A stretch of DNA of 64,000 bases from Oceanicaulis sp. MMSF_3324 (GTDB taxonomy: Bacteria > Pseudomonadota > Alphaproteobacteria > Caulobacterales > Maricaulaceae), in NCBI RefSeq assembly GCF_030733545.1, contig NZ_JASHIU010000008.1, positions 62,001-126,000 on the forward strand, written 5' to 3'. Below are positions 1 to 64,000 of this stretch, piece by piece. Both the position numbers and the translations under genes were made by a program. Each line of letters opens with the position of its first letter. Position 1 is the first letter of the stretch. The notes beneath the pieces were generated by a model. It saw only the letters and a list, made by a program, of their open reading frames with translations, did no database searches and was not told the origin of the DNA.

Positions 1-2406
1 CTGCCGGACTATCAACAGCTGGCGGAATATGAGCCGCCTATCATGAGCCGCGTGCATGCCGGCGATGGCCGCCTGATCCAGGAATACGCCATCGAGCACC
101 GCGTCTTCGTGCCGATCGAGAATATTCCGCCGCTGGTCATCGACGCCTATCTGTCCGCCGAGGACAAGAATTTCTACAGCCATGGCGGCGTGGATTACCT
201 GGGCATGGTCCGGGGCGGTATCCGCTCCATCCTGGCGCGCATGCGCAATCCCAATGCGGCGTTGCAGTCGGGCTCAACCATCACCCAACAGGTGGCGAAG
301 AACTTCCTGTTCAGTTCCGACCAGCGCATTGATCGCAAGATTCGCGAGATCGTCATTGCGCGCCGGATGGAGCGCGCTTTCACCAAGGATCAGATCCTCG
401 AGCTGTATCTCAACGAGATCTACCTGGGTAATCGCGCTTACGGAATCGCTGCAGCAGCGCTGAACTATTTCGACAAATCCCTCGACGAGCTGGAATTGCA
501 CGAGGCCGCCTATCTCGCCGCTTTGCCCAAGGGGCCCAGCAATTACCATCCCACCCGCAATACCGAAGCCGCGATCGGACGCCGCAACTGGGTGCTTTCG
601 CGCATGATCGCCAATGGCGTGATCACCCGCGAAGCGGGCGAGGCGGCGATGGAGATGCCGCTGGAAACCGCTGAGCGCCTCGACGGGGATGAGTATCTGG
701 CGGCCGAGTATTTCGTGGAGCAGGTTCGCCGCGAGGTCTTCAACCGCTATGGCCAGGATCAGCTTTACGAAGGCGGGCTGTCGATCCGCACCACGCTGGA
801 TACCCGCATGCAGCTGGCTGCGCGCCGCGCGCTTCGCGATGGTCTTGAAGCCTATGACCGGCGCCATGGCTATCGCGGCCCGGTGACGACGCTTGAATCC
901 TTTGACGCCTGGCCCGAACAGCTGTCCGAGATCGAACCGCCTGCCGATATGGATTCAGGCTGGCGGCTCGCCGTCGTGCTTGAGCTGACCGATACGGACG
1001 CCTTGATCGGCTTTGCCGATCGCAGCCGTGGTCGCATTCCGCTTTACGCGCTGGCCTGGGCGCGCGAGCCGCGGCGGGACGAGGACGGCTTCCCTCGGAC
1101 CGGCAGCGCCATTCGACAGCCGTCTGACGTGTTCGAGCTGGGCGATGTGGTCATCGTCGAGGATCTGGTGGCCGAAGACGCGCCGGATGAAACCGTGGAA
1201 GACGACCATTACGGCCTGCGCCAGATGCCGGCGGTCAATGGCGGGATCGTCGCCATCGACCCGTTCACGGGCCGGGTGCTGTCCATGGTGGGCGGCTATT
1301 CCTTCCAGCACAGCCAATTCAATCGCGCCGTTCAGGCCCGCCGCCAGCCCGGCTCGTCCTTCAAGCCGTTTGTCTATGCCGCGGCCTTGGAAAACGAATA
1401 CACGCCGGTCTCCATTATTCTGGACGCGCCCTTTGTGGCGTCCGGTGATGCGGAAATGCGATTCTATCGTCCGCAGAACTATTCCGAAGTGTTCTATGGT
1501 CCCTCGACTCTGCGTCGGGGTCTTGAGCTGTCCCGGAACGTCATGACCGTGCGCCTGGCGCAGGACATGGGCATGGCGCCGATCGTGGATATGGGCGAAC
1601 GCACCGGCATTTATGACGACCTCCAGCCCACCCTGGCCATGTCGCTGGGGGCGGGGGAGACCACGCTGATGCGGCTCATCGGCGCCTACGGCGCCCTGGT
1701 CAATGGCGGACGCCTGATCGAACCGGCGCTGATCGACCGGGTTCAGGACCGTTCGGGTGATACCATCTACATCCACGACGAACGTGAATGCGTCGGCTGC
1801 GACGTGCCCGAAGGATATGATCCTTCCCTGCACGAACCACGCCTGCCTGAACTGGGTGAGCAGGTCATCGACCCTGTGACCTCCTACCAGATCGTGCATA
1901 TGCTCGAAGGCGCCGTGGAGCGGGGCACTGCCACCGCACTGCGCTCGCTGGGCCGTCCGCTGGGCGGCAAGACTGGCACCACTAATGACTTCCACGATGC
2001 CTGGTTCGTGGGCTTCAGCCCCGACCTGGTCGTGGGCGTCTATGTGGGCTTTGACACGCCCCGTCCGCTGGGTTCGGGCGAGGCGGGCGGCCGTGTGGCG
2101 GCGCCGGTCGCCGCACAATTCCTGGGGACGGCGCTTGAGACCTATTCCTCCGCGCCCTTCCGGGTCCCTGATGGTGTGAACCTCGCCCCGATTGATCGCG
2201 AAACCGGCGAGCCGGGCGTGATTGGTCGCCCCGGCGTCATTCTGGAAGCCTTCAAGCCGGGCACCGAGCCGCAACGCGGCCAGAGCGCAGCGGAAGAAAC
2301 CCTGAGCTTTGGCGCCAATGCGCTGGGCGTGAACTTTTCCGATGAGTCCCAGTCCGATGCGCCTGAGGATGAAGAGGAAGAAGACGCTTTGGGCGGTCTT
2401 TACTAG
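1..2406 (+). CDS. mrcA: Class A penicillin-binding protein 1A, 5' truncated by window edge
   Basis: Bifunctional peptidoglycan synthase: an N-terminal GT51 glycosyltransferase polymerises lipid II and a C-terminal transpeptidase cross-links the stem peptides, on the periplasmic face of the inner membrane. The reading frame is open from base 1, so the start codon and membrane anchor lie outside the window. Visible are the GT51 catalytic region ([26 protein letters not shown]-type and [21 protein letters not shown]-like segments) and the transpeptidase motifs SxxK ([10 protein letters not shown]), SxN (LSRNVM) and KTG ([14 protein letters not shown]). An acidic low-complexity C-terminus ends the protein. 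A non-catalytic domain of about 100 residues sits between the two enzymes, as in other PBP1A proteins. Family assignment is secure; the exact paralogue (1A rather than 1B/1C) rests on the domain insert and motif style. Confidence 0.93.
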
Positions 2407-2515
2407 CGCGACCAGCTTACGCTTCTCACAAACAGGCGCAGTCTCTTGTCCAGGGGCTGCGCCTCGTTTATCGACCCCTTCCAGACCTGTTTTCCAAGAC
2501 TATCGGAGATCCGCT

Positions 2516-3629
2516 ATGCGCGCCGAGATCGCTGAACTCAAAGACGCCATCGAACAGTCCACCGCCTTGCTACGGAGGCGTCTTTGACTGGCCTACGGCT
2601 GAGAAAAGACTCGATGAACTGAACGCCAAGGCGGAAGATCCCGGTCTGTGGGACAATCCCACCGAGGCGCAGAAGCTCATGCGTGAGCGCAACCGGCTCG
2701 ATCAGTCCATGACCGAGGTGCAGGAGATCGACGCCGATCTCGCAGACACGCTCGAGCTGGCCGAAATGGCCGAAATGGATAGCGATGAGGATCTCTATCA
2801 GGACGCAGCCGAGGCGTTGAAAGCGCTGCGGGCGCGGGCCGGCAAGGCCGAGCTGCAAGCCTTGTTGTCTGGTGAAGCGGACAGCAATGACAGCTATCTC
2901 GAGATTCACCCCGGCGCAGGCGGCACCGAGGCTCAGGACTGGGCTTCCATGCTGGCGCGGATGTATACCCGTTGGGCGGAGAAATCCGGCTTCAAGGTTG
3001 AAGTGATCGAGGCGCAGGCCGGGGATGAAGCCGGTCTGAAATCCATCACCATTCTGGTTAAGGGCGACAACGCCTATGGCTGGCTGAAAACCGAGGCGGG
3101 TGTTCACCGGCTTGTGCGGATCTCGCCCTATGACAGTTCCGGGCGTCGTCATACCAGCTTCGCCTCGGTCTGGACCTATCCGCTGGTTGATGACGCCATC
3201 GATATCGAGATCGAGGACAAGGATGTTCGCGTGGACACCTATCGCGCTTCGGGCGCGGGCGGTCAGCACGTGAACAAGACCGATTCCGCCGTGCGTCTGA
3301 CCCACGAGCCGACCGGTATCGTCGTGGCCTGCCAGACCGACCGCTCGCAGCACAAGAACCGGGCCAATGCCTGGACCATGCTGCGCGCCCGTCTTTACGA
3401 GCTGGAGCTTCAGAAACGTGAGGAGGCCGCCCAGGCCGACGCGGAATCCAAAACCGATATCGGTTGGGGACATCAGATCCGTTCTTACGTGCTGCAGCCC
3501 TATCAGATGGTCAAGGATTTGCGCACCCAGGTCGAGACGTCTGACACTCAGGGCGTCCTTGACGGCGATCTTGATGACTTCATGGCCGCCGCCCTGGCGC
3601 AGCGCGTGGGCAAGTCCGACGAGGACTAG
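2516..3629 (+). CDS. prfB: Peptide chain release factor 2, expressed by programmed +1 frameshift
   Basis: RF2 terminates translation at UGA and UAA. The gene is split between two frames: 23 codons from ATG 2516 reach an in-frame TGA at 2585-2587, and a +1 shift on CTT (2582-2584) continues in the frame starting GAC at 2586, giving join(2516..2584,2586..3629), about 370 residues (E. coli RF2 has 365). The shift site has the standard architecture: a Shine-Dalgarno-like CGGAGG at 2573-2578, then CGT CTT TGA C. The second part has the codon-recognition tripeptide as SPY ([14 protein letters not shown]) where E. coli has SPF, and the peptidyl-hydrolysis motif GGQ ([12 protein letters not shown]). 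A GGAG Shine-Dalgarno lies about 8 bases before ATG 2516. The gene follows the PBP1A gene and is closed by a terminator at 3652. Confidence 0.95.
2573..2588 (+). promoter_or_regulatory. prfB: prfB autoregulatory +1 frameshift site
   Basis: CGGAGG, three bases, then CTT TGA C. Slow termination at UGA when RF2 is scarce lets the ribosome slip from CTT onto TTT and read on as GAC. The internal Shine-Dalgarno-like CGGAGG three bases before the slip codon is the known stimulator. All elements are seen directly. Confidence 0.93.
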
Positions 3630-3651
3630 GCCTGACAAGCTGAGCAAAATG

Positions 3652-3683
3652 AAAAGGGCCGGTGCTCAGCACCGGCCCTTTTT
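3652..3683. terminator. Bidirectional rho-independent terminator between prfB and the bactofilin gene
   Basis: AAAAGGGCCGGTG, a short loop, CACCGGCCCTTTTT: a near-perfect GC-rich stem with an A-tract on one side and a T-tract on the other. It separates convergent prfB (+) and the bactofilin gene (-). Confidence 0.9.
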
Positions 3684-3704
3684 GTATTCGCAAAACCCGT
3701 CGTC

Positions 3705-4280
3705 TCAGGATTTGGAGGTGAACGGGTCGTTGGCCACTGCCTTGTCCGAGCTGGCTGCCGCAGCAGGCGGCGGCGTGGTGGAGGAGGCGGTTGAGCCGGT
3801 GCTGGAGCCGGAGCCGGAGCCGGAGCTCGTGCTCTGAGCCGCAGGTTTGGCGTTGGCGGGCGGCGATTTCACATCCGAGAGCGGATCGGAGGAGCGCTTG
3901 CACAAGCCATCGAAATAGGCGCCGCTTTCGATCGCGAGGGTCGCATGGATGACATCGCCTTCGACACGCGCAGTCGAGGACAGCTGCACCTGACGGGCGC
4001 GAACCGAACCGTTAACGCGGCCACGGATGACCACATTCTCGGCGATGACTTCGCCCTTGATGGAGGCTTCTTCGCCAATGGTGAGGTCCGTGGCGCGGAC
4101 ATCGCCTTCTACAGTGCCGTCCAGCTGCACTTCGCCATCAGAGACGATCGAGCCGGTGATCTTCAGATCAGCGCTCAGAATGGAAGGGGCTTTGGCTTTC
4201 ATGGCGGACCTCTTGGTCGGAGCAGGCGCCGCAGCGGCGGCTGTGTTGTCGCTCGGGGGCGTGTCTTTTTTAGTGAACAT
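3705..4280 (-). CDS. bacA: Bactofilin (polymer-forming cytoskeletal protein)
   Basis: Bactofilins polymerise without nucleotide into filaments that position cell-wall enzymes. The 191-residue protein has a short disordered N-terminus (about residues 1-30), a central right-handed beta-helix DUF583 domain (about 33-130, with the recurrent short G/V/I repeats such as GEVQLDGTVEGDV and IRGRVNGSVRA), and a Ser/Gly/Thr-rich tail. A hydrophilic, Lys-rich start is typical. It overlaps the upstream lmdC reading frame by 11 bases, so the two are probably translationally coupled. In Hyphomonas neptunium, BacA works with the M23 protein LmdC in stalk/bud morphogenesis; the same gene order here suggests the same partnership (inference). 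Confidence 0.9.
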   Translation of the reverse strand: MFTKKDTPPSDNTAAAAAPAPTKRSAMKAKAPSILSADLKITGSIVSDGEVQLDGTVEGDVRATDLTIGEEASIKGEVIAENVVIRGRVNGSVRARQVQLSSTARVEGDVIHATLAIESGAYFDGLCKRSSDPLSDVKSPPANAKPAAQSTSSGSGSGSSTGSTASSTTPPPAAAASSDKAVANDPFTSKS

Positions 4281-5508
4281 AGCGTCCGGCTCTTATGTAG
4301 TCTTCGGGGTCAATGTGTTCGCCGCGGAACCAGATTTCGTAGTGGAGGTGCGTCCCGGTTGAACGACCGGTCGACCCCATCCCCCCCAGTCTTTGTCCCA
4401 GCTCCACATCATCACCGCGGCGCACATCGATGGAGTGAAGGTGGCCATATCGCGTGCGGAACCCGTATCCGTGATCCACTTCGACCGTACGACCATACCC
4501 GGCTCGCCAGCCCGCGTAAACGACCTCGCCCGGCGCCGGCGCCACGATCGGGGCGTTCCTGAAGGCTGCGAAGTCCTTGCCGGCATGCATGGCGAGACGG
4601 CGCGTGAACGGATCGATGCGTGCGCCATAGCGTGAGGTTTCACGGAACGGCCCGTCAATCGGCAGGCCGAGCGGGGTGTGGTTCAGAAGCGTTTCGATCT
4701 GCTCGCTCTCCACCAGCCGGTTGGCGATGCGGGCGACGCGGGCATTGAACGGGTCTTCGAGATTGAGCGCTTCGCTGAACAGCGGCGCCTGGTCCAGGCT
4801 GATGAGCGGGCCGCCGGTGCCGCCATCCTCATCTTCCAGCGGGCCTTCCTGCATGGCTTCGTCGACGCGCATGCCGGTCAGGCGCAGAACCGCGCGCAAA
4901 TTCTCCAGGCGACGTTCGGCCGCATTCTCGGCTTCCGCAAGCGCGGCTTCCTGATCGGCGAGCAGGGCGGCCACGCGCTCCTCGGCGAGGCCGTCAAACG
5001 CCTCTTCTCCGACAGGATCGACGAGCGCCTGACGCGGATCGGGGTCCGCTGGCGCCGCGGCCATCAGGATCCGGCCTTCATCAAGGCTGGGGCTTTCACG
5101 CTCTTCCCCGACTGACAGATCATCGGCGAAATCGAGCAGTCGGCGTAGGGTGTCGTGGCGCATCTGGAACTCGCCCGCCGTGCGGTCAAAGGCGTCCGTG
5201 CGCGATTCCATATAGGCGATGGCGGCGGCCTCTGCAGCGCGCGCTTCATCAACCTCATTTCGGTATTCCGCTTCGATTTCAGCAAATTGCTGCTTGGCGC
5301 GGTGATCGGCGCGCCCGTCCAGCAGCATGCCGACCGTGGTGAGGGACAACCACACCGCCAGCAAACACACGCCAGCGATAGCCGAGAGCTGCATCTCGGT
5401 CGTGATAGCGAAGTATCGCACCTGACCTTCGGTCCGGTGATAGATCTGCCGATCTGGGAAGCGCTGTTTGATCTGCTCCCATGGTCCGGCCAGTAGTCGT
5501 TTCACCAT
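4270..5508 (-). CDS. lmdC: Membrane-anchored M23 (LytM) endopeptidase, LmdC-like
   Basis: Putative peptidoglycan DD-endopeptidase, 412 residues from ATG 5508. A further 23 codons upstream would need a TTG start and lack support. A cytoplasmic N-terminus of about 34 residues precedes one transmembrane segment (about 35-60). Then comes a long Ala/Glu/Arg-rich coiled coil (about 65-230) and a C-terminal LytM domain with all zinc and catalytic signatures: HAGKD near residue 308, HLH in RYGHLHSID, and HLHYE near residue 387. The intact motifs argue for an active enzyme rather than an EnvC-type activator. The gene overlaps the bactofilin gene downstream, which points to a bactofilin-guided hydrolase controlling cell shape. 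Confidence 0.88.
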   Translation of the reverse strand: MVKRLLAGPWEQIKQRFPDRQIYHRTEGQVRYFAITTEMQLSAIAGVCLLAVWLSLTTVGMLLDGRADHRAKQQFAEIEAEYRNEVDEARAAEAAAIAYMESRTDAFDRTAGEFQMRHDTLRRLLDFADDLSVGEERESPSLDEGRILMAAAPADPDPRQALVDPVGEEAFDGLAEERVAALLADQEAALAEAENAAERRLENLRAVLRLTGMRVDEAMQEGPLEDEDGGTGGPLISLDQAPLFSEALNLEDPFNARVARIANRLVESEQIETLLNHTPLGLPIDGPFRETSRYGARIDPFTRRLAMHAGKDFAAFRNAPIVAPAPGEVVYAGWRAGYGRTVEVDHGYGFRTRYGHLHSIDVRRGDDVELGQRLGGMGSTGRSTGTHLHYEIWFRGEHIDPEDYIRAGRYVH

Positions 5509-5662
5509 CCGACTGCGTTGCCTCGCTATCCTCACCCCTCGATGCGCTATCTCGCATGATAACGCATCGTTTATCAACTGATCCGTTGCAAACCTCGTTC
5601 CGGTCCCTAAGGCGCGGACAGAAATTTGTCTGGTGTGTTGCTGAGTCTTGCAAGCGCTGGTT

Positions 5663-6502
5663 TCAGGAAAGCGCCTCCGCCAAAGGTTCGTAGAAGCATC
5701 CCGGCAGCCCTGCAGCAGTGCGGGCGGGCTCGTTGAAAGGACGCTTCAGCGCACCGCGGAAATAGGTCGAAACTAGACGGTGGAAGCACTGTTCAGGCGT
5801 TTGCGTTTCATCCCGGCACACATGGTTGAACCAGCGTGACCCTGCGGCGACGTGGCCCACCTCTTCTTCGTAGATGATGTTCAGAATGGCGACGCTGGCC
5901 TCATCCCCGACCGAGCGCAGCTTCTCGATCATCATCGGCGTGACGTCAAGACCGCGCGCCTCCAGCACCATGGGGGCCACAGCCAACCGGGCGGCGAGAT
6001 CGCCGGCCGTGTTGCTGGCGGCTTCCCACAGGCCGTCATGCGCGGCGACATCCCCATAATCCCCGTCCAGCTCTTTGAGGCGGTCTCTCACCAGGGTGAA
6101 GTGTCGCGCCTCGTCATCACCCACGCTGATCCAGTCCGACACGAAGGCGTGTCGTTGGTCGTCGGCGATACGCGGATCCCCGGCGAAGCGGGCGACCATG
6201 TCAAAATGCAGGTCAATGGCGTTGAATTCGATATGAGCGACCGCATGCATCAACGCAAAGCGTCCGGCGGGGCTGCCGAGCCGGCGCCGCGGAACCCGCG
6301 CGGGCGGCTTGAGCTCAGGGTGAGGGGGGCGGCCTGGCGTATCCGGCGCGCAGGATGCCGCGCCGCGTTCGGGCGCCTCAAGCTCGCCCGCCCGCCAGGC
6401 GGCGGCCGTGGCGTGCGCTAGACGGACCTTGTCGTCCGGTGCGGCGGTCGCCACGACTTGAGCCGCCATCGCCATCACTGAATCCAGCGTGCCCGGCGTC
6501 AT
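5663..6502 (-). CDS. DUF455 ferritin-like domain protein
   Basis: A 279-residue protein of the DUF455 family, which has a ferritin-like four-helix bundle related to MiaE. The helical core (about residues 80-270) carries candidate di-iron carboxylate/histidine ligands in the order HIEFNAID (about 90), DDEARHF (about 132), ARGLD and NIIYEEEVGHVA (about 212). The first 75 residues are Ala/Pro/Arg-rich. The function of DUF455 is not established; an oxygen- or iron-related redox role is an inference from the fold. The start overlaps the stop of bcp by one base, so the two genes form an operon with a peroxiredoxin. Confidence 0.82.
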   Translation of the reverse strand: MTPGTLDSVMAMAAQVVATAAPDDKVRLAHATAAAWRAGELEAPERGAASCAPDTPGRPPHPELKPPARVPRRRLGSPAGRFALMHAVAHIEFNAIDLHFDMVARFAGDPRIADDQRHAFVSDWISVGDDEARHFTLVRDRLKELDGDYGDVAAHDGLWEAASNTAGDLAARLAVAPMVLEARGLDVTPMMIEKLRSVGDEASVAILNIIYEEEVGHVAAGSRWFNHVCRDETQTPEQCFHRLVSTYFRGALKRPFNEPARTAAGLPGCFYEPLAEALS

Positions 6503-6969
6503 CAGGACGCTTTGACCGCTTCGAGCACGGCCTCGACATGGCCCTTGACCCGCACCTTGCGCCAGACCTGCTGGATCACGCCGTCCGAGTTGATGAGATA
6601 GGTACAGCGTTCAATGCCCATATAGGTGCGGCCATACATGTTCTTTTCGACCCAGGCCCCGTAGGCTTCGACGACTTCGCCGCTTTCGTCCGACGCCAGC
6701 ATCACTTTGAGGTCATGCTTGTCGCGGAACTTGTCATGCTTGGCTACGGTGTCCTTGGAGACCCCGATGACAACGGCGCCCGCGGCGTCAAATTCGTCGA
6801 TGGCTTCTGAAAAGCCGATCGCTTCTTTCGTGCAGCCCGGGGTGTCGTCCTTGGGGTAAAAATACAGGACGACAGATTTGCCCTGCAGCTCGCGTAAACT
6901 CACTTGGCGATCGCCATCTGCAGGCAGCGTGAAGTCTGGGGCCTTGTCGCCGGGCTTAAGCTCGCTCAT
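6502..6969 (-). CDS. bcp: Thiol peroxidase Bcp / PrxQ-type peroxiredoxin
   Basis: Cytoplasmic peroxiredoxin of 155 residues that reduces hydrogen and organic peroxides. The thioredoxin-fold core shows the peroxidatic motif PKDDTPGCTKEA (Cys about residue 47). The resolving Cys that E. coli Bcp has five residues later is absent here (the sequence runs CTKEAIG), so the enzyme probably works as a 1-Cys type or uses a distant Cys such as that in GIERCTYL. First gene of a two-gene unit with the DUF455 protein. The start ATG 6969 has the usual N-terminal sequence of the family. Confidence 0.93.
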   Translation of the reverse strand: MSELKPGDKAPDFTLPADGDRQVSLRELQGKSVVLYFYPKDDTPGCTKEAIGFSEAIDEFDAAGAVVIGVSKDTVAKHDKFRDKHDLKVMLASDESGEVVEAYGAWVEKNMYGRTYMGIERCTYLINSDGVIQQVWRKVRVKGHVEAVLEAVKAS

Positions 6970-7060
6970 GAGTGTTGTCCTTGATGTTTTCCGAACCGTT
7001 GGGGCGGAAGATTGTCAATTCGACCCGCCGCGTCCAGTCGCGACCCGACTTTGAGTTCAC

Positions 7061-10000
7061 ATGCGCCGTATCGCCCGCCTGTCTCTGCTTTACCTGCTTG
7101 AAGTGATTGCCGCGCTTCTGGCGCTGGCTGTGGTGGCGTTCGGGGCCGCGCTCTGGCGGCTGGCGGAAGGCCCGGTGAACGCCGAGATGATCCGCCCGGT
7201 CGTCACCGAAGTCCTGCTCGAAGCCGTCAAGGGCGATGAGGCGGCGATCGGCGACCTGGAGATCAGCTTTGACCCGGCCTATGCCGCGCTGGTCGTGACG
7301 GCGCGCGATGTCCGGATCACACGCGCCAATGGCGATGTCATCATCGCGTCTGAACAGATCGAGGCCGGCGTGGCGCTCGACCTGCTGATGACGGGACGGG
7401 TGGCGCCCGTCAGTCTTGAAGCGCGGGGCGGCACGCTCTGGCTCTATCGAGACGAGCTGGGCCGCCTGACCGGGGGCTTGGGCGCGTTGGAGGACCGGTT
7501 CGGGGCGACCCAGGAGAGCGAGAACGCCGTTCCCGATTTCGACATGGATCGTGCGAGCCGTGTCTTTGCGCGTCTGCTGCGGGTGGATGTGTCAAACGTC
7601 ACCTTGCAGATGCGTGATGAGTTTCACGACTGGACCGGCTTGTTCACGGGCATGGGCGGCGTGCTGGAGATGACCGAGGGCGCCTTGTCGCTGACGGCCG
7701 AGGGCGGGCTCATCACCTCGGCGGGGCGCGCGCCCATCACGCTCGACATCCAGTCAGGCCGCTCGCTTGAAAGCGTGTTCGTCGAGGCGCGATTGTCTGA
7801 TCTGGTGCCGGCGGCGGCGGCGCCCCTGCAGGGGCCGTTTACGGGCTTGTCTGCTTTGGATGCGCCCTTTGACATGCATCTTGTGTTCGATGCGTCCCGG
7901 GAGGCGGGACTGCGCCAGGCCAGCTTGCAGATGGAGGCGGATACCGGCGTCATCCGGTCAGGCGGGCGCCAGACCGCGATCCGTGCGGCCAGCATCGACG
8001 CGGCGCTGGATGTGGAGGCTGGTCGCCTTGACCTGAATGCGCTGAGCGTGGATTCCGATCTTCTGACCCTGACGCTGAGCGGCGCATTTCAGGACTTCTC
8101 GGCTTATGACAACGCCATTCCCGCCCGGGCCTCCTACGAATTGTCTGCGGGAGAGGGGCGCCTTGATCTCAGCGGGGTGTTTCCGCAACCCGTGCAATGG
8201 CGATCTGTGGAGATGGCGGGTGCGCTCGACATTGATGAACCCCTGATCAGTTTCGAGGCCCTGAACGCGGTCTTGCCGGCGGCCACGGCGCGCCTGACGG
8301 GCTCTGTGGCGCTGGAAGACACAGATGCCGGACTCTTGCCGACCCTGAAACTTGAGGGGCCGGTCCAGGGGACGCTGTCCAAGGCCGATGTGCTCAACCA
8401 CTGGCCTGTCGATTTTGCGCTCGGCGCGCGGGACTGGGTGCGCGACAGCATACTGGACGGCCAGTTATCGAATGCGCGTCTGAACCTCAACCTCGGTGCG
8501 CAAGCGCTCGCAGCCAAGGCGATCGAGGACGATGCGCTGACTCTCGGCTTCGATTTCAGCGATGCCGATGTGCGCTATATGAGCACGATGACGCCGCTGC
8601 TGGGCCTGTCGGGTGAAGCGGTGCTGCGCGGCAATTCCCTGTCTCTTGAGGGATCAGGCGGCGCGATCGGCGATATCGAGGCGACCCGGATCTATGTCGA
8701 GATTCCGCGTCTGAATCCGAAAGGTGCGATCGCGCGATTTGGCGGTTCCGGCATGGGCGATGTTGCTGACGTGCTGATGCTGGTCAGCGAGCCGCCGCTC
8801 AATCTCGCCAGCGAGTATGGCTTCGATCCTCAAGCGTTCGGCGGTCAGGGCGAGCTCAGTTTCGAGATTCGCCGTCCCATGTTGCGCTCTGTTCCAGCCG
8901 AGGATCTGGACTTTGAATTCTCCGGAACGTTCGAGGACGTTTCCGGCCCGGCGGGGCCTCCCGGTGTGGAGCTGACCGATGGCGTTGTGTCCATTTCGGT
9001 CACGCCCGAGGGCTTGAACGCGGAAGGCGATGCCCGCATCGCTTCGGCGGACGCCAACATCGTCTGGACCGAAACCTTCGGTCTGGGGCCAGACGCCCAA
9101 CCCACCCAGGTTCGGGTGAACGCGACCATGACGGCGAGAGAGCTCGATCAGGTGGGACTGCCCCTGCGGCGGTTCATGGACGGCGCGGTGGGCGTGGAAG
9201 CGGTGATGAATGGTCGCGGATTTGACTTCTCGACAGTCAATCTGGACCTGGATCTAGAGAACACGGCAATCGCCTTGCCAGCCAATCTCTGGGACAAGCC
9301 TGCGGGCGAGCCGGCCACGGCCTCTCTGGCCGCCACCCTGTCCGAGGACGGGGCGATCGCGCTAGACAGCTTGCAGCTGGATGGCGACGGCGTGGTGCTG
9401 AACACCCGAGCGGAAATGGCGGCGGATGGTCGTTTGCTGTCTGCAGAGGCCGAACGAGTCTTCATCGAGGATCGCATGGACCTCAGCGCCGTGATTTCGC
9501 GTCCTGACGGACCTGAGGGCGTGCTCGACATTGCGGTGCAGGGCCCCTTCCTGGACGCTCGGGACCTGTTTGGCATGGCGGCGCCCTCGGGCGGCGGGGA
9601 TCTGGGCGCCAGCGTCAATTTCGAGGGCGTTCTGGGACGCGCCCTGGTCCGCGATCAGGCGTTCACCAATGTGGGGCTGACACTCTATTCACGCCCGGAA
9701 GGCATCGCCCGATTTGTGCTGGAGGCGGATGCTGCAGGCGGGCCGGTGATCGTCCGGTTTGAACCTGAAGCGGTGACGGGCGTGCGCCGCCTGAGCGCCA
9801 TGGGACCGGATGCCGGTCTGTTACTCTCCGCCTTTGCCGGTTTTGACAACATCTATGGCGGGGCGCTGAGGCTGGAAGGCGTGGCGCCTCCGCTGGGAGA
9901 GACCGGTGGTGTAAGCGGTGAGATCGAGGTGGGTGATTTCACGCTCAATCGCATGCCCTTGCTGGCGCGCATACTGGCGGCGGGCTCGCTGGAGGGGCTA

Positions 10001-10540
10001 GGCGGGCTTCTGAGCGGGCAGGGCATCGGTTTTGAGCGGCTTGAAAGCCGGTTTGTCTGGCAGGACGGCATTCTCGAAATGCGCGATTCCCGCGTGGCCG
10101 GCCCTTCGCTGGGCGCCACATGGACCGGTCTGGTCGATTTCAGCGAAGAGCGCCTGACCGTCAACGGCACGCTGCTGCCGTCCTATGGCGTGAATTCGAT
10201 ACTGGGATCGGTGCCTGTGCTGGGCGAGCTCTTTACCTCGCGGCAGGGCGAAGGCGTGATTGGCGTGACGTTCTCCGTCAGCGGCCCGTTCAGCGAGACC
10301 CGCGTGACGGCCAATCCGCTCTCGGCTTTGGCGCCCGGCGTGTTCCGCCGCATCTTCGAGGGCACTTCGGCTGAACGTGAGCTCGATGCGCTGGAGGCCG
10401 AACGACAAGCCGACCAGTCAAATGCGCCAGAGAATCCAGAGGACGCCCCCACTCAAGCAGATGAGCAGGGAGAGGCGCCAGAGCCGCCTTCTGAAGACGA
10501 AGCGGCGCCGGATGCAGACACGCCAGGGGATGCGCAATGA
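7061..10540 (+). CDS. YhdP-like AsmA-superfamily envelope protein (DUF3971/AsmA_2)
   Basis: Large inner-membrane-anchored protein of 1159 residues. One N-terminal transmembrane helix (about residues 5-30, LLYLLEVIAALLALAVVAFGAAL) is followed by a long periplasmic beta-rich region of repeating amphipathic strands typical of YhdP/TamB/AsmA bridge proteins. A conserved AsmA-like C-terminal region (about 950-1110, VGDFTLNRMPLLARILAAGSL) follows, then a disordered acidic tail of Glu/Asp/Pro/Ala. YhdP-family proteins are implicated in phospholipid transport from inner to outer membrane. The gene overlaps anmK by four bases (ATGA), so the two are likely co-translated. Confidence 0.85.
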   Translation: MRRIARLSLLYLLEVIAALLALAVVAFGAALWRLAEGPVNAEMIRPVVTEVLLEAVKGDEAAIGDLEISFDPAYAALVVTARDVRITRANGDVIIASEQIEAGVALDLLMTGRVAPVSLEARGGTLWLYRDELGRLTGGLGALEDRFGATQESENAVPDFDMDRASRVFARLLRVDVSNVTLQMRDEFHDWTGLFTGMGGVLEMTEGALSLTAEGGLITSAGRAPITLDIQSGRSLESVFVEARLSDLVPAAAAPLQGPFTGLSALDAPFDMHLVFDASREAGLRQASLQMEADTGVIRSGGRQTAIRAASIDAALDVEAGRLDLNALSVDSDLLTLTLSGAFQDFSAYDNAIPARASYELSAGEGRLDLSGVFPQPVQWRSVEMAGALDIDEPLISFEALNAVLPAATARLTGSVALEDTDAGLLPTLKLEGPVQGTLSKADVLNHWPVDFALGARDWVRDSILDGQLSNARLNLNLGAQALAAKAIEDDALTLGFDFSDADVRYMSTMTPLLGLSGEAVLRGNSLSLEGSGGAIGDIEATRIYVEIPRLNPKGAIARFGGSGMGDVADVLMLVSEPPLNLASEYGFDPQAFGGQGELSFEIRRPMLRSVPAEDLDFEFSGTFEDVSGPAGPPGVELTDGVVSISVTPEGLNAEGDARIASADANIVWTETFGLGPDAQPTQVRVNATMTARELDQVGLPLRRFMDGAVGVEAVMNGRGFDFSTVNLDLDLENTAIALPANLWDKPAGEPATASLAATLSEDGAIALDSLQLDGDGVVLNTRAEMAADGRLLSAEAERVFIEDRMDLSAVISRPDGPEGVLDIAVQGPFLDARDLFGMAAPSGGGDLGASVNFEGVLGRALVRDQAFTNVGLTLYSRPEGIARFVLEADAAGGPVIVRFEPEAVTGVRRLSAMGPDAGLLLSAFAGFDNIYGGALRLEGVAPPLGETGGVSGEIEVGDFTLNRMPLLARILAAGSLEGLGGLLSGQGIGFERLESRFVWQDGILEMRDSRVAGPSLGATWTGLVDFSEERLTVNGTLLPSYGVNSILGSVPVLGELFTSRQGEGVIGVTFSVSGPFSETRVTANPLSALAPGVFRRIFEGTSAERELDALEAERQADQSNAPENPEDAPTQADEQGEAPEPPSEDEAAPDADTPGDAQ

Positions 10541-11643
10541 TTGCAATCGGCCTTATGAGCGGCACCTCTCTGGATGGTGTCGATGCTGTCCTGCTTGAAA
10601 CCGATGGTGAGACCATCAGTCATTTCGGACCCGGGTGTGAGATTCCGTTTAAAGCGAACGAACGCGCAGTCCTCAAAACGGCTGTGGAGGCCGCGCTCAG
10701 CTGGCGGTTCGAGGGCGATGAGCCCGATGTGTTTTCCGACGCTGAAGCCGTTCTGACAGACACCCATGCCCGAGCTGTGGAGCAGGTGGCCCGGTTGGCG
10801 TCGCGTTCGGTCTCCGAGATCGATCTTGTGGGCTTTCATGGTCAGACGGTCATACACCAACCGCCGGCCGCGGGCCTTGCAGGCCGGACTCGTCAGCTGG
10901 GTGATGGCGCGGCGCTCGCCAAACGGCTGGGCGTGCCGGTCGCCTATGACTTTCGCACGGCGGACATGGCGGCGGGCGGCCAGGGCGCGCCTCTGGCGCC
11001 CATTTATCACGCAGTGCTCGCTCGGTGGGCCGGGTTGGAACAGCCGCTGGGCGTCCTCAATATCGGCGGCGTCGCCAATCTGACCCTGATCCGGTCGGAT
11101 GGCGCTCTGGATGCCTTTGACACGGGGCCGGGCAATGGTCTGATCGACGCCTGGGTCGAGGAGCAGACCGGCGCGCCCATGGATCGCGACGGGGCGCTGG
11201 CGTCGCAGGGACGCGTTCTGGAAGCGGGACTGGCCGAGCTGATGGCGCATCCGCATTTTGCTCTGGAAGGCCCCAAATCCCTTGATCGGTGGGACTTTTC
11301 GCTCGACCCGGCGCGCAATCTCACGGTTGAGGATGGCGCCGCCACCTTGTCCCAATTTACCGCAGAGGCGATTGGTTTGGGCCTGAAAGCCTGTAAGGAA
11401 CGCCCGCGCCGACTGATTGTGTGTGGCGGCGGTCGCAAGAATGCGGATTTGCTGCACCGGATCAGCGCCGTCACCGGCGTTTCGGTCTGCAGCGCCGAGG
11501 CCGTGGGCTGGCGCGGGGACCTGATCGAGGCGGAAGCCTTCGCGGTTCTGGCGGCGCGCACGCTACGAGGACTGCCCCTCAGCTTTCCCGGAACGACAGG
11601 CGTGAGCGCGCCGCTCACCGGCGGCCAGATCGCCCGACCCTGA
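10537..11643 (+). CDS. anmK: Anhydro-N-acetylmuramic acid kinase
   Basis: Converts 1,6-anhydro-MurNAc from cell-wall turnover into MurNAc-6-phosphate, part of peptidoglycan recycling in the cytoplasm. The 368-residue protein begins with the diagnostic phosphate-binding motif MIAIGLMSGTSLDGVDA. It also has GFHGQT (about residue 103), VNIGG-type NIGGVANLT (about 172), FDTGPGN (about 191) and a C-terminal VCGGGRKN nucleotide motif. Length is standard (E. coli 369). The start overlaps the YhdP-like gene (ATGA), and a strong terminator follows directly. Confidence 0.96.
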   Translation: MIAIGLMSGTSLDGVDAVLLETDGETISHFGPGCEIPFKANERAVLKTAVEAALSWRFEGDEPDVFSDAEAVLTDTHARAVEQVARLASRSVSEIDLVGFHGQTVIHQPPAAGLAGRTRQLGDGAALAKRLGVPVAYDFRTADMAAGGQGAPLAPIYHAVLARWAGLEQPLGVLNIGGVANLTLIRSDGALDAFDTGPGNGLIDAWVEEQTGAPMDRDGALASQGRVLEAGLAELMAHPHFALEGPKSLDRWDFSLDPARNLTVEDGAATLSQFTAEAIGLGLKACKERPRRLIVCGGGRKNADLLHRISAVTGVSVCSAEAVGWRGDLIEAEAFAVLAARTLRGLPLSFPGTTGVSAPLTGGQIARP

Positions 11644-11647
11644 AACG

Positions 11648-11683
11648 AAAAAGCCCCGGCCATCCGGACCGGGGCTTTCTGTT
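11648..11683. terminator. Rho-independent terminator between convergent anmK and the hydrolase gene
   Basis: AAAGCCCCGG, nine-base loop, CCGGGGCTTT with flanking A and T runs; it can serve both strands. Confidence 0.88.
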
Positions 11684-11699
11684 TCGGTTCGCGCTGTGG

Positions 11700-12383
11700 C
11701 TAGCGCTTGCCGGTGCTGACCATTTCCGAACGTTCGACTTCCACTTCAGGCAGTCGCTTGTCCAGATAGGCTTTCACCGAGGCTTCGAGCGGTTCGAGAT
11801 GGTCGGTGAAGAGGTGACCGGCGCCCTTGATGATGTCGTGTGTGATCACGATGCCCTTCTGGGTTCGCACCTTGCTCATGGCGCGCTCCATCTCGTCATG
11901 GGGCACGATGGCGTCCGACTCCCCGTGCGCGATCAGGCCCGAGGCCGGGCAGGGCGCGAGGAAGCTGAAGTCATACATGTTGGTGGGCGGCGAGACCGAC
12001 AGGAAGCCCGCAATCTCCGGACGCCGCATCAGCAGCTGCATGGCGATCCAGGCGCCGAAGGAGTGGCCGGCCACCCAGCAATAGGAGGCGTTGGGATTGT
12101 GCGCCTGCGCCCAGTCGAGCGCGGTGGCGGCGTCAGACAGCTCGCCCAGACCCTGGTCATAAGCGCCCTGGCTCCGTCCCACGCCGCGGAAATTGAACCG
12201 CAGCACGGAGAAACCGCGCTCCTTGAACTCGTCATACATCATGTTGGTGACCGGCGTGTCCATATGACCGCCGCCACGCGGGTGCGCGTGCAGGATCAGC
12301 GCAACGGGCGCGCCAGGGGTCTTGGAGGGGCTGTATTTGCCTTCAAGGCGGCCGGCCGGGCCGGGAATGATAACGTCGGGCAT
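11700..12383 (-). CDS. Alpha/beta hydrolase, serine type
   Basis: Cytoplasmic alpha/beta-hydrolase-fold protein of 227 residues with no signal peptide. It shows the oxyanion/HGxP-like region (LHAHPRGGG, about residue 32), the nucleophile elbow GHSFGAW (Ser about 109), an acid in HGESDAIVPHDE and the catalytic His in GAGHLF. This resembles the small COG2945-type hydrolases whose substrate is unknown. It stands alone, divergent from the iscR operon and convergent with anmK. Substrate and pathway cannot be read from the sequence. Confidence 0.85.
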   Translation of the reverse strand: MPDVIIPGPAGRLEGKYSPSKTPGAPVALILHAHPRGGGHMDTPVTNMMYDEFKERGFSVLRFNFRGVGRSQGAYDQGLGELSDAATALDWAQAHNPNASYCWVAGHSFGAWIAMQLLMRRPEIAGFLSVSPPTNMYDFSFLAPCPASGLIAHGESDAIVPHDEMERAMSKVRTQKGIVITHDIIKGAGHLFTDHLEPLEASVKAYLDKRLPEVEVERSEMVSTGKR

Positions 12384-12476
12384 GGAAGGATTACGGGTCC
12401 TGCTGCAATTTCCCTAGCTCTGCACTCAGGAATTGATTTCCAGGCGGTGCAAGGGGTATGGGAAAACCAAGTCCTA

Positions 12477-12506
12477 ATACTTGACTCTCGCGCTAGGGAT
12501 CCTAGC
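12477..12506 (+). promoter_or_regulatory. Candidate iscR promoter with IscR half-site and adjacent palindrome
   Basis: ATACTTGACT at 12477-12486 fits the left half of the E. coli type 1 IscR consensus (ATASYYGACT) and contains a -35-like TTGACT. The right half-site is not recognisable. Six bases downstream is an inverted repeat GCTAGG-GAT-CCTAGC (12492-12506). The position, 110-140 bases before iscR, fits autoregulation, but use of this site is an inference. Confidence 0.4.
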
Positions 12507-12616
12507 TCCCTTGTGCGCGATAGATGTGAGACAAACGGGTCGGCCTCATAGCACAGCCGGGCCGCATAATGCGAGCGCGCCGCGCTTATTTGTTCGGGTT
12601 AGCCAAGGATAATGTC

Positions 12617-13084
12617 ATGAAGCTGAGCACCAAGGGGCGTTACGCAGTGATGGCCATGGTCGATCTCGCCCAGGCCAGCCTTGAGAAACCCGTGCCGCTG
12701 GGCGATGTCGCCTCGCGTCAGGAAATCTCGCTGTCCTATCTGGAACAGCTCTTCGCCAAGTTGCGTCGCGCCGGCGTCGTCAAGTCCGTGCGCGGGCCGG
12801 GCGGCGGCTACAAGCTGGCGCGCGCCCTGAATGAAACGCGTATCGCCGACATCATGCTCGCCGTTGAAGAGCCTGTGGATGTCACACGCTGTCAGGGCAA
12901 GGCGACGGGCTGCATGGAAAGCGGCCGACGCTGCATCACCCACGATCTGTGGGATGAGCTGAGCCGCCACATTCATCTCTTCCTCAACGATGTGACCCTC
13001 GAAGATGTTCTGGAGCGCCGCGTGATGGGGATGTCCATGCGCCGACGCACCGGTGAGACGACCCTGGAGGCGGCGGCGGAGTGA
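12617..13084 (+). CDS. iscR: Rrf2-family iron-sulfur cluster regulator IscR
   Basis: [2Fe-2S]-sensing winged-helix repressor that adjusts Fe-S cluster biogenesis to demand. The 155-residue protein starts at ATG 12617 behind an AAGGA Shine-Dalgarno. It has the Rrf2 N-terminus (MKLSTKGRYAVMAM), the recognition region (SLSYLEQLFAKLR, VRGPGGGY) and the cluster ligands: three Cys spaced seven apart in the run RCQGKATGCMESGRRC, followed by His (ITHDLW). In E. coli the spacing is six, so the cluster loop is one residue longer in each gap. First gene of the SUF operon, overlapping the next gene by four bases (GTGA). Confidence 0.92.
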   Translation: MKLSTKGRYAVMAMVDLAQASLEKPVPLGDVASRQEISLSYLEQLFAKLRRAGVVKSVRGPGGGYKLARALNETRIADIMLAVEEPVDVTRCQGKATGCMESGRRCITHDLWDELSRHIHLFLNDVTLEDVLERRVMGMSMRRRTGETTLEAAAE

Positions 13085-14220
13085 CGGTCTATCTCGACCA
13101 TAACGCGACCGCTCCGGTCCGGCCTGAAGCCCGCGACGCTGTCATGGCGGCGCTGCAGGCTGTAGGCAATCCGTCCTCGGTCCATGGGCCGGGGCGGACG
13201 GCGCGCGCCCGTGTCGAGGCGGCACGCACTGTCATTGCTAAAAAGATTTGCGCACGCGCGGAGGATCTCGTTTTTACGTCGGGCGGCACGGAAGCCAATA
13301 ATCTCGGTCTGAAGGCAGGAATCGCGGCTGGCGCCAAGCGCGTTATCGTGTCCACCATAGAGCACGATGCGGTGGGCGCTGCAGCGCAAGCGCTGGGTGT
13401 GCCGTGTGAGGTCTGGCCGGTCCTGAGCACAGGCCAAGCCGATCTCGATTGGCTGAAAGAACGCCTCCAACGCGCTGAGACAGAAGGCGAAACGCCGATC
13501 CTGTTCGCGCTGATGGCGGCCAATAACGAGACCGGCGTGATCCAGCCCTATTCGCAAGCGGGCCGGATGATCCGCGAGGCGGGGCATCTGTATCACATCG
13601 ACGCCGTGCAAATGCTGGGCAAGGCCGGGTTCGACTTTGCGGGATCCTTCGCGCACTTCGCCGCCTTCTCCTCGCACAAGCTGGGTGGGCCGCAAGGCGT
13701 CGGCGCTCTGGCTGTGGCCTGTGAAGCGGGCGTTGAAGCTCAGCTGATTGGCGGCGGGCAGGAGAAAAACCGCCGCGCAGGCACTGAGAATGTGGCTGGC
13801 ATCGCCGGATTCGGCGCCGCTGTTTCTGTAGCGGGTGGTCAAGAAGAGCTGAGCCAGATCAAAAGCTTGCGCGATGATCTGCAAGCGCGACTGAAAGCGG
13901 GCGCGCCCCAGATCACTATCTGGGGCGAAGCGGCGGAACGCCTGGACAATACGCTGTGTCTGTCCGCGCCGGGTTGGGCCAGCGAGATCCAGGTGATTGC
14001 GCTTGACCTTAACGGCTTCGCGGTGAGCGCCGGCTCGGCCTGCTCATCGGGCAAGGTGCGCAAGTCCAAAGTGCTCGAGGCCATGGGTGCGGCGACCGGC
14101 GATGCGGAAAGCGCGCTGCGCATTTCGCTGGGCTGGACGACGACCCGGGACGATATCGAGGCGTTCGCGAACGCCTGGCTGAATGAATACGACCGTGTGC
14201 GCCCCCGCGCTGCGGTTTGA
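13081..14220 (+). CDS. IscS/NifS-like cysteine desulfurase
   Basis: PLP enzyme that takes sulfur from L-cysteine as persulfide for Fe-S assembly and perhaps tRNA thiolation. The 379-residue protein has the class I layout: YLDHNATAPVRPEA at the N-terminus, SGGTEANN, the SSHKLGGPQGVG PLP-lysine motif (Lys about residue 200) and the mobile Cys loop SAGSACSSGK (about 320). The start is GTG 13081, overlapping the iscR stop. The operon also encodes SufS, so this is a second, IscS-type desulfurase within one SUF operon. Confidence 0.9.
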   Translation: MTVYLDHNATAPVRPEARDAVMAALQAVGNPSSVHGPGRTARARVEAARTVIAKKICARAEDLVFTSGGTEANNLGLKAGIAAGAKRVIVSTIEHDAVGAAAQALGVPCEVWPVLSTGQADLDWLKERLQRAETEGETPILFALMAANNETGVIQPYSQAGRMIREAGHLYHIDAVQMLGKAGFDFAGSFAHFAAFSSHKLGGPQGVGALAVACEAGVEAQLIGGGQEKNRRAGTENVAGIAGFGAAVSVAGGQEELSQIKSLRDDLQARLKAGAPQITIWGEAAERLDNTLCLSAPGWASEIQVIALDLNGFAVSAGSACSSGKVRKSKVLEAMGAATGDAESALRISLGWTTTRDDIEAFANAWLNEYDRVRPRAAV

Positions 14221-14241
14221 GACTGAAGAAGGAAGCGGCTT

Positions 14242-15753
14242 ATGCCTGCGGTCAAGGAAACTATCGAAGACGTACGTCAGCTTGAGTCTGACAAGTACAA
14301 ATACGGCTTCACGACCGAGATCGAGCAAGAACGCGCGCCCAAGGGGCTGAGCGAAGACACCGTGCGCTTCATCTCGGCCAAGAAGGGCGAGCCGGAATGG
14401 CTGCTTGAATGGCGTCTGGAGGCGTTTCGCCGCTGGACCCAGATGAAAGAGCCTGACTGGGCCAAGGTCGGCTATCCTCCCATCGACTATCAGGACGCGT
14501 ATTATTACGCGGCCCCCAAGGACTCTGCGAAATACAAGAGCTTGGACGAGGTTCCTCAGGAGCTGCTGGACACCTACAAGAAACTCGGCATTCCGCTGAA
14601 AGAAGCGGAAGTCCTGCTGGGCGTGGAAGGCGCGGACGCCAGCGCCGCCGATGCGCGTACCGAAGGGTCGCAGCGCAAGGTGGCGGTTGATGCCGTCTTC
14701 GATTCCGTCTCGGTGGCGACGACCTTCAAAGAAGAACTCAAAAAGGCTGGCGTGATCTTCATGCCGATCTCTGAAGCCGTCCACGAATACCCCGAGCTCG
14801 TGAAGCAGTATCTCGGCTCAGTCGTTCCGGTGACAGACAATTTCTTCGCCACGCTCAACAGCGCCGTCTTTTCCGATGGCTCTTTCGTCTATGTGCCCAA
14901 GGGCGTGCGCTGCCCGATGGAGCTGTCCACCTATTTCCGGATCAATGCGGAAGGCACGGGCCAGTTCGAACGCACGCTGATCGTTGCGGACGAGGGCGCC
15001 TATGTGTCCTATCTCGAGGGCTGCACCGCGCCCATGCGTGACGAGAACCAGCTGCACGCCGCCGTGGTGGAGCTGGTCGCGCTTGATGACGCCGAAATCA
15101 AATACTCGACCGTGCAGAACTGGTGGCCGGGCGATGCGGACGGCAAGGGCGGGGTCTACAACTTCGTCACCAAGCGCGCCGACTGTCGCGGCCGCAATTC
15201 CAAGGTCAGCTGGACCCAGGTCGAGACGGGCTCCGCCATCACCTGGAAATACCCGTCCTGCGTCCTCAAGGGCGATAACAGCCAGGGCGAGTTCTATTCC
15301 ATCGCCGTGACCAATGGACGCCAACAGGCCGATACCGGCACCAAGATGATCCATCTGGGGCGCAATACGAAGTCGCGCATCATCTCCAAGGGCATATCGG
15401 CGGGCAAATCCGACCAGACCTATCGCGGTCTTGTGTCCGTCAATGGCAAGGCGGAAGGCGCGCGCAACTTCACCCAGTGCGACAGTCTGTTGATCGGTGA
15501 TACCTGCGGTGCGCACACCGTGCCCTATATCGAGTGCAAGACGCCCAAGGCGACGCTGGAGCATGAGGCGACCACCTCCAAGCTCTCTGAAGAACAGCTC
15601 TTCTATGCGCGCCAGCGCGGGCTCGATGAAGAAAGCGCTGTGGCGCTCTTGGTGAACGGCTTCTGCCGCGAAGTGCTGCAGGAATTGCCCATGGAGTTCG
15701 CCGTGGAAGCCCAGGCGCTCCTGAAGGTTTCGCTCGAAGGAAGCGTGGGCTAG
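14242..15753 (+). CDS. sufB: Fe-S cluster scaffold subunit SufB
   Basis: Scaffold subunit of the SufBCD complex, on which clusters are built from SufS/SufE-derived sulfur. The 503-residue protein shows the SufB core beta-helix with conserved SVxTTFKEEL, [30 protein letters not shown] and [23 protein letters not shown]-type segments, plus the C-terminal [18 protein letters not shown]. Several conserved cysteines are present (RCPM, EGCT, CGAH, IECK). It lies 21 bases after the desulfurase gene with a GAAGGAAG Shine-Dalgarno. The sufC partner is separated from it by two unrelated genes. Confidence 0.97.
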
Positions 15754-15755
15754 AG

Positions 15756-16121
15756 ATGGCGCAGCACTACCCGACCATACGGTTTGCATCTAACGAGCTT
15801 CGTGACTGGGCGTCTTTCCATGAGGCCTGCGCTAAAAAGTTTGGTTTCCCAGACTATTACGGGCGCAATCGGGATGCCTGGATTGATTGCATGCGTGGCG
15901 ATGAGCTTGCGCCAGGCAATCCCGCGGATGATGCGAGCATCGACATTCTGCTTGTTGAGTTTCCAAACACTCACGGCGTTTCTGGCGAAATGAAAGATGT
16001 GTGTGAGTTTCTCTACTCCGGCTTCGCCAGCGTGAACGATTACAGACGTAAGGTGGGCTGCCGTCCTCTCTTCGTTCTGGTGGATAGTCCAGAATATGGA
16101 GGACAGGATGCAAGGGTTTAA
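15756..16121 (+). CDS. Barstar-like ribonuclease-inhibitor family protein
   Basis: Small 121-residue protein of the barstar family, which binds and blocks barnase-type RNases. The family motif is clear: FGFPDYYGRNRDAWIDCM (about residues 28-45) aligns with the LPEYYGENLDALWDC helix of Bacillus barstar and keeps both acidic residues that plug the barnase active site. The C-terminal FVLVDSPEY strand also fits. No barnase-like toxin gene is visible in the window. It begins two bases after the sufB stop and its last 14 bases overlap the next gene, so it belongs to the SUF transcript. The stretch looks more AT-rich than sufB and sufC, suggesting later acquisition (inference). Confidence 0.8.
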   Translation: MAQHYPTIRFASNELRDWASFHEACAKKFGFPDYYGRNRDAWIDCMRGDELAPGNPADDASIDILLVEFPNTHGVSGEMKDVCEFLYSGFASVNDYRRKVGCRPLFVLVDSPEYGGQDARV

Positions 16122-16758
16122 ACGACTGTCCTTGTCTGGGGCGTCGTTGCTTGGAGCCCTTCTGCTGTCGGGCTTCGATCAGCCTGAGAGTCAAGCTGAA
16201 GCACCGACTTCAGCGTCCCGCCTCGCCATGTGTGGCGAGGGTTTTCCTCAAGGCTGCGTTCAGCCGGTCGATGAAGCGCGCGCTCTGATCTACACCGCGG
16301 AGGAAGACGGCTATGCCTTCCGTCTCCTGACGCTGTCAGACAGTGAGGAACTTCAGAGCTTCACCCAAGCGCGGGATGTCAGTACGCCAGACCCGATGCT
16401 TCTGGACGTGAATCTGGACGGCGTTTCAGAACTCTTCGTGCCGGTGACCGGGGGCATGTCGAACACGCTCTATCGGGTCTGGCGGCTTGAGCAGGGGCGT
16501 TACGTCCTTGCCGATGAGGTCGGCGCCAACACGCTGGAGCGTGATGAGCAGACCGGCTTGCTGGGCGTGGGCGTCGCCGTTTCGGCAGTGCGCTACAGCT
16601 ATCAGGTCCATGGCTTGGGCGAAGATGGGCTGGAGCACGTTTATACGCTTGAGAGCGATCTGGCCGATGGCGCCTGTGTTCTCATGCCCGGTCCGGGATT
16701 TGATGAGATGGAGCTTGATGCAGATGCGCTGCTGAGCGCTTGTGAAGCAGAGCTCTAG
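16108..16758 (+). CDS. Putative secreted protein of unknown function
   Basis: A 216-residue protein. ATG 16108 is chosen because GGAGGA (16098-16103) sits just upstream; an ATG at 16096 would overlap that site. A Sec-type signal is visible (KR followed by a hydrophobic stretch ending GALLLSG, then SQAEA), with no lipobox Cys. The mature part has Cys pairs (MCGEGFPQGC; later ACVLM and SACEAEL) and one FG-GAP-like DVNLDGVSELFV segment, suggestive of a calcium-binding beta-propeller fragment. I do not recognise a family. It overlaps the barstar-like gene and precedes sufC by about 100 bases. Confidence 0.7.
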   Translation: MQGFKRLSLSGASLLGALLLSGFDQPESQAEAPTSASRLAMCGEGFPQGCVQPVDEARALIYTAEEDGYAFRLLTLSDSEELQSFTQARDVSTPDPMLLDVNLDGVSELFVPVTGGMSNTLYRVWRLEQGRYVLADEVGANTLERDEQTGLLGVGVAVSAVRYSYQVHGLGEDGLEHVYTLESDLADGACVLMPGPGFDEMELDADALLSACEAEL

Positions 16759-16860
16759 AACGAGATGACATGCGTGCGCCATCGGGCGTGACGCTGAGAC
16801 GATAAAGGGTTCGAGCCGGCCTCCCTCTCATGCGCCGGCGCGACGATAAGGAAGACGACC

Positions 16861-17625
16861 ATGTTGGTGATTGAAAACCTGCAAGCGCGTGTGGATGCGG
16901 AAGACGGCGACGGCCGCGAGATCCTCAAGGGCGTCAGCCTCGAGGTGCCGGCGGGAGAAGTGCACGCCATCATGGGCCCCAATGGCTGCGGCAAGTCCAC
17001 CTTGTCCTATGTGCTCTCGGGCCGTGAGGGATACGAGATCACCGGCGGGACCATGCGCTTTGACGGCGAAGACCTGGCCGAGATGGAGCCCGAAGAGCGC
17101 GCCGCGACGGGCGTCTTCCTGTCCTTCCAGTATCCGGTTGAAATCCCTGGTGTTCCGACCCTGACCTTCATCAAGGAAGCGTTGAACGCCCAAAAGCGCC
17201 TGCGCGGGGAAGAGGAAGTGCCGGCGCCGGCTTTCATGAAGCTGGCGCGCGAAGCGGCCGCTCAGCTGGGCATCAGCAATGACATGCTCAAGCGCCCGGT
17301 GAATGTGGGCTTTTCGGGCGGTGAGAAGAAGCGCATGGAGATTTTCCAGGCGCTGATGCTGCAGCCCAAATTCCTGATCCTCGACGAGACCGATTCCGGC
17401 CTCGACATCGATGCGCTCAAAGTGGTCGCTGACGGCGTGAACGCCTTGCGCAATGAAGAGCGCGGCATGCTGGTGATCACCCACTATCAGCGGCTGCTCG
17501 ATTATCTCAAGCCGGACGTGGTTCACGTCATGGCGGCGGGCCGCATCCAGGAGACCGGCGGTCCCGAGCTGGCGCACAAGCTCGAAAAAGAGGGCTATGA
17601 CAAATACGCAGGCGAGGCGGCGTAA
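16861..17625 (+). CDS. sufC: Fe-S assembly ATPase SufC
   Basis: ABC-type ATPase of the SufBC2D scaffold; ATP binding drives the conformational change for cluster assembly. The 254-residue protein has Walker A (GPNGCGKSTL), a Q-loop (SFQYPVEIPGV), the ABC signature (NVGFSGGEKKRME), Walker B (FLILDETDSGLDIDAL) and the H-loop (VITHYQRLL). No membrane segments. An AAGGAAG Shine-Dalgarno precedes ATG 16861. The stop overlaps the sufD start (TAATG). Confidence 0.97.
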   Translation: MLVIENLQARVDAEDGDGREILKGVSLEVPAGEVHAIMGPNGCGKSTLSYVLSGREGYEITGGTMRFDGEDLAEMEPEERAATGVFLSFQYPVEIPGVPTLTFIKEALNAQKRLRGEEEVPAPAFMKLAREAAAQLGISNDMLKRPVNVGFSGGEKKRMEIFQALMLQPKFLILDETDSGLDIDALKVVADGVNALRNEERGMLVITHYQRLLDYLKPDVVHVMAAGRIQETGGPELAHKLEKEGYDKYAGEAA

Positions 17626-18722
17626 TGACAGCAGCGCTCAAACTCACCGATATGGAAACGGCGCTGATTGATCAGCTGCCCCAGGATGCGCCCCTGCGCG
17701 CCTTGCTCAGTGAGCAGGGCTTGCCGCATCGCCGCGTGGAAGACTGGAAATGGACCGATCTGCGCACGGTGGTGGGCAAGTTGCCCGCCGAGCCCGGCGT
17801 TCTGACCTTCACCATTTCGCGCGAGCCTGATGCCTGGGCCGAGCAGGATGAGGAGCCGGGCCTTCTCATGCCGCGGCTCGCCTCGGCGCTGGGCGAGGAC
17901 ATCCAGGTTTACACCCTTGAAGACGGCGAGCGGCTGGAGCTGGGGGTCGAAGCGACCAAGGGCTTTGCTCATCAGCAGGTCCTGATCCTCGTCCCGGAGG
18001 GCGTGAAGGCCGAACTGGTCGAGAACTACGCCGTTGAAGCGGATGGCTTCGCCAATCTGACGCTGGTCATCGTCGTGATGCCGGGCGCCCAGCTTGATCG
18101 TGTGATCGAACAGCATGCATCTCCGGATGCAGCGCTGGTGGTCACAAGCCTGATTGATCTGGCGCCCAAGGCCAGGCTCAACCAGACGACACTGGGCTTT
18201 GGCGCCAAGCTCGCTCGTCTTGAAACTCATGTCAGTCATGCCGGCGAGGGCGCCGAGCTGCAGCTCGATGGCGCCTATGTGCTCGATGAAGGGCTTCACC
18301 TCGATCAGACATCGCTGGTGCGCCATGAGGGCCCCAACGGGGTGACCAAGGAATTGTTCAAGGGCGCCGCCATCAAAGGCGCGAAGGGCGTCTTCCAGGG
18401 CAAGATCCATGTGGAGCAGGCGGCCCAGAAGACCGATGCCCAGATGCAGCATCGCGGGCTCTTGCTGGATGACAAGGCCGAGATCGACGCCAAGCCCGAG
18501 CTTGAAATCTACGCCGACGACGTGGTCTGCGCCCATGGCAACGCCTTTGGCGCGCTGGACGAGGACGCCTTGTTCTACATGCGCCAGCGCGGACTGCCCG
18601 AGACCAAGGCGCGGGCGCTTCTGACCCAGAGCTTCCTCGCCGAGCCGATCGAGCGCATCCGGGACGACGATGACCGCGAACGCCTGATGGCCCGTCTCAT
18701 GGCGATGTTGGAGGCGCTGTAA
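17625..18722 (+). CDS. sufD: Fe-S assembly protein SufD
   Basis: SufB paralogue that pairs with SufB and SufC in the scaffold complex. The 365-residue protein has the SufD N-terminus (RRVEDWKWTDLR), a beta-helix core and the C-terminal signature ANVHC-like CAHGNAFGALDEDALFYMRQRGLPETKARALL. The conserved His in CAHGNA, implicated in cluster formation in E. coli SufD, is present. Translationally coupled to sufC upstream and sufS downstream through one-base TAATG overlaps. Confidence 0.95.
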   Translation: MTAALKLTDMETALIDQLPQDAPLRALLSEQGLPHRRVEDWKWTDLRTVVGKLPAEPGVLTFTISREPDAWAEQDEEPGLLMPRLASALGEDIQVYTLEDGERLELGVEATKGFAHQQVLILVPEGVKAELVENYAVEADGFANLTLVIVVMPGAQLDRVIEQHASPDAALVVTSLIDLAPKARLNQTTLGFGAKLARLETHVSHAGEGAELQLDGAYVLDEGLHLDQTSLVRHEGPNGVTKELFKGAAIKGAKGVFQGKIHVEQAAQKTDAQMQHRGLLLDDKAEIDAKPELEIYADDVVCAHGNAFGALDEDALFYMRQRGLPETKARALLTQSFLAEPIERIRDDDDRERLMARLMAMLEAL

Positions 18723-19963
18723 TGACAGCGGAACTGAGATCCATGACCGAGTTTGACGTCACGGCGGTGCGCCGCCAGTTCCCGATCCTTGAGCGCGAGG
18801 TGAACGGCAAGCCGCTCGTCTATCTCGACAGCGCCGCCTCGGCGCAGAAGCCTGAAGCGGTCATCGAGGCGGTGGCGGATGTCTGGCGACATTCCTACGC
18901 CAATGTGCACCGCGGCCTTCACACGCTGGCGAATGAAGCCACTGAAGCGTTCGAGGCGAGCCGCGGCAAGCTGGCGAAGTTTCTGGGCGCGGCATCGGCG
19001 GACCAGATCGTCTTCACCAAGGGCGCGACCGAAGCCATCAACCTGGTGGCGGACAGCTTTGGCGCGACCTTGCAGGAAGGCGACGAGATTATCGTCAGCC
19101 AGATGGAGCACCATTCCAACATCGTGCCCTGGCATTTCCTGCGCGAACGCAAGGGCGTGGTCCTGAAATGGGCGCCGGTCACCGATGAGGGTGCGCTCGA
19201 CATGGAGGCGTTTGACGCGCTCGTCACGGAGCGGACGAAACTCGTCGCCATCACTCACATGTCCAATGTTCTGGGCACGATTTCGCCCATCGAGGCGATT
19301 GTGGAGAAAGCCCATGCCGTGGGCGCGGCCGTGCTGGTGGACGGCTCGCAGGGCGCCGTGCACATGCCAGTCGATATGGCGGAGCTCGGCTGTGACTTCT
19401 ACGTCGTGACGGGCCACAAGCTGTACGGGCCCAATGGTGCAGGCGCGCTTTATGCCGCCGGCGACTGGCTGGACAGGCTGCGGCCCTATCAGGGCGGTGG
19501 CGAGATGATCGCCGAAGTGCGCGAGGACGGTGTTGTCTATGCCGATGTCCCGCACAAATTCGAGGCGGGCACGCCGGTCATCGCCGAGGTGATCGGCCTG
19601 GGCGCCGCGATCGACTGGCTGTCGGGGCTGGATCGGATCGCCTTGATGGAACACGAGCGTCAGCTGATGGACCGCTTTGAAGCGGGCCTGGCGGACTTCG
19701 AAGGCGCTCACATTCTGGGTCGCACCCAGGACAAGGGCGCGATCACCTCCTTCGGTCTGGCCGGCGCGCATCCGCATGATCTGGCTCAATTGATGGACAA
19801 GTACGGCGTCGCCGTCAGGGCGGGGCACCATTGCGCCCATCCGCTGATGCAACGCTTCGGCGTGGTGGGCACGCTGCGCGCCAGCTTCGCCGCTTACAAT
19901 ACTCAAGCGGATGTGGACGCGGCGCTCGACGCATTGCGAAAAGCCAAGAGCTTTCTCATCTAG
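18722..19963 (+). CDS. sufS: Cysteine desulfurase SufS
   Basis: PLP-dependent class II desulfurase supplying sulfur to SufB. The 413-residue protein shows VYLDSAASAQKPEAV, KGATEAINLVA, MEHHSNIVPW, VDGSQGAVHMPVD, the PLP-lysine motif VTGHKLYGPNG (about residue 230) and the active-site Cys in RAGHHCAHPLM. The start used overlaps the sufD stop; an internal ATG seven codons later (MTEFDVTAV) is also possible. No SufE or SufU sulfur-acceptor gene is seen in this operon, so that partner would be elsewhere. Confidence 0.95.
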   Translation: MTAELRSMTEFDVTAVRRQFPILEREVNGKPLVYLDSAASAQKPEAVIEAVADVWRHSYANVHRGLHTLANEATEAFEASRGKLAKFLGAASADQIVFTKGATEAINLVADSFGATLQEGDEIIVSQMEHHSNIVPWHFLRERKGVVLKWAPVTDEGALDMEAFDALVTERTKLVAITHMSNVLGTISPIEAIVEKAHAVGAAVLVDGSQGAVHMPVDMAELGCDFYVVTGHKLYGPNGAGALYAAGDWLDRLRPYQGGGEMIAEVREDGVVYADVPHKFEAGTPVIAEVIGLGAAIDWLSGLDRIALMEHERQLMDRFEAGLADFEGAHILGRTQDKGAITSFGLAGAHPHDLAQLMDKYGVAVRAGHHCAHPLMQRFGVVGTLRASFAAYNTQADVDAALDALRKAKSFLI

Positions 19964-19971
19964 AGGGCATG

Positions 19972-20433
19972 ATGAGCATGGACACTGAAAATACGGGTGA
20001 CACCCGTGACGTTCTGGATCTGGGCGCAGCGCCGTCGATGACCGACGCAGATGCGGGAGACGCGGCTGTGACGTCTGAAACGACGGACGGTACTGCCAAG
20101 GCCGAACTCGATATTCCTCAAGAGGAGATCGAGCGCATAACCACGGACGTGATCGCGGCATTGAAAACCGTCTTTGACCCGGAAATTCCGGTCGATATCT
20201 ATGAGCTGGGCCTGATCTACCAGGTCGATCTCGAGCCCGATCACGCGCTCAAGGTTGAAATGACACTGACGGCGCCGGGCTGCCCGGTGGCGGGCGAAAT
20301 GCCCGGCTGGGTCCGCGATGCCTGCGAAACTGTGGAAGGCGTGGACCGGGCCGATGTCACATTGACGTTTGATCCGCCCTGGACGCCGGATCGCATGTCC
20401 GATGAAGCCAAGCTGACGCTGAACATGTTCTGA
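19972..20433 (+). CDS. sufT: SufT family (DUF59/MIP18) Fe-S maturation protein
   Basis: DUF59 proteins help in Fe-S protein maturation. The 153-residue protein has an acidic, Thr/Asp-rich, probably disordered N-terminus (about 1-45) and a C-terminal MIP18 domain (about 50-150). The domain has the markers DPEIPVDIYELGLIY, LTAPGCPVAGEMPGW (conserved Cys) and FDPPWTPDRMSDEAKLTL. Start codons at 19969, 19972 and 19978 are all in frame; AGAGGG at 19962-19967 favours 19972 or 19978. It directly follows sufS. Confidence 0.9.
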   Translation: MSMDTENTGDTRDVLDLGAAPSMTDADAGDAAVTSETTDGTAKAELDIPQEEIERITTDVIAALKTVFDPEIPVDIYELGLIYQVDLEPDHALKVEMTLTAPGCPVAGEMPGWVRDACETVEGVDRADVTLTFDPPWTPDRMSDEAKLTLNMF

Positions 20434-20443
20434 GGAGCCGATC

Positions 20444-20803
20444 ATGGCCCGACAACGACCCAAGGCCGTCACTCTGACTGAAGCCGCTGCTGATCGCGTG
20501 AAAAAGCTCATGGCGGATCGCGACGCCGGATATTTGCGCGTGGGCGTCAAGAATGGCGGCTGCGCCGGCATGGAATACGTGATGGATTACGTCACGGAAC
20601 CGGACCCGCTTGATGAGCGTGTGGAGGACCAGGGCGTTGAGATCGTCGTGGACGCCAAGTCGCTGTTGTTCCTTCTGGGCGCTCAGGTCGACTATGAAGT
20701 CACGCCTTTGCACGCCAAGTTCGTGTTCCGCAACCCGAACGAGACGGACGCTTGTGGCTGCGGCGAGAGTGTGACCCTCGTACCCGCTCAAGCCGCTGAC
20801 TAG
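20444..20803 (+). CDS. sufA: A-type Fe-S carrier protein SufA/HesB family
   Basis: A-type carrier that receives clusters from SufBCD and delivers them to apo-proteins. The 119-residue protein keeps the three ligand cysteines: one in KNGGCAGMEY (about residue 38) and two in DACGCGESV near the C-terminus. A short basic N-terminus precedes LTEAAADRVKKLM. It follows sufT by ten bases. IscA and ErpA belong to the same family; the SUF context favours SufA. Confidence 0.92.
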   Translation: MARQRPKAVTLTEAAADRVKKLMADRDAGYLRVGVKNGGCAGMEYVMDYVTEPDPLDERVEDQGVEIVVDAKSLLFLLGAQVDYEVTPLHAKFVFRNPNETDACGCGESVTLVPAQAAD

Positions 20804-20879
20804 CGCACACTCTGCGGGCAGTGCTTGCCTTTCACGGAGACGCACGGCCTCATGCCGGTTCTGACGGAGGACTGGTGCT

Positions 20880-21479
20880 GTGAAACTTTTTGTGTCGCCG
20901 ACCTCGCCCTATGCACGCAAATGCCGGGCGCTGATCATCGAGAAAAGCCTTGAGCACAAGATCGAGGTGATCGAGTGCGACCCTCGGAGCGATCCCGCGG
21001 ATCTGCTGGAGGCCAACCCACTAGGCAAGGTGCCGGCCCTGACGCGCGAAGGCGCGCCTGCGCTCATGGATTCGCCGCTGATCTGCGAGTTCATCGACAG
21101 CCTTGATGACGAAAACTGGATCCCCAAGCGCGGCGCCAGCCGGATCCTCGTGCTCCGCCAGCAGGCGCTGGCGGATGGTTTGATCGATTTGACGATTGGT
21201 CGCCGCATCGAGATGCAGCGCGATTCAGACAAGCAGTGGGATTTCTGGTCGGATCGCTGGGAGCGCGGCGTCAAGCGCACGCTTGAGGCTCTCAATGATG
21301 ACCGAGGCCAATACGAGCGTTCCGTGGACCTGGGCGCGCTCAGCGTCGCTGTGGCCTTGCACTACCTTGATCTGCGCTTTGCTGAATATGACTGGCGCAG
21401 CGATTATCCCGAGCTTGGCGCATTCGCGGCTCGTTGGGACCAGCGCGCCAGCTTTGCGCAAACCCGTCCGCCCCAATAG
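20880..21479 (+). CDS. Glutathione S-transferase family protein
   Basis: A 199-residue cytosolic GST-fold protein. The N-terminal thioredoxin-like domain starts MKLFVSPTSPYARKCRAL, with the Ser/Tyr region used to activate glutathione and the cis-Pro glutathione-binding turn GKVPALTREG (about residue 52). A helical C-terminal domain follows, with the GST motif around DLGALSVAVALHYLD. The start is GTG 20880 with GGAGG nine bases upstream. Last gene before a terminator, 77 bases after sufA, so perhaps transcribed with the SUF operon. Substrate not determinable. Confidence 0.88.
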   Translation: MKLFVSPTSPYARKCRALIIEKSLEHKIEVIECDPRSDPADLLEANPLGKVPALTREGAPALMDSPLICEFIDSLDDENWIPKRGASRILVLRQQALADGLIDLTIGRRIEMQRDSDKQWDFWSDRWERGVKRTLEALNDDRGQYERSVDLGALSVAVALHYLDLRFAEYDWRSDYPELGAFAARWDQRASFAQTRPPQ

Positions 21480-21506
21480 GCGACAGGGCGCAAGACCTGA
21501 AGGACA

Positions 21507-21534
21507 GCCTCATTGATCTGATGAGGCCGTTTTT
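21507..21534 (+). terminator. Rho-independent terminator after the SUF/GST operon
   Basis: GCCTCAT, seven-base loop, ATGAGGC, then CGTTTTT. It overlaps the last codons of the convergent TMEM175-like gene. Confidence 0.85.
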
Positions 21535-22262
21535 GTTTGCGCGGAAGCTGTAGAGTCGACGGTTTTCACTTTGGCTGTCGCGCGCCCGCCCGCAATCCAC
21601 GCCACAACGCCCATAAGGGCATAGGCCATGCCGACGAAGGCTGAATAGGTTGTGGGAAGCATGAAGGCGGAGACCACGATCAGTATCGACAGAACGACGA
21701 CGCCAAGCGCGAACTCCACTTCGTAACGGGTGTAGATACGCTCTACTGGGTCGAGGCCGATATCGTCTGCATGTCGGAGAGCATGCGCGTACAGCAAGGC
21801 GAAAAGGCCGAAAACGGCAGCGAAAAACCCGCCATAGATCAGATACAGCCATTTGACCTGGGCATATTCCAGCACGGCATTCGGCGGGTGGGCGGCGGTG
21901 TAATACCCGGTATAGAGATTGATCACGAAGTCCGTCATGAACTTCAGGGGATAGATATAGGCGAGCAGCAGGAAGAGCAGAACCGCATTGAGCGTACTGA
22001 CCACGCTGTCTTGAAGATCGTAACGCCTGAAGAAGACATGGTGCGTGCGCCATAGGAATATGATCAGCGCGAAGCAAGCTGCGAGCGACAGGGCGTCGCG
22101 CCACAATCCCGCCAACTCATCAAAGGTCGTCGGTATCGATTGTGTGGCCGCCAGTGCAAGCACCAGGGCGAAGACGATATCGGACAGGTTTTCTATGCGG
22201 GACACGTCTCGTCCACGCCATTGAAAGTGCCGTTCTCCCCGAAGTGCGTAGTGTCGCGCCAT
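21510..22262 (-). CDS. TMEM175/DUF1211-like integral membrane protein, putative potassium channel
   Basis: A 250-residue membrane protein with about six hydrophobic segments. The first helix carries RIENLSDIVFALVLALA, a variant of the RxxxFSD signature that marks TMEM175-type potassium-permeable channels; here the Phe is replaced by Leu. The next segments (LSLAACFALIIFLWRTHHVFF, LNAVLLFLLLAYIYPLKF, WLYLIYGGFFAAVFGLFALLY and two more) match the six-helix layout. The C-terminus is hydrophilic, Thr/Ser/Lys-rich. Channel activity is known for some family members and only inferred here. Monocistronic, convergent with the GST gene. Confidence 0.72.
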   Translation of the reverse strand: MARHYALRGERHFQWRGRDVSRIENLSDIVFALVLALAATQSIPTTFDELAGLWRDALSLAACFALIIFLWRTHHVFFRRYDLQDSVVSTLNAVLLFLLLAYIYPLKFMTDFVINLYTGYYTAAHPPNAVLEYAQVKWLYLIYGGFFAAVFGLFALLYAHALRHADDIGLDPVERIYTRYEVEFALGVVVLSILIVVSAFMLPTTYSAFVGMAYALMGVVAWIAGGRATAKVKTVDSTASAQTKTASSDQ

Positions 22263-22324
22263 GTCGCCCCCTCAGGGAAGCATGCACGATCCTGTCAGGA
22301 GCGCAAACCGGAACAGTTTGTCTT

Positions 22325-23437
22325 TCAGGCCGCAGCGGTGCTGCGCCGGCCAGACATGTCAGACCCATCGGCGGTCACACGGTTCCGGCCTTTCTGTTTT
22401 GACTTGTACAGATTGGCGTCACAGCGCTCGATGAGGCATTCCACGACTTCGGAGGGTCTGAACTGTGAGACCCCCATGGAGATCGTGATGTTGCCCAGGT
22501 CCTCATTGGTGGATTTACGCAGCAGGCGCTTGCTCTCGACGACCTGTCGGATCTTCTCGGCGATAGCCGAGGCTTCCTGCAACGAAGTGTTCGGCATGAC
22601 GATGCCGAATTCCTCGCCGCCATAGCGGGCGACCACATGGTGATCAGAGGCGTAACGTGACAGGCAGGCTGAAACGAAACGGATGATCTGGTCGCCGGTT
22701 TGGTGGCCCCAGGTGTCGTTAAAGCGCTTGAAGTGGTCGATATCGCAGAGCACCAGCGAGAAGGGCGAGCCGGTCAGATCGGCGTCGCGGCGCGACTTGC
22801 GCATGGACTCGTCAAAACGTTTGCGGTTGGCGACGCCGGTGAGGGCGTCCGTCATCGCTTCCTCGCGCACTTTTTCAAGATTGCTGCGGAGCTGATTGAC
22901 TTCCTGGCTGGTCTCCTGGAGACGCCGCTCCAGATCGCGCGACCGGCGCTGCATGCGCGCCGTGGCGGCGACCAGGCCTTCTACCATCTGCTTGATGGCG
23001 TTGGCGTCGGTTACTTTGTCCAGTCGGCCCGAAGCGCCAGCGAGTTCCGCGCCATAGGCGGCGGTATCGCGTTCAGCGGCTTGCAGGGTTTGCACCACCG
23101 AACCCAGCTCGCGGCTCATGGCGCCGCCGGCGTCGAGCACAGCGCTTTGAATGCGCTTGAAGCTGAAATGGGTATCGTAAAGATCTTCGAGGGTTTCAGA
23201 CGTCAACGGCTCGTCGCGATCCAGATGCCCCTGGATCACCGAGCACAAGGCCGGAATCGTATCTGACACATATGCGGTGAAAATCGCATAGTTGTGCGGC
23301 GTGGGCACGAGCCCGAGACTTGCCATCAAATCAAGCGCTTTGCGCCCGATTTCGATACCTTCAGCAGCGTGTTGACGACCGTTCAAAGCGAACCCCTGAC
23401 CTTGGACCGCTATTCTGCGGTTCTTGTCGGGAACCAT
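22325..23437 (-). CDS. GGDEF-domain diguanylate cyclase
   Basis: Makes the second messenger c-di-GMP from GTP. The 370-residue soluble protein has an alpha-helical N-terminal region (about 1-200) with a coiled coil (RSRDLERRLQETSQEVNQLR). The C-terminal GGDEF domain (about 205-355) has DALTGVANRKRFD, the Mg/substrate region LCDIDHFKRFNDTWGHQTGD and an active RYGGEEF. The product-inhibition I-site (RxxD just before the A-site) is not conserved: the equivalent positions read Ser and His in SDHHVVARYGG, so feedback inhibition by c-di-GMP is probably lost. It follows the RhlE-type helicase gene on the same strand, 48 bases downstream. Confidence 0.9.
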   Translation of the reverse strand: MVPDKNRRIAVQGQGFALNGRQHAAEGIEIGRKALDLMASLGLVPTPHNYAIFTAYVSDTIPALCSVIQGHLDRDEPLTSETLEDLYDTHFSFKRIQSAVLDAGGAMSRELGSVVQTLQAAERDTAAYGAELAGASGRLDKVTDANAIKQMVEGLVAATARMQRRSRDLERRLQETSQEVNQLRSNLEKVREEAMTDALTGVANRKRFDESMRKSRRDADLTGSPFSLVLCDIDHFKRFNDTWGHQTGDQIIRFVSACLSRYASDHHVVARYGGEEFGIVMPNTSLQEASAIAEKIRQVVESKRLLRKSTNEDLGNITISMGVSQFRPSEVVECLIERCDANLYKSKQKGRNRVTADGSDMSGRRSTAAA

Positions 23438-23485
23438 CGCATCTGAATCGAAAGATCGGGTAAACGCAGGGCGCTTTTTTGACGA

Positions 23486-24925
23486 TTAAAGCGCCGGACG
23501 GAGCAAGAATTCCGGTACGTGGTCACCGAATCCGACGGGGCTCAGATCGCGTTCGTGACGATCAGGACGTTCTTTCTTGTCCTGACGTTGCGAGCGCTCA
23601 TTGCGAGACGACCGGCCTTTGCGCGGGGCGGCTTCAGTCTCTGACACGCTTTCCGAAGCGGCTTCGGCCTTGGCGGGCTCTGCAGCCGGGCTCTCAGCTT
23701 CGGCTTTGTTGCGAGAGCGCGAACGGCGCCGGGATTTGGGCTTGTCTTCGGACTGTTCTGTCTGCGGGGCGGCGTCCTGGGCCGGCGCGGCCTGCGTGTC
23801 CTCGGACAGCTTGAGCTCTTCGGGTTCCTTGCCGATCAGCTTGACGACTTTGGCCAGCGCCTTGGAGTCTTCTGAAGACACCAAGGTCACGGCTTCGCCT
23901 TTGTGACCGGCGCGGCCGGTGCGGCCGATGCGGTGGACATAGTCATCCGCGTTGCGGGGAATATCCACGTTGAAAACGTGGCTCACCGCCGGAATGTCGA
24001 GACCGCGTGCGGCCACGTCAGAGGCGACCAGAAGGCGCAGTTCGCCGGATTTGAACTCGGCGAGGGTTTTCGTTCGCTGGCTCTGATCAAGGTCACCGTG
24101 GATCGGGGCGGCCGAGAATCCGTGGCGCTGCAAGGAGCGCGCGACAATATCCACATCACGCTTGCGATTGCAGAAGATGATGCCGTTCTTCACGCCATCG
24201 CGATTGATCGCGGCGCGCAGGGCTTCGCGCTTGGTGCGCGCCTGATTGTCGGACACACGCAGGATGTACTGGGTGATCGTCTCGGCCGTCTGAGCCGGGC
24301 GGGTCACTTCAACCCGTTCGGGGTCGCGCAGGAAGGTGTCCACCAGATGCTTGATTTCGGACGGCATGGTGGCCGAGAAGAACAGGGTCTGGCGGCGCGG
24401 GGGCAGCAGTTTCAGGATCCGTTCGATATCGGGAATGAAGCCCATGTCCAGCATACGGTCGGCTTCATCGATGACGAGGATATCAACGCCGGTCAGCAGA
24501 AGTCCGCCACGTTCGAAATGGTCCAGCAGGCGTCCCGGAGTCGCGATGAGAATGTCCGCGCCCTGGTCGAGAATCTTCTTCTGGGGCTCGAACGATACGC
24601 CGCCGATCAGCAGCGCCATGTTGAGCTTGTGGTTCTTGGCGTAGAGCTTGACGTTGTCCGCCACCTGAGCTGCGAGCTCGCGCGTGGGCGCCAGCACCAG
24701 AGAGCGCGGCATGCGGGCGCGGGCTCGGCCGCGCGACAGGCGCTCGATCATGGGCAGGGTGAAGGATGCGGTCTTGCCGGTGCCTGTCTGGGCGATCCCC
24801 AGGACATCACGTCCGGTGAGCGCAACAGGAATGGCGCCCTCCTGGATCGGGGTGGGCTTTTCGTAACCGGCGTCAGCAATAGCTGACAGGAGTGCGGGGC
24901 TCAGCCCGAGGTCTTCAAACGTCAT
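23486..24925 (-). CDS. rhlE: DEAD-box RNA helicase, RhlE type
   Basis: ATP-dependent RNA unwinding in ribosome assembly or RNA decay. The 479-residue protein has the full DEAD-box set: Q motif (MTFEDLGLSPAL, PTPIQ), Walker A (AQTGTGKTASF), PTRELA, DEAD (VIDEADRMLDMGF), SAT (FFSATMP), RGLDIP and HRIGRTGRAG. The catalytic core ends near residue 370. The remaining roughly 110 residues are a Lys/Arg/Glu/Ala-rich low-complexity tail (SRRRSRSRNKAEAE) typical of RNA-binding extensions. The paralogue name RhlE is by resemblance of the core and tail. Confidence 0.88.
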   Translation of the reverse strand: MTFEDLGLSPALLSAIADAGYEKPTPIQEGAIPVALTGRDVLGIAQTGTGKTASFTLPMIERLSRGRARARMPRSLVLAPTRELAAQVADNVKLYAKNHKLNMALLIGGVSFEPQKKILDQGADILIATPGRLLDHFERGGLLLTGVDILVIDEADRMLDMGFIPDIERILKLLPPRRQTLFFSATMPSEIKHLVDTFLRDPERVEVTRPAQTAETITQYILRVSDNQARTKREALRAAINRDGVKNGIIFCNRKRDVDIVARSLQRHGFSAAPIHGDLDQSQRTKTLAEFKSGELRLLVASDVAARGLDIPAVSHVFNVDIPRNADDYVHRIGRTGRAGHKGEAVTLVSSEDSKALAKVVKLIGKEPEELKLSEDTQAAPAQDAAPQTEQSEDKPKSRRRSRSRNKAEAESPAAEPAKAEAASESVSETEAAPRKGRSSRNERSQRQDKKERPDRHERDLSPVGFGDHVPEFLLRPAL

Positions 24926-25015
24926 GCGCCTCTGAAGTCGCTTATCGGTCAGGACCGGGGTCGATCCTGTCTAACCGGCGCCAGCTCATCCGGCGCATTT
25001 GCGTCGCGCGAACAT

Positions 25016-25054
25016 AAAAGGCCGGCGCGCGCTGTCAACGCGGCCGGCCCTTTT
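25016..25054 (-). terminator. Terminator of the amidohydrolase operon
   Basis: AAAAGGCCGGC and GCCGGCC-CTTTT form a GC-rich stem about 40 bases downstream of the last amidohydrolase stop; on the minus strand it is followed by a T-rich run. Confidence 0.8.
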
Positions 25055-25095
25055 CTGTGTCTTAAACGCCCATGTGTGACGTTTAAGGGACGCGA

Positions 25096-26367
25096 TCAGT
25101 GCTCGTAGGCGTACTGATGCTCGTCTGTGACGTCCGCATAGCGGTCGCGCAGACGGGTCTGGCGCGTTTCGAGGCTCTGCAGTTCACCGCCGATGATGAC
25201 GCTTGTCGGCGCACTCATCACTTCCAGCGGGTCTCCATCCCAGACCACCACATCCGCGGTGTAACCTGTGGCCAGGGCGCCGAAGCGATCCCCCACGCCA
25301 TAGATTTCGGCCGGGGTCAGGGTGACCGCCCGGAAGGCGTCATCCCAATCCGCCCCGTGCGCGACGGCGATGCCGGCGTGCTGGGCGAGAAGCCGCGGGT
25401 TGAAGTACAGGTCCGAACCGAGCGTTGTGTAAGCCACCTGTACGCCGGCCTCATGAAGAATCGACGCGCCTTCATTGGTGGAGGCGAGGGTGTCGAAGCT
25501 GTCCGGCAGGTTGCGCATCGGATCATAGATGACCGGAATCCCGGCATCGGCCAGATCATCGGCGACAAGGTGCGCTTCCGCGCCACCGGCGATGATGACC
25601 CGGATCGCCGGATACTGGTCGGCAAAGGCAATGGCCCGTCGGATATCAGCCGCCCGATCCATGAGCATGATCAGCGGAATCTCACCGCGGACAGCACTCA
25701 CGAGCGCAGCTGCATCATAGCGGTCAATGGCGTCGCCTTCATGGTGAGACATGAAGCGCCCTGGATAGAAACGCGCATCCTCGATCGCCGCACGCAGGAA
25801 GGTCCAGGCGGCTGTGCGCGAGCCGCCTGCGGTGCGACCGCCAGACTGGGACATGTCCACCAGCATGAACTGGCGCGAGGCGAACAGGCTGTCAGGTTCG
25901 CCTGTTGCGTCAGCCAGAGCGCCGCGTCCGGCCAGGATGGCCGATCCCGTCGTGGGATGAACCGCAAAGCGGGTCACGCCCTCAAGACGGGTGGAATCGA
26001 TATGGGTGCCGGAGGGATTGAACCCGTCCGCCACATCAATCGCCGCGGTGAAGCTGCTGTCTTCAGCAGAGTCGTCATGGGTGGACGACTCAGCGCCCAC
26101 CTCGATCAGACCGAGCTGGGTTTGCGGATGGAACAGTCCAGGCGTGATCCAGCCGCCTTCCGCGTCGATGACTTCAGCGCCGTCGGGAATGGCGACATCA
26201 GATCCCACTTCCACGATGGCGCCGTCGCGCACCACCACGGCGCCGTTCTGGATGACTCCGGCATTGGTGTTGGTGACCACGCGGCCATTATTGATCACGA
26301 GAGTCTGCGCGCTGGCGGGCGCGATCACCGCGGCGGCCAGCGCAAGAGAGGTCAGGAGCTTTTTCAT
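25096..26367 (-). CDS. Exported amidohydrolase-family protein with degenerate metal site
   Basis: A 423-residue protein with a Sec signal peptide (MKKLLTSLALAAAVIAPASAQ) and an amidohydrolase-like beta-sandwich plus TIM-barrel. Where amidohydrolases have the metal-binding HxH (PGLIDxHxH), this protein reads PGLFHPQTQLG, so both histidines are replaced by Gln. Other features such as the C-terminal TPAEIYGVGDRFGALATGYTADVVVWDGDP are well kept. It may be a non-catalytic partner or bind metal differently (inference). It overlaps the upstream amidohydrolase by one base (TGATG), so the pair is probably produced in equal amounts. Confidence 0.8.
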   Translation of the reverse strand: MKKLLTSLALAAAVIAPASAQTLVINNGRVVTNTNAGVIQNGAVVVRDGAIVEVGSDVAIPDGAEVIDAEGGWITPGLFHPQTQLGLIEVGAESSTHDDSAEDSSFTAAIDVADGFNPSGTHIDSTRLEGVTRFAVHPTTGSAILAGRGALADATGEPDSLFASRQFMLVDMSQSGGRTAGGSRTAAWTFLRAAIEDARFYPGRFMSHHEGDAIDRYDAAALVSAVRGEIPLIMLMDRAADIRRAIAFADQYPAIRVIIAGGAEAHLVADDLADAGIPVIYDPMRNLPDSFDTLASTNEGASILHEAGVQVAYTTLGSDLYFNPRLLAQHAGIAVAHGADWDDAFRAVTLTPAEIYGVGDRFGALATGYTADVVVWDGDPLEVMSAPTSVIIGGELQSLETRQTRLRDRYADVTDEHQYAYEH

Positions 26368-27791
26368 CAGTAGTCTCCTTCACCGGGTTGGCCGAGCATG
26401 AAATCGCGCACGGTGCGACGCTCGGGATCGGCGCGGTCAAACATCAAGGCGCCGTCGAGATAGACGTTGTCCGCCAGCGCATAGCTGGAGAACGGATGGC
26501 CGGACCACAGCACGAGGTCGGCGCGCTTGCCTTCCTCGATGGAACCGGTTTCGTCGAAAATGCCCAGAGCGCGCGCCGGGTTCGAAGTGAACCAGCTGAC
26601 GGCCTCGGCGTCGGAGATATCAAGGCCCATGCGACGACCATCGGAAAGCGCTTTCGCGACCTCGTGGTTCAGGCGCTGAATGCCCAGATCTGAATCCGAA
26701 TGGATCATGGCGCAGGCGCCGCCGGCATGGGTCAGCGGCAGGTTCTCGCGGATGGAGTCATAGGCTTCCATCTTGAACCCGCCCCAGTCCGCCCAGACCG
26801 CGGCGCACGTGTTGTGCTCAGCCAGGATGTCGGGGATCTTGTAGGCTTCGACGGCGTGGTGGAAGGTGGTGACCTGGTAGTCGAACTCTTCGGCGAGATC
26901 GAGGATCATCGCCATTTCATCAGCGCGATAGCAGTGCATCTGGACCAGGATTTCGCCGTCGAGCACGCCCATGAGGGTATCGAGTTCGAAATTGCGGGTC
27001 GGCGGATCGACATCCTCACCGGCCTCAGCAGCCTCCCAGTATTCCCGCCAGCTCTGGCGATAATCGCTCGCCTGCTGCCAGGCCTGACGATAGCCCGCCA
27101 GATTGCCCATACGCGTCGCCGGGCCGCCGCGATTGCCATAAACGCGCTTGGGGTTCTCACCACAGGCCATTTTCAGCGTGTAGGGCGCATCGGGAAACTT
27201 CATGCCCTGCATCGTCCGGGAGGGAACATTGCGCAAGGTGACGCCGCGTCCGCCAAACAGGTTCGCCGAACCGGGCAGGATGTGAAGCGTGGTGACGCCG
27301 GCGGCCAGCGCCGTGTCAAAGCCCGGATCCTGGGGCCAGACGCTATGCTCGGCCCAGACTTCAGCGGTGACCGGCGCCACAGCTTCATTGCCGTCAGAGT
27401 GCGCGTTGACGCTGGGCGAGGGATATACGCCCAGGTGCGAGTGAATATCGACAACGCCCGGCGTGATATAGCGGCCCTCGGCGTCAATGACGCTTGCGCC
27501 TTCTGGCGCCGAGAGACCGGCGCCGATGGCGGCGATTCGGCCGTTCTCGATCAGGATGTCGGTGTTTTCAAGCTCACCGCCGACACCGTCAAACACGGTG
27601 GCGCCGGTAATCAGTGTGACGCCGGACGGCACCGGCTCATAGGTGCTGGGAAACGGATTGGAGTCATACCGGACGATGTCCACATCGCCGCTGGGCTCCG
27701 AACCGGAACCGGTCTCGGATGAGCACGCCGCCAGGCCGAAAGCGGACAAGGCCGCTATCGACGCGCCGAGCGCCTTAAGTGTTCTGTGCAC
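26367..27791 (-). CDS. Amidohydrolase lipoprotein (imidazolonepropionase-like, COG1228)
   Basis: A 474-residue enzyme with a lipoprotein signal (FGLAACSSE; lipobox LAAC near residue 23), so anchored in the envelope after export. The metal-dependent hydrolase fold has an intact HxH (GVVDIHSHLGVYPSP, about residue 118), further likely ligands in TFHHAVEA and an Asp in MIHSDSDLG, and the C-terminal NPARALGIFDETGSIEEGKRADLVLWSG. The substrate is probably a cyclic amide or peptide-derived compound, but it cannot be deduced. First gene of the two-gene operon with the degenerate paralogue. Confidence 0.87.
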   Translation of the reverse strand: MHRTLKALGASIAALSAFGLAACSSETGSGSEPSGDVDIVRYDSNPFPSTYEPVPSGVTLITGATVFDGVGGELENTDILIENGRIAAIGAGLSAPEGASVIDAEGRYITPGVVDIHSHLGVYPSPSVNAHSDGNEAVAPVTAEVWAEHSVWPQDPGFDTALAAGVTTLHILPGSANLFGGRGVTLRNVPSRTMQGMKFPDAPYTLKMACGENPKRVYGNRGGPATRMGNLAGYRQAWQQASDYRQSWREYWEAAEAGEDVDPPTRNFELDTLMGVLDGEILVQMHCYRADEMAMILDLAEEFDYQVTTFHHAVEAYKIPDILAEHNTCAAVWADWGGFKMEAYDSIRENLPLTHAGGACAMIHSDSDLGIQRLNHEVAKALSDGRRMGLDISDAEAVSWFTSNPARALGIFDETGSIEEGKRADLVLWSGHPFSSYALADNVYLDGALMFDRADPERRTVRDFMLGQPGEGDY

Positions 27792-27995
27792 GGAACTCTC
27801 CCCTTATTATCGCGCCGTTCGCGAGGCGCGGATCGCGAAGCGCGCAGACTGGCTTAATTTTGAGGGGTGAGGGAAGGGGTTACTTGATAACACCTGCCGT
27901 CAAGTCCGCCGTCGTGTCGTGTAATGGCGCCGTTTGCGCCACGTCTTCGCCTTTTTAGGACGCGACAGAGCCCATGCAGGAAAGAGGATGCACGG

Positions 27996-28841
27996 ATGAA
28001 CCCTGTCTCACTGGGCCTGAGCCTGATGGCGGCCCTTATCGTTAGTCTGCCGGCCATCGCGCAGTCAGATTCCATTGAACTCACCCTCAGCCGGGACCCG
28101 CATCTGGCCGCGATCGGAGATCGCCAGGTCAGTTTCATTGCGCGGGACATGGAAACTGGCATCACCTATGTCCTGGATGGCAGCGAGCCAGACCGTCGTC
28201 GGGGCCCCTGGTCGACGTTCAAGATCCCCAATCTCATCATAGCTCTGGAAACGGGCGTGGCCGAAGATCTGGAGGCACGACTACCTTGGGATTCGCAGGC
28301 GCGTCCGGCCGCGAATTACTGGCCCGCAGACTGGCGTCAGGACCAGACATTGAGAACGGCGTTCACGCGGTCCGCCGCCTGGGCGTTTCAGGACCTGGCT
28401 ATCGAGATCGGCGCCCGGACCTATCAGGACCTCTTGCCCGCCTGGGCCTATGGCGACGCCGAGGTGGCGGACGGTTCAGATCGGTTCTGGCTCGACCAGA
28501 CCCTGGAAATTTCTCCGCGTGAACAGATCGCCTTTTTGGAGCGTCTACTGAACCGCCAGCTGGGCATCAGCGAAGCGAGCCTTGATGCATTGGATGAAGT
28601 CTCACTGGCCGGCGAGAGGCCCGATGGCGCGCTGCATGGCAAGACAGGCGCAGGACCTGTGGAGCTAGGCAATTTCGAAGGACGATTTGAAGGCTGGTAT
28701 GTCGGGTATCTGGATAGGGAGGCGCGCGCACCCATCGTCTTCGCCCTGCATGCCGAAGCCTCAAGCTTCAATGGCATTCGGACATTCCGCCGTGAAATGG
28801 CCGAGGCTCTTCTGACAGATGTGACCGAACGGATCGAGTAG
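27996..28841 (+). CDS. Class D (OXA-like) beta-lactamase homologue
   Basis: Periplasmic serine hydrolase of 281 residues with a signal peptide (MNPVSLGLSLMAALIVSLPAIAQ); ATG 27996 follows a GAGG site. The class D motifs appear in order: STFK (PWSTFKIPN, nucleophile and carbamylated Lys), the SxV position as SAA (TRSAAWAFQDLA), the YGN position as YGD (AWAYGDAEV), WLDQTLEISPREQIAFL matching the OXA WLE...ISxxEQ segment, and KTG (LHGKTGAG). The two altered motifs differ from clinical OXA enzymes, so activity on beta-lactams is uncertain; a chromosomal, possibly ancestral enzyme is likely. It stands alone, convergent with parE. Confidence 0.86.
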   Translation: MNPVSLGLSLMAALIVSLPAIAQSDSIELTLSRDPHLAAIGDRQVSFIARDMETGITYVLDGSEPDRRRGPWSTFKIPNLIIALETGVAEDLEARLPWDSQARPAANYWPADWRQDQTLRTAFTRSAAWAFQDLAIEIGARTYQDLLPAWAYGDAEVADGSDRFWLDQTLEISPREQIAFLERLLNRQLGISEASLDALDEVSLAGERPDGALHGKTGAGPVELGNFEGRFEGWYVGYLDREARAPIVFALHAEASSFNGIRTFRREMAEALLTDVTERIE

Positions 28842-28862
28842 GGCAGGCGTGGACGTCCGGGA

Positions 28863-31010
28863 TCAGACGTCCACTTCTTCCACGAAGGGCGCATTGTCCT
28901 GAATGAACTGGAAGCGCAGTTCGGGTTTCTTGCCCATCAGCGTTTCCACGAGCGCGTCGGCGCTCTCACGCATTTCAGGCGTCACCACAACCCGCGCCAG
29001 CGAACGGCTCTCGGGCAACATGGTGGTGGATTTGAGCTGGGGCGGGGTCATCTCGCCCAGACCCTTGAAGCGCCCGACTTCGACCTTGCCTTTCTTGAAG
29101 GCGGTCTCCAGCAAATGGTTCTTCTCGGCCTCATCCTGGGCGTAGAGCGTCTTGCCGCCCTGCGTCAGTCGGAACAGCGGCGGCTGGGCCATGAAAAGGC
29201 GGCCCGATTCAATAAGGCCGGGCAGGAATTTGTAGAAGAACGTCGCCAGCAAAGCGGCGATGTGAGCGCCGTCCACATCGGCGTCACACATGATGATGAC
29301 GCGCTCATACCGCAGATCCTCGAGATCGAACTTCTTGCCCGGCTGGACGCCCAGAGCCAGCAGCAGATCGGAAATCTCCTGGTTGGCCGCGATCTTGTCA
29401 GCCGTGGCGGAGGCGACGTTCAGGATCTTGCCGCGCAGGGGCAGGATGGCCTGGGTCTTCCGGTCGCGCGCCTGTTTGGCCGAACCGCCTGCGGAATCAC
29501 CCTCCACCAGGAAGAGCTCGGCGCCATCGGCGGAATTCTGAGAGCAGTCCGCCAGCTTACCTGGAAGCCGAAGCTTTCGCGTTGCGGACTGACGTTTGAC
29601 CTCTTTCTCGCGCTTGCGCTTGAGTCGGTCTTCGGCCCGGTCCACCGCCCATTCGACAAGACGCGCGGCATCCTTGGGCCGGCCCGCCAGCCAGTGGTCA
29701 AACTGGTCCCGAATGGCTTGTTCAACCAGGCGGCCCGCTTCGGCCGTGGACAGGCGATCCTTGGTCTGGCCCTGGAACTCGGGGTCCTTGATGAAGACCG
29801 AGATCAGGATGCCGGCGCCGCCCATGACATCGTCAGCGGTGATCTGGGCCGCCTTCTTCACATTGGCCAGCTCGCCATAGGCGCGCAGGCCCTTGGACAG
29901 TGCGGCTCGCAAGCCCTGTTCATGGGTGCCGCCCATGGGGGTGGGCACCGTGTTACAGAAACTCTGGCAGAAGCTGTCATCGGGGCCGAACCCGTTTTCG
30001 GAAAACGCGACCGCCCATTCCACGGCGCCCATGCGGCCATCGCGTTCGACGCGACCGGCGAACTGGTCGGTGACAAGCGAGGCGTTGGGCGTCAGCTCGA
30101 CAAGCCGGTCAGCCAGCCCGCCCGGGAAGGCGAGGGTGGTTTCAGCCGGAATGTCCGTGCCTTCGACCAGGCTTTCGGGGCATTTCCAGCGGATCTGGAC
30201 GCCGCGGCGCAGAAACGCCTTGGCGCGCGCCATGTTGAAGATGCGCGGGGCCTTGAGCACAGCGCGCGGCCCGAAGATTTCCGGGTCAGGCTTGAAGCGG
30301 ACGGTTGTGCCCCGACGGTTGGGCGCCGCGCCGATTTTCTCCACAGGGCCCTGCGGGATGCCGCGGACATAGATCTGACGCCAGAGCGTCTTGTCGCGAG
30401 CGACCTCGACTTCGACCAGTTCGGACAGCGCGTTCACCACAGACACGCCCACGCCGTGCAGACCGCCGGCGGTCTGGTAGGCCTTGTCCGAGAACTTGCC
30501 GCCGGCATGCAGGGTGGTCAGCACCACTTCAAGCGCAGACTTATCGGGAAATTTGGGGTGCGGGTCGACCGGAATGCCGCGGCCATTGTCGGAGACCGAG
30601 ACGAAGCCGCCTTCATCCATGGTGACTTCGATCCGGTCGGCATATCCAGCCACCGCTTCGTCCATGGAGTTGTCGAGAATTTCCGCAAACAGGTGGTGCA
30701 GCGCGCGTTCGTCGGTGCCGCCGATATACATGCCCGGACGTTTGCGAACAGGCTCGAGCCCTTCGAGCACTTCGATCGAGGCGGCGTCATAACCCTTGTT
30801 TTCCGCTGCGGCGGTCGGCGCGACGCTCGGGGCGGGCGCGGGTTTGGACGGCGCAGGCTTGGCGGTTTCGGGTTTGGGCTCAGACGGCGCTTCAGACGCC
30901 TTGGGTGCAGGCGCAGGTTCGGAAGGCGTCACGCGTGGAGCGGACGGCGTCGCCGGGCCCTTGGGGCCGGACGGAGCGGAAAACAGATCGTCTTGCGAAT
31001 CATCAGCCAT
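28863..31010 (-). CDS. parE: DNA topoisomerase IV subunit B
   Basis: ATPase subunit of topoisomerase IV, which decatenates replicated chromosomes together with ParC. The 715-residue protein has a GHKL ATPase domain (EILDNSMDEAVAG, DNGRGIPVD, GGLHGVGVSVVNALS), the transducer, and a TOPRIM domain (EGDSAGGSAKQARDRKTQAILPLRGK; metal site CDADVDGAHI), then the C-terminal GEMTPPQLKSTTM. The first 75 residues are a Pro/Ala/Ser/Lys-rich extension not needed for the enzyme. The RPGMYIGGTDERALHHL start of the core is the ParE form rather than GyrB. No terminator separates it clearly from the convergent class D gene 21 bases away. Confidence 0.93.
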   Translation of the reverse strand: MADDSQDDLFSAPSGPKGPATPSAPRVTPSEPAPAPKASEAPSEPKPETAKPAPSKPAPAPSVAPTAAAENKGYDAASIEVLEGLEPVRKRPGMYIGGTDERALHHLFAEILDNSMDEAVAGYADRIEVTMDEGGFVSVSDNGRGIPVDPHPKFPDKSALEVVLTTLHAGGKFSDKAYQTAGGLHGVGVSVVNALSELVEVEVARDKTLWRQIYVRGIPQGPVEKIGAAPNRRGTTVRFKPDPEIFGPRAVLKAPRIFNMARAKAFLRRGVQIRWKCPESLVEGTDIPAETTLAFPGGLADRLVELTPNASLVTDQFAGRVERDGRMGAVEWAVAFSENGFGPDDSFCQSFCNTVPTPMGGTHEQGLRAALSKGLRAYGELANVKKAAQITADDVMGGAGILISVFIKDPEFQGQTKDRLSTAEAGRLVEQAIRDQFDHWLAGRPKDAARLVEWAVDRAEDRLKRKREKEVKRQSATRKLRLPGKLADCSQNSADGAELFLVEGDSAGGSAKQARDRKTQAILPLRGKILNVASATADKIAANQEISDLLLALGVQPGKKFDLEDLRYERVIIMCDADVDGAHIAALLATFFYKFLPGLIESGRLFMAQPPLFRLTQGGKTLYAQDEAEKNHLLETAFKKGKVEVGRFKGLGEMTPPQLKSTTMLPESRSLARVVVTPEMRESADALVETLMGKKPELRFQFIQDNAPFVEEVDV

Positions 31011-31095
31011 GGCCAGTCAATTTGCCCCAGCCTGATCCGATCGTGTAGGGGATCACGCAGCCTGAACGGCATTGCCATGTGGAAAGTCTGGTCGA

Positions 31096-31500
31096 ATGAC
31101 GCCTCTGACGGATCTGGATGCGCTGTTGCGCGATATGAAGCCCTGTCTGGATCCTGAGCGCTATGCTTATGCCGCCCTTCAAGATCAGGACACGCCCTGG
31201 CCTGAGCAGACGGTGGCTTGGTTTGAGGAAGACGAGGGGCGATCGGTGATCGCCCCTTATGACCATCTCCTGTCAGCCGGACTGCCGGTTCAATTCCCGT
31301 GTCGACGGATCACGCTGAGCGTCTATTCGGCTTTGGAGGCGGTGGGTTTGACCGCTCAAATCGCGACGGCTCTGGCGAGAGCCGGGATCAGCGCCAACCT
31401 GGTCGCGGGGCTTCACCATGATCATGTCTTCGTTCCGGAAACACGGGCCGAACAGGCGTTATCGGTGCTCGAAACGCTGTCCGAGACGGCAAGGCGCTAG
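31096..31500 (+). CDS. ACT-domain protein (COG3602-like)
   Basis: Small cytoplasmic protein of 134 residues from ATG 31096 (MTPLTDLDAL). It carries two ACT-like ligand-binding halves: an N-terminal segment with RYAYAALQDQDTPWP and a C-terminal LSVYSALEAVGLTAQIATALARAGISANLVAGLHHDHVFVP with the ACT beta-alpha-beta pattern and Gly turn. Such proteins bind small molecules, often amino acids; the ligand is unknown. Divergent from parE, and its last four bases overlap the convergent lipoprotein gene. Confidence 0.8.
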   Translation: MTPLTDLDALLRDMKPCLDPERYAYAALQDQDTPWPEQTVAWFEEDEGRSVIAPYDHLLSAGLPVQFPCRRITLSVYSALEAVGLTAQIATALARAGISANLVAGLHHDHVFVPETRAEQALSVLETLSETARR

Positions 31501-32105
31501 AAGAACGGGATCAGGCCGCGGCCCAGACGCCGTTCGCACCGGCTGATCTGATTGTCATAACGCTGTGCATCCGCCTGGACGGTTCGAGCCGCCCGCAGCA
31601 GCCAGTCCTTGTTGCGGTAGGTGCGCCGGTTATAGCCGCCATGGCCTTCATGGTAAGCCAGATAGAGCGAATATGGATCGTCGAGCGAAATACCGGACAG
31701 TTGCTGGGACTTGTTGGCGTACCAACCGATAAAATCCACCGCATCGCCGAAATCATCCCGATCAGCGCCGCGCCGACCGGTGTCTTCGCGATACCAGTCC
31801 CAGGTGCTGTTGAGCGCTTGCGCGTAGCCATAGGCAGACGAGGGGCGTGCGCCTGGGATGAAGCCCAACAAGCGACGTCGGGCCGGGCGCGCATGGCGGT
31901 TGAAACTCGATTCTTTTTTCAGGAATGCAAGCTGGGCCCCCGGTGACAGCCCCCAACGCCGCTCCGAGCGCTGAAGATCGCGCCACCAGCTGCGATTGTC
32001 CTGAAGGATCAGGCAGGCGTCATGCACCTGATCAGGCGGCCCTGACGCGCACCCGGCCAGAATCATGAGGCTGAACAAGCCAAGAAGAGCAGACCGCATC
32101 ATCAT
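31497..32105 (-). CDS. Lytic transglycosylase-like (SLT domain) lipoprotein
   Basis: A 202-residue outer-envelope lipoprotein: signal MMMRSALLGLFSLMILAGC with lipobox LAGC. The mature protein has a goose-lysozyme-like SLT fold with the catalytic Glu in FLKKESSF (about residue 65), the GYAQALNSTWDWY segment and YLAYHEGHGGYNRRTY, all typical of family 1/EMT-type peptidoglycan lytic transglycosylases. Three consecutive ATGs (32105, 32102, 32099) make the exact start ambiguous; a GTG at 32126 is less likely. Transcribed alone on the minus strand. Confidence 0.85.
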   Translation of the reverse strand: MMMRSALLGLFSLMILAGCASGPPDQVHDACLILQDNRSWWRDLQRSERRWGLSPGAQLAFLKKESSFNRHARPARRRLLGFIPGARPSSAYGYAQALNSTWDWYREDTGRRGADRDDFGDAVDFIGWYANKSQQLSGISLDDPYSLYLAYHEGHGGYNRRTYRNKDWLLRAARTVQADAQRYDNQISRCERRLGRGLIPFF

Positions 32106-32202
32106 GACGCCACTCTGCCGCGACACGGTTAACCGGCTGTGAAACGGCTTTGACGGTGATCGGACCGTGAGAGCGTATTTGTTGTAATGAAGGGGGCGAA
32201 AG

Positions 32203-32241
32203 AAAGAGGGGTCGGCGCGCCTGCGTCATACGCGCCGACCC
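32203..32241 (-). terminator. Terminator downstream of the autotransporter gene
   Basis: GGTCGGCGCG and CGCGCCGACC form a ten-base perfect stem with an 11-base loop; on the minus strand it is followed by a pyrimidine-rich CCTCTTTCTTTC run. Confidence 0.75.
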
Positions 32242-32337
32242 GATGTCTTCGCCGTCAATGCATGGGGTCAGGACAGGAAGACGATTTGTTCCCACCAAAT
32301 TCCCCTCTGACGGGCAATGTAAATATGTGTAGTTGTC

Positions 32338-35300
32338 CTAGAATGTCAGGCGGATAACCAGTCGCGCGACATGCCGGACAAAGTCATCACGCACGTCCGC
32401 GTCGTAGGCGAAAGTGAATGTGGAGTAGTCCGAACCTGCGCTCAAGCCAAAGCCGATGAGCGCCCCCGAGTTTGCCAGCTGTTCAGATCGCAGGGTGAAG
32501 GGATTTCCCGTCTGCCCGAACTGCGCGGTTGTTTCGCCGCCGGAACTTGAGAACTCACCGCGATAACCCACGCGAATGGAGGGCGCCCACCAGGACTGAT
32601 CCGTTCCGAAGCGCCGAGCAAGGCTCAACGTACCAGAGCCGAGCAGGATCGAGGAATCGCGATCATCGACGACCAGGCCCAGATCGGAAATGGCGTCAGC
32701 ATTGGTTCCGGCAGTGGTTTCGGTGTAACCGCTCTCGAACAAGGTGACATAGGTCAGATCGGCTTCCGGACGCAGCACCCAGTTGCCGAACGCGAAGTCG
32801 CGACCCGCCTGGAAGCTGGCGGTGGCGTGCCAGCCGGTCCAATCCGCAGTCGTCAGGGCTGTGAAATCGCCAATGCGGATTTCGCGATCCGTTTCGAAAT
32901 AGTCGTAGCCAATGCCGATATTGCCCGAAATGTCGAAACCGCCAAGATCCATGGCGGCGTAACCGCCAACCTGACCTGACATCGAGATCATCGGCTGGTC
33001 GAAGCCATCGCTTTCCTCAATCTCGCTTGCGGCCCCAACGAGCTGGACGCCCACGGCGTAGAACGGCCCGACAGGACGGTCGAGGCCCACGGCGAGGCCG
33101 ACGCCCTGGCCCCGATATCCGGCGCCAAAAGCCGTGCTGGACCGGTCGGCGAAGTAGCCGAATTCCTGAATCCAGACACCTGCCAGATTGTCCGGCGCCA
33201 GTCGGGCGTTTCTCAGACGGCCCTGCAAGGCGCCGGCGGCGGCGTCATTGGAGGCGAGGGCGAACTGGATCGCGCTGGCGGCGTATTCGGGCAGCAATTG
33301 GTCATATGCGCCGTAAAACTGCTCTGCCGTGCGTAGGTTCGCAAACGCCGCGCCCAACGATTCCACGCTCTGGAAAGCCGCCAGGGCTTCGTCATAGGCG
33401 GCGGCCTGATTGGCGTGCATGCCCAGCTCTTCCGCCGTTTTCAGCTCAAGCGTCAGAACGATCTTGTTCGCATCCTCGCTCGAACGCTCAAGGCTGGCGT
33501 TATAAAGATACGGCGAGTCCGAGGTGGTGAGCGTTTCATCCTCATTCGCGATCGTCAGGGTGCCCGCCGTAATGATGTTAAACGTGCCCCCCTGGCCGAT
33601 GACATTGGCCAGACCGACCGACAATGCGGACCCTTCTTCAAAGGTTACATCGCCAGTTGCGTTCAAAAAGGCGTTCGAGCGACCTTCGGTGTCGATCACC
33701 ACTTCCAGCACGCCGTCATTGCGGAAAATCGCATCGCGCAGGGCCAGCGCGTCAGACCCGGTCAGCCCGATCTGGCCATTGGCGACGTCCAGCACCAGGT
33801 CGCCGTCAGCATCGCTGATGGCGCCATTCAGAGAAGCGTTATTGATGACAAGGGTGTCGGCGCCAAGACCGAACGCGATGTCGCCATCAATGGAGCCAGC
33901 GTTGATCTCGACCCGGTCGTCGCCATCCCCAAGAAGGATGTCGCCGCGGATGAGAGGCGTGCCCAGGGGCTCTCCATCGTCATCAAAGGCCTGATCCTGA
34001 ATGATTTGCAGGCCGGTATTGTTGTTGCGCGCGTCAATGGCGATCGTTTGGATGTCGTCTTGCGAGAACGCATCGGTCAGATTGATGGCGGACGCGTTAA
34101 TGACGCCGGTATTGTGGATTTCCTCGAGACTGTCGTCATTGGAACGGATGGCGACAGCGCTTTGGCCGCCGCCCGTCACCGTTGCGGTAATGGTCCCGGC
34201 TTCATTGAGAAGACGGCGCAGTTGCGAGTTTTCATCCAGATCGAGCGCGATCGCGACAGCCGCGCCAAACGCATCGTCGGCGAAGCCGTCTTCAGATGCG
34301 CCAAGGCTGGCAGAAGCCTGAACCGTGCCCGTGTTGTGAAAACTTTCCGCCTGGACGCCTTCGCCAAGCCGCACGGCGGTTGCCGTCCCGTCATAGGCAA
34401 TGGCCTGAATGGTGTCTGCGTTGGAAATGCCGTTCTGACCCAGAATGACCGAGCGCAATTCGCCATTGTCGTTTCGGCCGACAATCAGGAAGGCCGTCGC
34501 ATCCTTGCCATCGAAGATGCCGTTATTGGCGATCCGTCCTTCATTGACGACAGCGTAGCCGAGCTGATCGCCGTCATCGTCATCATCAGTTCTATCAGCG
34601 GTGTAATCGTCCGGCAGGCTGACTTCACCGATGACCACATCGCTGTCCGCCCCCTCATCGGGACGAATCTCCAGACCGGCGCCACTGCCGGTGTAGGCCT
34701 GGATGATGCCGGTCGCAGAGATGAAAACCCCATCGGTAACGGAGCCGGCCACAACAAAGGCCGAGCCCGAATCCAGATTGTCGGCGACATCGCCGCGTTC
34801 GGCGGCTTCAGCTTCGCTTTCGAACAGCGCCATCAGCGTGCCGCTGAAGCGGCGAGTGGTTCGATAACCGGTGGCCTGCACTGAACCGTTAGCTCGAATG
34901 CCGCCGCCCACATCACCTTCCACGACAAAGCCTTCGCCGCCGGGACTGGTCGCGGTCACGGAGCGTACTTCCACATCGCCGCTGACATCAGATTCGATGG
35001 AGACGCCACGGCTATTTTCACCGGTGACGTTGACCGAGCCACGGCTCAGGAAGTCGCCATCGATAGCGGTGACCGCGCGGACGCCAAAACTGTTCTGGCC
35101 CTGCACGACCACAGAGCCCGTGCTGGTGATGTTGATATCGCCGGTGATCGGAGCCTGGCCGTCGACGGGCGCGAAATCGCTGTCGACCTCGCCAAGCAGG
35201 ATGCCGGTCTTGTTCTGGTCCTGGGCAAAGGCGCCATCGGCCTCGGTATCGGGATCGTCGGCCTGGCCATCGCCATCCGTGTCCGTCAGATCATCGGTGC

Positions 35301-35685
35301 CGCTGTCCACAGCATCCTGGCTATCATCGAGCAGGATGCGCCCCGCATGGGTGATGTCGCTGTCCACGCCTGAGTCGACTTGAACCCCGACAGCTCCATC
35401 AACATCGACGAAGTTGCCGTCGCTATCACGATCAAGAATGTTGATGGTCGAGCCTGTCTCGGTCGTCAGGTCGTGATTGGAATTGACCCGTACGGCCGGA
35501 CCAGGCGTGCCGACCAGCGTGACGCGTCCGTTTGATCCAATGACGATGTTGTCAGCATTTCCGGCGCCGTCCGCATCCGCGGTCTCAACGGGCTCTGTGC
35601 GTTCGTCGTTGATCTCCTCATCCGCCCAGGCGGGTGCGGCGATCAGGGCGGACAGGGAAACGGCGGCGAGAAGGCTGCGGCGCAT
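32338..35685 (-). CDS. Large autotransporter (type Va) with acidic beta-helical passenger
   Basis: A 1115-residue secreted protein. The signal peptide is MRRSLLAAVSLSALIAAPAWA, counted from ATG 35685; an ATG ten codons upstream gives a less typical signal. The passenger (about 25-830) is rich in Asp, Gly, Asn and Val with repeated short beta-strands (ADTLVINNASLNGAISDADGDLVLD-like), predicting a parallel beta-helix, and holds Asp-rich DTDGDGQADDPDTEADG and DDDDDGDQ stretches that could bind calcium. A linker helix leads to the C-terminal 12-strand barrel (about 850-1115: GVWIQEFGYFADRSS, GIGYDYFETDREIR) ending in RLTF with a terminal aromatic residue for BAM recognition. Its surface function cannot be named. 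No protease or lipase motif was seen. Confidence 0.87.
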   Translation of the reverse strand: MRRSLLAAVSLSALIAAPAWADEEINDERTEPVETADADGAGNADNIVIGSNGRVTLVGTPGPAVRVNSNHDLTTETGSTINILDRDSDGNFVDVDGAVGVQVDSGVDSDITHAGRILLDDSQDAVDSGTDDLTDTDGDGQADDPDTEADGAFAQDQNKTGILLGEVDSDFAPVDGQAPITGDINITSTGSVVVQGQNSFGVRAVTAIDGDFLSRGSVNVTGENSRGVSIESDVSGDVEVRSVTATSPGGEGFVVEGDVGGGIRANGSVQATGYRTTRRFSGTLMALFESEAEAAERGDVADNLDSGSAFVVAGSVTDGVFISATGIIQAYTGSGAGLEIRPDEGADSDVVIGEVSLPDDYTADRTDDDDDGDQLGYAVVNEGRIANNGIFDGKDATAFLIVGRNDNGELRSVILGQNGISNADTIQAIAYDGTATAVRLGEGVQAESFHNTGTVQASASLGASEDGFADDAFGAAVAIALDLDENSQLRRLLNEAGTITATVTGGGQSAVAIRSNDDSLEEIHNTGVINASAINLTDAFSQDDIQTIAIDARNNNTGLQIIQDQAFDDDGEPLGTPLIRGDILLGDGDDRVEINAGSIDGDIAFGLGADTLVINNASLNGAISDADGDLVLDVANGQIGLTGSDALALRDAIFRNDGVLEVVIDTEGRSNAFLNATGDVTFEEGSALSVGLANVIGQGGTFNIITAGTLTIANEDETLTTSDSPYLYNASLERSSEDANKIVLTLELKTAEELGMHANQAAAYDEALAAFQSVESLGAAFANLRTAEQFYGAYDQLLPEYAASAIQFALASNDAAAGALQGRLRNARLAPDNLAGVWIQEFGYFADRSSTAFGAGYRGQGVGLAVGLDRPVGPFYAVGVQLVGAASEIEESDGFDQPMISMSGQVGGYAAMDLGGFDISGNIGIGYDYFETDREIRIGDFTALTTADWTGWHATASFQAGRDFAFGNWVLRPEADLTYVTLFESGYTETTAGTNADAISDLGLVVDDRDSSILLGSGTLSLARRFGTDQSWWAPSIRVGYRGEFSSSGGETTAQFGQTGNPFTLRSEQLANSGALIGFGLSAGSDYSTFTFAYDADVRDDFVRHVARLVIRLTF

Positions 35686-35835
35686 GCGTCGGTCTCCGGT
35701 CGGGCGCAAGTTCACAAGAGGTGAACCATACGTGCGTAGGAGAGTCTTTCTAGCCCATGGTTTTGTGCGCGTCGACCGTCGCCCGGTCCTGCGCCGCAGC
35801 CAATTTCGCTTTGTGAAGAAGAGGCTGAAATGAGA

Positions 35836-35867
35836 GCGGCCGCCCCGGACAGGTCCGGAGCGGCCGC
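35836..35867 (-). terminator. Stem-loop terminator after glnA
   Basis: GCGGCCGC-C-CCGGAC and GTCCGG-A-GCGGCCGC form a long stem with an AG loop, 25 bases after the glnA stop. The T-tract is weak (CTCTCATTTC on the minus strand). Confidence 0.6.
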
Positions 35868-35891
35868 ATCGCCGTGTATCAGGCGTGTGTC

Positions 35892-37298
35892 CTACACCTT
35901 GTAGTACAGGTCAAACTCGACCGGGTGCGGGTGATGTTCGATGCGCGTGACTTCTTCCATCTTCAGATCGATGTAGGCGTCGATCTGATCGTCATCCATC
36001 ACGCCGCCCTTCTTGAGGAAGTCGCGGTCAGCGTCGAGCGATTCGAGCGCCTGGCGCAGGGACGAACAGACGGTCGGGATGTCCTTGAGCTCTTCAGCCG
36101 GCAGGTCATAGAGGTCCTTGTCCATGGCGTCGCCCGGATGGATCTGGTTCTCGATACCATCAAGACCGGCCATCAGCAGTGATGCAAAGGTCAGGTACGG
36201 GTTGCCGGCCGGATCCGGGAAGCGGGTCTCAAGACGCTTGCCCTTGGCGGAGGGCACGTGCGGAATGCGGATCGACGCAGACCGGTTGCGCGCCGAGTAG
36301 GCGAGCAGGACCGGCGCTTCAAAGCCCGGCACCAGACGCTTGTAGGAGTTGGTCGACGCGTTCGCGAAGGCGTTGATCGCACGAGCGTGCTTGATGATGC
36401 CGCCAATATAGTAAAGGCAGGTGTCCGACAGGCCCGCATACTTGTCGCCTGCGAACAGCGGATTGCCGTCTTTCCAGATCGACTGGTGCACGTGCATGCC
36501 CGAGCCGTTGTCGGCATAGACCGGCTTGGGCATGAAGGTCGCGGTCTTGCCATAGGCGGCGGCGACATTGTGCACGATGTACTTATAGGTCTGCATGCGG
36601 TCGGCCATCTCGGTGAGGGTGGAGAATTTCATCCCCAGCTCGTGTTGAGACGGCGCCACTTCGTGGTGGTGCTTTTCAGGCTGCAGGCCGAGCTCTTTCA
36701 TCACCGACAGCATTTCAGAGCGCATGTCCTGAAGTGAATCGATCGGCGGCACCGGGAAATAGCCGCCTTTGGGGCCCGGACGGTGGGCGAGGTTGCCGCC
36801 TTCCATCTTGGCGCCGGAATTATAGGGGCCTTCCTCGGAATCAAGCGCGTAGAAGGTGTTGTTCTGCGCGGTCGACCAGCGCACGTCATCAAAGATGAAG
36901 AATTCGGCTTCGGGGCCGAAGAACGCCTTGTCGCCAATGCCCGAGGCGGCGAGGAAGTTCTCGGCTTTCTTCGCCGTGGTGCGCGGATCGCGGTTATAGG
37001 CTTCGCCGCTGTCCGGCTCGAGAATGTCGCAGACGATCGACAGCGTGGTTTGCTGGAAGAACGGGTCGACGGCCGCCGTGTTCAGATCCGGCATCAGGAC
37101 CATGTCGGACTCGTTGATGGCTTTCCAGCCGGCGATGGACGAACCATCGAACATGGAGCCTTCTTCGAAGAAATCTTCATCGACCATGTCCACGTCAAAC
37201 GTGACGTGTTGCAGCTTGCCGCGAGGGTCTGTGAAGCGCAGGTCGACGAACTCGACGTCTTCATCCTTGATTTGTTTGAGGATCTTGTCTGCAGACAT
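35892..37298 (-). CDS. glnA: Glutamine synthetase type I
   Basis: Cytoplasmic dodecamer that makes glutamine from glutamate, ammonia and ATP, the main nitrogen-assimilation step. The 468-residue length equals the enterobacterial enzyme. It shows [10 protein letters not shown], the [13 protein letters not shown] substrate loop, [10 protein letters not shown] metal ligands, the ATP-binding [36 protein letters not shown] and the adenylylation site [10 protein letters not shown] (Tyr near residue 397). It should therefore be regulated by GlnE. It follows glnB by about 56 bases, a classic glnBA operon. Confidence 0.98.
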
Positions 37299-37354
37299 GG
37301 TCGTATCCTTAGTTGCTGACTGTGGGTGCTGGCGGACGGTTGGAAACTGTGTGC

Positions 37355-37720
<366 letters not shown>

Positions 37721-37840
37721 CTAAAGAACACGGTCTGCATCGCAAGTCATCGTGTCGCGGCGCAGATGCGCAAAAACGCGAATGTTTCATTTGTGAGCGC
37801 GGATGCTCGATTGTAGAGCAAATATCAGGAGCCGGGCGGA

Positions 37841-39373
37841 ATGACCGAGCAACCCCACGCCATATTGACGGTTTCAGCCATGGCGAAAGCTGATGCCTTC
37901 GCCATTGAACAGGGTGTTTCGGGCTGGCGTCTGATGCAGATGGCGGGTCGCCAGGCGGCGCAGGCCATCATGGACAGATGGGCGCCGCGCCCGACCGTTG
38001 TCCTGTGTGGACCGGGCAATAATGGAGGCGATGGCTGGGTCATTGCCACGTCCTTGAGTTCGGCGGGATGGCCCGTGGAAGTCTGTTCGCTCGCTACTCC
38101 ATCAGAGCTGCAAGGAGATGCGCGCAGGGCGTCTGAAAGATGGGGAGGCGAGGTCCGGACGCTTGGAGCATGCGATCTCAGCGGCTTTGGGCTGGTTGTG
38201 GATGCTCTGTTTGGAGCCGGGCTCAATCGACCGCTGGAAGGTGAGGCGGCGCGTCTGGCCCGAGACAGCCAGTCTCATGACGGGGTTTGCGTTGCGATTG
38301 ATACGCCGAGCGGCCTGTCCGGTGATCTGACGCCCATGGATGGCCCTGTCTTCCGGTCTGATCTGACAGTGACGTTTCACCGCTACAAACAAGCCCATCT
38401 TCTCTCGCCCGCGCGCGCTCAATGCGGGGAGGTGGTGCTGTGTGACATAGGAATACCAGAGGGATGGTCTGAAGCCGCGCCGTCCTGTGCGACAGTGAAC
38501 CACCCAGATTTGTGGCCCATACCTGGCGCAGACGTGCAAACAGATGCGCACAAGCACAGCCGGGGTCGACTTTGCGTACTGGCCGGCGGATATGGCGCCA
38601 CGGGCGCGGCGCGGCTGGCGGCTCGGGCTGGACAGATTGGCGGCGCCGGCTTCGTAACTTTGCTGTCGGGGCAGGGGGCGCTGAATGAAATCGCCTCTGC
38701 TTCAGACAGCCTGGTCGCGCGATCGTATGAGTCCGCTGAGGACTTCGCAGACGTGCTCGGGGCGCACCGCGCCAGCGCCGCCGTGATGGGGCCGGGCGCT
38801 GGCGTCAATGACAGGCTCAAGGCCAAGGTGCGATCGGCGCTGTGCCAAGAGATCCCGCTGGTGCTGGACGCCGACGCCTTGAGCGTCTTCGAGGACGAGC
38901 CGGAGGCGCTCTTTGAGGGCTTGCATGACCAATGCGTGCTGACGCCTCACGCAGGGGAGTTCGCACGCCTGTTCCCGGACCTGACGGGGGAGGCGACTGA
39001 CGCCACCAAGATCGAGAGGGCTCGCCAGGCCGCCATGCGAAGCGGCGCGGTTATCGTCTTCAAGGGCGCGGACACTGTCATCGCCGCACCTGATGGTGAT
39101 GTGCGGGTCAATGTTCATGCCAGTCCGCGTCTTGCGACAGCGGGCACGGGCGATGTGCTGGCGGGGCTGATCGGCGCATTCCTCGCGCAGGGTGAAAGCG
39201 CGTATGACGCCGCATCCGCAGCGGTCTATGTCCACGGGGACGCAGGGCGGCGTCTGGGTGTGGGGAGCAGTGTGGATACGGTGCTGGCGCAATTGCCCCA
39301 CGCGCTTGATTGCGTCGCCAGCCAGCAATTGCGCAAAGCGGCTCTGCGCAGATTGATGCGTGCGCCGGTGTAG
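37841..39373 (+). CDS. nnr: Bifunctional NAD(P)H-hydrate epimerase / ADP-dependent dehydratase
   Basis: Repairs damaged hydrated NAD(P)H in the cytoplasm. The 510-residue protein fuses the YjeF N-terminal epimerase (about 1-215; VLCGPGNNGGDGWVIA, VDALFGAGLNRPLEG) with the ribokinase-like dehydratase (about 230-500; AAVMGPGAGVN, DADALSVF, LTPHAGEFARLF, KGADTVIAAPDG, ATAGTGDVLAGLIGAFLAQG with the catalytic Asp). Transcribed divergently from glnB. A short inverted repeat TGCTC-N7-GAGCA (37804-37820) lies before the start. Confidence 0.95.
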   Translation: MTEQPHAILTVSAMAKADAFAIEQGVSGWRLMQMAGRQAAQAIMDRWAPRPTVVLCGPGNNGGDGWVIATSLSSAGWPVEVCSLATPSELQGDARRASERWGGEVRTLGACDLSGFGLVVDALFGAGLNRPLEGEAARLARDSQSHDGVCVAIDTPSGLSGDLTPMDGPVFRSDLTVTFHRYKQAHLLSPARAQCGEVVLCDIGIPEGWSEAAPSCATVNHPDLWPIPGADVQTDAHKHSRGRLCVLAGGYGATGAARLAARAGQIGGAGFVTLLSGQGALNEIASASDSLVARSYESAEDFADVLGAHRASAAVMGPGAGVNDRLKAKVRSALCQEIPLVLDADALSVFEDEPEALFEGLHDQCVLTPHAGEFARLFPDLTGEATDATKIERARQAAMRSGAVIVFKGADTVIAAPDGDVRVNVHASPRLATAGTGDVLAGLIGAFLAQGESAYDAASAAVYVHGDAGRRLGVGSSVDTVLAQLPHALDCVASQQLRKAALRRLMRAPV

Positions 39374-39440
39374 CAAGCGGACCCGCAGACGCGTATAGCT
39401 CACCTACCTGTCCACCCAACCAGATAGATCCATCATCGCC

Positions 39441-41711
39441 ATGTCCGAAAAAGAAAAGTTCTCCTCGACCGACGTTGACGCGCTGGAGTTTCACCGCGCG
39501 AGCCCGCCGGGCAAGGTGGCGATGCTCCCGACCAAGCCGATGGCGACTCAACGCGATCTGGCCTTGGCGTATTCGCCAGGCGTGGCGGCGCCGGTGCGCG
39601 CCATCGCCGAGAACCCCGACGCTGTCTACGACTATACGTCCAAGGGCAATACCGTGGCTGTCGTCTCGAACGGCACGGCGATCCTGGGACTCGGCAATCT
39701 GGGCGCTGCGGCCTCCAAGCCGGTGATGGAAGGCAAGGCGGTCCTGTTCAAGCGCTTCGCCGATATTGATGGCTTTGATCTCGAGATCAATTACACCGAC
39801 CCGGACAAGTTCGTGGATTGCGTCGCCGGCTTCGGCGACAGCTTTGGCGGGATCAATCTTGAAGACATCAAGAGCCCGGAATGCTTCGAGATCGAGGCGC
39901 GCTTGCGCGATAAGCTCGATATTCCTGTGTTCCACGACGACCAGCATGGCACCGCCATCATCGCTGCTGCCGGTCTGATCAATGCCTGCCATCTGACCGA
40001 TCGCAAGTTCGAGGACGTCAAGCTGGTGCTCTGTGGCGCCGGGGCGGCCGGGCTGTCGGTTCTGGAGCTGGTCAAGTCGCTGGGCGTCCAGCATGACAAT
40101 GTCACGGTCGTGGATGTGAACGGCGTGGTCCATACGGGCCGCAATGACCTTCATGACCGACTGGCCCAGCATGCGCGCGAGACCGATCTGCGCACGCTCA
40201 AGGAAGCCATGGTCGACGCCGATATTTTCCTGGGGCTGTCCGCCGGCGGGATTGTGAGCCAGGACATGGTGAAATCCATGGCGGCTGACCCGATCCTGTT
40301 CGCCATGGCCAACCCCACACCGGAAATCATGCCCGATGAGGTGCGTGCGGCGCGGTCAGACGCGATCATCGCCACGGGCCGCTCTGATTTCCCCAATCAG
40401 GTCAATAATGTCCTGGGCTTTCCTTATATTTTCCGCGGCGCGCTGGATGTGCGGGCGCGGACGATCAATGAGGAGATGAAGCTGGCGGCCGCCCGGGCGC
40501 TGGCCGATCTGGCGCGCCAGGACGTGCCCGATGAAGTGTCCACCGCAAACAAGTCCGATGGCGGTTTGCGCTTTGGCCGCGATTACATCATTCCGTCGCC
40601 CTTCGATCCGCGCCTGATCAGCTTCGTGCCGCCCTATGTGGCGCGTGCGGCTATCGAGACGGGCGTGGCGCGCATTCCGATCGAGGATGAAGAGAAGTAC
40701 CGCCAGTCCCTGGCGCGTCGTCTGGATCCCACCGCAGCGCTGCAACAGCGCGTCACACAGGCGATTTCGGGGTCGAACAAGCGCATCGTCTTCGCCGAGG
40801 GGGAAGAGCCGTCAGTGATCCGCGCCGCCTTCGCCTTCCAGTCCCAGGGGCTGGGTCAGGCCGTACTGGTGGCGCGCGAAGAGGTGGCCAAGGCGAACAT
40901 GCGGTCTCTGGGGCTGCCCGATGACGTTCTGGAGATCCAGAACGCCCGCTTGTCCGACCGCAATGCCGATTATGCGGACTGGCTGTACAAGCGCTTGCAA
41001 CGCCGGGGTTATCTGCGCCGCGACGTTCAGCGTCTTGTGAATAACGACCGGAATGTCTTTTCCGCTTGCATGCTTAAGTTCGAGGATGCGGACGGCATGG
41101 TGACCGGCGTGACGCGCCACTTCACCAATACGATGAGTGATATCCGCCTTGTGCTCGATCCGGCGCCTGGCGGCCGGGTGATCGGCCTGACCGTGGCGCT
41201 GGCGCGGGGCAAGATGCTGGTGATCGCCGATACCAATGTGACCGAATTCCCGGACTCCGATGGTCTGGCGGACATCGCTGTGGGGGCCGCCCATGCCGCG
41301 CGCCGTCTGGGGCTCGATCCGCGCGTGGCCTTCATGAGCTATTCCACGTTCGGCAACCCGCCCGGCGAACGGACCACCAAGGTCCAGAGCGCCGTATCGC
41401 GTCTGGACGAGCTGGATCTCGATTTCGAGTATGAAGGCGAAATGGCCGTCGATATTGCGCTCGATCCCAACCATCGCGAGCGCTATCCCTTCTCGCGCCT
41501 CTCGGATGCCGCCAATGTGCTGGTCATGCCGGCGGTGCACTCCGCCTCCATCGCAGCCCGACTGCTCAAGTCAGCAGGCGGCGCGACGGTGATCGAAGGG
41601 CTTCTGATCGGCCTTGAGAAATCCGTGCAGGTCGCCCGGGTCGGCTCGAACGTCTCCGACATCGTCAACCTGGCCGGACTGGCGGCGTATGATCTGAACC
41701 AGCATTCCTGA
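39441..41711 (+). CDS. maeB: NADP-dependent malic enzyme with phosphotransacetylase-like C-terminal domain
   Basis: Oxidative decarboxylation of malate to pyruvate with NADP. The 756-residue protein has the malic enzyme domain at residues 1-430 ([76 protein letters not shown]). A phosphate acetyl/butyryl-transferase-like domain follows at about 440-756 ([33 protein letters not shown]), usually regulatory in this fusion. Typical MaeB length. A terminator follows. Confidence 0.96.
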
Positions 41712-41777
41712 CGGCTGAGGAAACCCGCCGGTCAGTTTTCGACAATCACGAATAGACGTTTTCCAGTCCAGCCATGG

Positions 41778-41821
41778 AACAGCGCCGGAGGGCATCCTAC
41801 CTTTGGCGCTGTTTGATTTTT
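41778..41821 (+). terminator. Rho-independent terminator after maeB
   Basis: AACAGCGCC, 18-base loop, GGCGCTGTT followed by TGATTTTT. Confidence 0.75.
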
Positions 41822-41843
41822 CCGACTTCAAGAAAGCGTTCTC

Positions 41844-43208
41844 ATGGCCTCCACCCGCGCCTCGAACGATCTGACCCAGGGGTCGGTCTTCCGTCACATC
41901 ATGCGCCTGGTCGCGCCGATGAGCTTCGGCATACTGGCCATGATGCTGGTGGGCGTGATTGACGCCTACTGGGTCGGGCGCCTGGGCACCGATCAGCAAG
42001 CCGCCGTCCAGTTCGTCTTTCCGGTCTCGATGCTGGTGATGAGCATTTCCATCGGTCTGGGCGCTGGCGCCGTCTCGGTGGTGGCGCGCGCTGCCGGCCG
42101 GGGCGACGGAGAATCCACCAAACGCGTGGCGACAGATGCGCTCAGCCTGTCCTTCATCGTGGTGCTGATTGTCAGCCTGATCGGCATTCCCCTGATCGGG
42201 CCGGTCTTCCGGGCCATGGGCGCCACCGATCAGATGATGCCCTATGTGCGCGAATACATGACGATCTGGTTCGCCGGGGCGGTCTTCATGGTCGGCCCCA
42301 TGGTGGCCAGCAATCTGTTGCGCGCCATGGGCGACGCCATCGTGCCCAGCGTGATCATGATCATCGCGGCCTTCATCAACATGATCCTCGATCCGATCCT
42401 GATCTTTGGCCTGGGGCCCATACCCGCGCTTGAGGTAACCGGCGCGGCGCTGGCGACCCTGATTGCGAACATGGCGGTGTTCCTGATCGCGCTGGGCGTT
42501 CTGGTGTTTCGCGAGAAACTGCTCGATTTCAGCTGGCCCGGTTTTGATACCTTGTTCTGGAACTGGCGCGAAATCGCCCGCATCGGTGCGCCGGCATCGG
42601 GATCGAACATGATCGGGCCGCTCGCCAACACCATGGTGTTCGCCGCCATGGCGCCTTTTGGAGAGCCTGCGGTCGCCGGCCTGGGCGTGGGCATGCGGGT
42701 CGAAGCGCTGGCCCTGATCCCGCTGTTCGCGTTGTCGGGCTCAATCGGACCGATTACGGGACAGAATGGCGGCGCGGGTCTTGATCACCGGGTGCGTGAG
42801 GCATTCTTGAAATCCTTCCTGTTCTGCGCCGGCTGGGGGCTAGCGATGGCGGTGCTGCTGTTCGGGCTAAGCCGTTTTCTCGCTCCGGTCTTTCTGCCCT
42901 CAGCTGACGGCCAGGCCATTGCCAGCAGCTATTGGGCGATCGCTCCGTTCTCCATGGCCGGGTATGGCGTGGCGATGGCGGCGGCGGCCGGGTTCAATGG
43001 TCTGGGCCGCCCTCTGATCGGCGTGGCGTGCAATGCCTTCCGCGGGCTCGCGCTGATCATTCCCCTGGCCTGGTTGGGCAACTGGCTGGGCGGGGCGACA
43101 GGCGTGATCTGGGGCCTGTTCGCGGCCAACTTGATCGCCGGTGTGGTGATTGCGTTCCTGGTCCTGAAGTTTGCGCCTCTGACCGCCGAGGACGGCCGCA
43201 AGCGCTAG
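41844..43208 (+). CDS. MATE family efflux transporter
   Basis: Inner-membrane multidrug/toxic-compound exporter of 454 residues with twelve predicted helices in two homologous halves (first half starting RLVAPMSFGILAMMLVGVIDAYWVGRLG, second at about residue 240, IARIGAPASGSNM). Coupling is probably to Na+ or H+. The substrate is not readable from sequence. It starts about 20 bases after the maeB terminator, so it probably has its own promoter. Confidence 0.9.
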   Translation: MASTRASNDLTQGSVFRHIMRLVAPMSFGILAMMLVGVIDAYWVGRLGTDQQAAVQFVFPVSMLVMSISIGLGAGAVSVVARAAGRGDGESTKRVATDALSLSFIVVLIVSLIGIPLIGPVFRAMGATDQMMPYVREYMTIWFAGAVFMVGPMVASNLLRAMGDAIVPSVIMIIAAFINMILDPILIFGLGPIPALEVTGAALATLIANMAVFLIALGVLVFREKLLDFSWPGFDTLFWNWREIARIGAPASGSNMIGPLANTMVFAAMAPFGEPAVAGLGVGMRVEALALIPLFALSGSIGPITGQNGGAGLDHRVREAFLKSFLFCAGWGLAMAVLLFGLSRFLAPVFLPSADGQAIASSYWAIAPFSMAGYGVAMAAAAGFNGLGRPLIGVACNAFRGLALIIPLAWLGNWLGGATGVIWGLFAANLIAGVVIAFLVLKFAPLTAEDGRKR

Positions 43209-43214
43209 GTCCGC

Positions 43215-44087
43215 TCAGGCCGTCACGTCCAGACCCGCTGGAGCGGACAATTCCCCGCGCTCGATCATCTTGATCTGAAGGCGGACGCCGATCAGCTCGT
43301 CCTGAACGTCACGGGTGTAATCGGTGACGTCCTCATCAAGCGTCTTGAGCGCCTTGTCGAGCGTTTCAAAAGCGCTGTCACGCGCCTTGTCGCGCTCCAG
43401 GAAAGCGGACTGGATCCTGGCGGTTTCGAACAATTCCTTGATCTTGCGCTTGAGCCCGTCAACTGACTGGACAAACGCTTCATCACCCATCAGCGCGCCG
43501 AGGCGCGCCTCAAGATCATCGAGCGACGCGCGCGCCGGTTCAGGTGCGGATGCTGGACCAGCCATGGGGTCGGTCGCGCGAGCGGCTTCTTCAGCCTCTA
43601 CCTCTGCGGCGACAGTCGTCGCGTCCTGCTCCGAGTCGGTCTCAGCTGAAAGCGCGTCGTCTGCTGGGGCTGTCCGCGTTTCAGAAGGCGCTGGGGCCGC
43701 CGCCGGGGCGGTCAGGCCAGCGCCGCCGACCGTCTGCATGTCTCCGCCCGCCTCTTTATAGGCCTTGAGCGCGGATTTGAGCTCCTTGACCAGATGCCGG
43801 AGGGCTTTGGCCATTTCCTTGGGGTTCTGGGCGTACAGCTCCTTGATGAGTTTGAGCTGTTCCCGAACGGCCTCGACCCGTTGGCGGGCCCGGTTGCGTG
43901 TGGCTTGCCGGTTCTCCTCCGGCGCCCGCTTCATGGCTTCAAGTGCTGCGCTAAGGCGGTCTTCAACCTCGCTTGTCGGCTTGTCGCCAAGAGAAGACGT
44001 GAGAAGCGACGCACGCTTGTTTGCGCCCGACGCCACAGCGCCAGCGTTATAGAGTGTCGAGACATAAGAGGCGCTTACTGCGGCCAT
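43215..44087 (-). CDS. Coiled-coil protein of unknown function
   Basis: A 290-residue protein I cannot place. No signal peptide or membrane segment is evident. Residues 50-120 are a Lys/Glu/Arg-rich helix (NRARQRVEAVREQLKLIKELYAQNPKEMAKALRHLVKELKS-like) likely forming a coiled coil. Residues 120-190 are Ala/Pro/Glu low complexity, and residues 195-280 are a second helical region (LEARLGALMGDEAFVQSVDGLKRKIKELFETARIQ). The N-terminus MAAVSASYVSTLYNAGAVAS has a hydrophobic-Ala start. It stands between convergent neighbours. Confidence 0.65.
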   Translation of the reverse strand: MAAVSASYVSTLYNAGAVASGANKRASLLTSSLGDKPTSEVEDRLSAALEAMKRAPEENRQATRNRARQRVEAVREQLKLIKELYAQNPKEMAKALRHLVKELKSALKAYKEAGGDMQTVGGAGLTAPAAAPAPSETRTAPADDALSAETDSEQDATTVAAEVEAEEAARATDPMAGPASAPEPARASLDDLEARLGALMGDEAFVQSVDGLKRKIKELFETARIQSAFLERDKARDSAFETLDKALKTLDEDVTDYTRDVQDELIGVRLQIKMIERGELSAPAGLDVTA

Positions 44088-44149
44088 GCGGACTCCATTC
44101 TGGAACCGTTACCCTGGCGCAAAGGGTTTAAAAGTCCGCTAGCGGCGCT

Positions 44150-44776
44150 TTATCGCCGTATCAGGACCACGGCCAGCTCGGCCTTGTCGTTCAGGCCGGG
44201 ATGCGGGTAGACGCGCGGTTCGCTTTCAGGCCAGATCCAGCGCGTATCCGGAAACAGGGCTGTCATGGCCTCAAGGCTGCATCCGTATGGCGGCCCGCCC
44301 CATTTGTCTTTCTGCATGAACAACGCCAACAGTCCGCCGCCAGGCTTCAGGCTGGCATGCGCCATGGCTTCATAATCCTCCCGGCGCTTGGGATGGATGG
44401 CGCACAGGAAGGTCTGCTCGTAGATCGCATCAAAACCGGTCTCCGGGCGCCAGGCGAGGGCGTCTGTCTCAATGGCGCGCGCTTTCACCTTTTCTGATTG
44501 GAAACGCTCCAGCTGCCAGCGGATGGCGCTGGGGGCGATATCGGTTGCGGTCACTTCAAGCCCTTGTCGCGCCAGGAAAGCGGGCTCCTCACTGCGCCCG
44601 CATCCGGGCATCAGGACGCTTTGGCCGCTCTTGAGCACGTCCGCGTTGACCCAGTCGATTGCTGCAGGGTGCACGTCGTGGCGCTCCCAGGGCGCATCCT
44701 CAGCTTGAAACCGCGCTTCCCAATCCATGCCGCTGCGATCTTCAGAACGGGGCGTGTCGGGTTCGGAATGGGTCAT
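44150..44776 (-). CDS. TPMT-like SAM-dependent methyltransferase
   Basis: A 208-residue class I methyltransferase from ATG 44776 (MTHSEPDTP), with an AAGGCGAG site upstream; a longer start would lack one. The SAM motif is LMPGCGRSEEPAFLARQG (motif I, about residue 55), followed by VTATDIAPSAI. The TPMT family features WEARFQAEDAPWERHDVHPA and DAIYEQTFLCAIHPKRREDY are present. TPMT-family bacterial enzymes methylate thiols, selenium or tellurium compounds; the substrate here is unknown. Confidence 0.84.
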   Translation of the reverse strand: MTHSEPDTPRSEDRSGMDWEARFQAEDAPWERHDVHPAAIDWVNADVLKSGQSVLMPGCGRSEEPAFLARQGLEVTATDIAPSAIRWQLERFQSEKVKARAIETDALAWRPETGFDAIYEQTFLCAIHPKRREDYEAMAHASLKPGGGLLALFMQKDKWGGPPYGCSLEAMTALFPDTRWIWPESEPRVYPHPGLNDKAELAVVLIRR

Positions 44777-44883
44777 GATCAGCTCGCCTTGCATATGCAA
44801 GCCTTCATGATGGCGCGCCGGAGCGTTTCGTCCACACCTCTGCGCAGAAGGCACTCAGCCTAGCCCTGAACGGCATAGCCTGA

Positions 44884-44912
44884 TTGACCTTGGCTTGCGC
44901 CTGACGCTAATT
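44884..44912 (+). promoter_or_regulatory. Probable tRNA-Leu promoter
   Basis: TTGACC, 17-base spacer, CTAATT, about 20 bases before the mature tRNA 5' end; a reasonable sigma-70-type pair. Confidence 0.5.
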
Positions 44913-44931
44913 CTGCCACCTGCCTTCTCGT

Positions 44932-45016
<85 letters not shown>

Positions 45017-45031
45017 TTATACCTGATCTTC

Positions 45032-45048
45032 AAGCCCGTCCGGGCTTT
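45032..45048 (+). terminator. Short stem-loop after tRNA-Leu
   Basis: AAGCCCG-TC-CGGGCTT followed by TCG; short loop and weak T-tract. No other feature is supported in 45049-45238. Confidence 0.4.
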
Positions 45049-45238
45049 CGCTCCTCGCTGTCGCTGCGGGCGGCTGTTCGCCTTGCGAACCGTTCCGGTT
45101 CGAGATTGGTCTGCTTGTGCGCAACCATTTCTCTCATGACCCCCGCACTCCGATCGGTCGATCATTGTAGCGTAGTAGGCGCGCGGTTGCGTGCGCCAGC
45201 CTATCGGGCACGGTTTTCCTGAGTTGCACCCAGATACA

Positions 45239-45277
45239 ATTCGGGCGCTGGAATGGGGAGTGTTCCAGCGCCCGAAT
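45239..45277 (-). terminator. Terminator of the PRC-barrel/yqaE operon
   Basis: Fifteen-base perfect inverted repeat (ATTCGGGCGCTGGAA and its complement) around a nine-base loop, twelve bases after the yqaE stop. On the minus strand it is followed by TGTAT rather than a long T-tract. Confidence 0.7.
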
Positions 45278-45289
45278 GCGGTTTATGGC

Positions 45290-45481
45290 CTAGCGGCGGG
45301 TGGCGATGATCCAGACGGCGTGGATGATGCCCGGCACATACCCGAACAGGGTCAGAAGAATGTTGAGCCAGAAATGAAGGCCCAGGCCGACCTGGAAGAA
45401 CACCCCGAGCGGGGGCAGCAGGATGGCCAGCAGAATGCGAAGCACATCACCACCGGTCGCGGTTGCTTGTTGCGAACTCAT
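45290..45481 (-). CDS. yqaE: YqaE/Pmp3 family small stress membrane protein
   Basis: 63-residue membrane peptide of the UPF0057/Pmp3 family with two hydrophobic helices (ILLAILLPPLGVFFQVGLG and WLNILLTLFGYVPGIIHAVWII). It has the family signature of an LPP-containing first helix followed by GxxxxFWLNILLTLxGYxPGIIHA. Family members respond to salt or membrane stress. It follows the PRC-barrel gene by 23 bases, so it probably shares that gene's EcfG promoter at 46249. Confidence 0.9.
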   Translation of the reverse strand: MSSQQATATGGDVLRILLAILLPPLGVFFQVGLGLHFWLNILLTLFGYVPGIIHAVWIIATRR

Positions 45482-45504
45482 AATCGTCTCCTTTACTCAA
45501 AAAT

Positions 45505-46212
45505 TTACGAGGCTGACGCGGCGCTCAGGAAGAGGGCGGTATCCCGTCCGGCCAACGCATCCAGTTGGGCGTCATTGACATTGGCGGCGACCGTCCAGCC
45601 GTCTGGCTGGTCATGATCGAACTGGAGCGTGCTCACGGGGAGACGTCCCTCAAGCGTGTCAAACGCCGCCCATCCTTGAGATTCAAAATGAACGGCCATC
45701 ACAGCTCCGCCCACGCTGATCTCGACATCTCCAACCGCAATCGCTTCTGAAGATGCGCTGACGGAGATGGGCGTGCCCATCATGGCGTTCACGGATCGAG
45801 CGTTGTCATATTCACTCGCCCAACCCAGCCCGATTGGACGATAGCCAGCCCCTTGACTGAGCAATTCGAAATCGGTGCTGTCAAAGTCCGCGCGCAATGT
45901 TTGGCGACCGGGTCCGCCAGCGCGATAGACCAGATCGGCAGCAATGGCCGCGTCTCCACTCAGAAAGTGGGGGTTGTTCACCACCACAGCCTGGAGATTG
46001 CCGGTCTCATCGAGCAAAAGGTCCTTGATCTGGACCTGGCCGTCCTCAAGCATCAAACGTGAGGACAGAAGGGTAGACGCCATATAATAGGTCTTTCCAT
46101 CGGCTGTTTGCTGAACGAATTGGGTCTCGCTCGCCGGGGGCGTCTGCGTGAAGGCGCCTGCCGATAGTCCGGCCAACGCTGCAGCTGCAGTCAGGATCAT
46201 GGCGGTCTTCAT
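45505..46212 (-). CDS. Exported PRC-barrel-like protein, EcfG-controlled
   Basis: 235 residues with a Sec signal (MKTAMILTAAAALAGLSAGAFTQ). Two PRC-barrel-like beta units follow (about 45-100, YYMASTLLSSRLMLEDGQVQIKDLLLDETGNLQAVVVN; and about 150-190, VGDVEISVGGAVMAVHFES). Related in style to the 51732-52457 protein. PRC-barrels mediate protein or small-ligand contacts; a role in the periplasm under stress is inferred from the promoter. Forms an operon with yqaE. Confidence 0.78.
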   Translation of the reverse strand: MKTAMILTAAAALAGLSAGAFTQTPPASETQFVQQTADGKTYYMASTLLSSRLMLEDGQVQIKDLLLDETGNLQAVVVNNPHFLSGDAAIAADLVYRAGGPGRQTLRADFDSTDFELLSQGAGYRPIGLGWASEYDNARSVNAMMGTPISVSASSEAIAVGDVEISVGGAVMAVHFESQGWAAFDTLEGRLPVSTLQFDHDQPDGWTVAANVNDAQLDALAGRDTALFLSAASAS

Positions 46213-46248
46213 CGGTCAGGCCTCCTTCGCTGTCAGGCTTGCCAATAA

Positions 46249-46273
46249 AACGTTCCCCAAGCTGACCGGTTCC
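46249..46273 (-). promoter_or_regulatory. EcfG (general stress sigma) promoter for the PRC-barrel/yqaE operon
   Basis: On the minus strand GGAAC, 16 bases, CGTT: an exact match to the EcfG/SigT consensus of alphaproteobacteria, ending 37 bases before the ATG at 46212. Confidence 0.88.
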
Positions 46274-46393
46274 CGTTTTGGGTGAAATGCCTGTGAGAAA
46301 AAAAGTTGGCGGCCTCGAAAAAGGCCAAAGGCCGCCGATAGTTAGAGTCGGCGACTTCGCAGGGTAATCATTTGAAATTCAAGGGCGGTGGGC

Positions 46394-46948
46394 TTACCAA
46401 GCCTGACGGTATGTGAGGCCGACAAAGCTTGATTCCGCCTCCCAGCTATTCTCGCCGAAGCGAATTTCACGCTCCTGGCGGATATAGCCTGCCGTAATGG
46501 CGCCGTTATCGTTCATGGACATGCCAATACCTGCGAAGCCATCGGCCACACCGACTTCTCCGGCGACCCGCGTCAGGGCGCTGACGCCCCCGCCGCCCGG
46601 GCGCATGATCACGGTCTCCTGATCATAGGAGACGATTAGACTCAGCCGACGAATGGAGCGGAAAGCGATCGGATTGGTTTCAAGCTCCAGACCGAAACCC
46701 AAGGTCGACAATTCATCACTGTCGTTCAGGCTTTCACTCTGCGCCGAAACAATCGGGATGAGAGTCGGGCTATGTTCCCCGCCCAACGGCACGGCCCAAC
46801 GGGTCTGGCTGGCGTCGCCGAACTCGGCGTGCAGCTGCTCCGTAAAACTGCGCAATATGGCTTTCGTGGAGGGGGCAGGATGCGGGAGGCGCGCGTCTGT
46901 GACCGGTGCGCCTTGCATAGCCAGCAACATTGCGGTCGTCACAAACAT
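46394..46948 (-). CDS. Hypothetical outer-membrane-like protein, EcfG-controlled
   Basis: 184 residues, family not recognised. A short N-terminal hydrophobic segment (MFVTTAMLLAMQGAPVTDA) may be a signal. Several alternating beta-strand segments follow (LGFGLELETNPIAF, RRLSLIVSYDQETVIM, GAITAGYIRQEREIRF), and the C-terminus ends in an aromatic strand SSFVGLTYRQAW, a pattern of small outer-membrane beta-barrels. A perfect EcfG promoter lies 31 bases upstream, so it should be induced in the general stress response. Confidence 0.65.
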   Translation of the reverse strand: MFVTTAMLLAMQGAPVTDARLPHPAPSTKAILRSFTEQLHAEFGDASQTRWAVPLGGEHSPTLIPIVSAQSESLNDSDELSTLGFGLELETNPIAFRSIRRLSLIVSYDQETVIMRPGGGGVSALTRVAGEVGVADGFAGIGMSMNDNGAITAGYIRQEREIRFGENSWEAESSFVGLTYRQAW

Positions 46949-46978
46949 GCAGTCCTCCTAGTCCAGCCTCAATTCAGA

Positions 46979-47003
46979 AACGCATTTACAGAAAAGATGT
47001 TCC
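46979..47003 (-). promoter_or_regulatory. EcfG promoter for the 46394-46948 gene
   Basis: Minus strand GGAAC, N16, CGTT, exact consensus, 31 bases before the start codon at 46948. Confidence 0.87.
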
Positions 47004-47037
47004 CGACTGAGTGCAGGCAGAGGAAGATTGATCGTGA

Positions 47038-47304
47038 TTATTGACCGTCGCGCAAAGCCTTGATGAGTTCATCCTTGTTCATTTCGGAACGCCCTTCGAT
47101 CCCGACATCCTGGGCCTGTTCGTAAAGCTCGTCCTTGGTCCATTCCTCATAGGGGGCATGTTCGCCCCCCTTCGACGAGGCGTCCTGGTCATCTGAGGCT
47201 TGCGCATTGGCGACGCGGGCGGCCTTTGATTTGGACGCGCCTTCTTCGCGCAAAGCCTGGTATGTTTCGTCATCCTTGATGAATGGACCATGATCCTTGG
47301 TCAT
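47038..47304 (-). CDS. DUF7218-like small protein with Rho-N/SAP-like C-terminus
   Basis: 88-residue hydrophilic protein. The N-terminus MTKDHGPFIKDDETYQALREEGASKSKAARVANA is a recognisable motif of small alphaproteobacterial and actinobacterial stress proteins. The C-terminal 35 residues (EEWTKDELYEQAQDVGIEGRSEMNKDELIKALR) look like a Rho-N/SAP helix-extended-helix nucleic-acid-binding fold. It overlaps the mscS gene by four bases, so the two are coupled. Function unknown. Confidence 0.75.
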   Translation of the reverse strand: MTKDHGPFIKDDETYQALREEGASKSKAARVANAQASDDQDASSKGGEHAPYEEWTKDELYEQAQDVGIEGRSEMNKDELIKALRDGQ

Positions 47305-48491
47305 GACGGTTCTCCTTTTTGCGAGTCGCCTGCGTCAGTCGGGCTGGGGTCGATGACCGAGCCGTCATCGCGAGCGAGCATGAGCGTGCGTGTGGGGTAG
47401 GCGAACTCGACGCCCTCTTCAGCGAATTTGCGTACGAGCGCGATATTCACTTTGTGCCGAACGTCCATGTAGATCATGTACTCCATGCTCTGGGCATGAC
47501 AGACGACCTCGATTTCCAGGGCGCTATCGCCAAATCCGGCAAAATGCGCGCGTTCGAACCGGACCTGTTCGGTCTCATCGACGATGGTCTCGATCCAATC
47601 CGGGATCTGCTCAAGCTGATCCGCCGGCGTCTGATAGGTGACGCCGATCCGGAACCGCCACCGCCGTTCCTCGAGCCGTTGGTAATTGCGGATCGTCTCA
47701 TCCAGCAGATTGGTGTTGCGGATGATGACTTCTTCGCCCGACAGCGAACGTATGCGCGTGGTCTTCAGTCCGATCTTGCTGACCGTGCCGAGGTAGTCGC
47801 CGAACTCGATGAAGTCGTCACGTTTGAAGGGCTTATCGAACAGGATGGAAACACCTGCGAACAAGTCGCTGAACAGGCCCTGGGCCGCGAGACCGATGGC
47901 GATGCCGCCAATGCCCAGACCGGCGATGAGGGCGGTGATATCCACCCCCGCATTGTCGAGAACCAGTAGAAGTGCAGCGGACCAGATAAACGTGCTGATC
48001 GCCCATTTGATGATGGCAATGCCGTTCCAGACCGCGCTGCGGGTGTCTGACCGCTTGAGCGCGCGACGTTGAACCATATCCACCAGGATGCCGCGGATCA
48101 CCGCCGCCGCCTGAATGATGACAATCAGGCCCAGAACATACCACACAGCGTCAATAACGGTTGATGGCGCCCCAGTTGCGCCCAGACCGATGACGGCGCC
48201 TATGACCAGAAAGGTCATGGCGGACATACGGTCTGCGGTCCCCAGAAAGACATAGGCGAGACTGGTTTTGTCCGCGCGCTGGCGCAGCAGGGATATGCCC
48301 CATTTTACCAGAGTTGCGGCGACCGCCACGCCCAGCGTGATGGCCAAGGCCAGGGTGACAGCCTGGGTGTCTTCAGAAATCCAGTCCATGAACACGGAGA
48401 ACGCCGTTCGGCCTTGTTCGACAACGCTCTGAACATTGTCTTCCATGGCGTTCAGCGCTTCGGACGCGGCGGAATCCGGTGTCTGGCTCAT
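47301..48491 (-). CDS. Mechanosensitive ion channel, MscS family
   Basis: Inner-membrane osmotic safety valve of 396 residues from ATG 48491. It has several N-terminal helices, then the pore-lining helix and beta domain typical of MscS (ALIAGLGIGGIAIGLAAQGLFSDLFAGVSILFDKPFKRDDFIEFGDYLGTVSKIGLKTTRIRSL). The C-terminal cytoplasmic domain is intact (IRNTNLLDETIRNYQR). It follows dps, but a good terminator (48507) lies between them, so expression may come from readthrough or an unseen promoter. Confidence 0.88.
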   Translation of the reverse strand: MSQTPDSAASEALNAMEDNVQSVVEQGRTAFSVFMDWISEDTQAVTLALAITLGVAVAATLVKWGISLLRQRADKTSLAYVFLGTADRMSAMTFLVIGAVIGLGATGAPSTVIDAVWYVLGLIVIIQAAAVIRGILVDMVQRRALKRSDTRSAVWNGIAIIKWAISTFIWSAALLLVLDNAGVDITALIAGLGIGGIAIGLAAQGLFSDLFAGVSILFDKPFKRDDFIEFGDYLGTVSKIGLKTTRIRSLSGEEVIIRNTNLLDETIRNYQRLEERRWRFRIGVTYQTPADQLEQIPDWIETIVDETEQVRFERAHFAGFGDSALEIEVVCHAQSMEYMIYMDVRHKVNIALVRKFAEEGVEFAYPTRTLMLARDDGSVIDPSPTDAGDSQKGEPS

Positions 48492-48506
48492 CAGGCTACC
48501 CCATAC

Positions 48507-48532
48507 GAAAAAGCGGGCTCGAAAGCCCGCTT
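48507..48532 (-). terminator. Terminator after dps
   Basis: Nine-base perfect stem AAGCGGGCT/AGCCCGCTT with a four-base loop; on the minus strand it is followed by TTTTTCG. Confidence 0.85.
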
Positions 48533-48549
48533 CTCCGGATTGAATGGTC

Positions 48550-49059
48550 TTACTTCTCAGCGATGATGGAGTTGAGCATCCAGATCGCTTCTTCGTGCCA
48601 GGCCATGCGTTCAATCATCATGTCAGCAGTCACGAAGTCTTTCTTGTCCTCGCACCATTCAATGGCGTCCCGCATCGACTTCACCGCGGTCCGGTGGTCG
48701 TCGATCAGCATTTTGACATGCTTCTCGGCAGACTGTTCAAGGTCGTAATCCTCGATGTCGGACAGTTCGCCATATTTGCGATAGGACGCCGGCGCTTTCT
48801 CTCCGAGCGCGCGGATGCGTTCGGCGATTTCATCAATCGCGCCGTAGAGGTTTTCGTAGTGCTCTTCGGTGAGCTTGTGCAGGCTGTAGAAGGTGGGGCC
48901 CACAACGTTCCAGTGCACACCCTGTGTCTTGATGAAGAGCATGTAGCTGTCGGCCAGGACCTTGCCCAGCTCGCTCGCGATCTTTGAGCGGTCTTCAGGT
49001 TGAATGCCGGCTTTCTGATCGAATTGAACGGTTTTGGAAGCAAGAGCGGCGCTGCTCAT
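48550..49059 (-). CDS. dps: DNA-binding ferritin-like protein Dps
   Basis: Dodecameric mini-ferritin that stores iron, detoxifies peroxide and protects DNA under stress. 169 residues from ATG 49059 with GGAG upstream. The ferroxidase ligands are present: His in GVHWNV, HKLTEEHYENLYGAIDEIAERI with Asp/Glu, and DDHRTAVKSM. The extended N-terminus SSAALASKTVQFDQKAG is flexible. Preceded by an EcfG promoter, as expected for a general-stress gene. Confidence 0.95.
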   Translation of the reverse strand: MSSAALASKTVQFDQKAGIQPEDRSKIASELGKVLADSYMLFIKTQGVHWNVVGPTFYSLHKLTEEHYENLYGAIDEIAERIRALGEKAPASYRKYGELSDIEDYDLEQSAEKHVKMLIDDHRTAVKSMRDAIEWCEDKKDFVTADMMIERMAWHEEAIWMLNSIIAEK

Positions 49060-49090
49060 AATCAATCTCCATCTTGTTGCGAGACGGATA

Positions 49091-49116
49091 AACGCGCCTC
49101 GCGACGATACGGTTCC
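49091..49116 (-). promoter_or_regulatory. EcfG promoter for dps
   Basis: Minus strand GGAAC, 17-base spacer, CGTT, ending 32 bases before the dps ATG. The 17-base spacer is the accepted alternative. Confidence 0.86.
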
Positions 49117-49255
49117 GTGATGGGCTGAATAAAAGCAGCAACCTGTCTGAATACTCGTCTTCGGAGAGCCGCAGTGAGCTGGCAATTGCAATCAGATGGA
49201 AAAAAGTATGCTTTATATATGCACGCCAAATTTGATGATGCACTTGGGTTTTTCT

Positions 49256-49280
49256 GGAACCTGTTTCCAAGCGGAGCGTT
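49256..49280 (+). promoter_or_regulatory. EcfG promoter for the DUF1328-FNT operon
   Basis: GGAAC, N16, CGTT, exact consensus, 37 bases before ATG 49317. It lies near, and points away from, the dps promoter. Confidence 0.88.
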
Positions 49281-49316
49281 AGTTGTCGGCCTGATTGAAA
49301 CACACGGAGCTAACCC

Positions 49317-49490
49317 ATGCTGAGACTGGCCCTTGGATTTTTCGTCGTCGCCCTGATCGCAGCCTTGTTCGGCTTCGGCGGCATCGCAGCTGGCGCCGCC
49401 TCTATCGCGCAAGTGCTGTTCTTCGTTTTCCTGGTTCTGTTCGTCGTGTCGCTCCTGTTCGGTGCGCTGCGCGGCCGAGCGCCCCGCTGA
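49317..49490 (+). CDS. DUF1328 (YtjA-like) small hydrophobic stress protein
   Basis: 57-residue double-helix membrane peptide: [18 protein letters not shown], the family Gly turn [11 protein letters not shown] and [20 protein letters not shown]. This is the standard DUF1328 architecture found in many proteobacteria, often with stress genes. ATG 49317 follows GGAG by eight bases. First gene of an apparent five-gene EcfG operon. Function unknown. Confidence 0.9.
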
Positions 49491-49561
49491 TCAAACACTG
49501 ACGAGGCCAGGCGGGCTATGCCCGTCTGATAAGCACTTCTAATCACTAAAGGATTGTCATT

Positions 49562-49783
49562 ATGAAAAAGTATGCACCTCTGTTCGCCGCCCCGTTCCTG
49601 CTGACCGTTGTCGCCTGTTCGGATGGTCCCGCTGAAAACGCTGGCGAAGACATGGACGAAGCCGTTGAAGAAGTGACGGGTGAAAACCAGGACACGTTCG
49701 AGAACGCTGGCGAAGAAATGGATGAAGCCGTGGACGAGGCTGAAGAAGCCGCTGAAGACGCCACGGACGAACCGTCTCGCTAA
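49562..49783 (+). CDS. Small acidic lipoprotein
   Basis: 73 residues. Lipoprotein signal MKKYAPLFAAPFLLTVVAC, with the lipobox Cys in VVACSDG. The mature part is almost all Glu/Asp/Ala with tandem repeats (ENAGEDMDEAVEE and ENAGEEMDEAVDE), predicting an extended acidic helix. Resembles entericidin-like stress lipoproteins in size, but is more repetitive. Second gene of the EcfG operon starting at 49317. Confidence 0.78.
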   Translation: MKKYAPLFAAPFLLTVVACSDGPAENAGEDMDEAVEEVTGENQDTFENAGEEMDEAVDEAEEAAEDATDEPSR

Positions 49784-49826
49784 TCAAATTTCGTCGCCCG
49801 ACCAACCTTCAGAAAAGGAGAGCAAA

Positions 49827-50111
49827 ATGGCCCGTGGCCCTGCTAAAGCCGAAATTACAACTGAAGAACTCAAGGCGGATCTGGACTCCTTGCGTGAGGA
49901 CATGAACCAGCTGGTGGGCGATCTGTCCAAGGTTGTCCAACAGGGCGGGGAAAAAGGCGTCAAAGCCGGTCGCTCCGCGCTTGAGGACAGCCTTGAAACA
50001 GCCGAAGAGGCCCCTGACCAGCTTCGCGAACTTATTCGCGAAAATCCGCTGGGCGCTTGCGGCGCTGCAATCGGCGCAGGCTTTCTCGGCGCGCTTCTGA
50101 TGCGTCGCTAG
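49827..50111 (+). CDS. DUF883 (ElaB/YqjD-like) ribosome/membrane stress protein
   Basis: 94 residues. A helical N-terminal coiled coil (EELKADLDSLREDMNQLVGDLSKVV) leads to the conserved C-terminal LIRENPLGACGAAIGAGFLGALLMRR, a Gly-rich tail-anchor helix typical of YqjD/ElaB, which bind ribosomes to the inner membrane in stationary phase. ATG 49827 has AAAGGAG at 49814-49820. Third gene of the EcfG operon. Confidence 0.88.
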   Translation: MARGPAKAEITTEELKADLDSLREDMNQLVGDLSKVVQQGGEKGVKAGRSALEDSLETAEEAPDQLRELIRENPLGACGAAIGAGFLGALLMRR

Positions 50112-50121
50112 GGAGCGTATC

Positions 50122-50484
50122 GTGAACGCACTGCTGATACCAATCGCGCTTATCGGCCCGATTATCGGCGCAATATTCGCCACCCATGCGGGATGGAGCT
50201 GGGCCTCGGTCCAGTACTCCCCTTGGGTGGCAAGTGCGCTGATTGGCGCTATTTATGCCTGTCTGGGTTCGATCGCTGCGGCCATCCTACTTTGGAAAGC
50301 CAATCGCAAAGAGCCTCCTGCAACATCGTCCGCAAGTACGGCGTCGCCCCTGGCGCTGGTAGAGCTGGCCATGAAGCGGAAGCCTTTGCAAACGACCGCG
50401 ACCCTCATGGGGTTTGGTGCGCTTCTGGCGCGTAAACCGAAGCTGGCCATGGAAACCTTGTCCAAGTTCGCGCTTTCCAATTAA
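50122..50484 (+). CDS. Small membrane protein of unknown function
   Basis: 120 residues, GTG start, ten bases after the DUF883 gene. Two N-terminal hydrophobic helices (MNALLIPIALIGPIIGAIF and VASALIGAIYACLGSIAAAILLW), then a short Thr/Ser linker and a basic tail (MKRKPLQTTATLMGFGALLARKP). This resembles the holin-like partners often placed next to DUF883 genes, but no family is certain. Fourth gene of the EcfG operon. Confidence 0.65.
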   Translation: MNALLIPIALIGPIIGAIFATHAGWSWASVQYSPWVASALIGAIYACLGSIAAAILLWKANRKEPPATSSASTASPLALVELAMKRKPLQTTATLMGFGALLARKPKLAMETLSKFALSN

Positions 50485-50495
50485 AGGGTCTGCCC

Positions 50496-51299
50496 TTGCC
50501 GAAAAAAACAGAACACGAACTGCGCGCCAAACGCCTTGCGGCGCGCAGCGAAATTGCCTCCAAGACGCTCTACTCAGTCATTGCTGAAACCGGGAAGGAA
50601 GAGCTGCTCAGGCCTTCCAGCTCGCTCCTCTACTCAGCCCTCACGGCGGGTCTCGCCATGGGGGCTTCTGTCTTGCTAATGGGGGCGATCGCAAAGGCGG
50701 TCGGCGACGCTTCCTGGAGCGCGCTCGCCATTGCGGTCGGCTATCCGGCCGGTTTCCTGCTGATCGCCATGGCGCGGATGCAGCTGTTCACAGAGAACAC
50801 GCTCACCGCCGTATTGCCCGTCACCAAGAACCGCCGCTGGCGTTCTGTGCGTCTATTGGGGCGCTTGTGGGCGATTGTCCTGGTGGGCAATCTGGTCGGG
50901 GCTGTCGCGATCGGCGCCGTGCTCAGTCATGTCACAGAGCCAGATCTCTATGACGCCATGGTCACGGCGTCTTCGCATATCACGCACCGTGACGCCCTGG
51001 GCAATTTCATATCCGCCTTGCCGGCCGGTTTCCTGATCGGCCTGATGGCCTGGTCATTGCCGGGCCTGCCTTATGAAAAGCTGGGTGCTGTCTTCATCGT
51101 GACTTATCTCGTAGGGGCAGGGGGCTTCCCGCATATCGTGGCCGGCACGGTCGAGACGACCGTCCTGATCGCCGCAGGGGTCTGGGGGCTGGGCGAGGGC
51201 CTGGCTTTCATTCTGCCTGTCCTGGTCGGCAACACCCTGGGCGGGGCGGCGCTGTTCGCTGGACTGGCCTATGGGCAGGTTCACGAGGAAATCGAATAA
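50496..51299 (+). CDS. Formate/nitrite transporter (FNT) family protein, YfdC-like
   Basis: Inner-membrane channel of 267 residues with six helices and the FNT signature regions (ALTAGLAMGASVLLMGAIA, FTENTLTAVLP, LPAGFLIGLMAWSLPG). The charged N-terminus (MPKKTEHELRAKRLAARSEIA) resembles YfdC rather than FocA. Small anions such as formate, nitrite or hydrosulfide are typical substrates; the actual one is unknown. The start is TTG 50496 after AAAGGG. Last gene of the EcfG operon beginning at 49317. Confidence 0.82.
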   Translation: MPKKTEHELRAKRLAARSEIASKTLYSVIAETGKEELLRPSSSLLYSALTAGLAMGASVLLMGAIAKAVGDASWSALAIAVGYPAGFLLIAMARMQLFTENTLTAVLPVTKNRRWRSVRLLGRLWAIVLVGNLVGAVAIGAVLSHVTEPDLYDAMVTASSHITHRDALGNFISALPAGFLIGLMAWSLPGLPYEKLGAVFIVTYLVGAGGFPHIVAGTVETTVLIAAGVWGLGEGLAFILPVLVGNTLGGAALFAGLAYGQVHEEIE

Positions 51300-51313
51300 A
51301 AGCGAATTTGTCA

Positions 51314-51338
51314 GGAACCTCCTGCCTGACTGTTCGTT
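51314..51338 (+). promoter_or_regulatory. EcfG promoter with no protein-coding gene behind it
   Basis: GGAAC at 51314, 16-base spacer, CGTT at 51335-51338, exact consensus. The next 390 bases on this strand hold no credible coding gene but a structured RNA candidate. Confidence 0.85.
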
Positions 51339-51344
51339 ACCTAG

Positions 51345-51460
51345 CTGTCCCGAATCCCACGGGGCGTATTACGACCAAAGCTGCGGAGGTTGACCCTCCC
51401 CCCTGACCCCTTCCGCAGCCTTTCTTGAAGCCGCTCTCGATATCGAGGGCGGCTTCATTA
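51345..51460 (+). ncRNA. Candidate EcfG-dependent small RNA (GsrN-like)
   Basis: About 115 nt predicted from the promoter at 51314. Three hairpins are visible. (1) 51349-51363: CCCG/CGGG around loop AATCCCA. (2) 51380-51419: GCTGCGGA/TCCGCAGC enclosing a 24-base loop that is almost all C, with CCCTCCCCCC and GACCCC (51394-51410), a perfect match to anti-Shine-Dalgarno CCUCC. (3) 51427-51456: a self-complementary 30-base stem, GAAGCCGC...GCGGCTTC with a palindromic top. Caulobacter GsrN is a known sigmaT-controlled sRNA with an exposed C-rich loop that pairs with mRNA; architecture and regulation match, but homology is not shown. Exact 5' and 3' ends are estimates. The rest of the gap (51461-51670) shows no supported feature. 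Confidence 0.65.
51427..51460 (+). terminator. 3' stem-loop of the candidate sRNA
   Basis: GAAGCCGC, T·G wobble and CTCGAT/ATCGAG, GCGGCTTC: 15 paired positions with hardly any loop, followed by ATTATG. The T-run after it is weak, so termination is probable rather than certain. Confidence 0.55.
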
Positions 51461-51670
51461 TGCGTGCCCGGATGGTCAGGCGGTCCGCCTTGCGCGCAGG
51501 CTCACGGTCGTGACGGACAAGTCAGCATCCGATGAGAGATGACGCCGCCCGCGCTGACGGCCAGCGGGAGAGGGCGACAGCTGTCGCTTGCCTTTATCAA
51601 GGCGTCTGGTGTTGGGGAGCCATGAAGCGGGACGTTTCTCGAGCGGATCAATGTGCTGCGAGACAGGCGC

Positions 51671-51700
51671 AAAAAAGGGGGCGCGCCGTAGCGCGCCCCC
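51671..51700 (-). terminator. Strong terminator after the PRC-barrel gene
   Basis: GGGGGCGCGC-CGTA-GCGCGCCCCC: ten-base perfect GC stem, four-base loop, six A on the plus strand (six T on the minus strand) directly after it. Confidence 0.92.
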
Positions 51701-51731
51701 AGGCTTTGGGGTTGGTCATGCCCCTCAGATT

Positions 51732-52457
51732 TTAGCGGCCGTCCAGATAGGCCCCGGTGTTGACCGGCGTATCTTCCATGACGCGCACATCCTCGGCCGT
51801 CATGTCGGAAGTGACCGTCCAGCCGCTTTCGGCGCTGTAGGCCAGATCCAGTTCATCAAAGTCGACGACGCCAACTTCGCCACCCAGGCCGAGGAAGCCG
51901 CCGTCGCGAATGATGGCGTATTCCGTGTCGCCCTCGAGCGTGAACTTCACGTCCTCGAGATGGGCGATGGTTTCGCCGGCATCATTCATGATCGCAGCGC
52001 CGGTCAGGTCACTGTAGAACAGCTCGCCGTCCTCACGCTGATCCTCGATGGACACCACGAATGGGCTATCCTGGATGGCCTCGGCGTCCTCAAGCTGCTC
52101 GTCGGTCAGCGAAGCGGTGACGACGAGTTCGCCGTCTTCATCGTGTGAGATGCTTGCAGCGACGGTTGAGACTGCGACCTCCTCGTCAAACAGTCCCAGA
52201 AAACCACCGCGGGAAATGACGAGCGCTTCGGGATCGCCTGCGTCAGTCATACGGATGTCGGTGATCGCGGACGCGCCGTCAGCATACTCCAAGTCAGCAC
52301 CCACAACGTTTGAGGCTTTGACCTTGTGAGACGCCATCTCGGCTTCGGCGCCGGTTGTCATTTCCGTGTGCATCTCAGCCTCTTGGGCTTGTGCAGTCGC
52401 CAGAGCGGCGGTGGACATCAGAGCGATCGAGGTGCTCAGCATCAGCTTATTCAACAT
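51732..52457 (-). CDS. Exported PRC-barrel protein, EcfG-controlled
   Basis: 241 residues with a signal peptide (MLNKLMLSTSIALMSTAALATAQAQ). Two PRC-barrel domains follow (about 45-105, KVKASNVVGADLEYADGASAITDIRM, SRGGFLGLFDEEVAV; and about 150-210, YSDLTGAAIMNDAGETIAHLEDVKF, IIRDGGFLGLGGEVGVVDFDEL), which look like an internal duplication with the shared GGFLGL motif. Highly acidic. The function in stress is unknown; PRC-barrels often bind metabolites or partner proteins. Preceded by an EcfG promoter, closed by a strong terminator. Confidence 0.85.
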   Translation of the reverse strand: MLNKLMLSTSIALMSTAALATAQAQEAEMHTEMTTGAEAEMASHKVKASNVVGADLEYADGASAITDIRMTDAGDPEALVISRGGFLGLFDEEVAVSTVAASISHDEDGELVVTASLTDEQLEDAEAIQDSPFVVSIEDQREDGELFYSDLTGAAIMNDAGETIAHLEDVKFTLEGDTEYAIIRDGGFLGLGGEVGVVDFDELDLAYSAESGWTVTSDMTAEDVRVMEDTPVNTGAYLDGR

Positions 52458-52504
52458 AACTTGTCTCCTTCATTGCTAGCGATCAAGTCGAACGCAATTA
52501 AGAA

Positions 52505-52529
52505 ACGTTGTTATCGAGGTGCCGTTCCA
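52505..52529 (-). promoter_or_regulatory. EcfG promoter for the 51732-52457 PRC-barrel gene
   Basis: Minus strand GGAAC, N16, CGTT, exact consensus, 48 bases before the start at 52457. Confidence 0.87.
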
Positions 52530-52602
52530 AGTTAATCGGCGGCTATTCTGTGAATATATTGAGGCAGAAACTTGCGCGCCCATCATCGCGCTTCATCCAT
52601 GC

Positions 52603-52637
52603 AAAAAGGGCGTCGTGAATATTCACGACGCCCTTTT
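52603..52637. terminator. Palindromic terminator after phyR
   Basis: 17-base perfect inverted repeat with no spacer (AAAAGGGCGTCGTGAAT and its complement) flanked by A and T runs; usable on both strands, lying after the phyR stop. Confidence 0.88.
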
Positions 52638-52658
52638 GTAGTCTTGTTGTGGCTAGGT

Positions 52659-53432
52659 TTATTCGGCCGCGACGGGTTTCTTCTCGAAGAAAAACAGGGC
52701 CTGGCTGATGGTGGCCGACACCGTTTCCGGCATGAAGGGTTTGGTCACAAGGTAGGTGGGTTCCGGCTTCTCACCTGTCAGCAGACGTTCGGGATAGGCG
52801 GTGATGAAGATCACGGGCACATTCATCTCGTCCAGAATGTCCTTCACCGCATCAATGCCGGAACTGTTATCGGCCAGTTGGATATCTGCCAGCACCAGTC
52901 CGGGCGGTGATTTCTGGGCCAGCGCTACAGCTTGATCACGCGTGCGAGCAACGCCGGTGACGCTATGGCCTGCATTCTCCACAATGGCGCGCAAGTCGAG
53001 CGCGATCACCGGCTCGTCCTCGATGATCATGACCCGGGTCGCGAGGCCGGCATTGAGTTCCTGTTGAGCGGAGACCAGAAGGCTTTGGGCTTCACTGTCA
53101 TCAATCCGCAGGATGTGCGCGACATCTTCGATGGAAAAACCTTCCACCGAAGTCAGCAGCATCACCTGGCGCGCCTTGGGCGTCACATGAGAGAGCGGGC
53201 TCGATTCCTCATCAGTGGAACTGGTATCAAGATCCGGGCTCCAGCACGCATGAAAGAGCTGGAACAGGGCCACTTGGGGAGACAGGTCCTGACCTAGCTC
53301 TTCATTGCCTTCGACGGCGGCTTCAAGACATGCGCGCACATGGGCGTCGCCGCTTTGCTGGGATCCGGTCAGGATCCTGGCATATCGACGCAAGTATGGA
53401 ATGTGTGCGCGAATTGCTTGAACAAAACTCAT
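52659..53432 (-). CDS. phyR: General stress response regulator PhyR
   Basis: 257 residues from ATG 53432, with GGGGAG about eight bases upstream; a 21-codon longer frame would cover the promoter. The N-terminal sigma-like domain (about 1-125; RAHIPYLRRYARILTGS in sigma2, TPKARQVMLLTSVEGFSIEDVAHIL in sigma4) mimics EcfG. The C-terminal receiver domain (about 135-250; VMIIEDEPVIALDLR, phospho-acceptor Asp in LVLADIQLADNSSG, ITAYPERLLTG, TKPF) is phosphorylated in stress. Phospho-PhyR binds NepR and frees EcfG (partner switching). Divergent from nepR-ecfG. Confidence 0.96.
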   Translation of the reverse strand: MSFVQAIRAHIPYLRRYARILTGSQQSGDAHVRACLEAAVEGNEELGQDLSPQVALFQLFHACWSPDLDTSSTDEESSPLSHVTPKARQVMLLTSVEGFSIEDVAHILRIDDSEAQSLLVSAQQELNAGLATRVMIIEDEPVIALDLRAIVENAGHSVTGVARTRDQAVALAQKSPPGLVLADIQLADNSSGIDAVKDILDEMNVPVIFITAYPERLLTGEKPEPTYLVTKPFMPETVSATISQALFFFEKKPVAAE

Positions 53433-53467
53433 TGTGGGCTCTCCCCAAAAAACAGTGTCACCGTCCA

Positions 53468-53492
53468 AACGGGCAATATGAGAAAGGGTTCC
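53468..53492 (-). promoter_or_regulatory. EcfG promoter for phyR
   Basis: Minus strand GGAAC, N16, CGTT, exact consensus, 36 bases before the phyR start codon. Suggests positive feedback. Confidence 0.92.
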
Positions 53493-53512
53493 CAAAAAAA
53501 TGCATTTTTATC

Positions 53513-53537
53513 GGAACCGGATCAGCTCAGGGACGTT
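53513..53537 (+). promoter_or_regulatory. EcfG promoter for nepR-ecfG
   Basis: GGAAC, N16, CGTT, exact consensus, back-to-back with the phyR promoter (20 bases apart). Confidence 0.92.
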
Positions 53538-53595
53538 TCACAGACAGATCGGCCTTTAGGGCCAGTATGAAATGACATGAGAATGGCGACATAGA

Positions 53596-53814
53596 ATGGC
53601 AATGTCTGAGGGCAAGAATGGCGCGCGCAACGCGCCCGATCCGTCCATTGTGCAGCGGACGCGGAAGCAACAAGAAAATATAGGCCAAGGCTTACGGCAC
53701 ATGTTTGATTCCGTGCTGGACGAGGGCGTGCCGGACGACTTTGCCGATCTGCTGGACCGACTTGAGGAAGGCGAAGCCAAGCGCGGCGAGAATGATGGTG
53801 GCGCCCGTGAGTAA
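53596..53814 (+). CDS. nepR: Anti-sigma factor NepR
   Basis: 72-residue anti-sigma factor that sequesters EcfG and is itself captured by phospho-PhyR. Conserved helices: QQENIGQGLRHMFDSVLDEGVPDDFADLLDRLEE, the two amphipathic helices that wrap sigma2 and sigma4. Short unstructured ends. ATG 53596 or the ATG two codons later are both possible. Overlaps ecfG by eight bases. Confidence 0.92.
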   Translation: MAMSEGKNGARNAPDPSIVQRTRKQQENIGQGLRHMFDSVLDEGVPDDFADLLDRLEEGEAKRGENDGGARE

Positions 53815-54433
53815 GGTCGGATCTGAATCTGCCGGCTTATCGCCGTCCGAAATGATGTCTCAGTCCCAGTTCCGCCAGGAGCTGACCGAGGCTATCCCCC
53901 ATATGCGCGCTTTCGCGAGAAGCCTGACCGGCGAGGCCGCCAGCGCTGACGACTTGGCGCAAGACGCCATGATGAAAGCGTGGTCCGCACGCGACAAATT
54001 CAAGGCCGGGACCAATTTCCGGGCTTGGGTGCTCACGATCGTGCGCAACCAATTTTATTCCGACAAACGACGGTCATGGCGACAGGCTGAGTGGGACCAG
54101 GAGTTGGCTGAACGCACGCTTCCCGCCGTTGACAACCAGGAACAGATTGTCGCGCTCGATGAACTGCGTCGCGGGCTGGCGGAGTTGCCGGAAGATCAGC
54201 GCGAGGCGTTGATACTGGTCGGCGCAGGTGGGTATTCCTATGAGGAAGCCGCCGAAATCTGTGAATGCGCAATAGGCACGGTGAAAAGCCGGGTCTCACG
54301 CGCTCGTCTGGCGTTGGAGGGCATCATGAAAGCTGGCCCTGCCGCCAAAGCCAATTCCGACGGTGTGGCCGCTTCTGATGCGGTGGACACCCTCCTCGAT
54401 CAGGTCAGCGACCTAGCTGAGCAGGCGCGTTAG
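53807..54433 (+). CDS. ecfG: ECF sigma factor EcfG (general stress sigma)
   Basis: ECF15-type sigma factor. About 208 residues from GTG 53807; ATG 53792 or ATG 53852 are alternative starts, the sigma core beginning at [13 protein letters not shown]. Region 2 is [50 protein letters not shown]; region 4 is [44 protein letters not shown], which reads GGAAC. A C-terminal tail of about 30 residues follows. It directs the eleven boxes described in this window (inference from consensus). Confidence 0.94.
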
Positions 54434-54434
54434 C

Positions 54435-56138
54435 ATGCCGTTCAGACCGGGCGGTGAAATGACCGGGCGATTGCGTTTCGTACTCGCTCTGGTCCTGGCT
54501 GTGGCGCTCTTTCCACTCTTGTTAGTCGCGATGGCGCAGACATGGGGTGAAGCGCGCGAGGAACAACGGGTCCAGCGTGATCGAATGGTCATTCTGGGCG
54601 CTCTTGCAGCATCAGAACTCAATAAATCGATTTCTCGGGCACAAGGCGTGATCGACGCCGTGTCCACTCGCGGGTTCGCCTTCATGAGCGCCCCCGGCGG
54701 CTGCGCCAACGCCATGGCCCAGATTTCCGAGGGCGACGATGTTCTGACCAATATTGCTCTCACGAATCCGAGTGGAGAGATCATCTGTTCGGCGCTTGAT
54801 GATGCGCGCAGTCTCGACATGAGCACGGAGGGCTGGTTCCAAACTCTTGAAACCGGCTCTCAACGGTCAGTGTCTGGCGTCATGCTCGGTCAGGTGTCGC
54901 GGCGTCCTATTCTGGTGGTCGCATCCCGCCTTGGAAATCAGGATGAATTCAGGGGCGCGGCTGCCGCAGCAATCGATGTGCTGCAGGCGTCACGTATCCT
55001 GATCGACAATGCGACGGCCGAAGGCAGCAAGGTCTTGCTCGTAACGCCTGACCAGGCGCGTGAGGTCGATACGGCCCGCATTCTCAAGCCTGTCGCAATC
55101 GATTTGGAGCAAGAGCTGCTCCTGCGAGTTCTTGAGGTTGACCGACCTGAGCCCATGCAGGTGACCATTGACGGGCGGGAAACGCCTGCTGTCCTGGCCC
55201 CGCTTGTGGACCATGAACTGGCGCTGCTTCTGGTATCGCCATCTCCGACTGCGCAATGGGGGCTGATCTCGGTCGCCGCGACCTTTCTTGTGCCCTTGTT
55301 GATGTACGCCTTGGCGCTGGCCAGTGTCTGGCTGGCTGTGGACCACTATGTTCTACGCTGGCTGGGCTATTTGCGCCGCATTGCTGCTGTATACGGTAGC
55401 GGCCGGCTGGATGTTGTCCCCGTACGCGCCCGGAATGCGCCTCGCGAGATCCGGGGGCTGGCTGAAACCATGGGTGAAATGGCCGCGTCTCTGGAGGAAC
55501 AACACAGTGAGCTTGAGTCCTCCCTTGAACAGCGTGGCGCGTTGCTGCGTGAAATCCACCACCGGGTGAAGAACAATCTGCAAATCATCGTCAGCTTGCT
55601 GAATCTGCAAGCTGGACGCATGGCGGATGGCGAGGGCCGCATGGCTCTCATGGAAGCGCGTCGGCGCATCAACGCGCTCTCACTGGTACACCGCAGCCTG
55701 TACGAAGCTGACGACCTTAGAGCGGTTCACATGCCAGGCTTTCTTACCGAGCTATGCATGAACCTGCAGCAGGTGAGTGATGATGGAGCGCGTTCCATCA
55801 GCGTGCAGGCGGAATGCGATGAGGTGTCCTTCGAGCCTGATGCGGCCGTGCCTATCGCGCTGTTTGTCACCGAAGCCGTCACGAACGCCTACAAACATGC
55901 CTTCAAGGATCAAACCAGCGGACGTGTTCTGGTGTCCCTGAAAGCCAGCTCGGCGGAGGACCTGACCTTGCGGGTTAGCGATAATGGCAGCGGCATGACC
56001 GAGACTGCCTCGCACGGTACGGGGTCGTCATTGATGGAAGCCTTCGCCATGCAGGTGGACGGCGAAACCTGGTCGGAGTCCAACGCTGAAGGCGGTACGG
56101 ATTTCGTTCTTCAGGTGCGTCAAGAAAAGACGGATTGA
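54435..56138 (+). CDS. PhyK-like HisKA_2 sensor histidine kinase
   Basis: Membrane histidine kinase of 567 residues that probably phosphorylates PhyR. Helix 1 (about 12-34, [21 protein letters not shown]), a periplasmic sensor domain of about 235 residues (Cys residues in GGCANAM and EIICSAL), helix 2 (about 277-305), a HAMP-like linker, then the HisKA_2/HWE kinase: [25 protein letters not shown] (phospho-His in EIHHRVKN), [12 protein letters not shown] (N box) and VSDNGSGM (G box). It starts one base after the ecfG stop. Position beside phyR-nepR-ecfG supports the PhyK role. Confidence 0.9.
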
Positions 56139-56141
56139 GCC

Positions 56142-56166
56142 GGAACCAGTCTCGAACTGGATCGTT
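56142..56166 (+). promoter_or_regulatory. EcfG promoter for the entericidin-like gene
   Basis: GGAAC, N16, CGTT, exact consensus, 30 bases before ATG 56197. Confidence 0.9.
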
Positions 56167-56196
56167 TCATAAGGACCCTGAAACGAGGAGGCTATT

Positions 56197-56334
56197 ATGA
56201 AATACGTCATGCTTTGCGCTCTGGCCGTGTCCACCCTGATCCTGGCAGGCTGCAACACCATTGCCGGCGCCGGTCAGGACATTGAAGAAGCTGGTGATGC
56301 GATTGAAGATACGGCTGAGGAAAACCGCAGCTAA
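56197..56334 (+). CDS. Entericidin A/B-like small lipoprotein
   Basis: 45-residue lipoprotein: MKYVMLCALAVSTLILAGCNT, lipobox LAGC, then NTIAGAGQDIEEAGDAIEDTAEE, the entericidin family signature. GAGGAGG precedes the ATG by six bases. Entericidins are stationary-phase envelope lipoproteins; EcfG control fits. Flanked by the EcfG box and a terminator, so it is a monocistronic stress gene. Confidence 0.88.
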   Translation: MKYVMLCALAVSTLILAGCNTIAGAGQDIEEAGDAIEDTAEENRS

Positions 56335-56356
56335 GGTCTTCCTCCCTCACATGAAG

Positions 56357-56384
56357 CGGCCCCGTCTCAGGACGGGGCCGTTCT
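56357..56384. terminator. Terminator between the entericidin-like and amidotransferase genes
   Basis: CGGCCCCGTC-TCAG-GACGGGGCCG, ten-base perfect stem followed by TTCT; overlaps the last codon of the convergent gene. Confidence 0.85.
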
Positions 56385-57060
56385 AGTTTGAGCAGTGCTG
56401 GATAAAGCGTCTGAACAGGCGTCTCATATCGGCTCTGTAAACCAAAAGCTCAGGGTGAAACTGCACGCCGAATCTCAAGGGCGCATGGTCAGCCTCAATG
56501 GCCTGGACGCCGCCGCGTTCTCCGCAGGCAGTCGCATGAAAGTCCGGGGCGATCTTGCGGACAGCTCGCCTGTGCAGGCTGTTGACGCGGACTGTGTCAG
56601 CGGGACCGAAGACGTCCCTGAGGAAACTGTCGCCCGTGAGCTCGACCGGCTTTCGAAAGAAGGTGTAACCAACTGGGCCGTTTGGCCAGTTTTCTGTCAG
56701 GACCGGGTCGAGCTGCTGATGTAAATCGCCGCCATAGAATACATTGAGCATTTGAAGGCCACGGCACACGCCCATGACGGGAGTATCGTGATCTCGGGCG
56801 TGTTGTAGCCAAGTGATTTCGAGACGGTCCCGGTCCGGATCAAACTGGCTTTCCACTTCAATGCTGGCGTCATACTGGCTGGGGTGAATATCCAGCCCGC
56901 CCATCAGGATCAGGCCGTCAAATTGACGCGTTGCATTGTCAGGTTCGTGGCGCAGGCGTTTGGGCTTGCCGCCGCTCATCCAGATGACGGCATGCACCAG
57001 CGTGGACAACATCCAGTCGCCCTCGGGGGCGGTCACGTATGCGATCACCGGGCGGGTCAT
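56383..57060 (-). CDS. Class I glutamine amidotransferase-like (peptidase C26) protein
   Basis: 225 residues of the PuuD/gamma-glutamyl hydrolase fold. Nucleophile Cys in MGVCRGLQMLN (about residue 98), catalytic His/Glu in GVQFHPELL (about 205), and FDGLILMGGLDIHPSQY as the oxyanion region. Such enzymes hydrolyse gamma-glutamyl amides or supply ammonia. The start overlaps the stop of the upstream ATP-grasp gene by four bases (ATGA), so the two are coupled and controlled by the EcfG box at 58361. Substrate unknown; a gamma-glutamylated stress metabolite is one possibility. Confidence 0.83.
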   Translation of the reverse strand: MTRPVIAYVTAPEGDWMLSTLVHAVIWMSGGKPKRLRHEPDNATRQFDGLILMGGLDIHPSQYDASIEVESQFDPDRDRLEITWLQHARDHDTPVMGVCRGLQMLNVFYGGDLHQQLDPVLTENWPNGPVGYTFFRKPVELTGDSFLRDVFGPADTVRVNSLHRRAVRKIAPDFHATACGERGGVQAIEADHAPLRFGVQFHPELLVYRADMRRLFRRFIQHCSN

Positions 57061-58352
57061 GAGCCAACGGAGTCAAAGCTCACTTCAGGCGGCAGTTCGC
57101 CATACTTCACAAGGTGGGAGACGATGAACAACGCGCCCAGCGCTGCCGCAGGGTCATCCTTGGCCAATAAATCCACGTCCAGTGTCGAGCGGTCCATGAC
57201 CCGATGGGTGACATCTTCAAGCGCTTCCTTTGCGGCCTTGGCGTCCGACAAGGATGCAAGCAGACGTCCGAAACTCTTGAGGCTGAAGCCCTTTGATTGC
57301 TTGAGCCGCTCCCAGCTCTCGGACAATTGCTGGGCGTAGTCGCTTTCACTGAAAGCGCCGTCTACGGCCGAAGGGATCCAGGCGAGCGGCACCTGGGAGC
57401 AATACCCGATCTCCGGTTCTCCTGGCGTGGTCTTCAGCTCCCCATACAGGGTGAGTTCAGCCAGAAGCCGGGCGTAATCCACGCCGCTCAGCGTAGAATG
57501 ACGCAGCCCCGCCCAGAAGCGGGCATTGACCTCGATGACGGCGGGCGCATCACCTTCTTCGCCATTCCACATGAAATCGGTCTCGAAAACGCCGGTCCAG
57601 TTCGTCGCCTTTGCGATCTTGCGAATATCATCCTCAAAGGGCGCGGTGCTGACGGTTTTGCGTACGACGCCTGCGCCTGCTTCACGCGGTTGGTTTTCCA
57701 GATTGGTATAAGCCGACATGACCAGCACGTCGCCGTCATGAGCCAGGGCGCTGACGCAATAATCCTCACCATTTGCGAGCGATTGAGCCAACAAGGGATA
57801 CTGCTCGGCATGGTCCTTCAGATAACGGTCATAGGCAGTCTCATCCTCGACCTTGGAAATGCCGCGCCCGCCAGCGCCTCGGCTCGGTTTCATGAGCACG
57901 GGGAATTCCATTGAAAGGCCGTCGCGGGCTTGCTCCTCATCCATGAAGACTTTGGTCTGAGGGGCGTTGATCCCGTGCTCTTCCACGAGATCGGCGAAAT
58001 GGTGCTTGGGCGTAACCTGCTCGATCGAGCTTTGTTCGGGCGCAGCCAGCTTGGCGTTGGCAGGTAAAAGGTCCCGGTGACGCGCCAGCGGCTCCATGTC
58101 TTCAAAGCCGGGCAGGACCAGCACTGTGTCTTCTGGAAAATCTCGACAGATTTCTGCGAGATCGCGAGCATAGCGCTCTTCGTCAGAGGGCTCGCAGACG
58201 GTGCGCGTCTCATCGCAATATTTCGAGAAGGACAAAGCGGTGAGCTTGATGGTGTCCACTCCGACGACTCGATCGACGAGCGAGTGTACGGATTCCGCCA
58301 TTGTCAGCGCCATCAGGCTGCGACCATAGGTAATCAATGCAATTGTTTTCAT
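57057..58352 (-). CDS. ATP-grasp ligase of unknown product, EcfG-controlled
   Basis: 431 residues from ATG 58352 (MKTIALITYGRSLMAL); no longer start is possible on the EcfG transcript. The N-terminal pre-ATP-grasp Rossmann-like part covers about 1-110. The ATP-grasp domain is at about 115-300 (FPVLMKPSRGAGGRGISKV for nucleotide binding, GVFETDFMWNGEEGDAPAVIEVNARFWAGLRHS with metal-binding Glu and Asn). The C-terminal helical region is unlike known ligases. It resembles carbamoyl-phosphate synthase/biotin carboxylase-like ATP-grasp folds and should join a carboxylate to an amine. Pairing with the C26 protein suggests a small-metabolite ligation/hydrolysis cycle (inference). Confidence 0.8.
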   Translation of the reverse strand: MKTIALITYGRSLMALTMAESVHSLVDRVVGVDTIKLTALSFSKYCDETRTVCEPSDEERYARDLAEICRDFPEDTVLVLPGFEDMEPLARHRDLLPANAKLAAPEQSSIEQVTPKHHFADLVEEHGINAPQTKVFMDEEQARDGLSMEFPVLMKPSRGAGGRGISKVEDETAYDRYLKDHAEQYPLLAQSLANGEDYCVSALAHDGDVLVMSAYTNLENQPREAGAGVVRKTVSTAPFEDDIRKIAKATNWTGVFETDFMWNGEEGDAPAVIEVNARFWAGLRHSTLSGVDYARLLAELTLYGELKTTPGEPEIGYCSQVPLAWIPSAVDGAFSESDYAQQLSESWERLKQSKGFSLKSFGRLLASLSDAKAAKEALEDVTHRVMDRSTLDVDLLAKDDPAAALGALFIVSHLVKYGELPPEVSFDSVGS

Positions 58353-58360
58353 GCGCGACA

Positions 58361-58385
58361 AACGAAGGAACGATCGAAAAGTTCC
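58361..58385 (-). promoter_or_regulatory. EcfG promoter for the ATP-grasp/amidotransferase operon
   Basis: Minus strand GGAAC, N16, CGTT, exact consensus. Only eight bases separate CGTT from ATG 58352, so the transcript is probably leaderless or nearly so. Confidence 0.87.
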
Positions 58386-58396
58386 CAATTAATTCA

Positions 58397-58422
58397 GGAA
58401 CTTTTTGATCCCGGCCTGCGTT
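58397..58422 (+). promoter_or_regulatory. EcfG promoter for the 56-residue membrane protein
   Basis: GGAAC, 17-base spacer, CGTT. Back-to-back with the ATP-grasp promoter, 12 bases apart. Confidence 0.8.
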
Positions 58423-58450
58423 GCATGGCCAAGATGCCATGGAGCAGGAG

Positions 58451-58621
58451 ATGAAACACCAAAAACCAAGCCCTGTCGTCCTCATAGGGATCGCCATAAT
58501 TCTTGTGCTGATAGCTACGCTGGCGACGCTGATATGGCAGGAATCTCAATCGGATACGGTAGAGATACAATTCGGTGACGGCGAAATACGCTTTGAAACC
58601 GGAGAGCTCAAAGCCAAGTGA
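58451..58621 (+). CDS. 56-residue single-pass membrane protein, EcfG-controlled
   Basis: Tiny membrane protein, family not recognised. A basic N-terminus (MKHQKPSP), one helix (VVLIGIAIILVLIATLATLIW), then an acidic outer part QSDTVEIQFGDGEIRFETGELKAK with two similar short strands. ATG 58451 has GGAG at 58441-58444; an ATG at 58439 would lack a site. A likely C-out topology places the beta hairpin in the periplasm. A terminator follows. Confidence 0.7.
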   Translation: MKHQKPSPVVLIGIAIILVLIATLATLIWQESQSDTVEIQFGDGEIRFETGELKAK

Positions 58622-58671
58622 TGACAGGCCGGTTGTTTTTTGGCCATGTTTTGAGGCGAATGAAGCGATAA

Positions 58672-58705
58672 AGCGGCGAGGCGCAGGCTTCGCCGCTCTT
58701 ATTCT
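58672..58705 (+). terminator. Terminator before tamA
   Basis: AGCGGCGA, ten-base loop, TCGCCGCT, then CTTATTCTT. It ends the transcript of the small membrane protein. Confidence 0.75.
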
Positions 58706-58724
58706 TGATTTAAGGTGGACTGAT

Positions 58725-60434
58725 TTGCAGATGATCGGGCTCCGGGCGCTTTTGCTTCTGGCGGGTTTGACCCTGACCGCCTCTGCCCATGGGCAAAGCG
58801 TGAATCTGACGGAGTCCGAAGACCCGGCGCTGCAGAATGCGCTTCAATCTCTCATTGATGAGAGGACCAAGGCCGGGGCCACGAACACGCGCGCCAGTTC
58901 GGAACAGCTCGTACGTTATCTGCGCTCTGAGGGGTATTATACCGCAAGGGTGATCGTGGATCAGAGCGAAGACGCGCCGGTGTATCAGGTAACGGCGGGT
59001 GAGCGTTTCCACTTCACGGCTGTGAGCGTGCAGACAGGTGGTCAGTCCGATGCGCGCTCCGTGGCCCGCCAGGCGCTTCCGATCGAGGTGGGCGACCCCG
59101 TCCGTGCGGAAGCTGTTCTCAATGCGGAGACCGAGGCTTTGAGGGCGTTGCGCAATTCTGGTTGGCCGGACGCTCAACTGGAAGATCGCACTATCACGGT
59201 GGATCATGCCGATGCGAGCGGTGACGCCGTTTTTGTGTACGCGCCGGGCGCTGAAAGCCTCTATGGAGATATCGTCCTTGAATCAGGGCGTTGGCGAGAG
59301 ACATTCATACGCCGTCTCGCGCCGTTTCAACCCGGTGAACGGGTCAGCGCGTCACAAATGCGCAGTTTTGAAAGCCGCCTTGAAGCTCTGCAAAGCATGT
59401 CTAGCGCAGCCGTAACGCTCGAAGCGCCAGATGAGGCTGATGGTCCGCAACGGCGCGCTGTCAGGGTGTCTCCGTCACCCGCTCCGCGTCACGTGGCGGA
59501 AGCCGGGTTCAGCCTGTCCACCAGTGAAGGTGGCGGGGTGAGCGGAGCCTATGAAAGACGCAACCTCTTCGGCGGTGATGAAACCCTGGATATCAATCTC
59601 AACCTTGCGACGGTGCAAAGCGGTCTGCAGGTCGAACTGACGGCGCCGCACTGGCGACGTCTGGGCCAGGCCCTGACGCTGGAAGCGCGGGCTGAACGCG
59701 AAGAGACTGATGCGTATGACCTTGTCGAGGCCGGTGTGGGCGCACGCGTATCAAGGCCAATCACGGACGCCCTGACTGTATCCTTGGGCAGTGATCTCAG
59801 CGTCTCTCACAGTGAAAATGCGACGCTGGATCTCAACGTTTATACCGGTTCGGTGTCTCTGGGTGCTGTTTGGGACCAGCGCGATAGCGCGATTGCGCCC
59901 AGCCAGGGGCATCTGGTGTCCATGGAGGTGTCGCCCACGGTGCTGGCGGGTGATGCGACTTCCACCTATTTCCGGACAGTCGCTGAAGGGCGGACCTATC
60001 AGCGTTTGACGTCATCTCTGATCATCGCCGGCCGTTTGCGGGCAGGTGGGCTGATTGGCGCTCCTCTGGAATCCCTGCCGCCGGAGCAACGATTTTTCGC
60101 GGGTGGGGGCGGCTCGGCCCGGGGCTATGAGTACCAGTCGCTATCGCCGCGCAATGCGCAGGGCGATCTGGTCGGGGGGCGTTCCATTGTAGAATCCAGC
60201 GTTGAACTGCGGTGGCGCCAGTCCCGGCGCTGGGGCGGAGTTCTGTTTGTGGATTCGGCTGCGGCCGGACGTGACGAGACGCCGGATTTTGGCGCGGTCA
60301 GAAGCGCTGTCGGCCTGGGTGTGCGGTATTATCTCGATTTCGCGCCGGTCCGGTTTGATGTGGCGACGCCGCTCGACGCCAACACCGGTGATGCGGACAT
60401 CCAGGTCTATATCGGACTGGGAGAGGCGTTCTGA
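58725..60434 (+). CDS. tamA: TamA-like Omp85-family outer-membrane protein
   Basis: Outer-membrane barrel partner of TamB in the translocation/assembly module. About 569 residues. TTG 58725 is preferred because AAGGTGG (58712-58718) is six bases upstream; ATG 58731 is the alternative. Signal MIGLRALLLLAGLTLTASAHG, then POTRA-like domains (about 30-250; YLRSEGYYTARVIVDQ, LRNSGWPDAQLEDRTITV). The C-terminal 16-strand barrel (from about 255) carries the conserved lid-lock region (RFFAGGGGSARGYEYQSLSPRN) and ends in IGLGEAF with terminal Phe. Overlaps tamB by one base (TGATG). Confidence 0.88.
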   Translation: MQMIGLRALLLLAGLTLTASAHGQSVNLTESEDPALQNALQSLIDERTKAGATNTRASSEQLVRYLRSEGYYTARVIVDQSEDAPVYQVTAGERFHFTAVSVQTGGQSDARSVARQALPIEVGDPVRAEAVLNAETEALRALRNSGWPDAQLEDRTITVDHADASGDAVFVYAPGAESLYGDIVLESGRWRETFIRRLAPFQPGERVSASQMRSFESRLEALQSMSSAAVTLEAPDEADGPQRRAVRVSPSPAPRHVAEAGFSLSTSEGGGVSGAYERRNLFGGDETLDINLNLATVQSGLQVELTAPHWRRLGQALTLEARAEREETDAYDLVEAGVGARVSRPITDALTVSLGSDLSVSHSENATLDLNVYTGSVSLGAVWDQRDSAIAPSQGHLVSMEVSPTVLAGDATSTYFRTVAEGRTYQRLTSSLIIAGRLRAGGLIGAPLESLPPEQRFFAGGGGSARGYEYQSLSPRNAQGDLVGGRSIVESSVELRWRQSRRWGGVLFVDSAAAGRDETPDFGAVRSAVGLGVRYYLDFAPVRFDVATPLDANTGDADIQVYIGLGEAF

Positions 60435-63400
60435 TGCGCGCTTCAACCGTTTTCAAATATGTCGCCTTCGCTTTGGCGGGCCTGGTGCTGTTGCTGGCGG
60501 CCGGGCTGTTCAGTCTGACGCAGGGGCCGGGCCGCGCCCTGGTCACTCACTTCGTGGACGACCGTGAGATCAGCGCCGTCGGCAGAGTGAAGCTGTCGGG
60601 CCTGGAAGGCGATGTGCTGTCCGATTTCACGATACGCCGCCTGACGCTCTCGGATGATCAGGGAGTCTGGCTGGAGGCGGAAGGGCTGCATGTCCGTTGG
60701 CGCGCCCGATCGCTTCTGGGCTCGGCGGTGAGGATCGAGGCGGTCGAGGCCGCTCATATCGAGATGCTGCGTCGGCCAGAGCTCGAACGCGAGCCGTCCT
60801 CGGGGAGTGGTGGCGGACCGGGCCTGCGGCTAAACGCGCTGCGGATTGCTGAACTCGTGTTGGCTGAGCCGGTATTGGGAGAACGTGCGGCGCTGCAGGC
60901 GCGGGCGTCCCTGGCCAGTGACGCGCAACAGGGGCAAAGCGCGACCATCGAAGTCGTGCGGACCGATGGCGCTTCCGACCGTCTGAGCGGAGAGTTCACA
61001 CGAAGCCCGCAGGGTGTGATCGAAGGGCGGCTCTCTGCAGAGATTGAGGCCGACAGCCCGCTGGCCCAGCTTGCCTACGCGCAAGGCCGCGGATTGACCC
61101 TGAATGCTGAGGTTTCGGGAGATGCTGACGCCGGCGCTGCGGACTTCGTGCTCATGATCGCGGACCGCGCTGGCCTGGAGGGGCGAGGGCGTTGGGATGG
61201 CGGGAGCTGGAGCCTTGACGCCGACACAGACGCCGAAGCCTGGCCCGACTTGCCGGAAACCGTCCGTGCGCTCCTGCAGAATGGCGCAGTGACGGGGCAA
61301 GGCGCAATTGAGCCCAAGAGCGGCCAGGTGCGGGTGACCAGTGAGGCGGGACAAGTCACGCTGATCCGCTCGGACGACGCAGTGCTCTACATATCCGGGA
61401 CCCTGAACGAGGACGGGCTTGCGCTGGTTCTCCCCGTAGCGATCGAGGTCAGCTCGGCGCGTTTTGACGCCCAAGTCGAACCGGACAATGACGAGCGCTG
61501 GGTGGCGGGTGATGTGCAGCTGGAAACGGTTTCTCATCCTCAGCTGCAGCTTGAGGCCATGAGCATCAACTTCACTCTGGGGCGCGAGGGTGAGCGTATC
61601 CTGTTTGACTTGTCAGGTGACGGGGAAGAGGCGCGTTGGTCAAGTGCGCGCGCCGGCGCTCTATTGGGAGAGACCGTCGAGTATTCCGCTGCTGGTTTGT
61701 ATGAGCGCTCTAATCAGAGACTTCGCTTTGATCGTTTTCGGGCGAAATCGACTGGCCTGGCGCTGGAAGGCTCAGGCGATGTCACACTGGATCCTCTGGA
61801 TTTCGACGGACGCTTCGCGCTGAATCTTGATGATGCGGGCCGGGTGCAGGAGGGGCTGAGCGGTCCGGTCACTGTGAGGGGGGAAGGCGGTGTCTCCGGC
61901 CTCATGCTTTACGTGGATGGCGAGGAGCTGACCGGAGAGGCGGCGCCCTACACCCTCGCAACGGGACTCAGCGGTGAGGGGCGAGTGGATTTCGCCGACG
62001 GCGTCGCCGTCTCGGATCTGGATCTGGAAAGCGACTATCTGCGTCTGACGGGCGAAATCCTTCGTCCCGAGCCAGAGCGCACATGGCAGGGCCAGATCGA
62101 TTACGCACTCGATGCAGAAGGCCTTGGAGTGGGCGGATTGTCCGGTGTTGTGGCCGGTGCAGCCTCTCTCGAGCAGTCTGAAGTCGGACTTGCCGCCCGG
62201 CTCCAGGCCCAGGCCGACACCTTGTCGATCAGCGGAACCGTTGTGTCGGACCCCGTGCTGCGTATTGAAATCAACCCTCAGGTCGAAGGCGGATTGGGGG
62301 GCGAATGGCGCTTTGATGCGCAAACCTCTGACCGCACCCTGAATATGGCGGGTGATATAAGCTGGGCCGATGGCGCGGGGCGTGTGGGCGTCCAATCAGG
62401 CCGGTTCGCCGACATCGCTGTGGAGGGTGAAGCGCGATTGGACGCTGAGGCGCTGATTGTTGATTTCGCGGCCCGCCAGGACGGCGCGATCCAGCTCTGG
62501 TCCGCCTCTGTGGAATATAACGCTGCAAGAGACGCCTTGATGGACGGCCGTGTCGACTTGGCCGCCCGCCTGGAGAGCTATCGCATGTCCGGCGTGACGT
62601 TGAACGCGGCGAATATGCGCCTGTCCGGGCCCGTGGAGGCCATGACGTTTGAGCTGAATGCCGATGGCGCGGTGACAGAGCCCTTCACCGTGTCTGTTGG
62701 CGGCCCCGTCTCCTATGGCGATGACGGGCTCCAGGCCTCGTTGGATTTCGCGGGAGAGCTGACAGAGAGAACGCTGACATCCCCGCAGCCGCTGGAAATC
62801 GCCTATGCCGGCGGTGAACTGACCGCTCGTACCGGGCTTGCTCTGGATGGCGCGGGGCTGGACCTGGATTACCGTCACAACGGGGAATTCACAGAACTCT
62901 CCTATGATCTTCGCGCCATCCCGGCAGATCTCGTTATGGGCTTGTTGAGCTTGCCCCAGGCGGAGGGGGAGCTGGCTCTGGACGGTGAGTTCACTCGGCA
63001 AGGCGGCGCATGGTCGGGGCAGTCGGTGCTGGGCGTTTCAGGTCTGTCCTCGGCGGCCGAACCCGCGCTGGGGGCGCTCGATGGCGAACTACGCCTTGAA
63101 CTGACCGGAGACCGCGCGGACCTGTCGGGCGCGTTCAATGATACAGACCTTGAGATACGTCTGGACCTGAACCGCGAAGGCGCTGTTACGGGACTTGGGT
63201 CACTGCTTGAGCCTGATTGGCGCGGGACATTGGGCGTCAATGGCGATGTCGGCGTTCTGGCGGCGCTCTACATGCCTGAAGGTGAAATCCTGCGCGGCGT
63301 GCTGTCCGTGGAGGCCGAGATCGATGGGCTCGATTCATCGGGACAGGTCCGGTTTCGCGATGGGGCCCTGCAGTCCGCCATTGCAGGTCGTGCGTTCGAA

Positions 63401-64000
63401 CCCATCCGAGCCGATGGCGCCTGGCGTGATGGCGCCTTGATCATTGAAAGCATGCAGATTGGCGAAGGCGGGAAAAGCGGCGCCTCTGCCCGGGCTGAGT
63501 TTCGCGCTACGTCCGAAGGGCTCGAAGGGGAAGGGCGCATCGAGCTCAATCAGCTGTATCTGGTGGATCGCCCCGAGCTGTCTGGCGGCGCGAGCGGTTT
63601 TGCAGAGTTCACCCTGGAGCAACGCGTGGTCACGGTGACGGGCGAGGCCGACATCCAGCGTCTGGACGTGCGTCCGAGCGGTGGCGGCGGCAATTCCATA
63701 CCCCAGATCGAGGTGGAAGAGGTGAACCGCCCCGACGTACTGGACCGGGCTTATCGACGGCCTGTCCGGATCGAGCTTGATTATCAATTGCGTGCGGATG
63801 ACCGCTTGATGGTTTCAAGCCGGGCCTTCAGCTCGGAATGGTCCGCTGATGTTCACGTGACCGGATCTGCGCAACAACCGCGGCTGTCGGGTCAGGCCAA
63901 TCTCATCTCCGGACAGGCTTCGCTCCTGACAGCTCAGTTCAACCTGGTTTCGGGCCGGGTGACGTTTGATGGCCCTGTGGCGCAGACCCGTCTGGCGATT
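60434..64000 (+). CDS. tamB: TamB-like (DUF490) translocation/assembly protein, 3' truncated by window edge
   Basis: Inner-membrane-anchored periplasmic protein that bridges to TamA and is implicated in outer-membrane protein and lipid transport. The frame is open from ATG 60434 to the last base (1189 codons). An N-terminal helix (about 12-33, FALAGLVLLLAAGLF) follows a short basic start, then VDDREISAVGRVKLSGLEGDVLSDFTIRRL, the characteristic TamB opening. A long repetitive beta-rich region (LDxxG-type strands) builds the groove. The conserved DUF490 C-terminus begins near the window end (SAQQPRLSGQANLISGQASLLTAQFNLVSGRVTFDGP). The stop is outside. Confidence 0.9.
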   Translation, partial: MRASTVFKYVAFALAGLVLLLAAGLFSLTQGPGRALVTHFVDDREISAVGRVKLSGLEGDVLSDFTIRRLTLSDDQGVWLEAEGLHVRWRARSLLGSAVRIEAVEAAHIEMLRRPELEREPSSGSGGGPGLRLNALRIAELVLAEPVLGERAALQARASLASDAQQGQSATIEVVRTDGASDRLSGEFTRSPQGVIEGRLSAEIEADSPLAQLAYAQGRGLTLNAEVSGDADAGAADFVLMIADRAGLEGRGRWDGGSWSLDADTDAEAWPDLPETVRALLQNGAVTGQGAIEPKSGQVRVTSEAGQVTLIRSDDAVLYISGTLNEDGLALVLPVAIEVSSARFDAQVEPDNDERWVAGDVQLETVSHPQLQLEAMSINFTLGREGERILFDLSGDGEEARWSSARAGALLGETVEYSAAGLYERSNQRLRFDRFRAKSTGLALEGSGDVTLDPLDFDGRFALNLDDAGRVQEGLSGPVTVRGEGGVSGLMLYVDGEELTGEAAPYTLATGLSGEGRVDFADGVAVSDLDLESDYLRLTGEILRPEPERTWQGQIDYALDAEGLGVGGLSGVVAGAASLEQSEVGLAARLQAQADTLSISGTVVSDPVLRIEINPQVEGGLGGEWRFDAQTSDRTLNMAGDISWADGAGRVGVQSGRFADIAVEGEARLDAEALIVDFAARQDGAIQLWSASVEYNAARDALMDGRVDLAARLESYRMSGVTLNAANMRLSGPVEAMTFELNADGAVTEPFTVSVGGPVSYGDDGLQASLDFAGELTERTLTSPQPLEIAYAGGELTARTGLALDGAGLDLDYRHNGEFTELSYDLRAIPADLVMGLLSLPQAEGELALDGEFTRQGGAWSGQSVLGVSGLSSAAEPALGALDGELRLELTGDRADLSGAFNDTDLEIRLDLNREGAVTGLGSLLEPDWRGTLGVNGDVGVLAALYMPEGEILRGVLSVEAEIDGLDSSGQVRFRDGALQSAIAGRAFEPIRADGAWRDGALIIESMQIGEGGKSGASARAEFRATSEGLEGEGRIELNQLYLVDRPELSGGASGFAEFTLEQRVVTVTGEADIQRLDVRPSGGGGNSIPQIEVEEVNRPDVLDRAYRRPVRIELDYQLRADDRLMVSSRAFSSEWSADVHVTGSAQQPRLSGQANLISGQASLLTAQFNLVSGRVTFDGPVAQTRLAI

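Follow-up and report, generated by a model that had tools for sequence, protein, structure and literature searches.

A predicted EcfG-controlled small RNA with an exposed C-rich loop at the general stress response locus of Oceanicaulis, most likely a counterpart of GsrN with an altered design

The general stress response (GSR) locus of Oceanicaulis sp. MMSF_3324 appears to encode a small RNA that is most likely a counterpart of GsrN with an altered design. The putative RNA of ~115 bases lies on the + strand at 51345..51459 of the window, i.e., the whole stretch of 64,000 nucleotides that was analysed, from a genome of 2.98 Mb in 24 contigs. Its promoter, locus, fold, loop exposure and conservation are supported by the sequence and by prediction, whereas its transcription, its action in trans, its targets, the sign of its regulation and its use of Hfq, the gene for which (hfq) is present in the same genome, are inferred. 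We consider it quite probable that the element is a GsrN-like trans-acting stress RNA, the loop of which would act on G-rich mRNA and alter its translation or stability. PMC5869019, which predicts GsrN-like RNAs in other orders (text to figure 9 for Rhizobiaceae and their relatives), gave reason to expect a GsrN counterpart here. New are the altered design, which is outside the reach of the Rfam model RF01529, and a controlled count of the recurrence of such RNAs at GSR loci; among the matches listed, the titles and opening lines of abstracts in the open-access literature mention no such RNA for Oceanicaulis or Sphingomonadales. If our interpretation is true, post-transcriptional control by the alphaproteobacterial GSR extends past the Rfam model of GsrN, and a second, differently built C-loop RNA occurs at the same type of locus. 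Comparison of both RNAs would reveal the essential part of GsrN, and also whether a single U within the C-run suffices to redirect such an RNA to ribosome-binding sites.

The original prediction of an exact EcfG promoter with no gene behind it is borne out. The promoter (51314..51338, + strand) consists of GGAAC at 51314-51318, a spacer of 16 bases and CGTT at 51335-51338, and thus the RNA shares with GsrN, as a match in sequence only, a promoter of the EcfG type. Position 51314 is intergenic, the nearest following gene with Pfam support is convergent, and the + strand open reading frames behind the promoter begin at 51532 and 51588, past the terminator. Directly upstream is a gene of the formate/nitrite transporter family (50496..51299, +; PF01226), and the element starts 14 bases past its stop codon. 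The convergent gene, ~270 bases downstream, encodes a PRC-barrel protein (51732..52457, −; PF05239) and has an EcfG promoter pattern of its own (52504-52528, −). Next come the genes of PhyR (52659..53495 as listed, −; PF22029, PF22233 and PF00072), the anti-sigma factor NepR (53596..53814, +; PF18557), the sigma factor EcfG (53795..54433, +, with the listed frame starting at 53705; PF04542 and PF08281) and an HWE/HisKA_2 sensor kinase (54435..56138, +; PF07568 and PF07536). The real start of PhyR is probably more internal, because an EcfG promoter pattern is found at 53468-53492. The RNA element is therefore only 1.2-4.7 kb away from PhyR, NepR, EcfG and the HWE kinase, the master switch of the GSR, and such nearness to phyR-nepR-ecfG is a usual, not a universal, property of GsrN.

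The window contains 11 EcfG promoter patterns with spacers of 15-17 bases versus 1.45 expected, and none of 100 shuffled windows reached at least 11. All 11 are located between 46249 and 58422, around PhyR-NepR-EcfG, and the genes behind several of them encode a Dps-like ferritin, the PRC-barrel protein, PhyR and NepR/EcfG. This region is a dense cluster of EcfG promoters, a compact stress island. Across the genome as a whole the pattern (spacers 15-18) showed no excess, with 68 occurrences versus 130 for the reversed control.

We placed the 5' end of the RNA ~7 bases past the −10 box, and the 3' end was derived from the terminator. The minimum-energy fold of 51345-51460 has a predicted energy of −53.3 kcal/mol versus −32.8 ± 3.4 kcal/mol for shuffled sequences (z = −5.96), and none of 200 shuffles folded equally well. 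Among 14 same-genus relatives, two (G007 and G008) carry the RNA, likewise between the transporter gene and the PRC gene; slightly offset stretches of these copies gave z = −6.48 and −3.91. Much of the architecture originally proposed recurs in the predicted fold, including a 5' hairpin of 7 bp (51346..51366, +; 51346-51352 with 51360-51366) with CCC in its loop AAUCCCA, and a long 3' stem. The CCC has a predicted unpaired probability of 1.0 in all three Oceanicaulis copies. The 3' stem (51426..51459, +) is a terminator-like stem of 14 bp that pairs 51426-51439 with 51444-51457. Its U-tract is poor in the window copy (TTATG), whereas the relatives have better ones (TTTGTT and TTTTGTTT). For the second hairpin (51380..51419, +), the predicted stem of 51380-51387 with 51412-51419 was recovered, but the open loop of 24 bases was not: five inner pairs (51388-51392 with 51404-51408) partly close it to a loop of 11 bases, ACCCUCCCCCC. 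This leaves the C-rich stretch CCCUCCCCCC (51394..51403, +), in which the 8-mer CCTCCCCC is invariant among the three Oceanicaulis copies and is predicted to be unpaired with mean probabilities of 0.97 in the window, 0.94 in G007 and 0.89 in G008. As in GsrN, a run of six C (51398-51403) is predicted to be unpaired; its position in the RNA is roughly central, and the run has five C in the G007 and G008 copies.

GsrN is described in PMC5869019 as a SigmaT-dependent RNA of ~100 bases, a 5' loop of which contains six tandem C. According to passages of the same paper, this C6 loop pairs with G-rich RNA, and pairing with the first seven bases of the katG mRNA (listed as GUCGGGG) activates KatG. GsrN is also processed into a stable 5' isoform, and Hfq stabilises its full-length form. 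The Oceanicaulis RNA resembles GsrN in its EcfG/SigmaT promoter, its length of about 100-115 bases, its exposed C-run and its 3' terminator hairpin. The design differs, however. In the GsrN-type copies a long outer stem and an inner hairpin flank an internal loop that holds the C-run, whereas in the window RNA the run is in an apical loop and an extra 5' hairpin with a CCC loop stands in front. Furthermore, the run in the window RNA is CCUCCCCC(C), with one U within, as opposed to C6-C8 in the GsrN-type copies. PMC5869019 predicts the GsrN-like RNAs of Rhizobiaceae from features that the window RNA has too: an EcfG site, a place close to the GSR locus and a C-rich 5' loop that is exposed. These RNAs belong to another order and are likened to the window RNA by description alone.

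Promoter, locus, loop and conservation thus all speak for the proposal of a GsrN counterpart under control of a stress sigma factor, but membership of the family in sequence is not supported. BLASTn homologues of GsrN are reported from Caulobacteraceae only, typically near GSR genes with C. crescentus as an exception (PMC5869019). In our stretches from the order and in named records, 24 loci, including Caulobacter, Brevundimonas and Phenylobacterium, carry a core CGACG-C(n)-GACTTGA; the strict promoter pattern accompanies it in 13. We equate RF01529 ('CC3552') with GsrN (CCNA_R0081), because one of these core-bearing Caulobacter RNAs matches RF01529 with 88 bits and because two target stretches of GsrN printed in PMC5869019, UCAAGUCGGGGC and GUCGGGG, are complementary to this core. 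RF01529 matched 45 of the 249 genomes of the order, all in one family (f3) that we take to be Caulobacteraceae from these matches, and only Caulobacter vibrioides among 14 controls. The same model gave no match up to E 10 in 51290-51480 and none at E 0.01, with stricter filters, in the Oceanicaulis genome; the window RNA is therefore no member of RF01529. At gathering scores, Rfam recognised one tRNA in the whole window and nothing at the RNA element, while a permissive scan of the RNA stretch gave 13 weak matches, all far below their gathering scores (E 0.18 at best). CcsR1 (RF02791, 'Conserved CCUCCUCCC motif stress-induced RNA 1') shares a C/U motif of the anti-Shine-Dalgarno type, and membership of this family was rejected at 12.8 bits versus a gathering score of 65.3 (E 0.87).

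A model of our own, built from 15 GsrN-type sequences (R2), matched the second hairpin and terminator of the window RNA as its only match in the 64-kb window, with 13.8 bits (E 2.2 over 598 kb; E 0.00071 when the search was limited to 191 bases). It matched an RNA in another genus (locus L058, genome G023) with 20.1 bits (E 0.094), and chance places elsewhere scored up to 26 bits, above both. R2 did not match the G007 and G008 RNAs, and in the whole Oceanicaulis genome, at E up to 5, its sole match was elsewhere (17.3 bits), so that genome-wide the match to the window RNA is not significant. Conversely, a model built from the three Oceanicaulis copies (R1) was weak on Caulobacter GsrN (L180, 18.5 bits, E 0.19) and on L058 (18.2 bits, E 0.22). 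The alignment with GsrN that had been suggested as a check did not help: in a pairwise comparison with a Caulobacter GsrN-type RNA, 14 of 1000 shuffles scored as high as the window RNA (40/500 for G007, 7/500 for G008 and 51/500 for G023). Because of these shuffle scores, and because the alignment places loop off loop, we do not claim homology with GsrN.

We propose that the RNA would work in trans, like Caulobacter GsrN. Its unpaired CCUCCCCC loop would pair with G-rich mRNA leaders or ribosome sites, and this pairing would change the translation or stability of the mRNA. The 5' hairpin and the CCC in its loop might stabilise the 5' end or offer a second contact, and the 3' stem would terminate transcription. 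A variant of this GsrN-like action, with other targets and the opposite sign (GsrN activates katG), would be an anti-Shine-Dalgarno repressor that, during stress, blocks translation of membrane and uptake proteins by pairing mainly with their GGGAGG or GGGGGAGG ribosome sites. We regard this variant as a tentative possibility. The sequence GGGGGAGG, the complement of the loop 8-mer CCTCCCCC, stands directly before the ATG of orthologues of two proteins in all three species (one of 151 aa that on inspection looks membrane-like and one of 213-216 aa, both unmatched in Pfam) and of two more in two of the three (a TonB-dependent receptor and a TRAP DctP-type binding protein). These comparisons covered 30 of 33 matches. 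Predicted duplexes of the loop stretch with the four sites of the window species range from −20.8 to −32.1 kcal/mol. However, such ribosome sites may be conserved without any small RNA. Masking of GGAGG sites by a new regulator, as suggested originally, is possible, but the full GGGGGAGG occurs in only 13 of 894 GGAGG-to-ATG patterns in the Oceanicaulis genome (12 of 1065 and 8 of 819 in the two relatives), and a target prediction from the loop finds no over-representation of complementary ribosome sites. The 8-mer pattern did exceed its reversed control in the three genomes (13 to 3, 12 to 6 and 8 to 3). Yet there is no extra excess, since the plain GGAGG pattern exceeds its reversed control too (894 to 149, 1065 to 171 and 819 to 132). 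In view of these low fractions, we treat the four conserved sites as candidate targets and not as evidence.

Each Oceanicaulis genome has two genes of the katG type. The likely ribosome site of one of them is AGGAGG in the window species and GGGAGG in G007 and G008, and its complementarity to the loop is weak, with 5 bases in the window genome and 6 in the two relatives. A contact at this ribosome site would suggest repression, the opposite of the GsrN effect.

A wider interpretation, which we find rather doubtful, is that the GSR loci of many Alphaproteobacteria contain a slot for a quickly remodelled C-loop RNA, and that in Oceanicaulis the change from C6 to CCUCCCCC turned an activator that binds leaders into a masker of ribosome sites during stress. 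The EcfG promoter and the C-rich loop would persist in such a slot, while stems and loop number would be rebuilt in each lineage, as GsrN in Caulobacteraceae, the two-hairpin form in Oceanicaulis and a two-C-loop terminator in Sphingomonadales.

That the element yields an RNA of its own, and not just the end of a transporter transcript, is indicated by its conservation. The promoter boxes, loop and stems are retained in G007 and G008. When the intergenic regions of the three genomes are aligned, the RNA has pairwise identities of 71, 57 and 69%, against 34, 35 and 27% for the stretch beyond it (51470-51660). The promoter spacer diverged to 38, 31 and 44%, whereas GGAAC and CGTT are unchanged in all three copies. 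The 5' hairpin core and the C-loop are conserved; best conserved is the terminator stem, with 12 counted stem pairs retained in all three copies. This pattern, boxes and RNA kept while spacer and flank diverged, indicates selection on both promoter and RNA. Covariation among the three copies was not beyond chance (2 of 30 pairs doubly changed; 131 of 500 shuffles reach 2). If the stem merely ended transcription of the transporter operon and the promoter match were fortuitous, its position 14 bases past the transporter stop codon and its superior conservation would find a ready explanation. Invariant boxes across a diverged spacer and a conserved loop and 5' hairpin core would then be unexpected, as would a C-loop RNA at the same position in another genus, and we consider this alternative improbable. 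In that other genus, the order at L058 (MscS, Dps, [RNA], PRC, PhyR, NepR, EcfG, HWE kinase) equals that of the window, and its RNA has a 5' hairpin, followed by one with loop GCCCCCCATGTCCCCC and then by a terminator, whereas the stretch has no match to the transporter. It is even harder to believe that the promoter yields an extended transcript, antisense to the PRC-barrel gene that converges on it, since ~270 bases of distance and a weak U-tract in the window copy are set against the strong conserved stem at 51426-51457, the divergence after it and a second strong inverted repeat at about 51670-51702.

Within the family, the covariance search was successful in part. Only G000, G007 and G008 among 137 genomes matched R1 at E 8.4e-21 or better; a limit of E 0.1 gave 22 matching genomes, and those other than the three strong ones (E 0.0017 or worse) were not used. 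A DNA search of 61 genomes found matches in the Oceanicaulis genome itself and in G007, and missed the G008 copy. The RNA is thus present at R1 strength in 3 of 15 same-genus genomes. Five of the 15 have a PhyR match at E 1e-40, of which G011 and G014 lack such an RNA in the stretch fetched around PhyR. The other ten (G001-G006, G009, G010, G012 and G013) have no PhyR match at this threshold, and hence a PhyR-type stress response may be absent or very divergent across much of the genus.

Counterparts were counted at PhyR loci with a strict rule (an EcfG promoter, then a C-run, then a terminator). The family sample comprised 40 of 58 PhyR places (36 genomes, four twice) and the order sample 40 PhyR stretches, 20 from f3 and 20 from families f2, f4 and f5. 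Nine family loci matched (L049, L050, L051, L058, L060, L063, L065, L084 and L088), three in Oceanicaulis and six in four other genera. The same nine were kept by eye from a first listing of 14 rows, in which a second L050 row, L057, L059 and two of L061 were left out; the terminator of L088 is doubtful. Ten order loci matched, nine of 20 in f3, all GsrN-type, and one of 20 elsewhere (L138), which was not counted as GsrN-type. The rule found nothing in 31 of the 40 family loci, and most loci outside f3 lack the element when judged by it. Nevertheless, the association of promoter, C-run and terminator is far from chance, because 30 permuted promoters gave on average 0.07 matches in the family and 0.1 in the order, and at most 1. 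The promoter pattern alone occurred 211 and 251 times, respectively, versus permuted means of 17 and 19. The C-loop RNAs of L060, L063, L065, L084 and L088, near phyR in other genera of the same family, have a long stem that closes the C-rich region, without a separate 5' hairpin.

A strongly conserved RNA was also observed near phyR in 20 of 33 loci taken as Sphingomonadales (e.g., L156:7383-7485, −). A looser pattern raises this to 23, including S. melonis AS2.3 and the variants L152, L161 and L192, and the RNA was not found in the remaining 10, half of them Sphingobium. Its predicted fold is a hairpin with a loop around CCCCCCC followed by a terminator-like hairpin with a loop such as ACCCCTCCCCCCCC. 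The promoter pattern is directly upstream in 15 of the 20, while the other five and the three variants have GGAAC with a changed −10 box. Covariation is strong, with double changes that keep the pair in 11 of 26 pairs. Like the window RNA, it has an EcfG promoter, a position near phyR and a C-rich loop, one of its two being CCCTCCCC-like; it differs in sequence and in having its second C-loop inside the terminator-like hairpin. In one copy nothing reached an Rfam gathering score (RF02833, Scr3202, came closest with 32.4 versus 52 bits, E 0.0031), and the available text of the EcfG transcriptome paper on Sphingomonas melonis Fr1 (PMC6599016) does not contain the terms sRNA, non-coding or intergenic.

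A scan of 80 loci gave 15 positives, of which the Oceanicaulis, Caulobacteraceae and Sphingomonas rows were used and those of Methylobacterium, Microvirga, Rhizobium, Parvibaculum and Sphingobium left out. In Methylobacterium and Microvirga (L215, L227 and L228), an EcfG promoter pattern near phyR is followed by a similar hairpin, which contains TGGTCCTCCCCGCATTCCCC, and by a strong stem that resembles a terminator.
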